From: Strigamia acuminata
Taxonomy: Eukaryota > Arthropoda > Chilopoda > Geophilomorpha > Linotaeniidae
Length of the DNA stretch: 64,000 nt
Assembly (NCBI GenBank): GCA_949358305.1
Contig: OX442322.1
Span: 3,286,001-3,350,000, forward strand
Direction of reading: 5' to 3'
The notes beneath the pieces are model-generated. The model was given only the letters and a program-made list of their open reading frames with translations, was not told where the DNA came from and did no database searches. Below, one piece after another: positions 1 through 64,000 of this stretch (its first letter is position 1; each line of letters starts with the position of its first letter). The position numbers and the translations under genes are program-made.

Positions 1-2889
1 GGACCAAATTCTCCCAGCAATAAGGGGACTGATAATTCGTCGAAATCTCAGCAGCAGGGCAATTATAGCCAAAATAACTAGAACTATTACATATGGACGT
101 GTGTGGGGCGTTTAACACACCAACACTATCTGGAAATAGATATTTCCTCACCATAACGGATGATTATTCCCGCTATTCCACTGTCTATTTAATGAAGAAG
201 AAAGATGAAGTCTTTGACTTATTCCGCAAACACGCGAAAAGGATCGAACGACTACTTGGCAGACAGATCTTTGCGATACGGACGGACAACGGTATGGAGT
301 TCTGCTCTAACAAGTTTGGAGAGTATCTCGAAGAGCAGGGAATTATCCACGAGAGAACGAATGCGTACACGCCCGCCCAGAATGGAGTTTCTGAGAGACT
401 GAACCAAACCTTAGCTAATGGAATGCGAGCACTTGTTTATGATGCGGGTTTGGAACATCGATTTTGGGGCGAGGCGATCCTAACGTTTAATTATCTCAGG
501 AATAGGATTGCCAAGTTAAAATCAGACAAGACGCCGATGGAACTTTATTACAATTGCAAACCATCGCTGCGTCATCTAAGAAAATTTGGATGTTTGTGTT
601 TTGTCAAAAAGAAGATTCGAGATGGCAAAATCGACAACAAAGAGATATACGGGATCATGCTCGGCTATTCTAGAATTACGAAAGGATACAGAGTTTGGTT
701 GCCAGAATTTTCCAAAGTCTTGGAAACAAATGACATCAAGTTTGTTGAAAGCAGGCGCGGAGTTAAAGGCGTGCTGGGCCTCCCCGACAAGTATACGACG
801 TATATTGACGACTTGAATGATAATTTGGAGAGTGTTGATTGTCAATATTATTCGGATGAAGACGTCAGGCCACCGCTGCCCCCGCCAATCCCAGCCAATA
901 AGAAAGAGGAATTCAAACAAGAGGAATTACCTCAACTTAGATTAAAGTTCCGACTGCCAGAGGAGAAATTGCGAGCTAATCCACCTAAAACTGTGCCGCA
1001 AGCGACAGCAGAAGTACAGAATCCTGCTCGCACTATACCTCCACTAGTTTGGATAAAGACGGAGAAATTTAGACCAACAGGACAAAAGGACGTAGAATAT
1101 ACAATCGAGGGATACAAGAAGCCAAAGTTACGTTCGATACCAGATGTGAAACGATACTGCGCGGGCCACAGTCTCCCTGTTCCTGAGCATCTCTTTGAAG
1201 ATAAGAGAAGGAAGCAGCCATCTGGATTGAGTGCAACAGCCGACAATTTTGATTTCGACTTAGACATAGATGAATTGACTCTAGATTTTGAAGCAAATCA
1301 TCTTGAAGTGCATGTTCCAGTCCGCAATGAGGAAATAGCAAATTTGCCAGAAAAGAGCGAGTGGAATCAAGCGATGACTGATGAAATCGACACCATGCAT
1401 GAGCGTGAAGTATGGGAGCTGGTTCCACCGCCACCCGACACCAAGGTGATAGGATGCAGATGGATATACACCGTTAAGCAGAACGATCAAGGGGAAATTG
1501 CCAGATACAAAGCCAGACTTGTCGCGCAGGGCTTTTCACAAGTCTATGGCGAGTCGTATGAGGAGACATTTTCTCCTGTGGTGGATTTTTCAATCGTCAG
1601 ATTTATGTTCACATTATTGGTTTGCATGCTTAAATGGTCGTATATCCAGGCAGATGTTAAGTGTGCGTACCTCTACGCGAAGCTACACAAAACCATATAC
1701 ATGCGCCAGCCCAAGGAATTTATTCATCCGGATAAACCAAATTACGTTTGTCGACTCCTTAGAGCGATTTATGGATTGCACCAATCCGGCAGAGAATGGG
1801 GCATGGAGTTGGAAGAGACTTTACTCAAACTTGGACTGGAGCACGTGAATTGGTGTAATTGTGTTTACAAATACAAGAGTGTCGCGTATTTGATTGTGTA
1901 CGTGGACGACATCGTTGTTTTTGGGAAACAGTATACTGGATGCGATGCACGTGCTGGACATGATCAAGACTCAATTTGATTTGGTCATTTTAGGACAGAC
2001 AAAGAAATTATTAGGTGTTGAATTCTATCCATACAAACAACAAATGGTATTGCACCAAAGAGCCTACATCAACAAAGTGTTGCTGAGATTCAAAAACCAT
2101 TTGGATCCAGTGAAAGTCAGGTCACAACCAATGACCAAATCAACTGTCCTCACCAAACAAGACTGCCCACACACAATCCAGGACGTAAAGCTGATGGAAG
2201 GAATTCCTTATAGAAGCTTGCTCGGATTGTTGGCATTCATCGGATCAAGAACTAGGCCCGACATGACTTATGCGATCAATATTTTAAGTCAGTTTCAGTC
2301 AAACCCCGGATGAAGTCACTGGATTGTCTTACTGGACTTGCTAAGTTATCTTAGGACAACGAAAAATTTCGGACTGATGTTATTTCCAAATGACAGGATC
2401 GAAGTTGTTGGCTACAGTGATTCGGACTACGCCAACAATAGAGACGATCGGATCTCCATTGGAGGGACTCTAATAACGCTAGGAAATACACCTGTCTATT
2501 GGAGAACCTTCAAGCAACGCAACGTGACGTTATCGACTATGGAAGCCGAATATGTAGCCTTTACGGAGACAGTAAAGGACTACATGTGGATTGTCCGAGT
2601 TCTGCATGAAATTGTTCCAAACTTGGCCGACAAGTTCTTCCATCGTGTGTTGTGTGACAACATCTCGACAGTACATTTTACGAAATCCAACATAGAGAAT
2701 CGAAAAACGAAACACATTGACATTCGATACCATTTTATTAAAGAGCTTGTGAGGAAAGACAACCTTAAAATAGTACATGTTGGAACAAAGAGTAATTATG
2801 CGGATATTTTCACGAAGTCTGTTGATAAATGTGATCTTATTCAGTTCTGTAACCGTTTCCTAGTTGATTTGAATGTAATAAGTGCTTAA
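1..2889 (+). pseudogene. Copia A: broken gag/integrase/RT/RNase H polyprotein
   Basis: Ty1/copia polyprotein remnant entering from the left edge. Bases 1-81 encode a Gln/Asn/Ser-rich gag tail ending in TAG. It is joined directly to the integrase core (ATG at 93), so the zinc knuckle, protease and integrase zinc domain are deleted relative to copia I. Visible motifs are MDVCGAF, RTDNGMEF and NGVSERLN (the DDE residues of integrase), then copia RT with VYVDDIVVF near residue 609. A frameshift near 1925 moves the reading frame (1894-2313). A TGA at 2311-2313 replaces a Trp that the related copy L keeps (NPGWEHW). RNase H follows at 2338-2889 (STMEAEYVA, ADIFTKSVD). Same family as I and L. It cannot encode a working polyprotein. 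Confidence 0.9.
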
Positions 2890-2907
2890 TAATGCGAGGG
2901 GGCCGAT
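2890..2907 (+). other. Polypurine tract of copia A
   Basis: The purine-rich stretch GCGAGGGGG at 2894-2902, followed by CCGAT, sits just before the 3' LTR. It is the expected plus-strand primer site. The same tract is found in inverse orientation before the LTR of copia L, supporting a shared family. Confidence 0.75.
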
Positions 2908-3216
2908 TGTTGAGATATAAGATGTAATTCACTTTAGAACACGTGTATATTTATATCGCATTATTCAAGCGACAATATGTTCTTTATTTGTTATTACTGT
3001 TTGCCTTTAATCACGTGAACAATCACGGATGTTATTGTATAACTTATATTAATTGCCTACAGGTGGCTACAGGTATTATGCGTCACATGACTAAGAAATA
3101 AAAGTCACTCCATGTTTTGCTTTGCACCTGTAAAGACTGTGTCCTTTTATTTCTGCTCTAATGCTTTCCACACCACTGATGAACAATTCTGCACTATTTA
3201 ATACTATGAACCAACA
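2908..3216 (+). repeat. 3' LTR of copia A (309 bp)
   Basis: Starts TGTTGAGATATAAG and ends ACCAACA, giving TGTTG/CAACA inverted ends typical of copia. It aligns with the LTRs at 62888-63195 and 60211-60528: all share the CACGTGACT-type motif, the ATACAG..CACCT motif and a CCACACCA box near the 3' end. The 3' end was set by comparison with copia I, where the LTR end abuts a recognisable PBS. Confidence 0.8.
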
Positions 3217-3743
3217 ATTTCGACGTATTTTCGCGTCGAATTACGATGAGAGCGTGTGTCGATTCGTACACACGCTTCACGGGTGACTTCACGGCTGTTC
3301 GCGATGAAATCCAAACAAAATGGCGCCCGCAGAAGAAAATCTTTTTTATATCGAGCAATGTGCTTATTTCGCACAGAATTTCGACAATTCTTACACTGTT
3401 CGATCCAGAAATGCTTCCGCAAACGTCCGCACACGTTGTCAGCTTTGCAAACTCCTCGAATCCGACGATACGTCTCTGCGACAATACCGGCGAGAATCTG
3501 CGATGTCCGTTTCGTCACAAAACTTGCCGCAAACGTATCAAAAACGATTGGCCGCGTCGTCAACCATCCTCTGCTACCATATCATGTCATTGCTAATAAG
3601 TACATTGGTTGCGGCACTTAGCACAGGAATAAGGGTTTAAAAGTCAATATCAACCAATGTAACACGGATACAGAATTGCAATGACACACACATTGCATTT
3701 AACCGGAAACATGCAATCGAGAAGATCAAACAGTTGGGCATTT
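3217..3743 (-). mobile_element. Copia B: 5' leader, PBS and probable LTR remnant
   Basis: On the minus strand this is the start of a copia element: a PBS at 3562-3579 and a leader running down to 3217, where copia A cuts it. The leader resembles that of copia H: both have a GAAATCCAAACAAAATGG-like segment, and both read GTCGTCAACCATCC across the PBS on the plus strand. B is therefore an H-related family. Sequence right of the PBS (3582-3743) should be its 5' LTR, but no second copy is in the window. It holds an inverted pair TGTCATTGC/GCAATGACA at about 3586 and 3679. No coding sequence is supported here. Confidence 0.6.
3562..3579 (-). other. Primer-binding site of copia B (initiator tRNA-Met 3' end)
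   Basis: Minus strand reads TGGTAGCAGAGGATGGTT, the exact complement of the 3' end of eukaryotic initiator tRNA-Met including CCA (known tRNA ending ..AACCATCCTCTGCTACCA). The rest of a tRNA is absent, so this is a priming site and not a tRNA gene. Confidence 0.85.
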
Positions 3744-6356
3744 CTAACACTTCTCACGTAGGCGCTGTTTCGTCCTGACGACTCCTTGGTGACCTTGGTG
3801 TCCTAATTCGACCACTTTTCTCTGCAACGACTCCGGCATCACAATTCGTGGTCCACGAAGTAAAACTCCGCCTGCCATCGCCAATTCACTCCTAACAAGC
3901 TGAAACTTTTTTAGATTGTCATTAAATTGAGTCCCATTTTGCAAACATTTATCAATTTCGCGAATAGTTTCGTCTGCTTTCGACGCCAATTCGACTTCTT
4001 GTAAAGTCATTGCTTTTGGCAGCGCACTCTCCACCACAAACCGCACATGGCCCTCCGTTCGTCCAAAAACACTTTTTCCTTCTCTGGCAGGCAGCAAACG
4101 AGACAGCGCGTCCGCTATGTTCGCGCTCCCCGGCCGGTGACAAATCGTGAATTCGAATGGCTGCAATCTCAGCACCCATCTTTCCATCCTGGCTGATGGC
4201 TTCGACCTGGTCCCGTAGATGGTTTCCAATGCTTTGTGGTCTGTAATGAGGAGAAACGGCATGCCAATTAAATACATTCGGAAGCGCTCACAGCCCCAAA
4301 CGACTGCGAGCCCCTCCTTCTCGGTTTGAGAATATCGACGTTCAACGTCCGACAACGTTCGGCTGGTGAACGCAATTGGTTTCATTTGGCCATCGGGTTG
4401 ACGTTGGGTCAGCACGGCCCCAACACCGACCGGCGACGCGTCGACAATTAATTCAGTTTCGACATTTTTGCGAAAAAATGCCAAAACGTCCGAGCTGCAT
4501 AAAAGTCCTTTTAAGTTTTCAAATGCGTCGTTCTGACGTTTCCCCCACTCGAAAACGACGTCTTTCCTGGCCATCAATCGTAGTGGCTCCGCCTCAGTCG
4601 CGAAGTTTGGGATATGCCGGGCACAGTAATTGATTAGGCCCAGAAAACTTCGGATTTCCGTCTCGTTCTTCGGCGCAATGGCATTTCGCACCGCTTCTAC
4701 CTTCGACTCCGCGACGGAAATACCACTCTTTGAAATAACATGTCCGAGAAACGTGACCTTCGACACGCCAAAACAACACTTTTTTAGGTTCAAAGTCAAT
4801 CCATTTCGAGACAATGTCTTGAGAACTTTTTCCAGACGTTGATCGTGTTCCTCGACTGTTTTCCCGTGCACGACAATGTCGTCAAGAGAATTCTTCGTGC
4901 CCTCGCACTCGGCCAAGATGGTTTGAATTATCCGCTGATATTCCTCCGGTGCGCTCGCAATTCCAAAGAAAAGTTTCTTGTAGCGGAAAAGTCCCCTGTG
5001 TGTCACGAACACGGTGTAACGTCGTGAATCTGGTTTGAGAGGTATTTGCAGATATCCTTGCCGACAATCGAGTTTCGAAATCAACTCGGCACCGTCAATT
5101 TCATCCAGAACCTCCTCCATCGTGGGGAGCGGATGGCGGTTCCTCTTCACCGCCTCGTTGACGGCACGCATGTCAAGACACAATCTAATTGAGCCGTCAG
5201 GCTTTTTCACGGGCACGACGGGTGAAACCCACTTCGTCGCCCCAGTGACTGGCTCGATGATATCTGCCTGTAAAAGATTGTCAATTTCAATGTCCAACTG
5301 CTTACGAATATGGAAGGGTATTCGTCGGACTGATTGTGCCACTGGTCGGACGTCCGAATCCATGTAAAGTTCCAGTTCAAACTCTTTCAATTTTCCGATT
5401 CCTTTAAAAACGTCACGAAATTTCGTAATCCGGTTGGCAAGGTTCTTTCGCAGCTTTCCTATGGACTCATCAAATAAAATGTCATCATTATTAATTTCAT
5501 TAACAATTTCCTCATCAATTTTCAACAATCCAAGCTCTTTGGATGTTTTCCGAGACAATAAAGGCATTTTTCTCGACGGAACGACTAAAAATCTCGCATT
5601 TACTGATTTTCCAGCCGCTTGCACCTGCGTATTAAATTCACCGCTAACTACTAGCGGCTCATTCACCCCATACGCAAACAATCTTGTCTTCGTCGGTGTT
5701 AACTTGATTCCCTTCCTTTTTAATAATGTCCATGTCTTTTGACCCACTGTATTCACCGATGAACCGGAATCAATCAAAACTCTTACGTCTTGTTGTTCGA
5801 TCTTTACCGTCACGCCATTATTCCGTTCGTGAGACGTTTTGCAGCACGAATACTCGCTGTCGTAGTCGTATTTGTTCACGCCGACGTACTGGACACGCTC
5901 CTTGCCACGTGCACGACCTCCGGCGCTTTTTAATCTGCACACTTTCGCAAAATGGCCAATTTTATGGCAAAAACCACACTCTTTGTTCTTTGCCACGGTG
6001 CAATCGTTGGCTAAATGGTCTCGATGTCTGCAACGAAAGCACTCTTTCACCGCCTGGAATTTATCATTACGTCGGTCATCCACATTCTGTGGTTTCGCGT
6101 TGGATTTGCGAAATGTGCCACGCCCACTTTTGCCCCGATTTTTGAAAAATGGTTTTTTCTCACCCGTGAGTTGGTTTACGAGGTTTTCCTTGCTGTTTTC
6201 TGTCGCCGTACGTTCCATCGCTGTTGCGTGCTGCTCGCTGGCCTCTGACGAACAGGCCAACGTCAACAATTGAGCCAAAGTCAGGTCCGTCTCGCGCAAC
6301 AAGCGCCGCCACAAACCTTTATCGCAGCCTTTTTCTAACACTTGGTCGACGATCAA
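3744..6356 (-). pseudogene. Gypsy C pol: zinc knuckles, protease, RT, RNase H, start of integrase
   Basis: Ty3/gypsy polyprotein, Mag-like. In order: end of the gag capsid region; two CCHC knuckles (CFRCRHRDHLANDC and CGFCHKIGHFAKVC); aspartic protease LIDSGSSVNTVG; RT with WVSPVVPVKKPDGSIRLCLD and an active-site stretch KNSLDDIVVHG; RNase H (IVDASPVGVGAVL); and the start of the integrase zinc domain (ELGHQGHQGVVRTKQ). It stops at the second zinc half, where copia B begins, so the catalytic integrase is missing from the window. Gag (6365-6733) should be continuous with this ORF, but an indel near 6360 shifts the frame. The two knuckles and the tRNA-Ser PBS both fit the Mag lineage. Confidence 0.88.
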
Positions 6357-6364
6357 ATTTTCTT

Positions 6365-6733
6365 CTAAAACTCCAAACTCGCAGCTTTTAACAATCGAGT
6401 CACAAAAGCGTCCATCAATTCGGTGGGTTCCTGTGTCTGTTGTCTGAACACATGCCTTTCAAACCTGAGGTTTTTTCGCGGATTGAAGTAAACACTCAAA
6501 GCTGCCAAGGTCAAATCATATGTAACTTTATTTGCGGCGTCAAACGTGTCGTAAATGTCGTGCACGTCAGTCCCGGCGAGATGTAGCAACGTGGCTAATT
6601 TCTGCGCTTCCCCGACTCTTGCCGCAACTAAATAATACTCAAACGCCTTGCTCCACTTTTTCCAGCGATAGTCCAAATTCCCCGTCGAAATGTCAAAGTT
6701 TCCCACTGTTGGCAAGTTCAAATTAGTGGCCAT
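6365..6733 (-). pseudogene. Gypsy C gag N-terminus
   Basis: Starts MATNLNLPTVGNFD and reads through a capsid-like helical region (WKKWSKAFEYYLVA, FNPRKNLRFERHVFR, ELMDAFVTRLLKAA) typical of the single gag-pol ORF of Mag-like elements. The frame is lost after AASLEF. The expected continuation (IVDQVLEKG) is in the next frame at 6356, so one small indel separates the two. Its product would be the virion capsid. Confidence 0.82.
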
Positions 6734-6864
6734 TTTCGTGCTGAATCACCTTCGCCGCGGTCACGCCCACTTTATAAACACACTCACAGTACCTGAGTTG
6801 CTTGATGTCAAGCGCCGCATTCGATGAGAGTGGATTCACACTTGGCTTTAATCCTCGTCGCCAA
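6734..6864 (-). other. Gypsy C leader with tRNA-Ser PBS
   Basis: Short untranslated leader. Immediately inside the LTR, with a 1-nt gap, the minus strand reads TGGCGACGAGGAT (6863-6851). This complements the 3' end of tRNA-Ser(GCT) including CCA (known end ..ATCCTCGTCGCCA) over 13 nt. tRNA-Ser priming is known for Mag elements. Confidence 0.65.
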
Positions 6865-7029
6865 TGTCGTATCTTGATGTTTGAACACAATAAAGACACG
6901 TATGCATAGTTGATGTACTCAATATGAACTGATTCATTTTATTCATGTATTAACGCAGGTAAACACCGGCGCCAGGTGTCACCGCGCGCAGCGCCATCTA
7001 GTGGCGCAGATATACACTAGGTTACCACA
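6865..7029 (-). repeat. 5' LTR of gypsy C (165 bp)
   Basis: Minus strand runs from TGTGGTAACC to ATACGACA and abuts the PBS. The left end is inferred from the PBS and the right end from the TG where the neighbouring Polinton-like ORF loses its reading frame. The other LTR is outside or deleted, so the ends rest on one copy. Confidence 0.6.
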
Positions 7030-8396
7030 CGGTTCGTCTGAATATCCACTTTAATCGGAACAATCTTCGACTTGGGCAGCAACCCGAATACATTAATGTT
7101 CAAACTTACATTTCGTCTTTCGAACGTAAGCACTTCTTTCGGCCCCACGGAAAGAACTAGTTCTTCGAGATTGAGTTTGTCCATAAACTGTTCGTAATAA
7201 TCTGTTCTGTAAACATTGTGGGGAGCCGGATACAAGGCAGCCAATATGGACCACAAAAAACTTTTTTGATCCGAGTTCTGCACATTTACGACGGCCTTTT
7301 TGGTGCGCATATGTTCATCCAGTTCCTGATACGATGATTCTTCGGGAACGGAGTGGAATATCGTCAGGTGTTTGTATCTGCCCACAATGCTCTTGAATTG
7401 GTTGTCGCAGTAGTGACACAGAACCTAACCGAGCAAACGTTTTAGATTCCTCACAAATCCATAGCAATTGTTTCCGTAGAAGAATAGATCGACGTGATGT
7501 TTCCTGTTTCTGTGTACGGTCACATATCTTTGCACGCGATTGCTGACCCAAAAATAAATAGTCACTTCAATATCGGGATTCTGCAACTGGAATTTTTCTA
7601 TGTTTCTGTAAGTCAACGGAAATTCAAAGCCTTGCAAGTTCAATTCGTTCTCATACTTCAAGTAATTAGATATGCGTTCGGCATTATTGGCTACAGGATG
7701 TAAAGATGCAAGAACGGCCCAAACAAAAGACTTTTGCAACTCAATTTTAAAAGTCAAAACCGCTTTCTTATTGCGAATGACAACCGGCAAATCGTTTTTC
7801 ATACTCAACGGAATTGTCGGAACATCTTTGTACCATCCACCTTTCTGGTGTAAAGCAGCAAAACTAATTTTAATCTCGTCTACGCAAAGGTAACATAAAT
7901 AATCGTCAGTTTCGACAAATTCAGCATTTTGTATGGCCAGTTCTTTCGCAGCCGAATCCAGAATGTGGTCAACATCGTCCGAATGCATCACGAACGGATC
8001 GGCCCGGTACCAATGATGATGATCAGTCGACATCTTCACGGAATGCCGATATCTCAATAGCATCATAACGCACACTTTGCACGAATTCATTTCAGCTGCA
8101 ACTTCTGCTGCCAACGCACGGATATTTGGAGTGGCGTCTTTCATCACGTCTTCTATGTCAAAAATCCTTTTGTCGAAAGCTATAATGTACTCAAGCACTT
8201 GTCCGTCAAAGATATTTTTGTAAAGGTAATACGGTTGAGGCTCGATGTTCACAAAATCATCATATTCGCGGCATTTTGCCAAGAGTTGTTCCAACTTGAT
8301 ATTTAACTTGAAATCTTTAGATAGTTGTCCATTTTCTCTTTTTCTTTTTAAAAACTCAACACATTTCTTGGATTTGTATCTATTCATCTTAAGCAC
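7030..8396 (-). pseudogene. Polinton/adintovirus-associated protein, probably N-terminal part of a protein-primed PolB polypeptide
   Basis: Two ORFs (7425-8396 and 7017-7385) form one gene broken by a single TAG at 7423-7425. The same domain appears twice. Copy 1 has KAVLTFKIELQKSFVWAVLA, EFPLTYRNIEKFQLQNPD and NCYGFVRNLKRLLG. Copy 2 has KAVVNVQNSDQKSFLWSILA and stops at KSKIVPIKV, where gypsy C is inserted. Between them lies a zinc-finger-like CHYCDNQF..H..H. From memory of invertebrate Polinton/adintovirus-like proteins, this domain with a following zinc finger precedes the exonuclease domain of PolB. No polymerase motif is present in the window, so the assignment is inference. Confidence 0.45.
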
Positions 8397-8420
8397 ACAA
8401 CGAATCTAAATGGATTTCAT

Positions 8421-8433
8421 TTTTTATATAAAA
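8421..8433 (-). promoter_or_regulatory. TATA-like box upstream of the Polinton-type ORF
   Basis: The minus strand reads TTTTATATAAAAA about 25-37 bp before the ATG at 8396. Position and sequence fit a core promoter, but the flanks are AT-rich and a chance match is possible. Confidence 0.3.
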
Positions 8434-8594
8434 GAAAAAAATTAAACAAACACTAAGCATGATGCCAGATCAAGGAGAACTGGTTGGACCAGTCACTTCT
8501 GGCTCTTGTTTACCTTGAAAACCCCGCTTTATTGCGTAACCGCAGTGAGCGCCGTCTGGTGGGTTTAAGAAGAATTACAGGTGTAAACAGAGCA
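8434..8594. other. Non-coding sequence, nothing recognised
   Basis: AT-rich then mixed sequence between the Polinton-type ORF and the minisatellite. I see no ORF, LTR end or PBS. Confidence 0.4.
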
Positions 8595-8766
8595 GTCCTT
8601 TCTTGTCCTTTCTTGGCCTAGCTTGTCCTTTCTTGTCCTTTCTTGTCCTTTCTTGTCCTTTCTTGTCCCTTCTTGTCCCTTCTTGTCTCTTCTTGTCCCT
8701 TCTTGTCCCTTCTTGTCCCTTCTTGTCCCTTCTTGTCCCTTCTTGTCCTTTCTTGTCCTTTCTTGT
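8595..8766. repeat. 10-bp minisatellite (TCTTGTCCYT)n
   Basis: About 17 tandem copies of a 10-bp unit TCTTGTCC(C/T)T. The outer units carry T and the middle block carries C, so the array was homogenised in blocks. Because 10 is not a multiple of 3, all three plus frames are open and appear as overlapping Ser/Leu/Phe/Pro ORFs, which are not genes. Confidence 0.95.
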
Positions 8767-9180
8767 TTTATTGGAAATGTTTCAAAGTTTTATTTTTTTT
8801 CAAAATTTTTCTAGATTTTTTTTGAAAAAAATTAGAAATTTGGGCAGGGGTTCACCTCCCTGATTGGGTACAGGAATTGCAACTGAAAAATTTTGATTTT
8901 TGGAGCTATTTATATACCCATTAACAGCTGGTGGGCCATACCCATTATACAGGAAGAGGTAAGGTAGGTAGGACACATCCATTGTGCCCAAGGGGTGTGG
9001 CAGAATAAATCATAGAAAACTATAGAAACATCAAGCGGAATCAGAAAGAACCAAAGGTAGAATATACCTACCTCCCCTCTTCCATAAAATGGGTCTGTCC
9101 CACTGGCAGAAATTTACAAATAAATTTGTTTCAGTTACAACACAACTGTGGACCCGATGGCAGTGTTTTGTTTTGTCTCT
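8767..9180. other. Non-coding stretch, nothing recognised
   Basis: A T-rich tail of the minisatellite, then unique-looking DNA including CCCATTATACAGG and AATAAATCATAG. No convincing ORF, LTR boundary or PBS seen. It may be part of an unrecognised repeat. Confidence 0.4.
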
Positions 9181-9555
9181 ACTGCCTGAGGATATGACGA
9201 GTGACCGGTTAAAACACACAACCATTTTTTTGGGCCGATCCTAATGAAATTCGACCATCTGGTCAAACCCCTAACCAAACGACCGCCATTTTGTCCATTT
9301 TGTCTTCGAACCAAATTTGGGACTTTTAGTAGCCAATTTCGATAGTAGATGGCGCCGACACGTGCCAATGCTGAAGCTATTGCCTGAGGGCATGAAGAGT
9401 GACCGGTTCATACACACAACCATTTTTTTAGACCGATCCTAATGAAACGCGACCATCTGGTCAAACCCGTAACCAAACAGCCACCATTTTGTCCATTTTG
9501 CCCTCGGGCCAAATTTGGGACTTTTAGTTGCCAATGTTGTTAGTAGTTGGCGCTG
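9181..9555. repeat. Diverged tandem duplication, unit about 200 bp
   Basis: Two direct copies, about 9181-9368 and 9380-9555. Both contain TGCCTGAGG.ATGA, AGTGACCGGTT, CACACAACCATTTTTTT, CGATCCTAATGAAA, GACCATCTGGTCAAACCC, GCCATTTTGTCCATTTTG and CAAATTTGGGACTTTTAGT, and each ends in a TGGCGC box. They differ at many scattered positions. No protein frame is conserved between the copies. Confidence 0.85.
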
Positions 9556-9585
9556 GCTAACCTAAACCTAACCTAACCTAACCTA
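9556..9585. repeat. Short TTAGG-type repeat
   Basis: CTAACCTAAACCTAACCTAACCTAACCTAG-type sequence, about five CCTAA units with one variant unit. It equals TTAGG on the other strand, the common arthropod telomere repeat. It is only about 30 bp and sits between the tandem duplication and gypsy E, so it is interstitial here. Confidence 0.75.
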
Positions 9586-11444
9586 GACATCCTCATTCTC
9601 CTGTCCAGGAACCACCACTTTATGCCTCTAAGTTCTGTTGAGCCAGAAATGATGGATTGTCCATTAATTGCCTGTGCCAAAGGAACCATTCTTACAACAA
9701 CACCTGTTGTTTCATGAACGGCCGTGTTGTATGAGAATAGAAGAAATGGTAAAAACTCGTCCCAGTCAGTGTGTTCTTTGTTGACATAACTTTGCAACAT
9801 TTTTGCGAATGTCGCGTTTAACCTCTCAGTTAATCCGTTTGTTCTAGGATGGTATCCTGACGTTGTTTGATGCAAACTTTTGAACAAATTTGATACCTCT
9901 TTAACCATTTTATTCCTGTATTCCGTTCCACGGTCGCTTAGGATTTCTCTTGGACTGCCTTCTTTGAGAATTACTTCATACAGCAATGTCTTCGCAGCTT
10001 CCAAAGCTGTACACGCTTCTGCAGGTCTTGCTAATGCGAATCTTGACAAATAATCAGTTACTACAAAAACAAATTTATTTCCAAGTTGTGATAATGGAAA
10101 TGGTCCAAGTGTGTCTATTCCAATTCGCTCAAAAGGCTTTGAGACTGTTGACCATGGCTGCATTAATCCTTTTGCTGGTGTGGTCATCGTTTTTGCTTTT
10201 GCGCAGTGTTGGCCGGACAAGACATAATTTCTCACATCTTTGTAGATTCTTGTCCAGTAGAATCTTGTTCTTATTCGTTTCCACGTTTTTGCCAATCCTA
10301 AAAGAGCCCCTAGTAATCTGTCGTGCATTTCATGCAATACATCTTTTTGAAGTTGTTTTGGAACTACTAGTAATAAATCTTCTATGTTTAGGGAACTATT
10401 TAACTTTTTCTTTCTAAACAATGTTTTATTTTGAAGTACGAACTGCTTTAGTGGTCGTCTTCTCTTTCTTGGAAGTTGCTCTTGGTTTTCTACTGCTGTT
10501 ATTAGGTTCAGAATTTTGGGATCCTTCCTCTGCTCGGCAGAGAGGTCCAAATTTTCTAAGAAAAGTGAAGGTAATTTTTCTATTTCTTCTTCACTCAATT
10601 CTTCCTGGATCCTACTTAAAGTGTCAGCATCTGTGTGCTTCTCGTCGCTTTTATGGAATATTTCATAGTCATAATCAACTAATTGCAGCGTCCACCTGAC
10701 TAAGCGTCCATTTGGATTTCGGACTCCTTTCAGCCATTGGAGGACCGAATGTTCGGTGATAATTTGGAATTTCTTTCCATACAAGTACGATCTAAAATTC
10801 TCAATTGCAAAAATGATTGCTAGACATTCTCTTTCATTTGCGGTGTAGTTTTGTTCAGCTGTGCTCATCAAACGACTTCCATAGGCGATAACGCGCTCTT
10901 GGTTGTTTACTTTTTGTTTCAGGATCACTCCTAAGCCATAGGCGCTTGCGTCAGTTGAAATCATGAACGGCTGCGTACAATTTGGATGCACTAACACCGG
11001 CACTGTTATTAATGCTGTTCGGAGCATGTGGAATGCTTTATCGTGGGGTGGTCTCCAGTCGAACTTTTCATCCTTTTTGGTTAAATTCACCGGAGGTTTG
11101 GAAATGTCCGCAAAACCAGCGATGAACTTCCAGTAATACGAGCATAATCCAAGAAAACCACGTAGTTGTTTGATGTTCACAGGAATTGGAAACTTAGCTA
11201 CTGAATCCAGGTTCCTGGAATCCGGTGAAATACCTTCAGCATCAACCACATGTCCGAGGTATCGAATGGTGTGTGTCGCAAACATACATTTGCTTAGCTT
11301 GACTTTGAGATTTGCCATTTTAAGCTTTTGAAAAACTGCCTCCAAATCGACGAGGTGCTGGTCGAAAGTCTTTGAAAACACTATCAAATCGTTGATGTAC
11401 TCAATACATACTTTTCCAAAGAGGTTTCCAAGCACTTTATTCAT
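9573..11444 (-). pseudogene. Gypsy E: RT C-terminus, RNase H and integrase
   Basis: Minus-strand Ty3/gypsy pol. It begins inside RT with EYINDLIVFS, where the first Asp of the catalytic YxDD is Asn, so RT is dead. RNase H follows (STDASAYGLGVIL, YTANERECLAIIFA). The integrase zinc region (EMHDRLLGALLG .. SGQHCAKAK) has lost one His and one Cys of HHCC. The integrase core keeps GIDTLGPFPLS, LSDRGTEY and NGLTERLN. After YNTAVHETTGV the sequence becomes unrelated to integrase and the ORF drifts into TTAGG-type DNA, so the 3' end and LTR are missing. The upstream RT part is in another frame (11437-11830). Confidence 0.85.
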
Positions 11445-11830
11445 TAGTTTTTGAAAGGCCTTGTCCTAAGACATTGAACTCATAATGGCCTGAAGTTGTC
11501 GTAAATGCAGTCTTTTTCTTGTCCGCTTCATCGATTTCTATCTGGAAATATTCATGGATTAAATCCATCATTGTGAAATACTTCGCAGCCGCTAGTTGAT
11601 CTAGGATGTCGTCGATGCGCGGTAAGGGATAAACCATTTTCTTTGTTACTGCATTTAAACGTCTCCAATCGACGCAATATCTCCATTTGCCGTCTCTTTT
11701 CTTGATGAGTAGTACTGGAGCACTCCATGGGCTCTCGGATTCTCTTATTACTCCCATGTCGAGTAACTTCTTTGTTTCAGCAACAGATCGTCGGTAAGGT
11801 TGTAAATGGATTGGAAGAGAATCTCCAATA
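11437..11830 (-). pseudogene. Gypsy E: RT N-terminal part
   Basis: Continues gypsy E upstream on the minus strand. The open frame reads IDIGDSLPIHLQPYRRSVAE, then GVIRESESPWSAPVLLIKKR, YCVDWRRLNAVTKK and KYFTMMDLIHEYFQIEIDEA, which are the fingers and palm of gypsy RT. The frame breaks at GLSKTNE, where a few bases are lost before NKVLGNLFGKV (11444). Confidence 0.8.
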
Positions 11831-11901
11831 TCGATTCGATGTTTAATCGCTTGAGGTCTGCCTAGGTCGCTGTCAGATGTTGCAAATCTATCCGAATTTT
11901 T

Positions 11902-12505
11902 CTACAGCAATTGTCGCATCAGCTGCTGTTGTGCTGACGTCATATTCTTATTTGCCATGGCCGTGCTAAAGTCAAATTGATTAGTTTTATTTTCATTCAA
12001 CAGGCCAGACTCAATTACATAAAAAGCTTTTGCAATTGCTGACTTTTTTCCTAAATAGATTGTCTGTTTAGTTGGGTTCGTAACACGCAGAACTCCTTCA
12101 CCTTTTCTGAATTTTGTGAGTGTCTTGCAACTAATTACTCCAAATCGGTCAATTACTCCACTGGGTGGTTCTATAAATAATTCATCATCTATTTTCTTTG
12201 CAATCTTTATTGGAACTATATATTCATGTAAAGCTGGTATCGTTTTTGGTTTTAAAACCCGGGCTATGTAATTTTGATTGGTATAATTCTTTGACATTGG
12301 GAAAACTTCTTGTTGTTCATCTTTTGGGCCTACAAAGATCTTCTGTTGGTCATAGTCGAGCTGGCACCTTCCAGATCTCAAAAACCTGTCTCCTGGCGTC
12401 CAAATCCATTAACGATCAACACGTCAATGGTGTGTTGTTGTTGTCCAACATCAATGATTATCTTGGTTCTTCCTTCTAGAACTATCAATGAACCATCTAC
12501 AACTC
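11902..12505 (-). pseudogene. Gypsy E: protease C-terminal half and linker to RT
   Basis: The ORF 11902-12381 encodes a linker between protease and RT (RCQLDYDQQKIFVGPKDEQQ, PSGVIDRFGVISC, LRVTNPTKQTIYLG). Upstream, to 12505 in a shifted frame, the sequence reads VVDGSLIVLEGRTKIIIDVG, like the flap side of a retropepsin. The catalytic half lies on the far side of element F (27055-27237). F therefore inserted into the protease region of an already frameshifted E. Confidence 0.7.
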
Positions 12506-12856
12506 TGTGATGATTACAAATCGATAGTTATCAATGTTCACCATAGATGGCGCTGTTTAACCAACGCGCGTATTTCAAACTCGGTTAAAACTAAAAAGTG
12601 TGATAAATAATTATTTAAGACACGATGAATAAAATATAACTATTTTATTCAATGAATTAAGTATTAATTACTTGATGATGTTGATTCCATCGAATCAATA
12701 TCCACATTACTTACCTGTCGAAGGGAACCAATTGGACCCTTCCGGACCCCAACTGGGCCCATCTGGACATAGTCATATATTAGGTCCGGACTAGTGACCC
12801 AAGAATCCGCCGATTCGTACGCTGATTGGCTGTCGCCAATCTAGTAGTTCTACAGA

Positions 12857-12868
12857 ACTATATAAGCT
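12857..12868 (+). promoter_or_regulatory. TATA box of element F LTR
   Basis: ACTATATAAGC with GC-richer flanks, the best core-promoter match in the LTR. Transcription would start about 30 nt downstream, near 12890. The same site recurs in the 3' LTR, 12,809 bp further on. Confidence 0.6.
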
Positions 12869-13428
12869 CCAGTTTCTCACTCTCCCAGGCTCTTGGCTTG
12901 ATAACTGAACTTGTATATTGTCTGTAGTTGAATTGTTATCGTTTGATTTCATTATTCTCTATCGACACATCAGGCCACCTCAGCTCTCCACAGATAGTAT
13001 TCATTACTATCTGTTATTGTTGTTGTAAGGCCTTTTCGGGAAGGCCAACTCCGGTAATAGACATGCATTCGCATGAAATGGCCCCGTAACGTTAGCCAGC
13101 TGTTCTACGGGACAGTAGGACTTCGTACGGTGGCTTAATATAACGGTCGTATACAGTACGACCTTGCTAAATGAAAGTAGGTCCCTCAGCTAACTGGCCA
13201 CAGTCCGCTGCAGGATGGTTGTTGTAAACAGCCCACGCAGGTTCCCGTCTTTCTACGATTGGTCCTTCCGCTCGTTAAAAGTCGGTAAAGGCCTAATGTA
13301 CAGGTAACACGCCGGGTTGGTAGCCCGTGAGTAATATCTAAAGATGTTGCGATAAAACAACTACCTGGATAATGGTAATCCAACGGCAGTGGCCAAGTAA
13401 TATTTACCCGGTGCTCGATCATTGGATC

Positions 13429-13510
13429 CCGCCATCGTAAGGCATGCTGGCGGATGGAGGAGTCAAATCCTCCCGCGATGGTTCTCTCGACCGTCGTGAC
13501 GGTCCCCGCC
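13429..13510 (+). ncRNA. Structured RNA module 1 in F leader (cis element)
   Basis: Predicted fold: CCATCG (13432-13437) pairs with CGATGG (13476-13481). It encloses the conserved TAAGGCATGCTGGCGGAT and a hairpin GGAGGA/TCCTCC (13456-13461, 13468-13473). A second hairpin GACCGTC/GACGGTC (13489-13495, 13498-13504) follows, then CCCCGCC, which could pair with GGCGG at 13449-13453. Module 2 keeps these pairings with base changes on both sides. The module lies in the predicted transcript, so a role in translation, packaging or dimerisation is possible. This is inference. Confidence 0.5.
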
Positions 13511-13710
13511 CCATCATACCCTCCGGGTTAGTAACCCGTGAACAGGAGTTGAACAACACTGTGCTAAACAAATTACTCGGGCATTGGTAATCCTGTATTG
13601 GCAATATCTTTTAAACCCGGTAAGTCCATAGAAATGTTTACCTGGTGGTTGGTACCACCGATAGCGAATTAAAGCACACAATTAAATACTCGGCGCCTGA
13701 TCACGAGATC

Positions 13711-13792
13711 TTGTCGTCGTAAGGCATGCTGGCGGATGGAGTCTCAACAACTCCCGCGACGTTCTCTCAATTGTCGTGACGGTCCCCGCCCA
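13711..13792 (+). ncRNA. Structured RNA module 2 in F leader (cis element)
   Basis: Second copy of the fold, 283 bp after module 1. CGTCG (13715-13719) pairs with CGACG (13757-13761). Hairpin GGAGT/ACTCC is at 13738-13742 and 13750-13754. TTGTC/GACGG (13771-13775, 13778-13782) uses G-U pairs where module 1 has G-C. The unpaired core TAAGGCATGCTGGCGGATGGA is unchanged apart from its last stem. The mix of conserved loop and compensated stems points to selection on RNA structure. Confidence 0.5.
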
Positions 13793-14247
13793 ATTAATAT
13801 TTATATAACAATTCATTTGTTGTATTATTTTAATTACTTCACTTTATTCATTTGAAACAATGGAATATTCTGCCGAATATTCCTGTTTATGCGTAGGACT
13901 CTTCGCATATTTAGATAATCGATGCTGCGGACCAAATACGTCTCCGTAGCGATATTTGTGACGATGCCGCAAGTCAGCCGTATCCCTCTGGCTTCGCCCG
14001 GATCCTCAACCAGTTGATGCCGCCCGTTTACACGCGTCAAGAACCCATTATTGTTATTATTCAGTAATAAATATGTCATGTCACACTAAAACTGTAAGTT
14101 ATTTCTACTTGATCACATATTCATGTTTGTAAAGGCTCCCATAGCTTATCTCGGTTAGGTTGTTGCTAAACTTAGCAACGTCTTGTATAAACCGAATTAT
14201 CTATCTTAAATGGCTATTAAATCAGCCAAAAGTAGAATCGTCACAAG

Positions 14248-14265
14248 TGGAGGTTCTACCGAGAT
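14248..14265 (+). other. Primer-binding site 1 of element F (tRNA-Gln-like)
   Basis: TGGAGGTTCTACCGAGAT starts 2 nt after the LTR. It complements the 3' end of insect tRNA-Gln with CCA (known form ..ATCTCGGTGGAACCTCCA) with one mismatch. The tRNA sequence is recalled, not searched. Confidence 0.6.
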
Positions 14266-14430
14266 AAGGCTGCAAAAAATTCAAATGAATTTTGAGTTTG
14301 TGTATTATGTGTATGAGAATTCGGAAATGTGCTTACGGTGATAAAATTTCGAATGAAATTTTTGTGTGATAGAATCCATGTATGTATAATGTTTTTCTTT
14401 TTATAGGAATCTCGTTAGAACCGTCACAAG

Positions 14431-14448
14431 TGGAGGTTCTACCGAGAT
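14431..14448 (+). other. Second PBS copy of element F
   Basis: The identical 18-mer, again preceded by GTCACAAG as at the LTR end, 183 bp downstream of PBS 1. The duplication includes the last six LTR bases, so it spans the LTR/PBS junction. Confidence 0.75.
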
Positions 14449-15555
14449 AGGCTGCCAAATTTTAAATAAAATTTGAAGTTTTGTATGTCTATGGTGAATT
14501 CGAGTAGTGTAACGTTTATGGTGATTTTTGTGTGTAAAAAATAAGTTTCGAACGAAATTTATATTTGCGTTTAATATATTTTATTCTGTTTTAGAACTTC
14601 TCGCAAGAAAATAAGTATAATTCACTTTATCCCGATTCTCCGCCGTGGAAATTATACGTTTTAACAAAATAATAATTTCTACCGCGTGGTCAGGCCTAAA
14701 GGCCTAACCCCGAGAACGGAAAAATCTTGCCCGAACTTGTTGAAGTTGGTTCCGCCCGGGTAACGTCATTTTGTCGTCGACAATCTGACAAAACCACGCG
14801 GTCGGGCCTAATTTTGAAAAGTTGACTTTTGTTGGAATTATTAAAGAATTCTATCAATTTAGCAGTGGTTTTAATTTTAGAATATTCTTTTAAATGTATT
14901 TTGCTTGAGACTTCAAGTTAAACCTAAATTTATTTGCCTAAATAAATTGGAAAGAAAATTGACGATTTTCGAAGGAATTAAAATTTATATTTTATTTCAA
15001 AATGGGTTTACCTTATTTAACAGACTTGGTCTACATTAAAATATTGGTTAAAAATCATGATCTCAAGTCATTGAAATCGAATTTTACGAATGGAATGCCA
15101 TTCGAATTTTAGCGGAGAAGAATTCTCGCTGTTGTGTTGCCTAGCAACCCGTGTTGTGCAGAAAAGCCGTCGATTCAAACGAATTGGCGCGTCTTTTGAA
15201 ATTACGAGTTTTAAAACTTTAAAAAATTCCATAAAGGTGATCCTTCATTTATTAATAAATGCGGTGATATTTTAAAATATTTTGAAAAGTATCCATTTTG
15301 TTTGGTGACTACGTCATAACATTGGAATCTGTCAAGATTGCGGTTCCACGAACTTGATGATTTCCACCAATCTCGGACGAGATTGGACTCTCGCGAGACT
15401 AGCGTTGATACTTGACCAATCAGAGAGGTGTATCGAAGTATCCATACTTCTTTTCGAACTAGTGTGACCACTGCTTCGTTTACGATCCTCCTGAACGTTT
15501 GCAACTTCATCGTTATCTCTCAGACTTAGGAAATTTTCTTAGTTTAAGTTTAGTT

Positions 15556-17802
15556 ATGACTAATAACCAGCATCACATGAACACCCGTGGTAAAGAAAGA
15601 ACTTGTTTGACCGGTGGAATGAATCTATCCGGGTTTATACCTGTTCCTAATGGAATTGACGAAGTGGGAAACCACGCGGTCCATAATGGCGTTTCAAATG
15701 AAACAGCCGGACCATCTGGAGAGAATAGAGCTCCACGTGAACCTACTCCGCCTGGAGAAGAGGAATGCATTCCTGAAGGTTCTCATTTAGGCCGAGGCGG
15801 TCTATTATTTTGTCAGGATCACGGTTTGAACCCAAACCAATTTAGATCTTTGACCGAAGTATTAGATTTTGTGCACGCGCATCGTGCTACGTCGGAGCAA
15901 CCTAATTCCCCAGCCAGCCAAAGATTAAATAATTTTAGTCCCACTTCTTCGACGCCTATTTCTAGATATAGAAATAAAAATGCACAACCTCCTCGTCAAG
16001 ATCAGTCGAATTTGACACCAGGAGATTTTAATCGTGCTTTCCAACAACGATTACGAGCGAATAACTTCGCTCGCAACCAACAAAGAGGATTTACAAATCC
16101 AGAGAACTTTGAGAATACGTTCAACAGAGCGAATTTGGGTCCGCCTAATATGGCCAACCCTAACCCAAGTTTTCCAAACGGATCAAATAGTTGTCCGAAT
16201 CTCGCTGGAAATTTGAACCCAAATTCAGGTGCGACAAGAGGTCCAAACCACCGTTTTGACCCAAATTCCAGATTTGCAAACAATTCTAGTCCAGCACCTA
16301 ACATGCAAAGGGGTCATCCAGTTCCTCCGAACTCGAATAACCCAAATAATCCGAACGATTTAAATAATCCTTCTACTGGAACTCCAGGAAATTCAAATAA
16401 CTATTTGAATCGGGGTACGCCAGGTAATTCGAACTATCGTCCGAATTTTGGTAATCAAGAAAGTTCGCACAACCGTCCGAATTTTAACAATCGAGATAAT
16501 TCTAATAATCATTCGAATTATGGGAACCAAGGTAATTCGAATAACCATTCGAATTTTGGTAACCACAGTAGACCGAATCAAGGAGGGTCGAATAATTTCA
16601 ACCCCAACAATGGTGGCTCAAGTCAAAATAACTCGAGTCAACTAAACAATGGCGGATCGTCAAAAGACAATTCGCGCCCCCCCAGTAGCTTTGGAATGAC
16701 GGCTGATGACCTCGCGTCAATTGCCTCGACCATGCACAAGTTGATGCAGGCAGGAAAAAGTTCCGCCACTGTCCCTCAAACTAACTGTTTGAAACCACCA
16801 GATATCCCTGTATTCTCCGGAAAAGCAGAAGAAAGCGAACGCTTTCTCAATATTGTAAAAAATGTCGCTTTCCTGCGAAACATGTCACTCGATGACATGC
16901 TTGTTAAAGGCGTGGCCGGTTATTTAACCGAGCAAGCGCATGGTTGGTTTCATGAACGGAGAGAAGATTTCATATCTTGGGAAGTATTTGAACAGGCGTT
17001 CAAAGAACGGTTTGTAGCCACTCGACAAGAGCGGACGAACCAACTAACTAAGTTGAAACAACTGGAAACGGAAAGTCTTTACGACTTTATGCACAAATAT
17101 TACCAGTTATGGATATTACAAGACAGTCTTGATGCAAAAGGAGCTGGTTGTCTTTTTATCGGGAGTGTAACTCCTGCTAACGATTTGCTTTTGCATACGC
17201 AAGGCATAGCGGATCTGCCTCTGACAGAGATTTATGCCGTTATAACTAAAAATAAAGGCTTGTACAGTCGTACAGCTAATGGAGCAAGGGAAAATATTTC
17301 CAATCCAGTTGTTTTCCCACCTCGGAAAACTGACACACGTCCTCAGTCGAAGGCAAATGCTAAATCTTTAACTTTGGATTCACAAGAACAACTTAATATT
17401 TGTGAAGAAGAGTTACCTGAGGAATGCGAAGCTGTCTATTTAATAAATGGAACAGTAGATCAGACCAGACGTGGTCAATTAGTTTGTTACCACTGTAAGA
17501 AACCAGGACACATGCGTCGAGAATGTCCAGATTTAAAACCACGTGCAAATTTCAACTCTGAAGAGTTGCAAAAACGAAGTACCCCGGATTCCCCGACTGT
17601 GGATCCTACTTCTAAACGTCCTAATAACAGATGGATAACTCAAGAAGTGTTGGATGCAACACTAGATGCTAAACTTGATGCGAAACTTAATACTTTTGAA
17701 AATAAGTTACAAACTTCGCTGACTAACTCGTTGGCAGAAATGGTCAAGACTTTGATCAAGCCAGAATCTGCTGATTCAAGTGCGACTAGTTCAAAAAACT
17801 AA
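15556..17802 (+). CDS. gag: Element F Gag (748 aa)
   Basis: Structural protein that assembles the particle and binds the RNA genome. Start chosen at the first ATG in frame (MTNNQHHMNTRGKERT); upstream codons are open but lack ATG. Residues about 130-400 are low complexity, very rich in Asn, Pro, Ser and Gly (many NNxPNF/NSNN repeats), which is prion-like in composition. A retrotransposon capsid domain follows at about 450-530 (AHGWFHERREDFISWEVFEQ). A zinc knuckle CYHCKKPGHMRREC lies near 644-657. The acidic/amphipathic tail ends at TAA 17800-17802, one codon after a slippery heptamer. No breaks seen. Confidence 0.92.
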   Translation: MTNNQHHMNTRGKERTCLTGGMNLSGFIPVPNGIDEVGNHAVHNGVSNETAGPSGENRAPREPTPPGEEECIPEGSHLGRGGLLFCQDHGLNPNQFRSLTEVLDFVHAHRATSEQPNSPASQRLNNFSPTSSTPISRYRNKNAQPPRQDQSNLTPGDFNRAFQQRLRANNFARNQQRGFTNPENFENTFNRANLGPPNMANPNPSFPNGSNSCPNLAGNLNPNSGATRGPNHRFDPNSRFANNSSPAPNMQRGHPVPPNSNNPNNPNDLNNPSTGTPGNSNNYLNRGTPGNSNYRPNFGNQESSHNRPNFNNRDNSNNHSNYGNQGNSNNHSNFGNHSRPNQGGSNNFNPNNGGSSQNNSSQLNNGGSSKDNSRPPSSFGMTADDLASIASTMHKLMQAGKSSATVPQTNCLKPPDIPVFSGKAEESERFLNIVKNVAFLRNMSLDDMLVKGVAGYLTEQAHGWFHERREDFISWEVFEQAFKERFVATRQERTNQLTKLKQLETESLYDFMHKYYQLWILQDSLDAKGAGCLFIGSVTPANDLLLHTQGIADLPLTEIYAVITKNKGLYSRTANGARENISNPVVFPPRKTDTRPQSKANAKSLTLDSQEQLNICEEELPEECEAVYLINGTVDQTRRGQLVCYHCKKPGHMRRECPDLKPRANFNSEELQKRSTPDSPTVDPTSKRPNNRWITQEVLDATLDAKLDAKLNTFENKLQTSLTNSLAEMVKTLIKPESADSSATSSKN

Positions 17803-20800
17803 ATCCGGGGGACGAAGGTTTGTTCCATCCCCCAGAAGTGGCTACTGCTACGTCGGAATCTTTATTTATGGGTGTAGACACAACTTGTCTTGAAATAGCC
17901 ACTAGTCATAGTGGCGGAGTAGAGGAAAATCTGCAAGAAATGACAGAACAATTAAAAAATCTGACATTATTTCCACACAAGTGTTACACGAAGAAATTCT
18001 GTAGACTTCGCCGACTCAACAGAGTCTTAGGCGGTAATAATTTGCACAATATTACTTTAGGTAATAATAAAGATGATCCTCGAATGAAGATCACGATTGG
18101 TGGGCTCACCTACAATGCGCTCATGGATACAGGAGCATCTCAATGTTACATTGGGGAACAACTCTTGTCTGAAACTCAGGCTTTGCCAGAATTTTTGCAA
18201 GAGGCCCCCAGAAATATGTTGGTTAACGCTGTAGGCGTAGCACACAAGCCTATCGGACAAATAACTTTGTGCGTACAATGGGCTGATGAATTTACACCAA
18301 TGAATTTCATCGTTTTAGCAAAACGAGTTTGTGGCTTGATACTTGGTCACAATTTCATGCGCAGACAGAAAATTAGTCCGCATCCACATTTACAAGAGTT
18401 CTCTTGTGCAGATAAACCTAATTGGTCCGCTCCTTATGAATCGGAAGAGGCCAATTTGGCCCTCGCCCCGTTGAATCGAATTACTTTCGATTATTTAGGA
18501 CTGTCGTCCACTCTCAACTCAATTGAGTTAACAGACACTCCTGTGTTGACTTGGGATGAAAAATTAGTTGAGGAGAGCGACTGCACTCCAGAACAACGAC
18601 TAGCACTTCGCGAAGTGATTAACTCGATACCGAATGTATTTCGTGATCAAGTTGGGTGCACTAACGTGACCCAACATCGTATTAAGTTCAAAGAAGGGCA
18701 TTCATTGCCCAAAATGCAGTATAGAATGTATAACCCGGCCAAGAGAGCCATTATGACCAAACTAGCTGCAGAATTGGAACAGGATGGACTCATTGAAAAG
18801 GCCAAAGGGCCCTTCATAAGTCATCCCGTCATTGTTGCGAAGCCTGACGGCTCGTATAGGATGTGCATTGACTACCGGTGGCTAAATGCCATCACTGAAG
18901 TCGAAGTAATACAAATGCCAAGTATTGACCTTTTATTGCATAATACTGGTCCTGCTAGGTATTTTACGTCAATTGACCTTGTCAAAGGTTACTACCAAGT
19001 CGAGATGTGTAAAGAAGATCGTCCAAAGACGGCATTTTACACGCCAAATGGTCCATATCAGTTTGTGCGAATGCCGTTCAGCCTTTGCAATGCGCCTTGT
19101 ACTTTCCAACGTCTGATGGAAGGCATTTTAGGCTCAGCTTTGCAAGACTACGCGTTAGTTTATTTGGATGACGTAATTGTGTATTCAGATAATTGGGATG
19201 ATCATCTCAAACATGTTCGAGATGTTTTGGAAAGGCTTAACCAAGCCAACATGACAATAAATAAAGCGAAATCTCGTTTTGGGCGTACAGAATTAAAATT
19301 CTTGGGCCACTGGATTAAACCCGAAGGTCTCTTCGGTGATCCCGATAAAATATCGGCGATCATGAAATTTCCCACCCCCACGTGTGCTAAAGACATTCAG
19401 CGCTTTCACGGCATGACTAACTTCTTCAGGAAGTTTGTTCCAAATCACGGAACTATTGCCGCACCATACACACGTATGATGAATGAGAAAACTCCATTTG
19501 AATGGGGAGAGGAGCAGACAGAAGCTTTTAATAAAATTAAAGAGCTACTTTGTGGTGACAACTGTCTACACAAACCAGATATGACTTTGCCATTTGTTGT
19601 CATGACTGACGCTTCTCATGAAGGCTTAGGAGCTGTCCTTTGCCAAGACGTCGATATATTCGATGAAAAGAAGCAGAAAAACATTTCTGTACCCAGACCT
19701 GTAGCTTATGCAAGCAGAGTTTTACGTGGAGCAGAGAAGCGTTATACAACGCCGGAACTCGAATGTCTCGCAGTCGTGTGGGCTATTGATCGATTTAAAC
19801 CATATCTCGAATATGGTACGTTCACTTTAGAGTCAGATGCAGAAGCACTGAAATGGTTGATGCGAACGCCTGAACCATCTGGGAAATTTGGCCGATGGGC
19901 CTTAAGAATCCAATGTGGAAATTTTAAAATTATTTTTCGAAAAGGTGCTGCTAACCAAGTTGCGGACGCACTTTCTAGAGCCCCACTAACAGAGGAAGAC
20001 ATTCCTCTTCGTGATCATGTGGAACCTGTCGAAATTAAACAATATTGGCCTGAGTGGGACGGAAATCCTTTTGTTTCATTAAATCGTGCCCCAGAAAAAC
20101 GAGAATATTTGGCTAGTGCGCGTTCCTATTTTTCAGAAAATTCTAAAGAATGTTCTGAAGAAAAGGAGGGGGAGGAAGTACAAGAAACCTTGTACAGTGC
20201 GTTGACTGAAGTACTTAAAGAAGTCCCTCCTACAAGGAGAGAAATAATAGATGCTCAGTTACTGGATATTGAATGCAAACGCATTCGAGAATATTTATTA
20301 AATGACAAGGTTGTTGGGATACCACAATCTGAAATAAAAGAATGGAAAAACAAAGTCAAAAACTATTGTTTAGACAAAAAAGAAGTTGATGGTGATCAAA
20401 TGATCATCTATTTTAACCCTTCATTCGAAGAGGAATTAAACGATTCGGGAAACGGCTTTAAAGCCGTTGTACCCAGTTCACTCGTAAAACGAGTACTCTT
20501 CGCTTGTCATGGCCACCCCCTAAGCGGTCACGCTGGGATGAGTAAGACGCTTGAGAAAACGCGTTTAATATATTTCTGGCCTGGTATGAGTAGAAGTGTC
20601 AGGAACTACGTCAAAAGCTGCACGCACTGTGCTCAGTACAAGCCTATTCAACAGAAAAGGCACGCAGCTCCTTACACACCACACAACATGACCAATCCTT
20701 GGGAATGTATTAACATGGACTTGATGGGCCCGAAACCCGCGGGAAGGTCCCAAAACCAATATATTTTTGTCATTATTGACAATTGTACCAAATTCGTCGA

Positions 20801-21998
20801 AATTAAGGCTTTGACAAAAGCCACGAGCGCTAACTGCGTTCAAGAATTAAGATCTGTTACAAACAGATGGGGACACCCCAAAAAGATTGTGAGCGATAAC
20901 GGAAAACAATTTGTTTCTGATATTTACAATGAGTATTGCGATATGTACAACATTCGCCCGTCTCATACGAGCACGTATCATGCCCAGGCGAACCCGACAG
21001 AGCGAGCCAATAGAGATATAAAAACGATGCTGGCTGTGTACACAGATGTGCACACGCAATGGCCACGATATTTAGACGAATTCGCGTTCGCGATGAGAAA
21101 TAATGTCTCAGCAGCAACGGGCTCAAGCCCGATGTTACTGAACACGGGACGAATCGTAACATTACCTTTCGACCCAAGGATTATTAAACATGCCAATCCA
21201 TTTGACAAAGAAAATCCAGAAAAATATGTCAGAGTACTATTGGATGTATTGCGCAGATCGCATCAAGAGATGCATCGCAGAATTCAATTGAATTTTGAAC
21301 GACATAGGAAAATACACGAACAAAAGTTCGTAATTACGGAGTTCGAAGTTGGAGATTTAGTTTGGAAGCAAACTCACATTCTCTCGTGCGCAGATAAAAA
21401 TATCTCCGCTGGATTTGCTGAGAAGAGAGATGGACCATGGGAAATTACTAAAGTACTTCCTGGCGGAGCGTATAAATTACGCAAATTAGCTGATGGTTCG
21501 ATTGAAAAATCAGTGAATATTAAAGCGTTGTACCCCTATACGCCTTCGTACCCGATTGAGACTTGGAAAGTAGGACAAAAGTCCGCCTCTTACTCGCCTC
21601 AAGAAAATCCTAAATGGATGGACGAAAGTAATCAACTTCCGGATGCTGAAGAAATGGAATTAATTCCTGAAACTTCTTCAGAAATTCCAATGGAATTATC
21701 CGACTCAACTTCGGTGCAAATTGACAAATCTGCGCCCATTAAGTCTAAACATAGACATAGACAACGATTAACTGCTATAGAAAAGAAAGCGGCGTTAAAA
21801 AGAGGCGAAATTCCAAAGAAACCACCTCGAAAACCTCGCAAACCCCAATCGGTAGTTCCACGAACTAGCACTCGTCCACGACGAGAACGAAAACCAAATC
21901 CTAAATATGCAGATGAAAATTTCGTGCGAAACATCACTGCAGTATTTAAAAAACCATACCAACAACGAGGAAAAGCCTCAAAGTTCTGTTGGAATTGA
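17790..21998 (+). CDS. pol: Element F Pol (PR-RT-RH-IN), made by frameshift
   Basis: Enzymes for copying the RNA and integrating the cDNA. Numbered from 17820: protease LMDTGASQCYIG with DTGA at 103-106; RT with VIVAKPDGSYRMCIDYRWLN and VYLDDVIVYS near 447-452; RNase H MTDASHEGLGAVL and YTTPELECLAVVWA; integrase zinc finger (HGHPLSGHAGMSK .. CTHCAQYK) from about 897; integrase core with MDLMGPKPAG, VSDNGKQF and NPTERANRD (DDE). The tail is very basic (RKPRKPQ, RPRRERKPNPKYADE). RT has MPFSLCNAPCTFQ where MPFGLCNAPATFQ is usual. No stop or frameshift inside. There is no start ATG near the front, as expected for a Gag-Pol fusion. Confidence 0.93.
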   Translation, partial: FKKLNPGDEGLFHPPEVATATSESLFMGVDTTCLEIATSHSGGVEENLQEMTEQLKNLTLFPHKCYTKKFCRLRRLNRVLGGNNLHNITLGNNKDDPRMKITIGGLTYNALMDTGASQCYIGEQLLSETQALPEFLQEAPRNMLVNAVGVAHKPIGQITLCVQWADEFTPMNFIVLAKRVCGLILGHNFMRRQKISPHPHLQEFSCADKPNWSAPYESEEANLALAPLNRITFDYLGLSSTLNSIELTDTPVLTWDEKLVEESDCTPEQRLALREVINSIPNVFRDQVGCTNVTQHRIKFKEGHSLPKMQYRMYNPAKRAIMTKLAAELEQDGLIEKAKGPFISHPVIVAKPDGSYRMCIDYRWLNAITEVEVIQMPSIDLLLHNTGPARYFTSIDLVKGYYQVEMCKEDRPKTAFYTPNGPYQFVRMPFSLCNAPCTFQRLMEGILGSALQDYALVYLDDVIVYSDNWDDHLKHVRDVLERLNQANMTINKAKSRFGRTELKFLGHWIKPEGLFGDPDKISAIMKFPTPTCAKDIQRFHGMTNFFRKFVPNHGTIAAPYTRMMNEKTPFEWGEEQTEAFNKIKELLCGDNCLHKPDMTLPFVVMTDASHEGLGAVLCQDVDIFDEKKQKNISVPRPVAYASRVLRGAEKRYTTPELECLAVVWAIDRFKPYLEYGTFTLESDAEALKWLMRTPEPSGKFGRWALRIQCGNFKIIFRKGAANQVADALSRAPLTEEDIPLRDHVEPVEIKQYWPEWDGNPFVSLNRAPEKREYLASARSYFSENSKECSEEKEGEEVQETLYSALTEVLKEVPPTRREIIDAQLLDIECKRIREYLLNDKVVGIPQSEIKEWKNKVKNYCLDKKEVDGDQMIIYFNPSFEEELNDSGNGFKAVVPSSLVKRVLFACHGHPLSGHAGMSKTLEKTRLIYFWPGMSRSVRNYVKSCTHCAQYKPIQQKRHAAPYTPHNMTNPWECINMDLMGPKPAGRSQNQYIFVIIDNCTKFVEIKALTKATSANCVQELRSVTNRWGHPKKIVSDNGKQFVSDIYNEYCDMYNIRPSHTSTYHAQANPTERANRDIKTMLAVYTDVHTQWPRYLDEFAFAMRNNVSAATGSSPMLLNTGRIVTLPFDPRIIKHANPFDKENPEKYVRVLLDVLRRSHQEMHRRIQLNFERHRKIHEQKFVITEFEVGDLVWKQTHILSCADKNISAGFAEKRDGPWEITKVLPGGAYKLRKLADGSIEKSVNIKALYPYTPSYPIETWKVGQKSASYSPQENPKWMDESNQLPDAEEMELIPETSSEIPMELSDSTSVQIDKSAPIKSKHRHRQRLTAIEKKAALKRGEIPKKPPRKPRKPQSVVPRTSTRPRRERKPNPKYADENFVRNITAVFKKPYQQRGKASKFCWN
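17793..17833 (+). promoter_or_regulatory. -1 ribosomal frameshift signal, element F gag/pol
   Basis: Gag codons TCA AAA AAC TAA contain the heptamer A AAA AAC (17793-17799) in the correct phase. A -1 slip continues at CTA 17799 in the pol frame, which is open from 17790. After a 7-nt spacer, GGGGGA (17807-17812) pairs with TCCCCC (17828-17833), with an inner GAA/TTC pairing. Heptamer, phase, spacer and stem all match known retroviral signals. Confidence 0.85.
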
Positions 21999-23047
21999 TA
22001 AGTTTTATTCAAAACTTGAAGACTGTAATTATTTACATGTCTGACAGGTGTAGTGATTTATAATCTCAACACCGGGGGACAAGATATTACGATATTTATT
22101 GAAATTTATATTAAAAATATGAATTTGTTGCGAAGACTTAAATATTCGATAGAATATTTTAATTTTTGGTTGTATTTACATGTATTTTAACCAAAATACA
22201 GAGAATTACTTTGAAAAGTGATAATCTCGCGTAATTACGAAGGTACGAGACTTACGAGGTGTGATTAAACCTCGAACCCGACAATTAATAGGGAATAAAA
22301 TTCCCAGGGTTCATTGCACACAAACACTTCGTAAAACACGTGGATACCAGTGACTTCGTCCCTTCGTCTCCTCTTCACTTTTTCGACTTGAGAATTTCGA
22401 CGCTAATTCATTTAGCCAACTGCAAACACGAAACTTCCAACAGTAAGTAGTTTCGTTATTTTTCTTTGACCAAAGAATTGAAAATTGTTCGCAACAATTG
22501 ATAAATTATCGGCGTCCCGATAAAAGTTAAAAAATTCGCGTGTAGTATAAGCGTGAATCGGCATTAAATCACTCTGGAAGTTTAAACTATTCAGTCGAAT
22601 AGTTGAGTTAAATATTAATAATGAATTATTAAGATTTAAGTATGTAGGCACTAATTATTTAAATCAAGTCGCGGTCGAGGCTTGCATAAATTATTTGGCG
22701 ATGAATTTTCGATGTAAGATATTTATTAGACTAAGTATTAATTAATTAATGCGAAAAGTTATCTTTGATACTCGGAAGATGGATTAAATAGTTTACAAAA
22801 TTAAAGGGATTTTTTCTTTTGAAAAATCAACAAGTTGCGATTTTCGATGAAAATCGCTGTCAGGCGAGTCCATTCTCGTGTCATAAACACAAGGGGAATG
22901 TGACTCATTAGTGTCACTTGTTAAGGGTTATAAATAACTCGAGTTGTGTATTTTCGTTGCAAACAATACGTTTTAATTCTTTGGACTCAAGGAATGATTA
23001 TTTAGAGTGGAATTATTTTTAATAAAATAATTTATTTGCGTCTACAG
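21999..23047 (+). other. Element F spacer between pol and ORF3
   Basis: About 1 kb of AT-rich non-coding DNA. At 22072-22080 it has CCGGGGGAC, close to the 3' PPT. It ends TTTGCGTCTACAG right before the ORF3 ATG, a good splice-acceptor match. No ORF is supported on either strand (22412-22651 minus is AT-rich chance). Confidence 0.6.
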
Positions 23048-24568
23048 ATGGGAAGTGGTAAACACCGCTCAAAACGGAGTCATCGACGACACCGTCATGA
23101 AAGCTCGTCCAGCTCGTCCACCTCGTCTAGTGACGAGCAACGCCGTTCAGCGGAACGCGCTTACATGAGGGCCCAACCGATACCGACGGCGCCCGCCTCG
23201 ATGTACGCCCTGACGCCGCTGCAACTCGCAACGCTTAATTGGCTAAGCGTCCATCCGGACGGACTTCCGCTCGACTTAAATGCGATGATGCAGGCCCCAT
23301 CCACTTCTGCGCAGCCAACTATTTATGAGTCGGCGCAATTGGCCCCGATGGCCCAAGTGGCGTATCCACCCGCGAACGTTATCAACGTCCCGTTGGCCCC
23401 GCATTCGCCAGAATTTCGGCCGCCAACTGCAAGCGTGGCGCCCACCGTCGCCAACACGTCGAATGCGGCTGCACCGACTGTGATGGGACAATCAGCGTAT
23501 GTTACGCATCTTCCTGCTGGTGCTGAGTCTTCTGCATCAGAATATGGATGGAATGAGCCGCCGCCGGGCGCTTTGCGTTATTCGGAGCCTGTTTCTCGCA
23601 ACCGCGAGTACCGAGCGGCCAATAAGGCACGAAAAAAGGACGAGAAGGCCCGCCTGCGCAAGGAGCAGTGCGAACGAGACATGGCAGCCGGAATACCTCA
23701 CGATAACATCGTGACGGACCAGGCAACTGAGACGATCTGCCCCTTTTGCGTCGGTTGTGGGTGGTGCTGCGGTGCATCCGCAGGTTCCTCATTAATGAGA
23801 TGTCCCAACTGTCGAGGAAGGAAAACGCGACCGCGTTCGGAGCCGTGGCGCAAGGAGGTTCAGCCCCACGTGGTGAAAGGCATTAAGCCTAACGAGAAGC
23901 GATGTTGGGCTCACTGCCCAAAGTGCCGACTTTTCCTGAATAGTCGCGGCGAAGCGGTTTACATCGACCCGCGCTTCCTCACCTGGGCCCGCGCTGAAGC
24001 CAACGCCGGCGTAAGAGTCGAACTCCTTCGACAGTCGCCGCCGCCGTCTGAAGACTCCGAAGTTTCAACTGAAACTGTCCAGGCCGTCGAGAGCGCCGGA
24101 AGCGAGGTGCAGGAAGAATTCGTTCGACCAAGAGCGATGTCGCGTGGGCGAGGCTGTCTTACGCTCGACCGAGCGAGGGAAATTGCCGGGGTTCAACGAA
24201 CCAATATCTTGGCACGAGGGCGAGCTCGTAAGCTGCAACAGGCTGTTGAAACGTCGTCTAAACCAGTGGAGGATCCTCCAGCGGCCGTAACCGACGTGTC
24301 CAGCGCCCCTCCAGCGTCTAAGTCTGAGACTTCGGACGACGCACAGTTCGAGGACGCCGAGGAGTTGCTTTCCGTCGTCGATTTCGTGGCGGAATTGCTC
24401 GAGGATCTACCGTTCCCACCTCCGAGCCCAGAGGAGATTGAAGCTCCGGAGGAAGCTGTGTTTTCCGCCGTCTCGACAGAGGCGACTGAAGAGTCGGATT
24501 TTCTGACTTCTGCTGAAGTCGAGAAGAAGGAAGAGAAAGTTTCGACTGACGTCGAAAAAGAGGATTAA
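23048..24568 (+). CDS. Element F ORF3: Cys-rich accessory protein (506 aa), not Env
   Basis: Unrecognised protein. The start is ATG 23048, directly after a splice-acceptor-like CTACAG. N-terminus: Arg/His/Ser-rich (KHRSKRSHRRHRH, SSSSSSTSSSDEQRR), nuclear-signal-like. Middle: Pro/Ala/Thr-rich linker to about 165, then a basic helix (KARKKDEKARLRKEQ). Next come CxxC clusters (CPFCVGCGWCCG, CPNCRGRK, CWAHCPKCR) that look like a zinc-binding unit. The C-terminal 150 residues are strongly acidic. No signal peptide, membrane segment or furin-type site, so it is not an envelope. GC content is higher than in the AT-rich flanks, which supports real coding. Full-length and unbroken. A nucleic-acid-binding regulator is plausible but unproven. 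Confidence 0.8.
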   Translation: MGSGKHRSKRSHRRHRHESSSSSSTSSSDEQRRSAERAYMRAQPIPTAPASMYALTPLQLATLNWLSVHPDGLPLDLNAMMQAPSTSAQPTIYESAQLAPMAQVAYPPANVINVPLAPHSPEFRPPTASVAPTVANTSNAAAPTVMGQSAYVTHLPAGAESSASEYGWNEPPPGALRYSEPVSRNREYRAANKARKKDEKARLRKEQCERDMAAGIPHDNIVTDQATETICPFCVGCGWCCGASAGSSLMRCPNCRGRKTRPRSEPWRKEVQPHVVKGIKPNEKRCWAHCPKCRLFLNSRGEAVYIDPRFLTWARAEANAGVRVELLRQSPPPSEDSEVSTETVQAVESAGSEVQEEFVRPRAMSRGRGCLTLDRAREIAGVQRTNILARGRARKLQQAVETSSKPVEDPPAAVTDVSSAPPASKSETSDDAQFEDAEELLSVVDFVAELLEDLPFPPPSPEEIEAPEEAVFSAVSTEATEESDFLTSAEVEKKEEKVSTDVEKED

Positions 24569-25304
24569 AAGGGACAAAATTAACATTCGTTATTTTTTTC
24601 TGAGTGGAAATATTTTTTGACTAAAAAATATTCCAAGTGTTTGTTATGTTTTTTGCAATTACGAAATATTCTCATGAGTGTTGTGTTTGTTTGGTTTCAA
24701 AATCTTGAACTAATTATTTAAATATTCGTAAGAATATAGTTTGATTTAAAATTGGATTCAATTTAATTTGTGTTTCCGAATTCAATTTGGTTGTTATTTT
24801 GAAATAATCATATTAATATATGTTTGTTTGATTTATCTGCAAATTTCATAATTCTTTGTGGAAATTTTGTGTTTATTTTGCTTTGATCGAAGTATTAAAA
24901 GAATTTCAAGTTGAAATTCGATAATTTTTATGACAGTCGTAATAAAAATTAGTAGTTTAGATTTTCGATAAATAAAATTTTGCATAAGTTTATTTTTATT
25001 GATTATCTTGTTGATTAATAAGCTGTGAAGAAGTTTATTTGACGGAGAAAATAAAATTTCTATCGAAATTAGTTTTCTCGAACATGTATCCATGTTCGGA
25101 CGAGTTCATTTCCGTCGCTTAGCAACCAGGAGTTGCGCAGTGCAGAGGAGCCGATTAGTCTAATCGGGTGACGAAGTTTCTGAAAGAAATAACGTGATTA
25201 AGTTTAATAAAATACTTACCAAGTGGATTAATTCGATAGAATTAGGTGAACATTCTTATCCATTAAGAATGACAATCAAGAGTTAGTAAACTCTATGCTT
25301 GTCA
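24569..25304 (+). other. Element F 3' untranslated region
   Basis: AT-rich sequence between ORF3 and the PPT, without a supported ORF. Contains several short inverted repeats (for example around 25251-25275). Confidence 0.6.
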
Positions 25305-25314
25305 CCGGGGGATG
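25305..25314 (+). other. 3' polypurine tract of element F
   Basis: CCGGGGGATG immediately precedes the 3' LTR TG at 25315, the expected plus-strand primer site. Related CCGGGGGAC tracts lie at 17805 and 22072. Confidence 0.75.
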
Positions 25315-27054
25315 TGTGATGATTACAAATCGATAGTTATCAATGTTCACCATAGATGGCGCTGTTTAACCAACGCGCGTATTTCAAACTCGGTTAAAAC
25401 TAAAAAGTGTGATAAATAATTATTTAAGACACGATGAATAAAATATAACTATTTTATTCAATGAATTAAGTATTAATTACTTGATGATGTTGATTCCATC
25501 GAATCAATATCCACATTACTTACCTGTCGAAGGGAACCAATTGGACCCTTCCGGACCCCAACTGGGCCCATCTGGACATAGTCATATATTAGGTCCGGAC
25601 TAGTGACCCAAGAATCCGCCGATTCGTACGCTGATTGGCTGTCGCCAATCTAGTAGTTCTACAGAACTATATAAGCTCCAGTTTCTCACTCTCCCAGGCT
25701 CTTGGCTTGATAACTGAACTTGTATATTGTCTGTAGTTGAATTGTTATCGTTTGATTTCATTATTCTCTATCGACACATCAGGCCACCTCAGCTCTCCAC
25801 AGATAGTATTCATTACTATCTGTTATTGTTGTTGTAAGGCCTTTTCGGGAAGGCCAACTCCGGTAATAGACATGCATTCGCATGAAATGGCCCCGTAACG
25901 TTAGCCAGCTGTTCTACGGGACAGTAGGACTTCGTACGGTGGCTTAATATAACGGTCGTATACAGTACGACCTTGCTAAATGAAAGTAGGTCCCTCAGCT
26001 AACTGGCCACAGTCCGCTGCAGGATGGTTGTTGTAAACAGCCCACGCAGGTTCCCGTCTTTCTACGATTGGTCCTTCCGCTCGTTAAAAGTCGGTAAAGG
26101 CCTAATGTACAGGTAACACGCCGGGTTGGTAGCCCGTGAGTAATATCTAAAGATGTTGCGATAAAACAACTACCTGGATAATGGTAATCCAACGGCAGTG
26201 GCCAAGTAATATTTACCCGGTGCTCGATCATTGGATCCCGCCATCGTAAGGCATGCTGGCGGATGGAAGAGTCAAATCCTCCCGCGATGGTTCTCTCGAC
26301 CGTCGTGACGGTCCCCGCCCCATCATACCCTCCGGGTTAGTAACCCGTGAACAGGAGTTGAACAACACTGTGCTAAACAAATTACTCGGGCATTGGTAAT
26401 CCTGTATTGGCAATATCTTTTAAACCCGGTAAGTCCATAGAAATGTTTACCTGGTGGTTGGTACCACCGATAGCGAGTTAAAGCACACAATTAAATACTC
26501 GGCGCCTGATCGAGAGATCTTGTCGTCGTAAGGCATGCTGGCGGATGGAGTCTCAACAACTCCCGCGACGTTCTCTCAATTGTCGTGACGGTCCCCGCCC
26601 AATTAATATTTATATAACAATTCATTTGTTGTATTATTTTAATTACTTCACTTTATTCATTTGAAACAATGGAATATTCTGCCGAATATTCCTGTTTATG
26701 CGTAGGACTCTTCGCATATTTAGATAATCGATGCTGCGGACCAAATACGTCTCCGTAGCGATATTTGTGACGATGCCGCAAGTCAGCCGTATCCCTCTGG
26801 CTTCGCCCGGATCCTCAACCAGTTGATGCCGCCCGTTTACACGCGTCAAGAACCCATTATTGTTATTATTCAGTAATAAATATGTCATGTCACACTAAAA
26901 CTGTAAGTTATTTCTACTTGATCACATATTCATGTTTGTAAAGGCTCCCATAGCTTATCTCGGTTAGGTTGTTGCTAAACTTAGCAACGTCTTGTATAAA
27001 CCGAATTATCTATCTTAAATGGCTATTAAATCAGCCAAAAGTAGAATCGTCACA
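25315..27054 (+). repeat. 3' LTR of element F (1,740 bp)
   Basis: Same length as the 5' LTR. Differences seen by eye: G/A near 26267, A/G near 26477 and two in the GATC..GAGATC stretch near 26511. Both structured modules are repeated here. Ends CGTCACA followed by the target duplication ACTC. Confidence 0.95.
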
Positions 27055-27237
27055 ACTCAATCGAACATCTGGACAGGGCTGATATTTGAGCTGCAGCGTT
27101 CTTACCAAATCTTCGCTAATGATGTTACGAAAACCTCCAGAATCCAAGACACCAGTAATTTCCATACTATTTAACACTACTGGAATCTGCAAAAGTTCAT
27201 CTGTGGCGTTCAACTTGATGATTTCTAACTTTCTCAT
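27055..27237 (-). pseudogene. Gypsy E: protease N-terminal half
   Basis: Right-hand continuation of gypsy E past element F. The minus strand reads NSMEITGVLDSGGFRNIISE with the retropepsin DSG triad, then VRTLQLKYQPCPDVRL up to the insertion point. The upstream KKLEIIKLNATDE-like segment links it to gag. The reading frame does not rejoin the 12505 part cleanly, so a frameshift predates F. Confidence 0.75.
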
Positions 27238-27811
27238 TTTGAATTTCTTCTTGTTTTTCCGTCTTTGTGGCCATTCTAGTTTCCCGGAGGATTGGGTAGT
27301 CCTCCACGTGGGGCTCTTCGCTGACCTCAGCCATGGTAATTTAGATCATATCTTTTACCTTTATAATTTGGGATCAATGGATGTCCCTGGCCTTGGTTAC
27401 TGGGATTCCCCTGTTGTCTTTGACCTTGTTGTGGATTCCATTGCGGTTGTGGTTGTGTGGAATCCTTGGCCTTGATTATTCCACTAATTATTCCAATTGC
27501 CTCTGTTTTGACCTTTATTGTTGTTCCATTCTCTATCTTGGTTCCAATTGTTGTTGTTCCACCATCCACGTTGTTGTCCGGGTCGTCCTCTAAAGTTTCC
27601 TCTATTGTAGAACTGGCCCTGGTTTGGATGTGGTGTATACCATTGATTCTGGTAGAAGATAGGAGTAACCTCTGCATATTGAACGTCCCCAAACTGCTGC
27701 TGTTGTCTTAGCACTTTGACCTCTGCTAACAATTTGTCTTTTGTTTTATTGACGTTGTAGTAATCCCGGCCTATTCTTAATAAAACCTCACTCAAATTAT
27801 CAAAAATAAGC
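27238..27811 (-). pseudogene. Gypsy E: gag C-terminal region
   Basis: Two overlapping minus-strand ORFs (27327-27692 and 27484-27795) in different frames together read as a Gag tail: a helical part (SEVLLRIGRDYYNVNKTKDK) then a Gln/Asn/Gly/Arg/Trp-rich stretch (GNFRGRPGQQRGWWNNNNW, QPQPQWNPQQGQRQQG). At least one frameshift separates them. RG/NG-rich tails without a zinc knuckle occur in several gypsy Gags. Confidence 0.55.
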
Positions 27812-28980
27812 TGTGGAAATTACTCAATGCCCCGACGGGTCTTATATTTTAAACTCAAATAAATAACTAATACTTCTAACTGACTAAGTAATTAAATTCA
27901 ACTTCTATCACAACAATTGATTTACTCAATACGCGATTGAGGAAATCAACATGAATAAAACAAACTTATTACTTAAAAAACACACCTGCTATTTATTCTA
28001 ATCTTGAATAAACTCTCTCTAATAAAAACGATTTACAATGATTAAACTCTAAAATTATACATAATGACTAGAAATTAACGAATTATTAATGAAAATGGAA
28101 AATAGGAATAAAAATGGCGTCTCCGGCTCCGTTCGTCCCGTCGACGCGACGTTTTCGTACTGCTTCGTCCGAATAACGTATTCTTCACTTACAGTTTTCC
28201 CGATTCTCGGCAGCAACAACTGATGATTCTCGTTGTGGCTGCTCAATCGCAGTTTCTTCAATCTCTGACCGATCAATTTCGGTTTCTTCACGCGCTAGTT
28301 TGAATGGCGGCGAAATCCCATTTCGCCGTAGTTCAAATGGGCGCTCTTCGCTATGTTAATCCGAATGGCGGCGTAGCCGTGGTTCGAACTAACTTAACTT
28401 CTTCTCCGGGTAGTTCGGATGGCGGTGATACCGTAGTCCGAATGGCCCTCTTCCTTGCGAGTGGTTCCAATGGCGACTCCGTCGTGGTTGGAATGGCTCG
28501 CTCTCTTCGTCTGACGAGTAGTTTGAATAGCGGCTCGAGCGTGGTTCAGATGGCGATGGCGTCGTAGTCCAAATGGCGTCTCGACCGTAGTTCAAATGGC
28601 TCGTCACTGGCACGGCAAGCCCGTACACCGGCTATGGTTCCACTGGTCTGTAGCTGGATCAGCAGAATAAATCCCGTGTTGACAGTGTATCAACACAAGA
28701 CAATGAGTCCAAAACTCGTAAGAATAACCATAACTTCACAATGAATTTCCATGTTTTTCAAGCAAAGTTTCTGAGGTGTTTTCTGTACAAGTTGTGAATT
28801 TAGACTGAAGATTTCTCTTCTTTTTTCTTCCTGGTTGGCAGGAAGCATTTCCTGCCAACCCCTCAGCTGTTGGCTAGGTTGCCCTAGCAACCTGTATTTT
28901 GCCTTGCTCTTTAATTTTTTATCACTTATAAAAAATACATTTAATTCCTGGGTTATTCCAATTTGAGTCAGAACTAATTC
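27812..28980. other. Non-coding insertion inside gypsy E gag, unclassified
   Basis: This stretch separates the two parts of gag and carries no convincing ORF. It begins with TGTGGAAATTACTC, which could be an LTR start, but I could not find a matching end or target duplication. It includes AT-rich DNA (27840-28080), a repetitive GC-rich block (28290-28630) and a hairpin TTGGCAGGAAG..CTTCCTGCCAA-like arm pair near 28835-28860. It may be a solo LTR of an unknown family. Confidence 0.4.
28290..28630. repeat. Imperfect repeats with GTAGTTCAAATGGCG-like units
   Basis: Six or more degenerate units of roughly 25-50 bp, each centred on (G/C)(T/A)(A/G)GTTC(A/C/G)(A/G)ATGGC, for example near 28328, 28360, 28405, 28430, 28470, 28540, 28570 and 28595. 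Spacing is irregular. The plus-strand ORF across it (28304-28567) is a by-product of the repeats. Confidence 0.55.
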
Positions 28981-29690
28981 TGGCAGGGGAGAACTTTATT
29001 ATGATTCTCAACCCTTTCTGGTGACACCAGGGTCACCACAACGTCGCTCGGTTCAACCAAGCAACTCGGTGAAACCTCACCTGGTTTCTCAACAGATTTT
29101 TGCAGTGGGGTTAGTAAAACTTCTGCAGGGTCCTCGTTGAATGCGTGGGCTTCGAATAACCCTAGTTGAGATGTTAATTGATCCAGTGTCTTTGGGTAAT
29201 TGACTACTTATCTCGGATCACCTTTTTAAGTCCCTGAAACACATGAAATGTTTTCTGTTCTTCAGTAAATGATGGTCTTGCAAAAGAACAATTTTTTAAT
29301 ATCTTCTGCATATGTTCCGAGGCGTTCCATCTTTGTGCTGCATTGTTTGTAATTTAGAAAAAATTGTTGTTATTTTCCGTCTAAATTTCGCCTTCAATGC
29401 GTCTTTCCAATCATTCCATGTTCTAGACGGATGTAATGGAAGTTGGTCTAAATACCACGATCGGCAATCATATCTTCATATCCAATTAACCACGTATCAA
29501 TATTTCCTATAGCTGGATCAAAGTCAACTGGATTTCTTCTTAGAAACACTAAATTTTGTAATACCGTTTGTATTGCCAATAACTCCGGTGATGAACTTGC
29601 CATTTTACTTGGAAATTGTTCGTTCTTAATTGTCTCTATTGGTGAAATTGGTTCCTTCTGCTCCTCAATCTTTCCTATAACTCCCATGAT
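28981..29690 (-). pseudogene. Gypsy E: gag N-terminal region
   Basis: Minus strand 29687-29448 reads MASSSPELLAIQTVLQNLVF then RRNPVDFDPAIGNIDTWL. After a frameshift it continues WYLDQLPLHPSRTWNDWKDA, and after more shifts ERLGTYAEDIKKLFF and TFHVFQGLKKVIRDK. These are capsid-domain motifs of gypsy Gags. It trails into LTSQLGLFEAHAFNEDPAEV near 29150. The multiple frame changes confirm an old copy. Confidence 0.65.
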
Positions 29691-29836
29691 TGAATTGATC
29701 GGTCCATCACATGGCGATGACGGTTTCCAATCGTCAACGCCATCTGTGGCCGAAATTTAGCAACATTATACAAAGTATAAATCGAATTACGCGTTAAAGA
29801 TCAGCCGTCAATCGGGACGGTCTGCACGCGTGACAA

Positions 29837-30122
29837 TATGTTGCTTCTGTGCTAAAATTTATGACTCCGTTTTCACTGACGTACTCGAATATTTCTTTCG
29901 GGAGAACACGTTCCAAATTGTCAAAGTAATCTGCTACGTCGTTAGGTATAAACTCACCCAATGGGTACCCGGACCCGTCGAAGAATCTAAATTTATTATA
30001 AAACTCTTGTTCTTACCGCGATGTTTGACAAATGGCATCAAACAATCTATCAGTAAAACATTTTTGAAATATTCGATTTGAAAATAATTTTTCGCCAAAT
30101 TGAATATTTCGACGGTGTTCAT
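29837..30122 (-). pseudogene. Polinton/adintovirus adenain-like cysteine protease, broken
   Basis: Minus strand starts MNTVEIFNLAKNYFQIEYFK, then INLDSSTGPGTHWVSLYL. GPGTHWV with its catalytic His is the hallmark of adenovirus-type maturation proteases found in Polintons, where they process capsid proteins. After HWV a short deletion and frame change remove the expected Asp-containing strand. The other frame continues PNDVADYFDNLERVLPKEIF to about 29840. The C-terminal catalytic Cys part was not found; gypsy E begins near there. It directly follows the integrase end on the same strand. Confidence 0.7.
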
Positions 30123-30158
30123 TTCTTTTTTTCTTTTTTTAACTATATATATATTTTT

Positions 30159-30271
30159 TTATAAATCAATAAGTTCATCGACCCACGAATTGTGTGACTC
30201 GTCTAACCCTTTTCATTTTACTAAAAATCTAAAAGAGCCATCTTTGGATCGTCGTCGATACGTGTTGATCA
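30159..30271 (-). pseudogene. Polinton integrase C-terminus (chromodomain)
   Basis: Minus strand frame reads INTYRRRSKDGSFRFLVK, then a TGA (30213-30215) where chromodomains have Trp, then KGLDESHNSWVDELIDL and a stop. FLVKWKG..(S)xxxW is the chromodomain core, which ends Polinton integrases. The upstream part is cut by copia J at the TSD GATCA. The integrase start lies far to the right at 60529-60777 on the same strand, consistent with one gene split by insertions. Confidence 0.6.
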
Positions 30272-30816
30272 TGTTGGTCTAAAGACCAAATATTATCGAT
30301 GAATATATTTTATTTCTTCTTGATTTCCCTTTAGGTTTAGATATTCAGCGCATATTAGTTATTACTTGATTGTTTTCGATGTTAACATTAATTTAGCGCT
30401 GTCTCGTATGTAATTCCATACTTTTATCACATTCTGCTATGATTTGTCCTATTATCAAATGATTTGTTCATATTCAATGTCAATTTCTGGCACTAGGTGC
30501 CACTCTACATTATTATCTGATTCCAACATGGCGCTGCACGTGAGCCACTGCAGCTTGGCTATTTTCTCTCTTCATTTGAAAACATTATGTAAAGTATTCT
30601 CTTTTTATTAAAGTGTATTTTGTTTTAAACCTCGGTCATTGTTATTAAGCACATTCAGTGCTTTTAGGCGACTATAAGCGGCCATTTGCCGCGCGCCTTA
30701 TGCGTATCTGCCCGATACGTTTCGCGAACGTTCGTACGCGAAGTACGACACCATTTCGCGTTGATACGCACGCTTCCGACCGGTTATTCACCGGATTCGC
30801 GCACTCCTCTGCTACA
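30272..30816 (+). repeat. 5' LTR of copia J (545 bp)
   Basis: Starts TGTTGGTCTAAAGACC and ends CCTCTGCTACA. The last ten bases CCTCTGCTAC are the exact complement of bases 8-10 onward in the PBS region (GTAGCAGAGG), so U5 and PBS form a perfect inverted repeat. Confidence 0.92.
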
Positions 30817-30817
30817 T

Positions 30818-30835
30818 TGGTAGCAGAGGATGGTT
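30818..30835 (+). other. Primer-binding site of copia J (initiator tRNA-Met 3' end)
   Basis: TGGTAGCAGAGGATGGTT, one base after the LTR, complementary to the 3' 18 nt of initiator tRNA-Met with CCA. Confidence 0.88.
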
Positions 30836-31619
30836 GTTGGCTAAATCAGCACCATTCTGGCTAATTTATCGCGAAATTTTCGCGATTTTCGTGAAATGTT
30901 TCGCGAATTCATTTATTTTCAGGTTTCAACAGCTTCGACGCCGTTTTCTCTGCATTACACGACTTGTGCAACGTCTGAGACGTGTTACCAACGTTTTCAA
31001 CAGTCTACACTGTTTATTTCGTCAATTTCTCGCCTAATTATCGTCGCAATTCTCACGAAATTCGCGAATTTGCGCCGACATTTATGTTTACAGATCGTGA
31101 CCGCCATTTTGGATCCGATTTTTGTCTCGAGGACGTCGACAACGTTCCACCGACGTTCACAGACAACCAGGGTTGTCTACCACGCCAGCATTTATTGAAT
31201 TTTCTCTCGAAATTCGCGAAACCCGCGGAATTTCGGAGAGAAATCTTTTGTTTTTGCAGATTTGTCGCCGATTTTCCGCTCGTCAACGTCGAAGTGACGT
31301 TTTACAGCCAGAAACGGATCGAATTCCGCTGTGTATACCCCGGAGTATACACAGTATCGTCGATTTACAATTTTCCGGACGAAAAGCCTCGATTTATCGA
31401 GAAGAAATTCGGATTTTTCCAATCCGAATTTGCGCTTTTTCCAGTTTTTCGAGAAAACTGCGCCGTGCCTTCATTTGCACGAGGATCGCAACCGCGATCG
31501 ATTCATCTATTTCTCCTTTGTGTCGAAATTACCTTTGTTAATTTTAAGGGGGATTTTGGTGGGACATTTAGAATCCTCGACGCCCTACGTTCGATTCCGA
31601 ACACCGCGTTGTTGTATTC
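30836..31619 (+). other. Copia J leader, gag missing
   Basis: About 780 bp rich in TTCGCGAAATTT-type short inverted words, with many short open frames on both strands and none resembling Gag. A normal copia would have roughly 300 codons of Gag before the protease. Here only the last residues remain, from 31620. Confidence 0.6.
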
Positions 31620-34600
31620 TGTGGCAAGGCTGAGCCCTGCGCCTACATTGGTAGCAGAGGGTGGTCACGCAGCAAGAGCCGCAGGCGCAATAAGAACGCC
31701 GCAGCAAAGGCAAACAACCAGCGTCCCCGAGAAAGCTCGCATCCACACCGGGAAGGGACATTTTTCGTCAACGCGCCGCAAGTGATCCAACGTCCAGTAG
31801 CCCATTTCATGCAATCGAATGAGTGGATACTGGATTGCGATGCCACAGATCACGTTTCTCACGTGCGTGCAGGTTTCACCGAGTTCACCGATGTCATTCC
31901 ATTCGACATCGAGTTGGGACAGGGAAAGTCCCAAGTCACGAGCAAAGGAACAGTTCGACTTCTTCTGGCGATCGATAAGACCCGATGCACCGTGAATTTA
32001 ACAAACGTCCTTTACGCGCCGAATTTCGAGGCAAACTTGATTTCGGTTTCGAAGATAGACAAGGCACGACATCACATCCACGTTTTCAACAGTGAGGTAC
32101 ATGTTTATCAATCAGACATTCGCAGCCCACTCATCCGTGCAAAGGAGAGGGGCGGGTTATATTATGTGGACGGTTTGTGTTCTACACCGACATTTGCGAC
32201 AACGGTTTCTCCCATCGTACAACCGACGACCCCATCGCCACCTGCGCAAATGTACGTAACGACCGAGGAGGATTTCATTAAAATCCCCAAACCGAAAAAG
32301 GGAAAGGCCCAACAGCGAGAGATCACGGATTTTCGAATTGAGGTGCCAGCTATTGAACCTGTAAAGCAAATTTCGGTCCAACAAGCTACCATCCGAAGTA
32401 ACCCAATCCCACCTCCTATCCCCACGCAAATCGACAATGACCTGACCGTTCCTCCTTCCTATGCGAGTGCCTTGCAGTCGATCCCGACAACCGTTCCAGC
32501 CCCAATTCCTACTGCGAGTCAGAACGCAAATCCCTTTCCTCCCCTCGGCAATCCGTCTCAACCGAAAAGGAAAATTATTGCCAATCCGGCTTCGGTCAAG
32601 GATGCCACTGGTTTGTGGCACAGCCGTCTCGGCCACCTTCACACCAATGGAATGAAGTTGTTGGCCGCAAACGATCAAGTTTACAGAATGCAACCAGGGG
32701 AAGTCAACAGGGAATTGGCCTGCAACGATTGTCGGATCGCCAAATCGACTAGAGCTTCCCACAAGCCCGATCCGAATCCTTCGACAACAAAGCCATTGGA
32801 TCTTCTCCACATGGATATTTGGAGGCCCGCCCCCATCCCATCGTTTGGAGGAGCGCGTTTCGTCCTTACCGTCATCGACGACGCTACTCGCTATTGCTGG
32901 ATCATACCGGTAGCGCAGAAATCACAAGTTTTTGCAACTTTTAAGGATTTTGTTGCACGGGTGGAGCGGATACAGGACGCGAAAGTCAAGGCTATCCGTA
33001 CGGATCGGAGTGGCGAATTTTTATCAAACGAATTTCTCCGCTACCTTCAAGACAAAGGTATTCAGGGTCAGCGAACGAATCCATCATCGCCACAGATGAA
33101 TGGCACGGCCGAGCGCATAAACCGGACAATGGCCGACAACTTTCGTGCAGTCTTATCCGAAACCAAGTTGCCGGAAGCGCTCTGGGCCGAGCTCGCGGTT
33201 ACGTTCGCGTACATCAAGAACCGGTGCCCTCATTCTCGACTTAACAATCAGGTCCCGTACATCCTTTGGCGACAGAGAGCCCTTTCGTTACGACATCTAC
33301 GAAAAGTCGGTTCCAAGTGCTGGGTGCACTACACCGCACCAGGCCGCAAGAAGCTGGATCCGCGGGCCTGGGAGGGATATTTAGTCGGCTACGCTTCAGG
33401 GACCCGTGGACACAGAATTTGGAACCCAATTGACAACAAAGTCTACGAATCTATTCACGTTAAGATCGATGAGCGGCAGTCGTATCGGAAATCCATCAAA
33501 CTTTCGACGCAGCAGCCGCAACAATCGTTTACCGGTCCCGGACAACAAACCGTTACATTTGATGATAACCTACATTACCATCAGTGGCCGAAGGGATCTG
33601 ATTCAGAGGCGTCCGAACATTCGCAGAATGATTCTGAACACGTGTCGACGGCATCCGCTTCGATGCACACGCCTCCGGCTTTTCTGCACATCCACATACC
33701 ACCACCGACAACTCCGGAACGAGTGTTACTGGATTTATGTGCGACAATACCTCCGGGTTCCGCATCTCTTCGGCAATCACATCACATTTCGTACGAAGAG
33801 GAACGTGACACCGACCTCGACATCCGAGAGATGGATGAATTGTCGATTTATCCGGAAACGTCGGAAGTCCCCGGTGCATCGGCGGAACAATCGGCACGTC
33901 AATCGCCTCAAACGACACCTCGTACATCCGCACCACCATCGCCTCAACGATCGGCGGCGCCTTCCCTTCCACGTGAAACACCGGTACCGACGCCACGATT
34001 CATTACAACGCGTCGCCAACAACGCGCTGGCGATCCCGCTACGCATATGCTGCAGATATTCGACCCCGATCCTATGTCACCGGCTCCCGTATTGGGGACG
34101 GAAGTCGCCGCAGCAACGGCGCGCCACACGACTCACATGTGGCGTTTCGTGGGTGGAGATGGAGAATGTAGTGAGTGGGTACGTGAGGAGCATCTCCGGA
34201 AGGATCAAAAACCCGGATCAATCGCAATCGACGTTTATTATTTTCCAACTCCGAAGACTCGTCTAAGATCTTACCACGACATCGAGGAGTATTGTATGTT
34301 GAACAATATTGATTACGACCCCGGACTTTTCTTCTTTGGAAATCTCGAGCATAAGTTACCAACTCTTCCGGGTGTTCGTCATGCGGCTCATTTATGCCGG
34401 CTTCATTCGCCGAAATTCCAAAATTCAACGACGCTCCGAAATGGCAGGAAGCCATTCAAGAAGAATTGGACACTTTCAAAGAACGAGAAATTTACACCGA
34501 AGTTCCCCGACCCCCGGACACCACCATTCTCGGTTGTAAATGGATTTTCAAGCTAAAAACCGATGCAGCCGGAACCGTCACTCGTCATCGTGCTCGCCTG

Positions 34601-35917
34601 GTTGCCCAAGGATTTTACCAAACCCTCGGCGTGGACTTCGATGAGGTGTTTAGCCCGGTCGTGAACTTTGTGCTGATTCGTTTATTTTTCTGTCTCCTGG
34701 TTGTGTTGCGAGGCTGGAAAGACGCACACCTCGACGTAAAATGTGCGTACCTGTATGGCGAGTTAAAACACAAAGTATACATGAGAATCCCTGCAGGTTC
34801 CACATGCACCGATCCAAACAACGTGTGGCTTCTTCTCAAATCGCTTTACGGCCTCCACCAATCCGGGAGACAATGGTTCGAGAAACTCGACGAGACACTT
34901 CGGGCCCTCGGATTTCGAAGACTGCCAGCATGTAATTGTGTTTACGTGTTCGGGAATACAGCTGTTATGCTGGTCTACGTGGACGACATCGTCGTGTTTT
35001 ACGCGTCCGACAGCGTTTTCAATCAGCTAATCCGTCTCATCTCTTCGAAATTCGATATAGTCAACCTCGGTCCGATCACGAAGCTATTAGGCGTCGAATT
35101 TATCCGCGACGCCGGACGCACGTTCATAACGCAACGTGCTTATATCGCCAAACTTGTTAAGAAATTCGGGGCGTCGACCAATAATCTCGTCAAGACACCA
35201 GTGACCCCGGGAACGACACTCGTCAGAGGATCGACCGAAAACTTGGAAGATTTTCCATACCGATCTCTAATCGGTTCACTTCTGTTTTTGGCATCGAGAA
35301 CTCGTCCCGACATACTCTATTCCGTCATCGCTCTGGCACAGTACAACACGTGCTATAACCGAACCCACATCCGTGCCCTTCTCCAAGTTTTGCAGTACGT
35401 GGCAAACACCGCAGAACTTTGTATCGAGTTATCCGGCTGTGCTTCGAGTCAGTTATCGGCTTTCACCGACGCATCGTGGGCGAGCGATCCGGAAACATCT
35501 TTGAGCTTCGGAGGATACATCGTGTATATCGGCAACGTCCCCATCGGTTGGTCCTGTCGTAAACAGTCGACCGTCGCAGGCTCAACCATGGAAGCGGAAT
35601 TTATCGCCCTGGTTGAGTGCGTGAAAGAACTCTTTTGGTTGGACAGCGTTTACACCGAATTCCCGACTCTTAACCGTTTATCTCGACCTATCGTATATTC
35701 CGACGCTCTGGCCTCCATACAATTTACGTCCAACGATATCGAAAACGCGAAAACAAAGCACATTCGCGTGAAGTACCATTGGCTCAGAGAGTGGTATACG
35801 ACAAGAGTCTTCGATCTTCGGAAAGTTGCCAGCGAAGTGAATATCGCAGACATTTTTACGAAATGGCTTTCATCCGAACGTCTGCAATCATTAACCTCGA
35901 AGATCTTCCGAGTATAA
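31620..35917 (+). pseudogene. Copia J polyprotein: protease, integrase, RT, RNase H
   Basis: The frame opens with a gag scrap (FCGKAEPCAY, then SKSRRRNKN). The protease motif is LDCDATDHVSH, where LDSGATDH is expected, so the triad is altered. Integrase has the zinc region WHSRLGHLHTNGM..CNDCRIAKSTR and core HMDIWR, IRTDRSGEF and NGTAERINRT. A long Pro/Thr/Ser linker follows, then a frame change near 34390 (34394-35917 is -1 relative). RT has LVYVDDIVVFY. RNase H ends AEFIALVECVKELFW .. ADIFTKWLSSERL. Related to H but distinct. Confidence 0.88.
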
Positions 35918-36131
35918 ACTTTATCGTGACATTCCTAATTTCGTTTCACCCGACTTTGAGGATCATCGAGTATTCGAGGGAATTTTCGGGCTTCCTTAGG
36001 GAAGAGTTCTTCAATCACAGTACCCGGCCCGATGATTCGACTTTATTATTTATTTTTCGAACTTTATCAACTGTAATTCCAGTACACGTCTATCTGATCC
36101 CCTGATAAATATTTCCATCGAAGAGGGGATT
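35918..36131 (+). other. Copia J 3' untranslated region and PPT
   Basis: Short tail after the stop, ending in the purine tract GAAGAGGGGATT (36120-36131) that directly precedes the 3' LTR TGTTGG. Confidence 0.7.
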
Positions 36132-36361
36132 TGTTGGTCTAAAGACCAAATATTATCGATGAATATATTTTATTTCTTCTTGATTTTCCTTTAGGTTTAG
36201 ATATTCAGCGCATATTAGTTATTACTTGATTGTTTTCGATGTTAACATTAATTTAGCGCTGTCTCGTATGTAATTCCATACTTTTATCACATTCTGCTAT
36301 GATTTGTCCTATTATCAAATGATTTGTTTATATTCAATGTCAATTTCTGGCACTAGGTGCC
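36132..36361 (+). repeat. 3' LTR of copia J, left part
   Basis: First 230 bp of the LTR, interrupted by copia H after GTGCC (36357-36361). Resumes at 43388. Confidence 0.92.
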
Positions 36362-36838
36362 TAAAGCGATTTCCTGGCCAAAACATCGGTTAGAAAGGAG
36401 TTGACGAGTGTCTAAACAGGTGCGCGACCCCGACATGCGTGCGCCATGTTTAATATCACATAAAAGTGTACACGCTTCGAGGCTAACAACTGCACTCGGA
36501 AAAATAGGATAAATCATTGTTGGATTTCAATGATTTGTCCTTTACATTATAAAATAAAAGCAATGACATTCATAATCGATAACTAAGCAATAATAACAAT
36601 ACAGGACTCGCTCTTTTGAGCAGACGATGTTATCAGCGCATGCTGCTAAATGGAAACGTTCAACCGCGGTACAGAACCAGCATTAATAAAAATCGAGATC
36701 GATTGAACGCGACATCGAGACATTAAATAGCAGCACATTCATTACACATATCCGGAAAGTGTGTAATGTAAATATTCACAAACTATACAATATGGCGACA
36801 AACAACCAAACACACAATATTTCCACCACAACTCAATA
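36362..36838 (-). repeat. 3' LTR of copia H (477 bp)
   Basis: On the minus strand it runs TATTGAGTTGTGG .. AATCGCTTTA. It is preceded by the purine tract AAAGGGGGATA, the likely PPT (about 36839-36850). Confidence 0.95.
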
Positions 36839-36855
36839 TATCCCCCTTTGTTTGG

Positions 36856-39800
36856 TTATTTGCGCCTTACAAATAAATGCTCACACAAGGTGTTAAGTCT
36901 GGGCTTGGGTAACCATTTGGTCATCACATCGGCGACATTCAGGGCCCCTGGAATATGCTTAATAGCAAACGTTCCGCGCTCAAACCAGTCCCTGAGGAAA
37001 TGAAGCTTTACGTCGATATGTTTATTCGCCCTATTCTCTATTCGGTTTTTGGCGTATTGTATCGCGGGCATACTGTCCGCGTACACGCATGGGGTGTTCC
37101 GATTGATGCTGAACATGATGTCGGCATCGTAAAGCCTCTCTAGCCATATAATCTCCTTTACGCCATCGACCACGGCCAGAAATTCACTCTCCATGATCGA
37201 TAACGCAGTCATTGACTGCTTATGGCAGTTCCACATGATCGGAACGCCACCCAAATAGACTATGTGACCCCCGAAGCTTCTCCTTTTGTCTGCATCGAGG
37301 GCAAACGACGCGTCGGTATACACAGTTAGATTATCATTTCGGCAATTGGAAAGATTAATCATATAATCCGACGTATTTGCCAGATATCGCAAAATTTGCA
37401 ATAACATACTAATGTGACGCGTCGAATGTTTCTCATTGTATTGTGAGAGGACAATGACCGAGAACAGGATGTCTGGCCTTGTCCTGCTCGCCAAGAACAA
37501 GAGACTTCCCACTAAGTTGCGATAGGGGAAAGTGGAATCAACCCGCTCCTTTTCCGTCACGCCCTGAATAATCGTTCCTGGCGTCCCAGGTACTCTAATC
37601 CGAAGGCATGAGTCGACCCCATACAACTTACAAAGTTTTTCTATGTATGCCCTTTGATGGATCCTAATTTGGCCCCCAGACCTATCAAAGGCTATGCCTA
37701 ACAAGAGGGTCACGGGACCCAAATCAACCGTGTCAAAGGATTCCCTAATCCATCGAACAACGCATTCCTCGACGTAGTCATCCTTGGAGAAGAGAACTAT
37801 GTCGTCCACGTAAAAGATAAGAATTGCGTCGTTGTCTAACGCATAAACACAGTTAAGACCCAACAAGGGCACAAATCCCAGTTGGAGTAGACGGTCGTGG
37901 AGGGCTTGGTACCACATCCGTCCACTCTGATGTAGTCCATATAATGACTTCAACAGCATCCAACACTTATGTTGGTTTTCGGCTGTTCTGTAGCCCTTGG
38001 GAATCTCCATGAATTGGACCTTATCAAGGTCCCCGTACAAGTACGCGGCCTTGATGTCAAGGTGGACATCTCTCCAACCTTTCAGTATCACCAAGGTACA
38101 GAAAAACACTATAACGAGGACGAAATTGACTACGGGGGAAAATACCTCCGTAAAGTCAATGCCCGGCCTCTGCTTGAAGCCTTGTGCTACCAAGCGAGCC
38201 CGGTAGCGCGCGACTGCACCCGACTGGTCCCTTTTCATTTTATAAATCCATTTTGATCCCAAAAGCAACTCTCCTTCGGGCTTATCAATTTCTTTATAGA
38301 CAGTTCGATCGTCGAAGATATCTGTCTCTTCTTTCATCGCCTTTTCCCAGTCCCGTTTGTTGGTGTGCCTCATTGCCTCCTCGTAGGTATCAGGCTCTAC
38401 GGCACAGAAACCGGCAAAAGGGAGTTCGGGTTCTTCACCCTCTAAGGTTTTGAAGTCAAAAAGATCTGGGTCGTAGTGGTAACCCTCTGCGTCGCACCAT
38501 CGCGCAACGTCAGTCCGACTTCTAAGTTTGTCTTCATTGGGCGAGAAATAAACCACATCAATTTTCCCAGCCGTTGCCCCGGCTTTCCGGACAGACTGGA
38601 CCCGTCTCCACTTAGTCATATCCAGCGGCAGCGACAAAGGATCTTTGACCTTCTTTCCCTTTTTGCCCGAACCACGACGAGCTTGTATCGTAGGAGGAAG
38701 ATCAACCTCCTCATCGTCGTCAGGATAAACATTGAAGTAATTCTCGCCATCGCCGTTATCCCCCTTCGCCCCACCAATTTCTTCAACTGGATTATCCCCA
38801 GCACCAGCATCCCCAACCAAGTCACCTTCAACAGTTTCTATCGCAGGCTGTTGTATCGCTTGTTTTACAAGCGGCCTCAATTCAGGTCTGAAAACAGGCT
38901 TTGGGGTTGTGGGTAAAGGAGGCTTCTCCTTCGGAACCGGGGGTTCAACAGGGGGCGGAATAGGAGGTGGTAGTGCCTCTTGCACTTCCTCAACAATTTC
39001 AGGGATAGGGGCAACGGAATCATCATCATCTCCCTCGGTGTCCGAGGAAGAATCCCCAAAATGTTTGAATTGGCCACCCTGCGGTTGCTTGATGGGTTGT
39101 TGTAGCCGTTTGCCAATCTCATACCAATATGAGTCTTCGAAAATTCGGACATGTTTGGACGCAAAAACTTGATTCCGTACAGGATCCCAAACCCTGTAGC
39201 CCCTAGTTGATATTGCGTATCCAATGAGTGCTCCCGCCCAAGCCCTTCCTTCCAGTTTGCCCTTTCTGACCTGGGACGGGATATGTACAAATGTCTTCGA
39301 CCCAATACACCTGATGTGTCGCAAAGACAATTTCTTGCCGAAAAACACGGTATAGGGCACTTTTCCTCCAAGCCCTTCATGGGGGAATCGGTTCTTTAAG
39401 TAAACTATGGTCGTCGCTAATTCAGCCCAAAGGGGATAGGGGAAATCATTTTCCAACATTAAAGCTCTGACGCCACCGACAATGGTACGGTTTGCACGTT
39501 CTGCAACAGAATTCATTTCCGGGCTATATGTATTCGTACGAATACATTTCAAACCAATTTTGGATGCATAATCATCCCAATTCCGCGAAATAAATTCTCC
39601 TCCATTATCAGTTTTAATGCATTTCACTTTCCGTGATGTCGTTCTTTCGACTTCCGTCAACCAACGTTTAAAATGGCCCAAAACTTCCCCTTTGGTCTTC
39701 ATCGTTATGATCCACATATAACGTGAATAATCATCAACCAATATAAAGTAAAAATTAGCCCCACCCAAGGAAGTAGCTTGTGATGCCCCCCAAACATCCA

Positions 39801-41727
39801 TGTGCACTAAATCTAATACTCCCTTAGTGGAAATGGTAATTATCGGGGGAAAACTCGCCCTAGTGCTCTTAGCACGGGCACATGCGTCACAAGTGGATAA
39901 TTCTTTGTTAGACAAATTGATCCCAAAAACGTCCTCGGATTCGGTTAATTTAATAATGCCTTTAGCATTATGGTGGCCCATTCTGGAATGCCACGTGTCC
40001 ATACTCTGGGATATTTCTTTCTTTCTCATTTTGATCCCAGTATCCCCGCTTTTGTTAACTTTCGCAGTCGCATTAGCTTCGGGAACAATAGCAGGAGGTG
40101 TCTGAACCTCATTCACTGTTTTCTGTAAATTAATCGCCGCAGGCGCATTCGCTTTGGTTGGCTCGCTTACTTGCGTACTCAAATTAGATGCGGATTTTCC
40201 CATATCCGGCTTACAGAAACTTTTTAGTAAAGCTGACTTAAAATCTAAAATGGTTAGTAGCGGTTGTACAAATTTTTCATCCTTCACGGATGATTTGATT
40301 AAATCGAGGACAGCAGCTGTATCCTGTTGCGCAGTTAATGCAGCTGTGTTTACAGAATTAACCTCGACCCGGCAGTTGACTTTGTACAGCCTGTCGCTAG
40401 TCCGAACTGCCGAAATCAAAGGTTCCTCGATTTTATCTTTGAAAATACTCATTTTCCCATCTTTGACAATTGTGCACAACCCAGCCTCATCGGTGCGCCC
40501 GAGCGAAATAAGGTTTTTCCGAAAATTCGGGGCGAAGAATACATTCGTCAAAGTTATTTTCCTCGTTCTTTGTCCATAAAGCGACGTGAGAACGATGTTG
40601 CCCACACCTTCAATCTTCGATTTTCCTTCTCCTTGTAGAACGCTGAAGTTAGACAACGGTTTGAAGTTTGAAAACCAATTCCGGTTGAAGGAAAAGTGAT
40701 CGGTCGCTCCCGTGTCCACGTACCACTGTGAATCGTAGTTTCCGTGCGACACAAGAGATAAGGGCACTGTGGGCTTCTCTTCCGACACCGCAGAATACAA
40801 AGTGTAGGGCTCATCTGTATAGGGGTCCAGTTGTGTGAGATTTGCTCTCTGTGGACCCCCTCTGCCTCGTCCTTTGCCACGGGTGCCTCCACGATTCAAT
40901 TGGGCTGGCGAGCCAGCGCTGGCGGGGAAAGTCCCTTGCTGTTTCGGCGGCGATGGGCACTCCCTGGCGAAGTGTCCCGACCCACCGCAAGTAAAACATG
41001 TTCCACGCGAAGTTCCGGGGGAATTTGGGGTTTTTCCACGAGGTTTCCATTTCCCTTTAGTATAGAAAGCGGTAGTATTGTCTGCCAATACAGGTGGGAC
41101 GCCAAATTCATTGGTCTGTTCATAAAGGCGATTGTACTCGCCAAGTAAACGTTCTTTAACGTTTTTCGCTGTGAATTCCGTATCCGACCAGTGATACGCG
41201 GTCTGTTTCACAGCCTCGTATTGTGGGGGCAGAAGATCTAAATATTGGAATGCCTGGAATTCATCGGTGACCTCAATTTTAACGTCCTTCAGTTCGACAA
41301 TTTTGCGGTCGACCCGCCCGGTGAAAACTAGCATTTCCTCATTATCTCTAAGTTTCATGTTGAGGAATTCACGTCGCAACCGAGCACGACGTGCCCTCGT
41401 CGTCGGTTGATAAGCGTCCTTTAGGGCTTCCCAAACTTTAGCAGCGGTGGGGCAGGCAACAGCTATCACTTGCTGCGGCTCGGCGCAACTCATGCAAATA
41501 GTGGACATTGCCTTGTCCTCTCGAGCGTTAAACTCCCGCTTCTCTTTTGCAGTGGCTGTTGCAGCCAGTGGTGGCTCAGAGCCACTAACATGTCCCCAAA
41601 CGCCGTTGTATTTGAGCAATAACTGGACCTGCACGGACCAGGTGGCATAGTTCGTGCCATCGAGCTTTTTAATATCCTTGTAATCGTCGTGTTTTGAAGC
41701 CATCGCGACGACACAAGGAAAATGCAC
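36856..41727 (-). CDS. gag-pol: Copia H Gag-Pol polyprotein (1,623 aa), intact
   Basis: Single ORF, start ATG 41727 (MHFPCVV) or ATG 41703 (MASKHDDYKDIKKLDGTNYA), the latter matching usual copia Gag starts. Gag carries GTNYATWSVQVQ and a UBN2-like capsid region, then zinc knuckle CFTCGGSGHFARECP near residue 244. Protease WYVDTGATDHFS lies near 338. Integrase has a zinc region (WHSRMGHHNAKG..CDACARAKSTR) and core MDVWGA, IKTDNGGEF and NSVAERANRT. An acidic Pro-rich linker follows. RT has LLGSKWIYKMKRD and FYVDDIVLF, then RNase H (YTDASFALDADKR, ADVMTKWLPKPR). All catalytic residues are present and there is no internal stop. Confidence 0.95.
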   Translation of the reverse strand: MHFPCVVAMASKHDDYKDIKKLDGTNYATWSVQVQLLLKYNGVWGHVSGSEPPLAATATAKEKREFNAREDKAMSTICMSCAEPQQVIAVACPTAAKVWEALKDAYQPTTRARRARLRREFLNMKLRDNEEMLVFTGRVDRKIVELKDVKIEVTDEFQAFQYLDLLPPQYEAVKQTAYHWSDTEFTAKNVKERLLGEYNRLYEQTNEFGVPPVLADNTTAFYTKGKWKPRGKTPNSPGTSRGTCFTCGGSGHFARECPSPPKQQGTFPASAGSPAQLNRGGTRGKGRGRGGPQRANLTQLDPYTDEPYTLYSAVSEEKPTVPLSLVSHGNYDSQWYVDTGATDHFSFNRNWFSNFKPLSNFSVLQGEGKSKIEGVGNIVLTSLYGQRTRKITLTNVFFAPNFRKNLISLGRTDEAGLCTIVKDGKMSIFKDKIEEPLISAVRTSDRLYKVNCRVEVNSVNTAALTAQQDTAAVLDLIKSSVKDEKFVQPLLTILDFKSALLKSFCKPDMGKSASNLSTQVSEPTKANAPAAINLQKTVNEVQTPPAIVPEANATAKVNKSGDTGIKMRKKEISQSMDTWHSRMGHHNAKGIIKLTESEDVFGINLSNKELSTCDACARAKSTRASFPPIITISTKGVLDLVHMDVWGASQATSLGGANFYFILVDDYSRYMWIITMKTKGEVLGHFKRWLTEVERTTSRKVKCIKTDNGGEFISRNWDDYASKIGLKCIRTNTYSPEMNSVAERANRTIVGGVRALMLENDFPYPLWAELATTIVYLKNRFPHEGLGGKVPYTVFFGKKLSLRHIRCIGSKTFVHIPSQVRKGKLEGRAWAGALIGYAISTRGYRVWDPVRNQVFASKHVRIFEDSYWYEIGKRLQQPIKQPQGGQFKHFGDSSSDTEGDDDDSVAPIPEIVEEVQEALPPPIPPPVEPPVPKEKPPLPTTPKPVFRPELRPLVKQAIQQPAIETVEGDLVGDAGAGDNPVEEIGGAKGDNGDGENYFNVYPDDDEEVDLPPTIQARRGSGKKGKKVKDPLSLPLDMTKWRRVQSVRKAGATAGKIDVVYFSPNEDKLRSRTDVARWCDAEGYHYDPDLFDFKTLEGEEPELPFAGFCAVEPDTYEEAMRHTNKRDWEKAMKEETDIFDDRTVYKEIDKPEGELLLGSKWIYKMKRDQSGAVARYRARLVAQGFKQRPGIDFTEVFSPVVNFVLVIVFFCTLVILKGWRDVHLDIKAAYLYGDLDKVQFMEIPKGYRTAENQHKCWMLLKSLYGLHQSGRMWYQALHDRLLQLGFVPLLGLNCVYALDNDAILIFYVDDIVLFSKDDYVEECVVRWIRESFDTVDLGPVTLLLGIAFDRSGGQIRIHQRAYIEKLCKLYGVDSCLRIRVPGTPGTIIQGVTEKERVDSTFPYRNLVGSLLFLASRTRPDILFSVIVLSQYNEKHSTRHISMLLQILRYLANTSDYMINLSNCRNDNLTVYTDASFALDADKRRSFGGHIVYLGGVPIMWNCHKQSMTALSIMESEFLAVVDGVKEIIWLERLYDADIMFSINRNTPCVYADSMPAIQYAKNRIENRANKHIDVKLHFLRDWFERGTFAIKHIPGALNVADVMTKWLPKPRLNTLCEHLFVRRK

Positions 41728-42885
41728 AATAATAATTAGTTATGCACGGAGAAAACACAATTTCGGAATTTATTCCGCACAAACACTTCACAGGAGCACT
41801 TAATCACACAATGCACAATTGTCTCTAGTCCCAAAAACCAAAAAGGAAGGCGAAAATACAGTTTCAACCCGGGGAATCTCAATAAGTGAGATTGGAAAAC
41901 CTTGACTGGCAATCCACCAACTCTTCCGTCCGACCTCCTGGGGTCGCGGGATGGTTGGGGGCCCTGGATAAGCCCAGCCAAGAATACAGTGTTACGTGCC
42001 CGACTGGACGTAGGGTAGCACCGAATCTAACAAGGGACCAACAACAAAAACTTAAAACTAACAAAGTTTCACGACAATATCTAATTAAATACACTTTTTC
42101 GTTGTTAAGTTGGGCGAATTGCGGGATCCGATCGTCGCAATCGCTTCCTCGTAGCGGTGAACGTCGGGTTGACGTTATTGGTGCACGGAACTGGGGCCGA
42201 CGTGCTACCACTTGCACACTTCCGTGCAAAAGTGGGGAAAAATAATCCAAAATCGTCGTTGCGCACGTCCGCGCCTTCGTGTAGCACACCGGGGTGCAAG
42301 CCACGGCTTTTCCGCTCAAAATTGGTCGTGTACGTAGGCTTATACGTACGCAGACACTCCCGATTGATTTCCACCGTCGGCAGCGATGAAAATCCAAACA
42401 AAAATGGCCGCTGGTGAGGATTTGTTCTTCACCAGCGATCCCACGATGATTTTCGTCCGTTTCGTGATGAAAAATCGTCGTTTCGGCGATTGAAGGCGCC
42501 GTTCCGCTGAGATACGCGTTGTCTCGTTGAAAATTGACGTTGTCTTGAAGAAACAACGTCGTGCGGGCGTGAATAGACCCGATACACGCTCTGGTCGGCT
42601 GGCTACGCTGCCTGGGCGATCCAAGATGGCCGCCGCACAAAAATTTTCAAAGTCGACGATTTTGGTGTTTATTTCACACCGAAAAATTGCAAAAACACAC
42701 AGCTTACGCTTGTAAATGTCCGAAATAATGTCCGCACACCCTGTCAATCCGTTTCAAGCGCGTTGGCGAGGTGAAACCCGTCCTGGTCGATCGAGTCGCG
42801 TTTGCGGCGATGTCGAGCGACGTCTGGGCTACGTTCGGTCTCCAAAAATGCCGAAAATCCTTTACAAACTGGTTGGGCCGTCGTC
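41728..42885 (-). other. Copia H leader (about 1.16 kb)
   Basis: Unusually long untranslated leader between PBS and gag. Small ORFs on both strands (for example 41879-42640 minus) show no family resemblance and probably are upstream ORFs or chance. Part of it resembles the leader of copia B. Confidence 0.6.
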
Positions 42886-42903
42886 AACCATCCTCTGCTA
42901 CCA
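42886..42903 (-). other. Primer-binding site of copia H (initiator tRNA-Met 3' end)
   Basis: Minus strand TGGTAGCAGAGGATGGTT, separated by TA from the LTR end. Confidence 0.88.
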
Positions 42904-42905
42904 TA

Positions 42906-43382
42906 TAAAGCGATTTCCTGGCCAAAACATCGGTTAGAAAGGAGTTGACGAGTGTCTAAACAGGTGCGCGACCCCGACATGCGTGCGCCATGTTTAATAT
43001 CACATAAAAGTGTACACGCTTCGAGGCTAACAACTGCACTCGGAAAAATAGGATAAATCATTGTTGGATTTCAATGATTTGTCCTTTACATTATAAAATA
43101 AAAGCAATGACATTCATAATCGATAACTAAGCAATAATAACAATACAGGACTCGCTCTTTTGAGCAGACGATGTTATCAGCGCATGCTGCTAAATGGAAA
43201 CGTTCAACCGCGGTACAGAACCAGCATTAATAAAAATCGAGATCGATTGAACGCGACATCGAGACATTAAATAGCAGCACATTCATTACACATATCCGGA
43301 AAGTGTGTAATGTAAATATTCACAAACTATACAATATGGCGACAAACAACCAAACACACAATATTTCCACCACAACTCAATA
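42906..43382 (-). repeat. 5' LTR of copia H (477 bp)
   Basis: Same length and sequence as 36362-36838 by eye. Followed on the right by target duplication GTGCC and the rest of the J LTR. Confidence 0.95.
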
Positions 43383-43387
43383 GTGCC

Positions 43388-43702
43388 ACTCTACATTATT
43401 ATCTGATTCCAACATGGCGCTGCACGTGAGCCACTGCAGCTTGGCTATTTTCTCTCTTCATTTGAAAACATTATGTAAAGTATTCTCTTTTTATTAAAGT
43501 GTATTTTGTTTTAAACCTCGTTCATTGTTATTAAGCACATTCAGTGCTTTTAGGCGACTATAAGCGGCCATTTGCCGCGCGCCTTATGCGTATCTGCCCG
43601 ATACGTTTCGCGAACGTTCGTACGCGAAGTACGACACCATTTCGCGTTGATACGCACGCTTCCGACCGGTTATTCACCGGATTCGCGCACTCCTCTGCTA
43701 CA
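43388..43702 (+). repeat. 3' LTR of copia J, right part
   Basis: The remaining 315 bp of the J LTR; 230 + 315 equals the 545 bp of the 5' LTR. Ends CTCTGCTACA then the target duplication GATCA. Confidence 0.92.
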
Positions 43703-44025
43703 GATCAGTCGCAACACGCGAAAAAGGAGCGGAAATTGTCGTAAATCTGTAAATATAAAAAATCGCCGCAAAATTTGCGTATTCCGCGAAATTTTCGGCG
43801 ATAATTAATACAGACAGATGTGCAACGTCGTCCAAACGTTGTTAGAAAGCCGAATCGTCGTTGAAACGTTCAAAAAATGATGAAAATCCAGCAGAAAACC
43901 TGAAAATAGCAATTCGCCGCAAAAGTCCGTAAAATTCACGGAATTTTCGACAATGATTAAAGCAAACGAATGGCCTGTAATGGCCAACCATCCTCTGCTA
44001 TCAATTGTAGCAGAGGAGAGCGCCG
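43703..44025 (-). mobile_element. Copia M scrap: U5 tail, PBS and leader of a J-like element
   Basis: Minus strand order: about 20 bp of U5 ending CTCCTCTGCTACA (44006-44025), two bases, a PBS TGATAGCAGAGGATGGTT (44003-43986; one mismatch to initiator tRNA-Met), then about 280 bp of leader. The layout copies the J 5' end. U5 is fused directly to the pol frame of copia I. Rest of the element not seen. The leader's left edge is the J insertion site. Confidence 0.6.
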
Positions 44026-47000
44026 GAATTCCACTCCTAAAAGCTTCTTCGTTTGACCCAGGACAACAATGTCGAACTGTGTCTTAATCAAGTTGAGTAC
44101 GTGTGTCGCGTCTTCGTGTCTTTTCCCAAAAACAACAATATCGTCGACGTATACGATGAGATAAGCAACGTTTCCAAACTTGTAAACACAGTTACACCAG
44201 TTTTTGTGTTGTAGTCCAAGTTTCAATAAGGTGTCTTCTAATTCAATGCTCCACTCTCTTCCCGATTGGTGCAATCCATATATTGCGCGAATGAGTCTAC
44301 AAACGTAGTTTTCTTTATCTTGGCAAATAAAACCCTTCGGTTGACGCATGTATATGGTCTTGTGCAGCTTTGCGTAGAGATAGGCGCACTTTACATCTGC
44401 TTGGATATAGGTCCACTTCAACATGCAGACAAAGAGCGTAAACATGAAGCGGACAATGGAGAAATCCACCACTGGCAAAAAGGTTTCCTCATAGGATTCG
44501 CCATAGACTTGCGAAAAGCCCTGCGCAACAAATCTTGCCTTATATCTTGCGATTTCCCCTTTGTCATTTTGCTTGATGGTGTAAATCCACTTGCATCCGA
44601 TTGGTTTTATGTCGGGTGGCGGTGGAACCAATTCCCATACCTCGCGTTCGTGCATTGTGTCTATTTCATCGCACATAGCCTGATTCCATTCTTCTTTTTC
44701 TGGAAGATTAGCTATCTGCTCAAAACGTGCGGGTATGAAAACTTCAAGATGATTGGCTTCAAAGTCGAATGTTAACTCATCAAAAATGCTCATGTCCAAA
44801 TCATCTTGTGTCACATTTGATTCGGATTGCTTCTTTTTCCTCTTGTCTTCGAAGAGGTGCTCTGGGACTTGAAGATTATGATCTGTGCAATATCGCTTGA
44901 CATCTGGTATTGATCGCAACTTTGGCTTGTCATACCCCTCAATGGTGTATTCATAATCCTTCTGTCCTGTCGCCCTTGTCTTCTCCGTCTTCTTCCAAAC
45001 GAACTCGGGTATCGTTGCAACTGGGTTTGGAAGTACTTGTCCAAGTTGTGGTAAAGCCTTTTGAAAATTGACTCCTGGTAAATTATGTTGTAGTTTTTCT
45101 TCAGGCTGTCGAAATTTCAACTTGACTGGAGGCACTTCCGGTTCTGGATCTCCTCTCTTCATAATTGGCTGTGGCGGGGGTAGCGGTGGCCTATTGTCCT
45201 CGTCGGAGTAATATTGACGGTCGTCGTTCTCTAAGTTGTCGTTCAAACTGTCGATGTACGTGGTGTACTTCTCCGGTAGGCCCAGCACGCCTTCAACTCC
45301 GCGCTTGCTTTCCACGAATTTAACGTCGCTTGTCTCTATGACTTTCGAAAATTCTGGCAGCCAAATCCTGTATTCTTTGGTAATTCTTGAATATCCGAGC
45401 ATAATTCCATATATGCCCTTATTGTCTATCTTTCCGTCTCGTACTTTCTTCTGCACAAAGCAGAGACTTCCAAACTTTCTCAAATGACGCAAAGATGGTT
45501 TTCGGCCATAATAAAGTTCCATTGGCGTCTTCTCCGAATTCAGCTTGGCAATTCTATTTCTCAAGTAGTTGAACGTTAGGATGGCCTCTCCCCAAAATCG
45601 ATGTTCCAGTTGTGCATCGTACACGAGCGCTCGCATCCCATTGGCTAACGTTTGGTTTAGTCTTTCAGAAACTCCGTTCTGGGCGGGCGTGTATGCATTT
45701 GTTCTTTCGTGTGCAATTCCTTGTTCTTCAAGGTATTGACCAAATTTATTGGAACAGAACTCCATCCCATTGTCCGTTCGTATTGCCAAAATCGATTTTC
45801 CGAGTAGCCGCTCAATTCGTTTCACATGCTTCTTAAACAACTCGAATACTTCGTCCTTTTGTTTCATCAGATAAACTGTCGAGTATCGTGAGTAGTCATC
45901 TGTGATGGTAAGAAAATATCGGTTTCCAGACAGTGTGGGAGTTCCAAACGCCCCGCACACATCCATGTGCCAAAGTTCTAGCGGTCCCTTCGACCTAATT
46001 CCCAGAATTGACTTGTGCGACACTGATTTCTTCTTCGCAAGTGTGCACACATCACACTGTGTGATTGGCACGTCGAGCACGGGCAGTCCAATCACCGCTT
46101 CTGTCTTACTCATTTGTTGCACGCTAGGAAAATGGATATGTTCAAGTCGCTCGTGCCAAAGTCGTGCTTCTTCTGGATTGGACGCTGTTTTGCTTGATCC
46201 AGTAGCTTGTTGTGTCTTTTCCTCACTAGTATTAGCTTTGTTCTTTTCCTTTTGTTTCAGCTTTTCAATGTCGGGTTTTTTGTCGCTAATTTGAATGTAA
46301 TAGAGTCTGTCCTTTTTGACTCCTTGCATCAACTGCCGTTTCCATTGTGGGTCGTAGATTTTGACTAAACCCGCACCAACTGCTACTCTACATCTCGCCT
46401 CATCAATGCACGGCCCCGACAATAGGTTTCTTCGCAAGTCCGGCGCATAATAAACCTTCTTTAGTGTAATGGGAATTGTCTCTGTCCCAACTAGGCACAT
46501 GATGCAGACATCTCCAACTTCTTGGATTTGGATGAGTGTCTTCTTGTCAGCTTGACTGATCGTTCCTGTCATCTCTCGAAAATTGTGAAATTGATTTCTG
46601 TCTTTGCAGAAATGTCCGGTGGCCAAAGTGTCATAAATCCAGCAGTTGTTGGTTCCGCTGCACTGTAACATCTCTTGCTCACTTAACTCTGTGAGGAAGC
46701 CCACATCCAACATGGCGGTATCAAGTTCTTCAACCGTATTTGACTTCATGTTGCTATTTGATACCAATTGCAACTGTGCTGTACAGTCCTTGGCCCAATG
46801 TCCATGTTGGTTGCACCGGAAACACGGCCCCCGTCCCGTTGACCCGGTCGCATTTCCTCGGAAATTGCCTCTTGTGTTCTTGCCACCTCGATAATTTGGT
46901 TTGCCGCCCTTTTGTCCACTTTGAAATCCGCGGTTGTTTTGGCTAAAGTTCCCTTGTTGTTGAGGTTTTGAATTATCACTGTTCTTTGTGTTGGCAGAAC

Positions 47001-47070
47001 CTGGTCCTGTACTGAAGGCGTCAATGATTGGCCCCTGGCCCGAATCCCTCTTTTGTTGGGCTAGACGTCC
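44026..47070 (-). pseudogene. Copia I: gag C-terminus, protease, integrase, RT (3' truncated)
   Basis: Minus-strand copia polyprotein, open from the G insertion site at 47070 to 44026. It reads LAQQKRDSGQGPIIDAFST, an Arg/Gly/Asn-rich stretch, zinc knuckle CFRCNQHGHWAKDC, protease region NNCWIYDTLATGHFCKD (normally D-S-G-A, here D-T-L-A), integrase zinc region (WHERLEHIHFPS..CDVCTLAKKK) and core MDVCGAFGTP, IRTDNGMEF and NGVSERLN, then RT with IVYVDDIVVFGK. After LLGVEF it runs into copia M sequence, so RNase H and the 3' LTR are missing. Same family as A and L. Confidence 0.88.
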
Positions 47071-47701
47071 TGTGGTGATTCGGCATCACCTGAAGAAGTA
47101 ATTAGCGACGATTATCATGTTATTAATTCTCGCCACTAGAGCGCGCTAGAAATACCGACTAGACTGACTAGTCTCGTGTTTCTGCGAACCTGCATAATCA
47201 GAAGGATTTGCATATGACGTCATTTCCGGTTAATATATAACGCCAACGCTTGACCGGAAACGACACTACAGTTTTACCAATTTCAGCAAGAGCACCATCT
47301 ACCTCACCTTTCAGGCCGTTTCACGGATTGATCGAGGATCGGTGCCCGCTGATCATTTTCAACTGTACAACAGCCACATTTATTTAGCGTAGCCAATCTA
47401 CGCTAGAATAAATATCCAAACGACATTCGTTTAATTCGCACGAGAAAGCGAATTCTCGCGTGTTCATAATAACACGTGGAAACAACCCTAGACAACAACC
47501 AGACCACGCGTAGGACTAAACAATTGGATCCGCCATTGTTTAGCGGCAACTCGTATTCGCAGCCGAATCCGAGGACCACCGTAGGAATCACCTTAACCTA
47601 TATTGTATTAGTAAGCGTGTTTTAATAAAGCAGTATTTGAAGTATATTGTATTCCCGAGTGTATTATTTATTATCTTTAACCGCAAAGTCGAATCACGAC
47701 A
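47071..47701 (+). repeat. 5' LTR of element G (631 bp)
   Basis: Starts TGTGGTGATTCGG and ends ATCACGACA. The first bases form a hairpin GGTGAT/ATCACC. AATAAA near 47624 is a candidate poly(A) signal. The minus-strand ORF 47403-47591 is repeated only because the LTR is. Confidence 0.95.
47231..47240 (+). promoter_or_regulatory. TATA box of element G LTR
   Basis: TAATATATAA, with a start expected near 47265-47275 (CACTACAGTTTT). Repeated in the 3' LTR. Confidence 0.5.
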
Positions 47702-47703
47702 CG

Positions 47704-47721
47704 TGGGGGTCTGTCCGGGAT
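47704..47721 (+). other. Primer-binding site of element G (tRNA-Pro-like)
   Basis: TGGGGGTCTGTCCGGGAT, 2 nt after the LTR. It matches the tRNA-Pro primer site known from other retroelements (TGGGGGCTCGTCCGGGAT) at 15 of 18 positions. The true primer may be a host tRNA variant. Confidence 0.6.
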
Positions 47722-47795
47722 AGAATTTGCTAACCTTACGACAAAACTTTAAATAATAACCGGGATCTTTCGACCGATCATTATATCGCAAGAAA

Positions 47796-50675
47796 ATGAC
47801 GAAAACTACCGCAGAAGACAGAAAAAGGCGTAACGACGAAAAGGAGAGAAAGGAAGCCGAAGAAATCGAACGCCAAAAAGCGGAAGAAGCGAACCACGTG
47901 GAACCAGAAGTCGAGACTAACTCGACTGAAATTTCAACGGAATCATCAAGTGAAGGCCTCCCCCTTGCAAGACAACTTCCGTTCACGGGAGGCGAATTCG
48001 AAGGATCAGGAAGCTCTCACGAAGAAAACAGACTAAATAAATCGTTCGAAAACCCTCGATTCGGATTGAAAAGCCCCAGACCAGTCGAAAAGGATCCCAG
48101 TGAAATGGATCTAATGACTCTTCTAAATAAAGCGGCAAGCACAGGCGCCGCAATCATCAACGAGGCTACCCGAGCCGACCAAGCGAGAACAGCCGCGTTG
48201 GAAAAGAAGAAAAACGAATTGATGGAAGATTTAGCCAGAGAGCATCGCGAGAAATTAGCTGCCATGGAACAGAGCTTGGCACAAGAACGTCAAGCTAAGC
48301 AGATGGCAGCCGCCCGTGAAAGCCAAGAAAAGCAAATGGCAATGGAGCGCGAGCTGGCTCGAGAATTGCTCGCGAAGCAAAGAATAATCGAACGAGAAAT
48401 GGCAAAGGACTACCAGATCCGGCCACCAAGCAACGGGTTAAGCCAGCATTCGGAGCCAAACTCCGTACAGAGCTCCCCAGAACGGTCTCACACAGCTAAG
48501 GAGCTGGTAGCCAAAGCAATAGAAGTAACTCGAGTGGCCTGCGCACACGGCATCGAGATCGATCAGGACAAGGATCCTTACGCAGAACTAAGCCGGGTAA
48601 TCGACCTGGTAAATCAGAGGACTGAAAAAAGATCGGCAGAAAACACGGCCAGACGCGGGGAGAAACGACGTCGGGTCGGAGCGGATCGACAGCAGTCCGA
48701 GACCGGCGGCGAAGCAACGTCAGACAGTGAAAGTATCGACTCTCAAGCATCTCACGGCAGTATCCGAGTCAACGGACTAGATAGCATCTTGAACGAATCG
48801 GACGAAGTCAAAGGAGAACTATACGAGGCGTTTATACAGGATAGGAGGAATAATCAGGGCGCGCAATCATGGGCAATAAAAAACTCATTTGCAATGAAAA
48901 CTGGCCAAACCAGTAATACCAACCCAGGCGACCCTAACGCCGAACTAATCAGATGTATAAATCAGAAGAACCAGATACGCAACGAAGCAGGTCGAAATAA
49001 ACTGGCCATGCCGACGCTCGAGGAGATTAACGCAGTTAAAAATCACCTCGAAAAGAAGCACGCCGCCGAAGCATATGCTGGAAGAGACTCCTATGTTTTT
49101 ATCAAAAAAACGAACGAAGGCCTCACGGGGACCCGACTGGACGATCTGATACCGCCCGGAACAAAGTTGAGCCAAACCTCCGCTCCGGAAAAATCGAACC
49201 CCGATAACTCAACGGTAGCGCAAGACCTCACGAATAATCCGAACGCCGTGGGATCATCAGGACAAACGTCGTTTCAACACAATCAATTCGGACTGACAGG
49301 CAACGGTACGCATTACCCAAGCCTCCCTTCCGACAATCCACGATCATCACCGCTGCCTAGTGAGACAGACTCGCTAAGCAACCAACTACGGACGATGAAA
49401 GACGAACTCCTTCAAGCCATGGACCAAAAACTTCAACAGAGCCGTGGCCAAGAAACCGAGGAAGACGATCGAAGCGAAGGATTGTTGAAACGTTACTCCG
49501 CGGACCGATGGCTGTATTCTCGCAAGGATAACAACATCAAGTGGACGACCCTGAGACTAATTAAGTTCGACGGATCCTGGAACGCTGGCAACTTGTTTTT
49601 GGACGAAGTCGCCCTGACGATTAATCGTTTAGGAGCGGAACCCGACGAAATGGTTGCGCGCGGAATACCAGAAATGCTGATAAATCGGGCCCAAAACTGG
49701 TACGCTAATGTCCAACCCCGAAACTGGGAAGACTTCGTCATAAAGTTCCACAATCAATATGGCGAGACGAGCCAAGAAATCCAGAAAAGAGTAAGCTCTA
49801 TGAAGCAAGCCCCCGGGGAAACTCTGAGGGAGTACGTACAAAGAGCCGACAGCCTGTTCCGTGAAATGGACAAACCATTTGACCAACACGCTCAGAAAGC
49901 TCTCTTCGAACAAGGACTAAACGAAACCGCAACCAAAGTCCTACGAGAAATGAACGCTCCTAAAGGGGATAATTTCAAAGCCATCCTCGCTTTCGTCGAG
50001 AAAAAACACACCGAAGTAAATGCTCGGTATAACGAAAATCTGACAAAAGAAGAACGAGCTCTAGGAGTGGCTCGACAGCAACGAATACAGGAACGCAGCA
50101 TAGACTCCACTAAGCTGCTCCAATCGCGAAATTATCTAAACGGAAGTATAGAGCCACTCCCCTCAAAGAAAAACCAACAAGCTTCCAACCCGTTACCACC
50201 TCCGAATAAGGCCTATCGCACGCAAACTAACGCCGCCGAGGAAAAGTCGGAAGACGAAGTAAGCGAAGATTCTGAGCAATTCTCGGAAAGCGATGAAGCC
50301 GACGAAGGTATCAACAATGTTGTACATGCAAACATGGGGAAGGAACTGGCACCCAGCTACCGACCTCAGATGAAGTCCAGAAAATCGGAGCACCACAACC
50401 CGAAAACAGAGGCGACTCCTGAGAAGAAGGACCACCCCAAAAAACCTTTTGTGCGGGAGGGAAAGAAGAAAAGCCCTTGTAATTTCTGCAACGAGGACGG
50501 CCACTGGCGTCAGACCTGCCCGAAATTGGCAAAGAAAAAAGCCGACGACAAGGCCGCAGAGAGAGAAGAGCTAGTGAAATTGCTCGCTAAGGAGCAAGAA
50601 AAAGTCTTGAAGGAACTCACCGCCAAATTCGACAGTATGTCAAAAAACTGGAACTCGCGGGCGGAACAAAAATAA
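47796..50675 (+). CDS. gag: Element G Gag (959 aa)
   Basis: Particle protein starting MTKTTAEDRKRRNDEKERKE after a 94-nt leader. The N-terminal half is highly charged, with a long coiled-coil stretch at about 125-205 (repeated REHREKLAAMEQSL, RELARELLAKQR-type heptads). A capsid domain lies around 600-720 (WNAGNLFLDEVALTINRLG, NRAQNWYANVQPRNWEDFVI, LREYVQRADSLFREMD). A zinc knuckle CNFCNEDGHWRQTCP lies near 895-909, then a Lys/Glu-rich helix. It is longer than most gypsy Gags because of the coiled coil. TAA at 50673. The slippery heptamer lies nine codons before the stop. Confidence 0.93.
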   Translation: MTKTTAEDRKRRNDEKERKEAEEIERQKAEEANHVEPEVETNSTEISTESSSEGLPLARQLPFTGGEFEGSGSSHEENRLNKSFENPRFGLKSPRPVEKDPSEMDLMTLLNKAASTGAAIINEATRADQARTAALEKKKNELMEDLAREHREKLAAMEQSLAQERQAKQMAAARESQEKQMAMERELARELLAKQRIIEREMAKDYQIRPPSNGLSQHSEPNSVQSSPERSHTAKELVAKAIEVTRVACAHGIEIDQDKDPYAELSRVIDLVNQRTEKRSAENTARRGEKRRRVGADRQQSETGGEATSDSESIDSQASHGSIRVNGLDSILNESDEVKGELYEAFIQDRRNNQGAQSWAIKNSFAMKTGQTSNTNPGDPNAELIRCINQKNQIRNEAGRNKLAMPTLEEINAVKNHLEKKHAAEAYAGRDSYVFIKKTNEGLTGTRLDDLIPPGTKLSQTSAPEKSNPDNSTVAQDLTNNPNAVGSSGQTSFQHNQFGLTGNGTHYPSLPSDNPRSSPLPSETDSLSNQLRTMKDELLQAMDQKLQQSRGQETEEDDRSEGLLKRYSADRWLYSRKDNNIKWTTLRLIKFDGSWNAGNLFLDEVALTINRLGAEPDEMVARGIPEMLINRAQNWYANVQPRNWEDFVIKFHNQYGETSQEIQKRVSSMKQAPGETLREYVQRADSLFREMDKPFDQHAQKALFEQGLNETATKVLREMNAPKGDNFKAILAFVEKKHTEVNARYNENLTKEERALGVARQQRIQERSIDSTKLLQSRNYLNGSIEPLPSKKNQQASNPLPPPNKAYRTQTNAAEEKSEDEVSEDSEQFSESDEADEGINNVVHANMGKELAPSYRPQMKSRKSEHHNPKTEATPEKKDHPKKPFVREGKKKSPCNFCNEDGHWRQTCPKLAKKKADDKAAEREELVKLLAKEQEKVLKELTAKFDSMSKNWNSRAEQK

Positions 50676-50693
50676 TTCCACATCCGCTCGCGA
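50642..50693 (+). promoter_or_regulatory. -1 ribosomal frameshift signal, element G gag/pol
   Basis: Gag codons TCA AAA AAC TGG hold A AAA AAC (50642-50648) in phase. Slipping by -1 continues at CTG 50648 in the pol frame, which stays open to 54721. After a 6-nt spacer, TCGCGGGCGGA (50655-50665) pairs with TCCGCTCGCGA (50683-50693): eleven pairs including one G-U, with a 17-nt loop. Confidence 0.88.
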
Positions 50694-53600
50694 TAACTTC
50701 GAAAACGATGGACCTTACACTAGTGGAAAAACAAATTAAAGAAATGAAAAAATTGTTGGAATTTTTCGAGGAAGCTGCCAACGAGGAAGTCACAACTCCA
50801 ACCAAAAAACGGAAATTCGAAATTAGAGACGAAGACGGCATAGCCAACGCTTTCATGACTTCACCGCTTGACCAAGGGGCCAATCCTCTTAAAAAGCGAA
50901 TACTTCGTTGCAACCTATCAACAGAAGCGAAGAGCGTACTGGCTAAAATACCGGTCTCTTTCGGCAAAAAGGTATTAATGGGACTACTCGACTCGGGAGC
51001 GGATCAGTCGTTTATCTCCACCGACTTATTCGAATCACTCGAAGAGAAAATACAGAAAAAATTACGGGGAATGAACGAGAATATTCGAGTTCTTACGGCA
51101 GCGGGAGAAGTTAGAGCAGTGGGGACGTTATCAACCGATTTCGTATGGGAAGGAGGCACGATTAAGCATTTCTTCATCGTGTTACCAACCCGAGACACAA
51201 TCCTGCTGATAGGAATGGATTTGATGGAACGGATGAACATCCAGCCCAACCCAGTCACACGTTCGTGGAATTACATCGACAACCACGAGGACCCACGACT
51301 ACCCATAATACCTTCAGAACTCCTAGACAAAGCTAAGGACGACGAGGAATGGGGAGGAGGCGAAATTAAAAAGTTCATCCAAGACTATAATTTTAAATCA
51401 TTTAATACTATCCTCCAGGAGGAGAATTTAATACATAATCTGGCTGTAGACGCCAACCTTGGAGAAGAACAAACGAAACTCCTCGAGGAAATGCTCAAGA
51501 AGCACTCGAAGAACCTAAATAAGGATCCAGGGAAGACAAGTTACGTAATGCACGAGATCGAATTGGTTACGGGAAAACCGGTGCGAGTGCCTTTTAAAAC
51601 TATGAACCCCCAAAAGAGACATATCGTGAGAACGATGTGCAACGAGTTGCTCGAAAAAGGGATCGTGTCGCACGCCATCGGAGAGTATGGAATGAGGATT
51701 GTCCTCGTCATGCGACCAGGCTCCGAACCACGCCTCTGCATCGATTATAGACCTTTAAACGCCATAACCGTCATTGACCCCATCCAAATGCCATCAATAG
51801 AAGCAATTTTACGAGAACTCGCCCCATTTAACTGGGTCACGACCATGGACTTGTCCAAGGGTTACTGGCAGGTTGAATTGCGGGAAGAGGATAAGGAGAA
51901 AACAGCTTTTTGGGCACCACAGGGTCGACTGATGTTTAATGTAATGCCCTTCGGGTTAGTAAACGCACCCGCCACCTTTCAAAAATTAATAGAAAAAGTT
52001 CTCGGCGATGCCTTACACAAATACGCATGGGCCTATCTTGACGACATAGTAATAGTCTCTCAGACCTTTACAGACCACTTGATGCATGTGAATGACGTCA
52101 TGGAGCGACTCACAAAGGCCGGACTAAACATCCATCCAGGGAAAAGTAAATTTTGCCGCAAAGAATTGGCATTCCTGGGTTACACAGTCGGAACAGGTGG
52201 CCTATCCATCGACCCGAAAAAGACCCAGGCCATTAGCCAGTTCCCCGCCCCGGAAGATGTAAAAGGAGTCCAACGTTTCATGGGCATGGTGAATTTCTTC
52301 AATCGAATGCTCCCAAATTTAGCAGACGTCGCGGCGCCCATCACAGATCTGTTACGCAATGATAAAGATTTCGAGTGGACTGACCACTGCGAAACATCGT
52401 TTAACAAAATAAAACAAATGTTGATCGATGTAAAACGGATTCCCCTACCAGATCTTAATCGAGAATTCACTCTTCACACCGACGCCAGTCGAATTGGCCT
52501 AGGTGCTGCGTTGCTTCAAAGGCATGACATCGACGGAGTAGAATTAGAGGTCCCGACGATGTTCATCAGCCGGAAATTACAAGCAGCCGAAAAGAATTAT
52601 AATGCGACAGAGTTAGAATGTCTAGCCGTCGTCTGGGCAATCCGAAAATTCAGACCATACCTGGAATTTACCAAGTTCAACGTACAAACCGACCACGAAG
52701 CCCTAAAATGGTTAATGGCGTTGAAGGAACCGTCCGGAAGAATGGCTCGCTGGCAGCTAGAATTAATGGCTTGTGACTTAATCATTGAATACCGACCCGG
52801 AAAATTCAACGTCGTGGCAGACGCCCTCTCACGAGCCCCAGCTTCAGACCCCGAAGACGAGACCGACTGCGGAGAGGACGACTCACGCCTCTTCTACTGT
52901 CCGAACCCCGTTCGAAAATGGGAATTTAAGAAGCTAAATGAATTACCCAAGGAGAAACTCGAGTCAGGAGACCAAAATTATTACAATTATTGGCTCCGAG
53001 CGTACCAGTCTGTCAAGGACGCTCACCCAAATTACGAGCTAACGATAGAACCTCGAATCTCCGACAAGTACGTTCGAGCATTCGTCGCCCACGTAAGCAA
53101 GGGGACGAACAGCAAGCCGCCCACCAGGGACGAATTAATAGCCGCCCAAATGACAGACGACTTCTGTAAAACTTATCGAGACTTCATCACAGATAAAAAA
53201 TTTCCCGACAAGAATTTCGACGAAATCCAACGCGAAGAATTCGAAAGAGAAGCCTCCACGTACTTAATCGAGGATGGACTTCTACTAAAACACCACCCGA
53301 ATTTCCGCGATGATCTGACGGAGACAGGTACTTCGATGAAAGTCGTTATACCCAGGAGTCTGCTAACAAGGTTTCTGTGGATGGTCCACGGACACCCACT
53401 CGCCGGACATTCTGGAGTGGCCAGAACAATCTACCGTGCGAACCAACTCTATTTTTGGCCCAAAATGACCCGAGATATTGTTCGTTTCATTCACCACTGC
53501 CCCAGATGCCAAGCGTGCAAACCTAGGACGCCCAAGAATTACGAAAGAATCTCACTCGGCCCCTTCGCACCCTTCGACTGCTGGAGCGTGGATTTAATGG

Positions 53601-54721
53601 GCCCAAAACCCACGTCATCCAATAAAAACAAATATATTTTAGTAATCATGGATGTCGCGACCGGATGGCCCGAGCTCTTTCCAATGGAGAGACCAACTAA
53701 GCAGAAAATCATTCGATGTTTGTACGAAGTGGCGCTTCATTTCGGATTCCCTCGGAAACTAATTTCCGATAATGGACCACAGTTTGCGTCAAATTTGTAT
53801 AAAGACTTCTGTAAAAAATTCGACATCGAGACATCATACACATCAACCTATAATCCACGGGCCAATCCCGTCGAAAGGTTAAATCGCGACATAAAATATG
53901 CGCTGGCAATTTTCACCAATGTTCACTCCAGCTGGGACGAATATCTTCGGGAAATCGCCTTCAGCATCCGCACGACGATCTCGAGGAACCGCAAATTTTC
54001 TCCCGCGTTTCTAAACTTCGCTCGGGAACTCAGAGTGCCCTGGGACCCGCGAATACCGGAGGAAATACTGGAAATCGATCCCGAGAAGCCTCATATTTAT
54101 GTCGATAGATTGGAGCAAATAATTTCGGCCACTTATCAACACATGATGTCTCACATATTCGACATGAGAGATCGTATTAGCATTGCTGGAAAGGATCGGC
54201 CCTTCTGCAATTTTAAAGTCAATGACCTCGTCTGGAAAGACACACATATTCAGTCCAGCGCCGATAAGGGGATCCACGCAGGCCTAGCAGACAAACGCGA
54301 CGGCCCGTACGTCATACTCGAAGCCCACGGCGGAAACGCTTTCAAGCTAAAAAGATTGGCAGACAACGTTAATTTTAGATCGATCCACGCCCGAGAATTA
54401 ACTCCATACTTACCTGAGTTTCCTCAAGAGGCTTGGACGGAATATCAGACGAAACCAGCGCAAAATCCAATTATTCGCAACATGTTTTTAGATGAACAAA
54501 CTGGCCCGACCAATTTAGTTCAAGATGAGTTACACGAAGCGGCCGACGCCCCGGATGAGATTTCGGAGAGGGAGGAAATAGTCGAAGAATCTCCTAAAAA
54601 AGGAAAGCAATCAAACAAAAATAAGACTACAAGAATCCTCAAACCTGATAAAATATACGGTATGCGTCGACACAAGCCAAACCCGTTCATAAAAGACGGG
54701 AAACTCGTCGGAAAACAATAA
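50648..54721 (+). CDS. pol: Element G Pol (PR-RT-RH-IN), made by frameshift
   Basis: Numbered from the ATG at 50708 (1,337 aa): protease LLDSGADQSFIS at about 93; RT with MRPGSEPRLCIDYRPLNAIT and WAYLDDIVIVS near 441-451; RNase H HTDASRIGLGAALLQ and YNATELECLAVVWA; integrase zinc finger (HGHPLAGHSGVAR .. CPRCQACK) from about 893; integrase core VDLMGPKPTS, ISDNGPQF and NPVERLNRD (DDE). The basic tail ends KPNPFIKDGKLVGKQ. Complete and unbroken. The ATG at 50708 could allow independent start, but the frameshift signal makes Gag-Pol fusion more likely. RT and integrase are the same type as in F. Confidence 0.93.
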   Translation: MELAGGTKIIPHPLAITSKTMDLTLVEKQIKEMKKLLEFFEEAANEEVTTPTKKRKFEIRDEDGIANAFMTSPLDQGANPLKKRILRCNLSTEAKSVLAKIPVSFGKKVLMGLLDSGADQSFISTDLFESLEEKIQKKLRGMNENIRVLTAAGEVRAVGTLSTDFVWEGGTIKHFFIVLPTRDTILLIGMDLMERMNIQPNPVTRSWNYIDNHEDPRLPIIPSELLDKAKDDEEWGGGEIKKFIQDYNFKSFNTILQEENLIHNLAVDANLGEEQTKLLEEMLKKHSKNLNKDPGKTSYVMHEIELVTGKPVRVPFKTMNPQKRHIVRTMCNELLEKGIVSHAIGEYGMRIVLVMRPGSEPRLCIDYRPLNAITVIDPIQMPSIEAILRELAPFNWVTTMDLSKGYWQVELREEDKEKTAFWAPQGRLMFNVMPFGLVNAPATFQKLIEKVLGDALHKYAWAYLDDIVIVSQTFTDHLMHVNDVMERLTKAGLNIHPGKSKFCRKELAFLGYTVGTGGLSIDPKKTQAISQFPAPEDVKGVQRFMGMVNFFNRMLPNLADVAAPITDLLRNDKDFEWTDHCETSFNKIKQMLIDVKRIPLPDLNREFTLHTDASRIGLGAALLQRHDIDGVELEVPTMFISRKLQAAEKNYNATELECLAVVWAIRKFRPYLEFTKFNVQTDHEALKWLMALKEPSGRMARWQLELMACDLIIEYRPGKFNVVADALSRAPASDPEDETDCGEDDSRLFYCPNPVRKWEFKKLNELPKEKLESGDQNYYNYWLRAYQSVKDAHPNYELTIEPRISDKYVRAFVAHVSKGTNSKPPTRDELIAAQMTDDFCKTYRDFITDKKFPDKNFDEIQREEFEREASTYLIEDGLLLKHHPNFRDDLTETGTSMKVVIPRSLLTRFLWMVHGHPLAGHSGVARTIYRANQLYFWPKMTRDIVRFIHHCPRCQACKPRTPKNYERISLGPFAPFDCWSVDLMGPKPTSSNKNKYILVIMDVATGWPELFPMERPTKQKIIRCLYEVALHFGFPRKLISDNGPQFASNLYKDFCKKFDIETSYTSTYNPRANPVERLNRDIKYALAIFTNVHSSWDEYLREIAFSIRTTISRNRKFSPAFLNFARELRVPWDPRIPEEILEIDPEKPHIYVDRLEQIISATYQHMMSHIFDMRDRISIAGKDRPFCNFKVNDLVWKDTHIQSSADKGIHAGLADKRDGPYVILEAHGGNAFKLKRLADNVNFRSIHARELTPYLPEFPQEAWTEYQTKPAQNPIIRNMFLDEQTGPTNLVQDELHEAADAPDEISEREEIVEESPKKGKQSNKNKTTRILKPDKIYGMRRHKPNPFIKDGKLVGKQ

Positions 54722-54939
54722 GCGACTCCAGCCATTGTCTCAAACAATCGATAAAAACAACCACAGGGGGGACACCTGTTACGTCCCACAATGCGTCTTA
54801 ATTGGCCAAACCAATCAAAGACGACATGAGACTAATAGTTAACCTCTAACCCGACCCACACTTATCACTGTCATCTCCGACTAAGCGACGATCACCTCGA
54901 GGCAGCCGTAAATCAAAGTATCAAATTAATTTCCGAAAA
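54722..54939 (+). other. Element G spacer with internal polypurine tract
   Basis: Contains CAGGGGGGACACC at 54763-54775, followed by TGTTACGTCCC, which looks like a PPT plus an LTR start. The real 3' PPT and LTR lie 3.5 kb further on. Confidence 0.5.
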
Positions 54940-57900
54940 ATGAGAAATGATTGGAAGAAAGAAATTGAACGGGCCGTAAACAACGCTTCCGAGGATGACG
55001 ATGAAGATCAAGTGGAGTTGTTACAAATAGTCGTAAACAACGAAGAGGGAAATTGGGACGAACCCAATGAACCCGATGTCCAACCCGACGTAAGTAAAAA
55101 ATAGAAAAAATTCAATTATCGATAATCAAAAATACGAAATAAGTTCGTGGACTGACCACGAACGAAGAAATAATTTAACTTTAAGTGACAAATTGTCAAA
55201 ATTAATCAAATACCGAAAGAAAAATTAACTTCAAGACACGTGGTCGAAAAGCACATGGCCGACCATGACGCCATCTTGTGTCAAACGAAATCATCTCTAA
55301 ATATTCTGACAAATTAATCAACGTGTAAATTAATCGACGTTTCTAATATATCCCTTGATATTTTAATATTTAGGACGGATATCGCACTACGTGGGGACAA
55401 ATCGACCCGAAGCAAGTTTCAGCCGGCAGCCTATGGCGCGAGGCTATCCCCATACTTTTCCGCCAAGCGCTTGAAGAATCAGTCGACTTCGAACCATGGA
55501 AGATTCGCCTATTATTGTCTCGTGCGATCAGCCGCTACTGGTCCAGCCAGCAAACGTTGATCCACTACATGCCACGCCAATACCAGGCAGCATTACGGGC
55601 AGTTATCTCAAGAAACATGGACCCGCCAGCGCCAATCCCGAATCCACTAATCCGAGCCGCCTTCCCCGACGACCAGCGAGGATGGGATGTTTACGAACAG
55701 TGGCGCGACGCCGAAACAGATGAAGAAAAACACCAGATTCATATGGCGTATTACGAAGAGGTGAGACGAACCGCTCACGACGAGATTTTCGATTATCTAC
55801 AGCCAGACGGGTACTCGACTGAGGAGATCAAGATTTGGCTCCAACAGATCCGAGACGATCGACCCGACCGCCCAGATTGGAGGCCGAGACACGGTTTTAT
55901 TACCTCGCAACGGGCGATGCACCAACTGCACTTTCTCGGCTTCTTCGGTCGCAAGCGCCAAAAGGCCGAAAAGCGGTTATCCAACGAGCACGATGAAGGA
56001 GGTTGCTCAGCAAAGAAACCGTGCCTGGACAAGCCAAGCACTTCTAACAGCTCACAAAGCAAGAAACCCGCCATAAAGAAACGCCTGGCCAAACCAAGCG
56101 CTTTCTCTCGCCTCGGAAGAACGGAGAACCCGCAAACATCGCGACGTCAACCCAGGGACGCCCCGTCGACCAGCCGAAGAAGAGAAATTGTTCGCGATCG
56201 TCCAGATCACCAAGAAGATCGACGCAGACGCGACAAGAACCAAGAAAATTGGGATGATTACCGAAGAAATTACTTCCGACGGCGAGAGGAGAACAAAGAG
56301 TCTTGGAACAGACACCGAGAAGAATTCCTACGCGAACGAGATGAGAAAGCTAGACGCGAAAGAGAGAACCTCCGTCAACAAGATGAACGAAGAAGGAGGG
56401 GATCAGAAAATCGCGCACGTTCCTGGAAAGCGTATCGTGAAGAGGAAATACGACAGCGAGATAGGAGACGCTGCGAAGACATCAAATCAATTCGGGACAG
56501 TCCCGAACCAATGAAGATCGACGACGAAGTAATTATCGACGAGGTCCCCGAACAGAAGAAGATGTATACTCAGGCGGATCTCCTCGCAGTGATCATGGAA
56601 TATCAGCAGAGGCAGCCGAAACCGATTTACCGCCCGACTCCCTCTACTGTCTCGAGTCTAGAAACGGCACCAAGTGCTTTCATCAAGCCGGAACTCTCGC
56701 AGACGAGAAGCGTAACATCCAGCGTCAGCCTCCCAAGCGCCTTTCGCAAGAAAGTAATAATCGGCGCACCGACACTGAGTTCTGAAGAACAACTCAAACA
56801 TCGAGAAGCTCGCTTTGGACCAGCCAAAGTCGAACCTCTCCCAACTATCCCCGAAGCTTCAACTTCAACGAGAACTCCAATTGTTTGGGACAAGCCCGAA
56901 CCGGAAAAATCAAGACGTCTGGTCAGATCTGTGCTTCAGCCAACGAGATCCACGGGACCCAATCCGATGTTGCCAGCCCCAGCAGTCATCCAAGCCTCTA
57001 CTCCAATCAACCCTTCGGAGGTAACGTTGCAACAATTTCTGGATGTAACAACCGTGGAGCAAGCTAGAGCGCTTTTGTGTGAAATGGACTCCTACCAACA
57101 AAACGTAATCCAAAACGTCATTACGAATCTTCAGCGGATCTCGATTGAATATACCCAGAATAAGAGTCGGGATCACCCAAACTGGAACACGAGGATCGTG
57201 GTTGCCATCACCGACCTGATGTCGATTTTGCTGGCCGCCGCCACCTTCCGAAACGCACGTGTTGCTGTGGCAGCCTGGATCGTAGTGGCCCACGAAGGTT
57301 TCCAAGTCCCGCCGGCTCTCGTAGATAGCTGGACACGCCTAGTGCCCTCAGCAGCGGTAATTCGAGCCCAAATGGTGGCCCAGGACCCGGACCCAGAGGC
57401 CTCCTACCAGAACGTTCGAGCGATCATCCAACACCCGCTCCCGTCACCCTCGGTGGCCACACCAGCCGTGGAAACTCCGGCTCCCAGGGATCCGACGCCT
57501 CCTCCTCCGCCTCCGCCGAAGGAAAATAGACCTTCCGAGCCACTGGCCGAACCAGTCTCGCTCAAAAGGAAGGAAACAAAAGGAAAAATGCTCCGCCCAA
57601 AATCGAGCATGAAGGTTTCAAAGACGGCAGAACCTCAGATCGCCGCCAGACTCCGGATGTACTTCCCGGGGTTGTCCTTGACGAAGGACACTGAAACAAA
57701 ATTACTCCAAACCCCAGACCGTGGCTATTCTCTTTATGTCTGGATGAAGAATGCTATCGAAGCCGGAGCCGGAGGCGATCGCTTCATCCAACATCAACGA
57801 CTGCTCCGAGCTCATCGCGCGCCAACCAGCATTGCCGAAGCCCAAAGAATTCATCACACCAATCAGGGGATGTCGCCCTTTTTGCCGCCGATTTGGGCCC

Positions 57901-58064
57901 ACGAACGAACAGGGAATCCGCTGGAAGCGCCAGGTCACTTACGTTTCTACTTGAACGAGAGCGAAGATCCCTCGGACTACTCTTCAAGATTGACCACACC
58001 TCCCAAACTGGACGAACCAAGTTCGGAAGATAAGCCAAGTTACGCCGATAACTTGAAGAAATAA
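54940..58064 (+). CDS. Element G ORF3, spliced (exons 54940-55089 and 55374-58064, 946 aa), not Env
   Basis: Unrecognised protein. Exon 1 starts ATG 54940 (MRNDWKKEIERAVNNASEDD), encodes 50 mostly acidic residues and ends at a perfect donor GAC|GTAAGT. Exon 2 opens after TATTTAG and runs 896 codons in phase. The first exon 2 codons, DGYRTTWGQIDPKQV, lack an ATG, and the frame is closed by the acceptor TAG, so splicing explains both halves. Features: an N-terminal folded-looking part (RYWSSQQTLIHYM, RGWDVYEQWRDAE), an Arg/Glu-rich charged helix at about 260-390, a Pro-rich linker with a poly-Pro run, then a C-terminal part with YSLYVWMKNAIEAG. One hydrophobic patch (IVVAITDLMSILLAAATF) is not a clear membrane span. 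No signal peptide, so not an envelope. Confidence 0.75.
55090..55373 (+). other. Predicted intron in element G ORF3 (284 nt)
   Basis: Begins GTAAGTAAAAAATAG and ends ATATTTTAATATTTAG. It is AT-rich relative to its exons, has stops in the joined frame, and joins phase-0 codons. Its GC content contrasts with both flanks. Confidence 0.75.
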
Positions 58065-58254
58065 TTAATTACAAATTCGTAACGAGAAGACTGTCTTCTC
58101 TAAAAAACCCTGAAATTATTTATGTATCAATTTCAAGAATGTAAAATATTTTGTTCATCATTCATCCTCATTTAATAAAAAGATTATTTATGATTAAATA
58201 TTGTTCCACCTTTATTTTAAAGGGGCCCCGATGATTTATTCTCGGGGAGGGACG
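58065..58254 (+). other. Element G 3' untranslated region and PPT
   Basis: AT-rich tail containing AATAAA-like words, ending in the purine tract CTCGGGGAGGGACG (58241-58254) just before the 3' LTR. Confidence 0.7.
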
Positions 58255-58885
58255 TGTGGTGATTCGGCATCACCTGAAGAAGTAATTAGCGACGATTATC
58301 ATGTTATTAATTCTCGCCACTAGAGCGCGCTAGAAATACCGACTAGACTGACTAGTCTCGTGTTTCTGCGAACCTGCATAATCAGAAGGATTTGCATATG
58401 ACGTCATTTCCGGTTAATATATAACGCCAACGCTTGACCGGAAACGACACTACAGTTTTACCAATTTCAGCAAGAGCACCATCTACCTCACCTTTCAGGC
58501 CGTTTCACGGATTGATCGAGGACCGGTGCCCGCTGATCATTTTCAACTGTACAACAGCCACATTTATTTAGCGTAGCCAATCTACGCTAGAATAAATATC
58601 CAAACGACATTCGTTTAATTCGCACGAGAAAGCGAATTCTCGCGTGTTCATAATAACACGTGGAAACAACCCTAGACAACAACCAGACCACGCGTAGGAC
58701 TAAACAATTGGATCCGCCATTGTTTAGCGGCAACTCGTATTCGCAGCCGAATCCGAGGACCACCGTAGGAATCACCTTAACCTATATTGTATTAGTAAGC
58801 GTGTTTTAATAAAGCAGTATTTGAAGTATATTGTATTCCCGAGTGTATTATTTATTATCTTTAACCGCAAAGTCGAATCACGACA
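58255..58885 (+). repeat. 3' LTR of element G (631 bp)
   Basis: Same length as the 5' LTR. I saw one difference (ACCGGTGCC here, ATCGGTGCC in the 5' copy). Followed by target duplication GTCC. Confidence 0.95.
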
Positions 58886-59459
58886 GTCCTTCTTTCGCAA
58901 CCAGTTCGGCCTCGACCTTTTCTAAAGTGAAATTCGCGTCCTCCCATCTGTAAATTGCTTGTACGATGGATTGATATTCTTGCGGCAAATATCGTATCAG
59001 CTGGAAAGCTTGATAAAGATTGTCCAATTGATGTTTTACATCTGCTAGTTTTCTGGCTGCATTCCGTATTTTAGCTGCGAATACCCCAATTGTTTCCGTT
59101 TCTCGGTCGTATTTTAAATTGAAAAATTCGTCCAATAGTCGTATAATACGTGCACGAGACACCGGTTCAAAGTTCAGCTTTAGTGAGTTCCACGCCAGTT
59201 TGGCATCCTCAACGCCACTGAGCAATTCGTGGTATTGCTCCTCGATGGAGTAATAGATGAGACTAAAAGCTCTGCCTTTTCTCAGCTTATAGTCGGAACG
59301 GTCCCGCCATGATGCTCATGGTGCCAACGCTTCTTCTGAGCCGTCGGTGAAGGCCCAGCAACCATGGTGCATCAATAAAACTTTAACCTGTTGTTTCCAA
59401 GTGTCATAATTGGTTCTGTTCAGTAATGTCACTTTCCTTTCTAATTTGTCCGAATCCAT
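58886..59459 (-). pseudogene. Copia I: gag N-terminal part with one stop
   Basis: Minus strand from ATG 59459 (MDSDKLERKVTLLNRTNYDT), reading WKQQVKVLLMHHGCWAFTDG. A TGA at 59316-59318 replaces a probable Trp. Then LLSGVEDAKLAWNSLKLNFE, a UBN2-type copia Gag (RLLDEFFNLKYDRETETIGV, LPQEYQSIVQAIYRWEDA), up to AELVAKEG at the G insertion. After the GTCC duplication the frame continues into 47066 without a shift. So copia I carried only this stop and the later truncation. Confidence 0.85.
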
Positions 59460-60198
59460 GATAGAATAGTAGCACTTTTGTACACAAACCACCCCAAAAA
59501 CACTTTCTGTACTGGTTTATCACAACAAAGTGCAAAGTTGTGATGTTAGTTCGCTCTTATAGATAAGTTAGTACAAAATCCTAACACAGTACTAAGCTAA
59601 TCAATGTATTCAAATTATATACGAAATAAACACTAATATTGTTCATAAATGTGATGTTTTCCCGTTGTATTCCTCGTTTGGTTACACTTCACGTGTAGTT
59701 GAAACCCAGTATTGTTCTTTTCTCGAATTTCGCCTCGTTCTTCGAACGTCGTGTCGTTTCTCAACCTTCGTGTCGTGTTGTCTCCGTTGCACAAACTGTT
59801 CGCAAAAATTGTCCGACTTTTCCACGTTGTTTCTCGACGATTTGGATTCACACTTCGCGTGTGGTTGACTGGTCCAGTCGCCGTCGTATCGCCTACGTTT
59901 CTCAGCCGAAAATATCGTTGCGTTGACGATACGTATCGCACCTTGCGATATGTGGACAAAATTTCCAAAAAAAAAAAAAAAAACGTTTAAATAAAGTGTC
60001 AATTGTTATTTTCGAACCCGTCAATGTTCCTGCACAGCTTGGCATCCGATTGTCGGCTCGAATAACGTGAAATCCAGGCAAGAAGACAACTTGTTTACGT
60101 CTACCATGGGCGCCGCCATCTTGGATTTGGAGGAGAAAATTCACTGCTGACCTCTAAATGCTTCAAATTCACTCTGGACACTTTTCCTGCATTATTGT
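59460..60198 (-). other. Copia I leader
   Basis: About 740 bp between PBS and gag. Holds a 17-base A run on the plus strand (59967-59983) and short overlapping ORFs in several frames with no recognisable product. Confidence 0.55.
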
Positions 60199-60209
60199 GG
60201 CCCATAACC
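60199..60209 (-). other. Primer-binding site of copia I (internal initiator tRNA-Met)
   Basis: Minus strand GGTTATGGGCC, one base after the LTR. It complements the anticodon-stem region of initiator tRNA-Met (GGCCCATAACC), as in Drosophila copia, which primes from a cleaved tRNA half. Confidence 0.7.
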
Positions 60210-60210
60210 T

Positions 60211-60528
60211 TGTTGAAAGTGTTTATTAACTTTTGCAGAATGCATAAAACCGCAATGGTGTGGAAAAGATCCAGTTGAGCAATAAAAAGTCAGGTGTTCT
60301 CAGGTGTGAACCAAAACATAGAGTGTGAGTTTATTGTCAAGTCATGTGACTCCCAAGGTATACAGAGCCACCTATAGGCATAATATGCAACATATATATG
60401 TGAAAATATAGCAAACACTCGTAACGTTAAATGCAACAATCGGTAAAAATATACAGAACAATGTGTAGCATTATAGCTTGATGATACGACATAAATACAG
60501 TACAATTGACAAATATCACAATTCAACA
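60211..60528 (-). repeat. 5' LTR of copia I (318 bp)
   Basis: Minus strand TGTTGAATTGTG .. ACTTTCAACA. Homologous to the LTRs of A and L (shared CATGTGACTCC and GTATACAG boxes). It inserted into the Polinton integrase start. Confidence 0.82.
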
Positions 60529-60777
60529 CTTTTCGAATGCCGCGGTTTTGTCTTTGCCGGTTTTTGATTTGATGGGAACCGCATACGCGAATTTAGAGAA
60601 TGCATCGATGACCGTTAATAAAAACTTGTACCTTTAGTTTTGCCGCAAAAATGGGATCATTTCTACAAGATCAATTTGTCATGAATCGTTTATTTTGAAA
60701 GACGAAACCGGACGTCTTACGTAATGTGTGGGTGCCGGTTTGTGTAATTCACTTACTAGTTGTTCTATATCGTACAT
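60529..60777 (-). pseudogene. Polinton integrase N-terminal part
   Basis: Minus strand from ATG 60777: MYDIEQLVSELHKPAPTHYV, then QIDLVEMIPFLRQN and FLLTVIDAFSKFAYAVPIKS. This is the characteristic Polinton integrase start with the first catalytic Asp in (A/I)DLVEM. A TGA stands where family members have Trp just before it, and another stop follows RQN. Cut by the copia I LTR at 60528. The first codons overlap the end of the phospholipase-like ORF. The remaining catalytic part is not in the window; the chromodomain end is at 30159-30271. Confidence 0.75.
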
Positions 60778-61127
60778 TTTATTTTTAGTCCCATTCCCAA
60801 TTTAAGTTTGGTTTTGAAAGTGGCTTTCTTTGCTCTGACGATTAATTTTGTGCTTAAACTGATCGTCGGATCGGCTATGATTAAAACAAAAGCTTCGACC
60901 AATTTTCTATCCGCTTCGTGTCTCGCGTCCAAGTTTTCATTTACGTAAGTTATGTCGTGCAATCTACAGGCTTCGTCCAACAGATTAATTCCTTTATCGC
61001 CTCTCGCTAAACGTTTATCTAATTTCGTACCGGGTTTGCAATAATTGTAGCCGGGAATATGCATTTCGATCGGTAATTTATCGATTAGTTTATTGACGAG
61101 TCCCTTGCCCCTTGTCGAAGATTTTTT
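60765..61127 (-). CDS. Polinton/adintovirus phospholipase-A2-like protein (partial N-terminus)
   Basis: The minus strand reads a basic start (SSTRGKGLVNKLIDKLPIE), then HIPGYNYCKPGTKLDKRLAR and LLDEACRLHDITY, followed by a basic helical tail. YCxPGT and DxAC..HD are the calcium loop and catalytic His-Asp of the viral PLA2 family, which in parvovirus VP1 helps breach membranes. Related domains occur in Polinton/adintovirus particles. The frame is open up to 61127 but the first ATG is 61064, inside the domain, so the true start was probably lost upstream. Catalytic residues are kept. Polinton context on both sides. Confidence 0.75.
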   Translation of the reverse strand, partial: KKSSTRGKGLVNKLIDKLPIEMHIPGYNYCKPGTKLDKRLARGDKGINLLDEACRLHDITYVNENLDARHEADRKLVEAFVLIIADPTISLSTKLIVRAKKATFKTKLKLGMGLKIKCTI

Positions 61128-61284
61128 TTACGCACTTTATTTTGTCGGTCCGCATGCCAAACATTTACCTCTTTTAAAGGCTCATTGTTTTTCGTCACCC
61201 CCTTTCCAATTTACGTTTTGGGATAGACTTTCAACATTTAACGCAAAACATGGTTTATTTTTTTTTATACGTAAATAAAAAAAT
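61128..61284. other. Short spacer between divergent Polinton genes
   Basis: AT-rich region between the PLA2-like gene (-) and the ATPase (+). The minus strand has a decayed Cys motif (KRGKCLACGPTK) that may be the lost N-terminus of the PLA2 protein. Confidence 0.35.
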
Positions 61285-61576
61285 ATGAACGTTATAAATT
61301 TTGACACCGGACATTTGGACAAGCACGAAAAGAAAAACAATTCGATTTTATCAAAAAACATAAGATGCATCGTGTGCGGCCCAGCCGAATGCGGCAGAAC
61401 GAATCTGTTGCTCAACTTTCTGCATTGGTTATGTTTCGATAAACTGATGATATTCTCCAGGACATTATTTCAACCGAAGTACGAGCAGTTAAGACAAATG
61501 TTTGACGAACTGGAATCTGAATTGGGCAAAAAGGTGGCACATTTTTTTCCGAGTAACAATGTTAACAGGTTAACAA
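61285..61576 (+). pseudogene. Polinton FtsK/HerA-type packaging ATPase, N-terminal part
   Basis: Starts MNVINFDTGHLDKHEKKNNS, then IRCIVCGPAECGRTNLLLNF with a P-loop in which the Lys of GxxGCGKT is Arg and one Gly is Glu. Then DKLMIFSRTLFQPKYEQLRQ and LGKKVAHFFPSN. This matches the N-terminus of the DNA-packaging ATPase of Polintons and related viruses. Copia K interrupts it at 61577; codons beyond that are LTR. The P-loop changes make it inactive in any case. Confidence 0.72.
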
Positions 61577-61795
61577 TGTTGATATTTTGTGTCACCTGGC
61601 CCAGTGTATTCCAAATCCTGTGTAAGGGTCTCCCACCGCCAGGAAGAGTTATGTGTATTATGACTGTACCACTGACCCATCACGTGATTTCCGATGACGT
61701 TGCGGGAACGTGCAGATCGTTGCAATAACGTGCGCGCTGAATAAACGAGTATATCAGCAACAATCAATGCCATCTCCTCTCATTCAATTCCAACA
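61577..61795 (+). repeat. 5' LTR of copia K (219 bp)
   Basis: TGTTGATATTTTG .. AATTCCAACA, with TGTTG/CAACA inverted ends, preceded by the candidate target duplication AACAA (61572-61576). Ends next to a copia-type PBS. Confidence 0.7.
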
Positions 61796-61797
61796 AA

Positions 61798-61814
61798 GGG
61801 TTATGGGCACAGCA
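61798..61814 (+). other. Primer-binding site of copia K (internal initiator tRNA-Met)
   Basis: GGGTTATGGGCACAGCA complements the anticodon-arm region of initiator tRNA-Met (TGCTGGGCCCATAACCC) with one mismatch, as in Drosophila copia. Confidence 0.72.
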
Positions 61815-61948
61815 TCCTCAAACTGCATGAGTTTTTGATTCGTAAAAAAGACTTTTCGGGCATTTTCAACGTATCGATCGCTGACCGGACTGTGAGACGT
61901 TAGGCCCAAACAAAACACGTAGTAGATCACAAAATCAAAGATTGAAAA

Positions 61949-62887
61949 ATGACGGAAAGAGATAATTCGAGGATCGAGAAGCTGGAGGATGAGAACTACG
62001 CCACGTGGGCGTTCAAGATGCGCGTTTTTCTAAGAAAATCAGAGTGGTGGACGGTAATTGTCGACGAGCCACCGGTGAACGGAGCTTTAGCAGCACGAAA
62101 CGCATGGCGTGGCAAAGATGAAAAAGCCATGAACGCCATCGTGCAGGCCCTGTCGCCAGCTCAGACCGTGTACGTAATCAATAAGGATACGGCACGAGAA
62201 TGCTGGACCAAGCTGGAAGAAGTGCACCGAGGACGAGCGAGGCAGCGGCATACCATTTTGCGGAGAGAACTGACCAAGATGCGATGGGAGAAAGCGGAGA
62301 CGGCCACAAAGTTTCTACAGCGCATGGAGTCGACGGTAAACCAGTTGCGAGCGGTCGGAGGCGAAATTTCGGAGCAGGAGGTCGGGACGATGATAATACA
62401 GACACTGCCGAAAGCGTACCACAGCATTCCGAGGGCATTCGATATGTGCAACGACGATGCCGTGACGATGGTGAAGCTGCGTCACATGATACTGCAGGAA
62501 GAGTTGCGCCAGACGGGTGACGACGAGGTGCACAAAGCTGCACAAAGTTAGTTTGTCGCACCGCATGAACGGCAACAATTGAGGCGGTGAACGCAACAGT
62601 GACGGAAGCAGCGAGCAGAGCGGTGAACGCAGACGAGATTTGAAGCACGTGAAGTGCTACAACTGCCAGAAGTTTGGGCACATCGCGAGAAATTGTCGGA
62701 GCCAAGCGGGAACCGAAAACGAGCACGATGCGAGCCAGAATCAGCCAAAGCTGAGTGCGAGAAAGGAGCAGCAGCCCGACGCGACCGTCAGGGCTGTGAA
62801 AACTAACCAATTTGTTTTTCAGGTTAAGACCGAGGGAAGAGAATGGAACCTCGATTCGGGCGCAACACGACATATGACGGGCAACCG
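61949..62887 (+). pseudogene. Copia K: gag and start of protease (cut by copia L)
   Basis: Gag starts MTERDNSRIEKLEDENYATW, a typical copia Gag, with ECWTKLEEVHRGRARQRH and IIQTLPKAYHSIPRAFDM. A frameshift near 62535, inside a repeated TGCACAAAG, moves the frame. The zinc knuckle CYNCQKFGHIARNC follows at about 62652, then protease EWNLDSGATRHMTGN with an intact D-S-G-A. Copia L interrupts it at 62888. Confidence 0.85.
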
Positions 62888-63195
62888 TGTTAAATCCCGG
62901 TAAATAATGGTGTGGATTTACTCATAACACAGTGGTGTGGAAAAACTCCTAATTTGAAAGAAACACACAAGACCTTGTGTGGTTCAAAGCATAACATAGA
63001 GTGAGAACTTTATTTATATGTCACGTGACTCCTTGGGTATACAGTGTCACCTGTTGGCATGACATAGCAATAATATACATTAATGATCGCACCTATTTGT
63101 GCGAACGTAAACAAACACTCATATAATGAAAGGAACACTGTCGATTGATAATACGATACACATATGGGAAAGTTAACATACACAATAAGTTAACA
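62888..63195 (-). repeat. 3' LTR of copia L (308 bp)
   Basis: Minus strand TGTTAACTTATTG .. GGGATTTAACA. Homologous to the copia A LTR. The candidate target duplication is AACCG (62883-62887); its partner is outside the window. A PPT (GAGGGGGCCGAT on the minus strand) precedes it at 63196-63207. Confidence 0.8.
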
Positions 63196-63213
63196 ATCGG
63201 CCCCCTCGTATCA

Positions 63214-64000
63214 TCAAGCGCTTAACGTATTGAGACCAATCAAAAATCGATTACAGAACTGTATTAAGTCGGTTTTGTCGACCGACTTTGTGAAAATATC
63301 AGCGAAGTTTGATTTGGTTCCTACATGTATCACCTGGAGGTTATCTCGTTTGACAAGTTCTCGTATAAAATGGTACCTCACATCGATATGTTTTGTTTTC
63401 CGATTTTCAATGTTCGATTTGGTGAAGTCCACTGTAGAGATGTTGTCACAAAATACTCGATGATGGAATTTGTTGGCCAAATCAGGGACAATCTCGTATA
63501 ATACTCGAACAATCCATATGTAGTCTTTCACAGTTTCCGTGAGAGCTACATACTCTGCCTTCATTGTTGACAGTGTCACATTACGTTGTTTGAATGTTCT
63601 CCAGTAGATGGGCGCGCTGCCCAGCGTTACTAAAGTCCCGCCAACGGAAATTCGATCATCTTGATTGTTGGCGTAGTCCGAGTCGCTATAGCCAATGACT
63701 TCAATTCGGTCGTTAGGAAACAACATCAATCCGAGGTCTTTTGTTGTTCTTAAATAGCTAAGCAACTCCAAGGGTACAAGCCAGTGCTCCCATCCTGGGT
63801 TGGATTGAAATTGACTCAGAATGTTGATTGCGTAAGTCATGTCAGGTCTTGTCCTTGATCCTATAAATGACAAAGAACCAAGCAGGCTTCTATATGGTAT
63901 TTTCTCCATGACCTTAAATTCTTCGATTGTAATTGGGCATTGTTTCTTCGTAAGCATGGTTGATTTAATCATTGGTTGTGATCTAATCTTTACTGACTTC
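63214..64000 (-). CDS. Copia L polyprotein, RT thumb and RNase H (continues past the window)
   Basis: The minus strand is open from the right edge: KIRSQPMIKSTMLTKKQCPI, IPYRSLLGSLSFIGSRTRPD, YSDSDYANNQDDRISVGGTL, TLSTMKAEYVALTETVKDY and ADIFTKSVDKTDLIQFCNRF, ending LNTLSA. This is the C-terminal end of a copia polyprotein with RNase H. It is closely related to copia A, which has stops and frameshifts absent here. Ends 18 bp before its LTR. Confidence 0.9.
   Translation of the reverse strand, partial: KSVKIRSQPMIKSTMLTKKQCPITIEEFKVMEKIPYRSLLGSLSFIGSRTRPDMTYAINILSQFQSNPGWEHWLVPLELLSYLRTTKDLGLMLFPNDRIEVIGYSDSDYANNQDDRISVGGTLVTLGSAPIYWRTFKQRNVTLSTMKAEYVALTETVKDYIWIVRVLYEIVPDLANKFHHRVFCDNISTVDFTKSNIENRKTKHIDVRYHFIRELVKRDNLQVIHVGTKSNFADIFTKSVDKTDLIQFCNRFLIGLNTLSA

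What the first reader, a model, noticed from the sequence alone, without database searches (positions are those of the whole stretch)
13429..13792. Two covarying RNA modules in the LTR of element F
Seen: the same fold occurs at 13429-13510 and 13711-13792. Stem pair 13434:13479 (A-U) becomes G-C in copy 2, a hairpin G-C pair becomes U-A, and two G-C pairs become G-U, while the core TAAGGCATGCTGGCGGAT is constant. This is the signature of a selected RNA structure. A single-element duplication with compensation inside one LTR is unusual.
Basis: partly seen in the sequence, partly recalled or inferred. Interest (0 to 1): 0.75.

Follow-up and report, generated by a model that had tools for sequence, protein, structure and literature searches.

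The report
Duplicated RNA fold in retrotransposon LTR
A jumping gene of the Ty3/gypsy type carries, twice in each of its end repeats, a short RNA shape that evolution appears to have kept folded; it matched no RNA family in the library searched and may help the element's RNA to be recognised, although its job is not proven.

Summary
The modules (13416-13510, 13698-13790) lie in the 12506-14245 LTR of a Ty3/gypsy element, downstream of a TATA box. The 19-base core has 1193 genome matches at up to 3 mismatches, against 5 for the reversed control.

Relatives support hairpin H0, a conserved stretch TAAGGCATGC, and a three-way junction of stems P2, P3 and HB. On 83 distinct rows 96.2% of cells pair, with 71 double-change cells (shuffles 11.6). 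In HB, G-U cells outnumber A-C 152 to 7: the sense RNA folds. The doubling is shared by many copies. No Rfam match.

Best guess: a recognition domain of the genomic RNA. Fold well supported, function inferred. Against: in a tree-aware test no pair passes over the whole table and HB pairs do not stand out; P1 also stays mostly paired in the main families.

The parts
12506..14245 (+). 5' LTR of the element (TGTGATGAT...ATCGTCACA)
   Evidence: 12506-14246 is 99.8% identical to 25315-27055; end bases read directly; 4 differences between the two LTRs
12859..12865 (+). TATA box upstream of the modules, same strand
   Evidence: TATATAA found; a TATA-like box also reads upstream of the module in the divergent LTR L130 (sequence printed)
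13416..13510 (+). module 1 (whole)
   Evidence: model R1 match 112.1 bits (the model was built from this and relatives)
13698..13790 (+). module 2 (whole)
   Evidence: model R1 match 99.3 bits (same remark)
13417..13428 (+). module 1 hairpin H0 (13417-13420 with 13425-13428)
   Evidence: 97.5% of cells paired; in the 74 rows with a related 5' end only one pair shows double changes, in 2 rows
13699..13710 (+). module 2 hairpin H0
   Evidence: same alignment
13438..13447 (+). conserved TAAGGCATGC, module 1 (unpaired in the supported fold)
   Evidence: 58 of 60 rows of A1, but most rows were found through this core; exact in 31 of 47 rows found by patterns without it
13720..13729 (+). conserved TAAGGCATGC, module 2
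13449..13510 (+). module 1 closing stem P2 (13449-13453 with 13506-13510) of the three-way junction
   Evidence: 97.3% of cells paired, no double changes
13731..13790 (+). module 2 closing stem P2 (13731-13735 with 13786-13790)
13456..13473 (+). module 1 hairpin P3 (13456-13461 with 13468-13473)
   Evidence: columns 45-57: G-C 29, A-U 20 of 55 rows with letters; two P3 pairs rank first and second
13738..13754 (+). module 2 hairpin P3 (13738-13742 with 13750-13754)
   Evidence: sequence
   Evidence: 95.4% of cells paired, 5 of 10 pairs with double changes; in the minimum-energy fold of copy 1
13755..13778 (+). module 2 hairpin HB (13755-13763 with 13769-13778, one bulged U)
26225..26319 (+). 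module 1 in the 3' LTR
   Evidence: model R1 107.4 bits
26507..26599 (+). module 2 in the 3' LTR
   Evidence: model R1 97.4 bits
15463..17802 (+). gag open frame (capsid-like, zinc knuckle)
   Evidence: Pfam Retrotrans_gag, zf-CCHC
17790..21998 (+). pol open frame (protease, RT, RNase H, integrase)
   Evidence: Pfam RVP, RVT_1, RT_RNaseH, Integrase_H2C2, rve

Best explanation
Each module is a cis-acting RNA domain of about 95 nt in the sense transcript of a Ty3/gypsy element. It consists of a small hairpin (H0), a single-stranded conserved stretch (TAAGGCATGC in most copies) and a three-way junction (closing stem P2, hairpins P3 and HB). It lies in the LTR downstream of the promoter-like TATA box, so it should be carried in the long untranslated leader, and again near the 3' end if the transcript runs far enough. 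Supported by the comparisons: the fold, its strand, its spread over many copies of one genome, its survival in divergent copies, and a doubling shared by many copies. Inferred: the fold presents the single-stranded stretch to a protein, most likely the element's own Gag (which has a zinc knuckle), to mark the genomic RNA for packaging and dimerization; two modules raise the avidity. Nuclear export through a bound protein is the nearest alternative.
For: Pairing kept through change: 96.2% of cells, 10 of 23 pairs with double changes, 71 double-change cells against 11.6 +/- 3.7 in shuffles; slid controls pair 23-58% (the alignment was fitted to this structure, and some H0 double changes come from rows with an unrelated 5' end). 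On a plain MAFFT alignment of 60 rows: 97.6% paired, 5 pairs and 14 cells with double changes against 1.9 and 3.7. Strand: HB has 152 G-U and 7 A-C cells in 80 rows; 57 of the G-U are one near-constant pair. RNAalifold against column shuffles over 8 LTRs gives z -3.8 (sense) and -0.4 (antisense) for 13690-13799. The 5 divergent rows keep P2, P3 and HB at 92-96%. Module 2 without the core stretch is more conserved than the LTR 3' of it (0.80 against 0.72 mean identity over 9 LTRs). Gag has a zinc knuckle. A review calls Ty3 RNA structure uncharacterized and packaging sequences not precisely defined (passages of PMC4974528).
Against: No functional data of any kind. In my tree-aware test no pair passes over the whole table: the best two, both in P3, have E 1.7 and 2.7 over 4186 pairs (about 0.01-0.02 if only the 25 named pairs are counted), and HB pairs do not stand out. 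RNAalifold's own consensus leaves P3 out. The null finds P1 far more paired than random placement gives (47 unpaired cells against 226.7, 0 of 300), so P1 is not excluded as a second state. Another LTR block (13940-14039) is as conserved (0.82) without a fold signal. The core is less constant than it looks: 31 of 47 in rows found without it. The palindrome GCATGC, which would suit dimerization, is lost in the divergent group.
Confidence: 0.5

Rival explanations
1. Nuclear-export element: the module binds an export factor or the element's own third protein (open frame 23006-24568), as retroviral CTEs bind NXF1 or as Cer1 needs its CERV protein, and two modules give the two binding sites.
For: Two modules per LTR in many copies. 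Third frame after pol with a very basic start (15 of its first 40 residues after the Met are K, R or H) and cysteine motifs. CTE is described as a 2-fold symmetric RNA motif recognised by an NXF1:NXT1 dimer (abstract PMC4330390); Cer1 genomic RNA needs a novel protein for export (abstract PMC10309623).
Against: Divergent relatives show one module. No homologue of the third frame passed E 0.001 among the 7985 candidates scored, and whether it always accompanies the module could not be tested.
Confidence: 0.15
2. Translation element (IRES or reinitiation aid) in a long leader.
For: The leader from the estimated start to the gag ATG is about 2.66 kb with 41 upstream ATGs (the start is estimated from the TATA box). 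Other LTR stretches also show fold signals.
Against: The modules end about 1.8 and 2.0 kb before the gag ATG (15556). No Rfam match.
Confidence: 0.14
3. Bistable switch: the reader's stem P1 and hairpin HB exclude each other and both are kept in the main families; the RNA toggles between them.
For: P1 paired in 91.7% and HB in 95.8% of cells in 75 rows of the main families; columns 20-66 never A-C in 60 rows; P1 above the random-placement null.
Against: HB about 10.6 kcal/mol better in 60 of 60 (pseudoknots not scored); C66 needs 2 changes on the tree; P1 broken in the divergent group; P1 20-66 E about 234 over all pairs.
Confidence: 0.1
4. Self-cleaving ribozyme, as hammerheads in the LTRs of plant retrozymes.
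For: Compact fold with a conserved single-stranded core; ribozymes in LTRs are known (abstract PMC4918200).
Against: No ribozyme match in Rfam at E up to 10 in 12850-14100 and no match at E up to 1 in 13 relatives. HDV-like topology (recalled) needs P1 and P4, and P4 is not kept. Cleavage in both LTRs of a replicating LTR element would be costly (inference).
Confidence: 0.05
5. DNA-level element: protein-binding palindromes in the LTR (GATC...GATC, GCATGC) or an enhancer.
For: Inverted repeats are symmetric in DNA; LTRs carry regulatory sites (general knowledge).
Against: G-U cells exceed A-C 152 to 7 in HB, which DNA-level symmetry does not predict.
Confidence: 0.06

Closest known systems
Cis-acting leader structures of retroelements (retroviral Psi/DIS, Ty1 5' pseudoknot)
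   Same: Conserved RNA fold towards the 5' end of the genomic RNA of an LTR element with a zinc-knuckle Gag.
   Different: No Rfam match; a three-way junction with a single-stranded core; two modules within one LTR; function untested.
Retroviral constitutive transport element (CTE)
   Same: Repeated unit that could bind protein, in a retroelement RNA.
   Different: CTE is a 2-fold symmetric stem-loop (abstract); here two separate three-way-junction modules lie 282 nt apart, and divergent relatives show one.
Retrozymes (LTR hammerhead ribozymes)
   Same: Structured RNA inside LTRs.
   Different: Retrozymes are small non-autonomous elements with hammerheads (abstract); here an element with gag and pol frames and no hammerhead match in Rfam.
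HDV-like ribozymes (topology recalled, not from a call)
   Different: P4 is not kept, and P1 competes with HB.

Membership tests
Any Rfam family | covariance-model match at the gathering score | tested here: not met
   0 matches in the whole window at gathering scores; in 12850-14100 at E up to 10 one unrelated antisense match, sR53, E 4.4, below its gathering score; 0 in 13 relatives at E up to 1
HDV-like ribozyme | nested double pseudoknot with a conserved P4 hairpin (recalled) | tested here: not met
HDV-like ribozyme | self-cleavage at the 5' end of P1 | not testable with these tools
   needs an in vitro assay
Hammerhead ribozyme / retrozyme | hammerhead core match | tested here: not met
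   no hammerhead match in Rfam searches
Retroelement packaging/dimerization signal | located in the transcribed leader of the genomic RNA | tested here: inconclusive
   downstream of a TATA box and, in L130, of a TATA-like box read in the sequence; transcription start, splicing and poly(A) site not measured
Retroelement packaging/dimerization signal | conserved RNA structure on the sense strand | tested here: met
   but no single pair passes the whole-table tree-aware test
Retroelement packaging/dimerization signal | palindromic kissing loop (dimer site; recalled) | tested here: not met
   GCATGC is changed in 2 of 60 rows of A1 and absent in the divergent group
Retroelement packaging/dimerization signal | binding by Gag and effect on packaging | not testable with these tools
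   needs binding and packaging assays
CTE-like export element | two-fold repeated binding site that exports unspliced RNA | tested here: inconclusive
   two modules in many copies but one in divergent relatives; export not tested
Ty3/gypsy (Metaviridae) element | LTRs, gag, and pol in the order protease, RT, RNase H, integrase | tested here: met

The most novel reading that the evidence does not exclude
Probability: 0.08. Interest if true: 0.78.

Novelty: new member of a known kind. Interest (0 to 1): 0.45.

Why it matters
How Ty3/gypsy elements mark their genomic RNA is poorly known; a 2016 review says that Ty3 RNA structure remains uncharacterized and that packaging sequences are not precisely defined (passages of PMC4974528). 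A short, comparatively supported fold whose core recurs at more than a thousand places in one genome gives a concrete piece to test. It also shows that a covariation call from two copies can name the wrong stem when two stems share a strand.

Tried and rejected
HDV-like ribozyme topology (P1, P2, P3, P4 nested): attractive because copy 1 allows it, rejected because P4 breaks in relatives. Hammerhead idea: no Rfam match. Dimerization through GCATGC: palindrome absent in the divergent group. A coding explanation: the modules are 95 and 93 nt long, loop lengths differ by 1-2 nt among families, and no frame gives like peptides in both copies over their whole length. Relatives in viral contigs: one 16-mer hit and 8 loose-pattern hits; in a call that also held L130 and L131, no model match in these 9 loci was better than E 0.19. 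Pattern search for core variants gave mostly chance (1719 places against 970 in the control). One search was a mistake of mine (the exclusion letter still allowed the main base), but its count (1102 exact places) is usable. One search was run to show covariation of HB and did not: only P3 stands out.

Rows dropped or missed. Before A1: L039, L044, L045 (unrelated), the whole loci L013 and L014 (each held a spurious match; their real modules repeat those of other loci), L073 (truncated 3' end), L083 (too short), L057 (different core); L050 was not found by the core scan. One search was given 86 of the 129 loci held; L092 and L108, found by pattern, gave no match there. Before the counts: L107, L121, L096 (partial) and L126 (insertion), and identical rows. 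In some searches one G of the GGAG stem was moved by one column by hand. Most A1 rows were found through the core itself, and selected a changed base at column 23; both bias what they touch.

Full report
What is there. The finding lies in the 5' LTR (12506-14245) of an LTR element. The blast of the window against itself pairs 12506-14246 with 25315-27055 at 99.8%; the ends read TGTGATGAT...ATCGTCACA. Between the LTRs are a gag frame with a zinc knuckle and a pol frame with protease, reverse transcriptase, RNase H and integrase in Ty3/gypsy order. The genome is held without a name, 237.5 Mb in 157 contigs. Of the 120 pol relatives listed, the closest is 54% identical.

The observation. The two stretches and the named bases are as described. 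Their core is shared by 1193 places in the genome at up to 3 mismatches, against 5 for the reversed pattern; 1102 places match it exactly. The two LTRs of this copy are 99.8% identical, so the family has young members, and raw copy number says little about selection; the divergent copies are what matters.

Relatives. Patterns that avoid the main variants brought in single-module families and divergent ones (partly 18), and short stretches of them were read. LTRs of other families match the window's LTR at both the 13281-13379 and 13523-13591 blocks and at both modules with one and the same stretch of theirs, so the window's LTR carries a tandem duplication of about 282 bp. Among the first 100 places there are 38 pairs, 30 of them at spacing 282, and 24 singles; that list shows exact cores only, so some singles may have a changed partner. 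The rows were chosen, not sampled. Most were found through the core, which makes the core look more constant than it is: in the 47 rows found by patterns without it, 31 have the exact TAAGGCATGC.

The fold. On a plain alignment of 60 distinct rows, H0, P2, P3 and HB pair in 97.6% of cells, with 14 double-change cells against 3.7 in shuffles. On 95 model-aligned matches (83 distinct) they pair in 96.2%, with 71 double-change cells against 11.6 and 10 of 23 pairs changed on both sides. The second alignment leans towards the structure because it was fitted to it. One search counts double changes in all four H0 pairs, but without the rows whose 5' end is unrelated only one H0 pair has them, in 2 of 74 rows. 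P3 alternates G-C with A-U (columns 45-57: 29 and 20). HB alternates U-A, U-G and C-G at two pairs and G-C, G-U and A-U at two others. P2 varies too little to say more than that it is kept. RNAalifold on the first alignment proposes H0, P2 and most of HB, adds a 3-bp helix between columns 17-19 and 27-29, and pairs part of P3's 5' strand with the segment before P2's 3' strand, leaving P3 out; I prefer P3 because its pairs covary.

Strand. In HB, 152 cells are G-U and 7 are A-C in 80 rows; 57 of the G-U belong to one near-constant pair, the rest to variable ones. A fold on the antisense strand or a DNA-level palindrome would not favour G-U in this orientation. The TATA box at 12859 has the same orientation, and a compact divergent LTR reads with a TATA-like box upstream of its module (sequence printed; module placed).

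P1 (13432-13437 with 13476-13481) and HB (13474-13483 with 13489-13498) share a strand. HB is better in 60 of 60 rows, by 10.6 kcal/mol on average, though that computation cannot score a P1 state joined with P2 as a pseudoknot. In the 75 rows of the main families P1 pairs in 91.7% and HB in 95.8%; in the 5 rows of the divergent group P1 pairs in 60% and HB in 92%. The group was set by its different core after seeing the rows. The covarying pair 13434:13479 rests on 2 changes on the tree, 1 of them forced by well-supported branches. Against this, columns 20-66 are never A-C in 60 rows, and a null that scatters substitutions over the tree leaves far more unpaired cells than P1 shows (47 observed, 226.7 expected, 0 of 300). 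The same null also favours H0 (0 of 300), P2 (2), HB (2) and, more weakly, P3 (10), and does not favour P4 (47). I therefore call P1 not the best-supported fold, but leave it open as a second state.

Tree-aware test. A home-made version of the R-scape idea (G-test with average-product correction, substitutions re-placed over columns along the tree, 200 nulls) ranks two P3 pairs first and second of 4186 (pair number), with whole-table E 1.7 and 2.7. Counting only the 25 named pairs gives about 0.01 and 0.02 (worked out by hand from that output). The first of the two, columns 47-54, mixes stems of two lengths, so its alignment is uncertain; the second, 45-57, is cleaner. HB pairs and P1 do not stand out. 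The case for HB is therefore the sum of kept pairing, the G-U excess, energy and the divergent rows, not single covarying pairs.

Surroundings. Sliding RNAalifold over 8 LTRs gives sense-biased signals at the module (13690-13799, z -3.8 against -0.4), at 13060-13169 (-8.1 against -3.3) and at 13750-13859 (-8.5 against -1.4); others are as strong or stronger on the antisense strand (13810-13919, -9.9 against -30.1), and some z values rest on small spreads or on energies near zero. Module 2 without the core stretch has mean identity 0.80 over 9 LTRs, the 3' flank 0.72, and the block 13940-14039 0.82 without a sense fold signal. The module is thus one of several conserved parts of the LTR, not a lone island.

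Function. Nothing here measures function. Its place in the likely transcript, its strand, the conserved single-stranded stretch next to a junction, and a zinc-knuckle Gag make recognition of the genomic RNA the likeliest role; I put packaging/dimerization first, export and translation next. A review of Ty1 and Ty3 says that packaging sequences and Gag sites are not precisely defined and that Ty3 RNA structure is uncharacterized (passages, PMC4974528). Export elements with two-fold design (PMC4330390, abstract) and the CERV export system of Cer1 (PMC10309623, abstract) are leads, not tests; so is a listed report that a ribosomal protein binds 5'-UTR sequences of some Drosophila transposons (PMC8872304, title and start of abstract only). 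Ribozymes in LTRs are known from retrozymes (PMC4918200, abstract), but nothing here points to one.

In print? Seven searches of the open paper library (lists capped: 20 of 22, 6 of 6, 3 of 3, 9 of 9, 12 of 73, 8 of 69 and 4 of 4 shown) listed nothing that, by title and the start of the abstract, describes this module.

Verdict. A real, conserved, sense-strand RNA domain, doubled in many copies; an RNA of a familiar kind that matched no family in the library.

Noticed in passing
23006-24568 (+): Third open frame of 520 codons between pol and the 3' LTR; no Pfam match and no homologue at E 0.001 among 7985 candidates scored; very basic start and CPFC...CPNC...CPKC-type cysteine motifs.
   Followed up: partly
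13940-14039: LTR block as conserved as the modules among 9 LTRs (0.82) but without a sense fold signal.
   Followed up: partly
13030-13170 and 13830-13919: Further LTR stretches with fold signals, the second on both strands; it reads with two hairpins (GGAATATTC...GAATATTCC and TATGCG...CGCATA).
   Followed up: partly
9573-12408 (-): Three open pieces on the minus strand just upstream of the 5' LTR that read like the remains of another gypsy-like pol (not run against a family library).
   Followed up: no
12506-14246 and 25315-27055: The two LTRs differ at 4 of 1741 aligned sites, 3 of them inside the modules; the insertion looks young.
   Followed up: no
14233-14266 and 14416-14449: 34-nt direct repeat, 97% identical, at the LTR end and 183 nt further on; it holds a stretch that begins TGG and may be the primer-binding site (inference).
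   Followed up: no
L130:1238-1332 (+): Compact divergent LTR in which the TAAGGCATGC core is replaced while P2, P3 and HB stay.
   Followed up: partly
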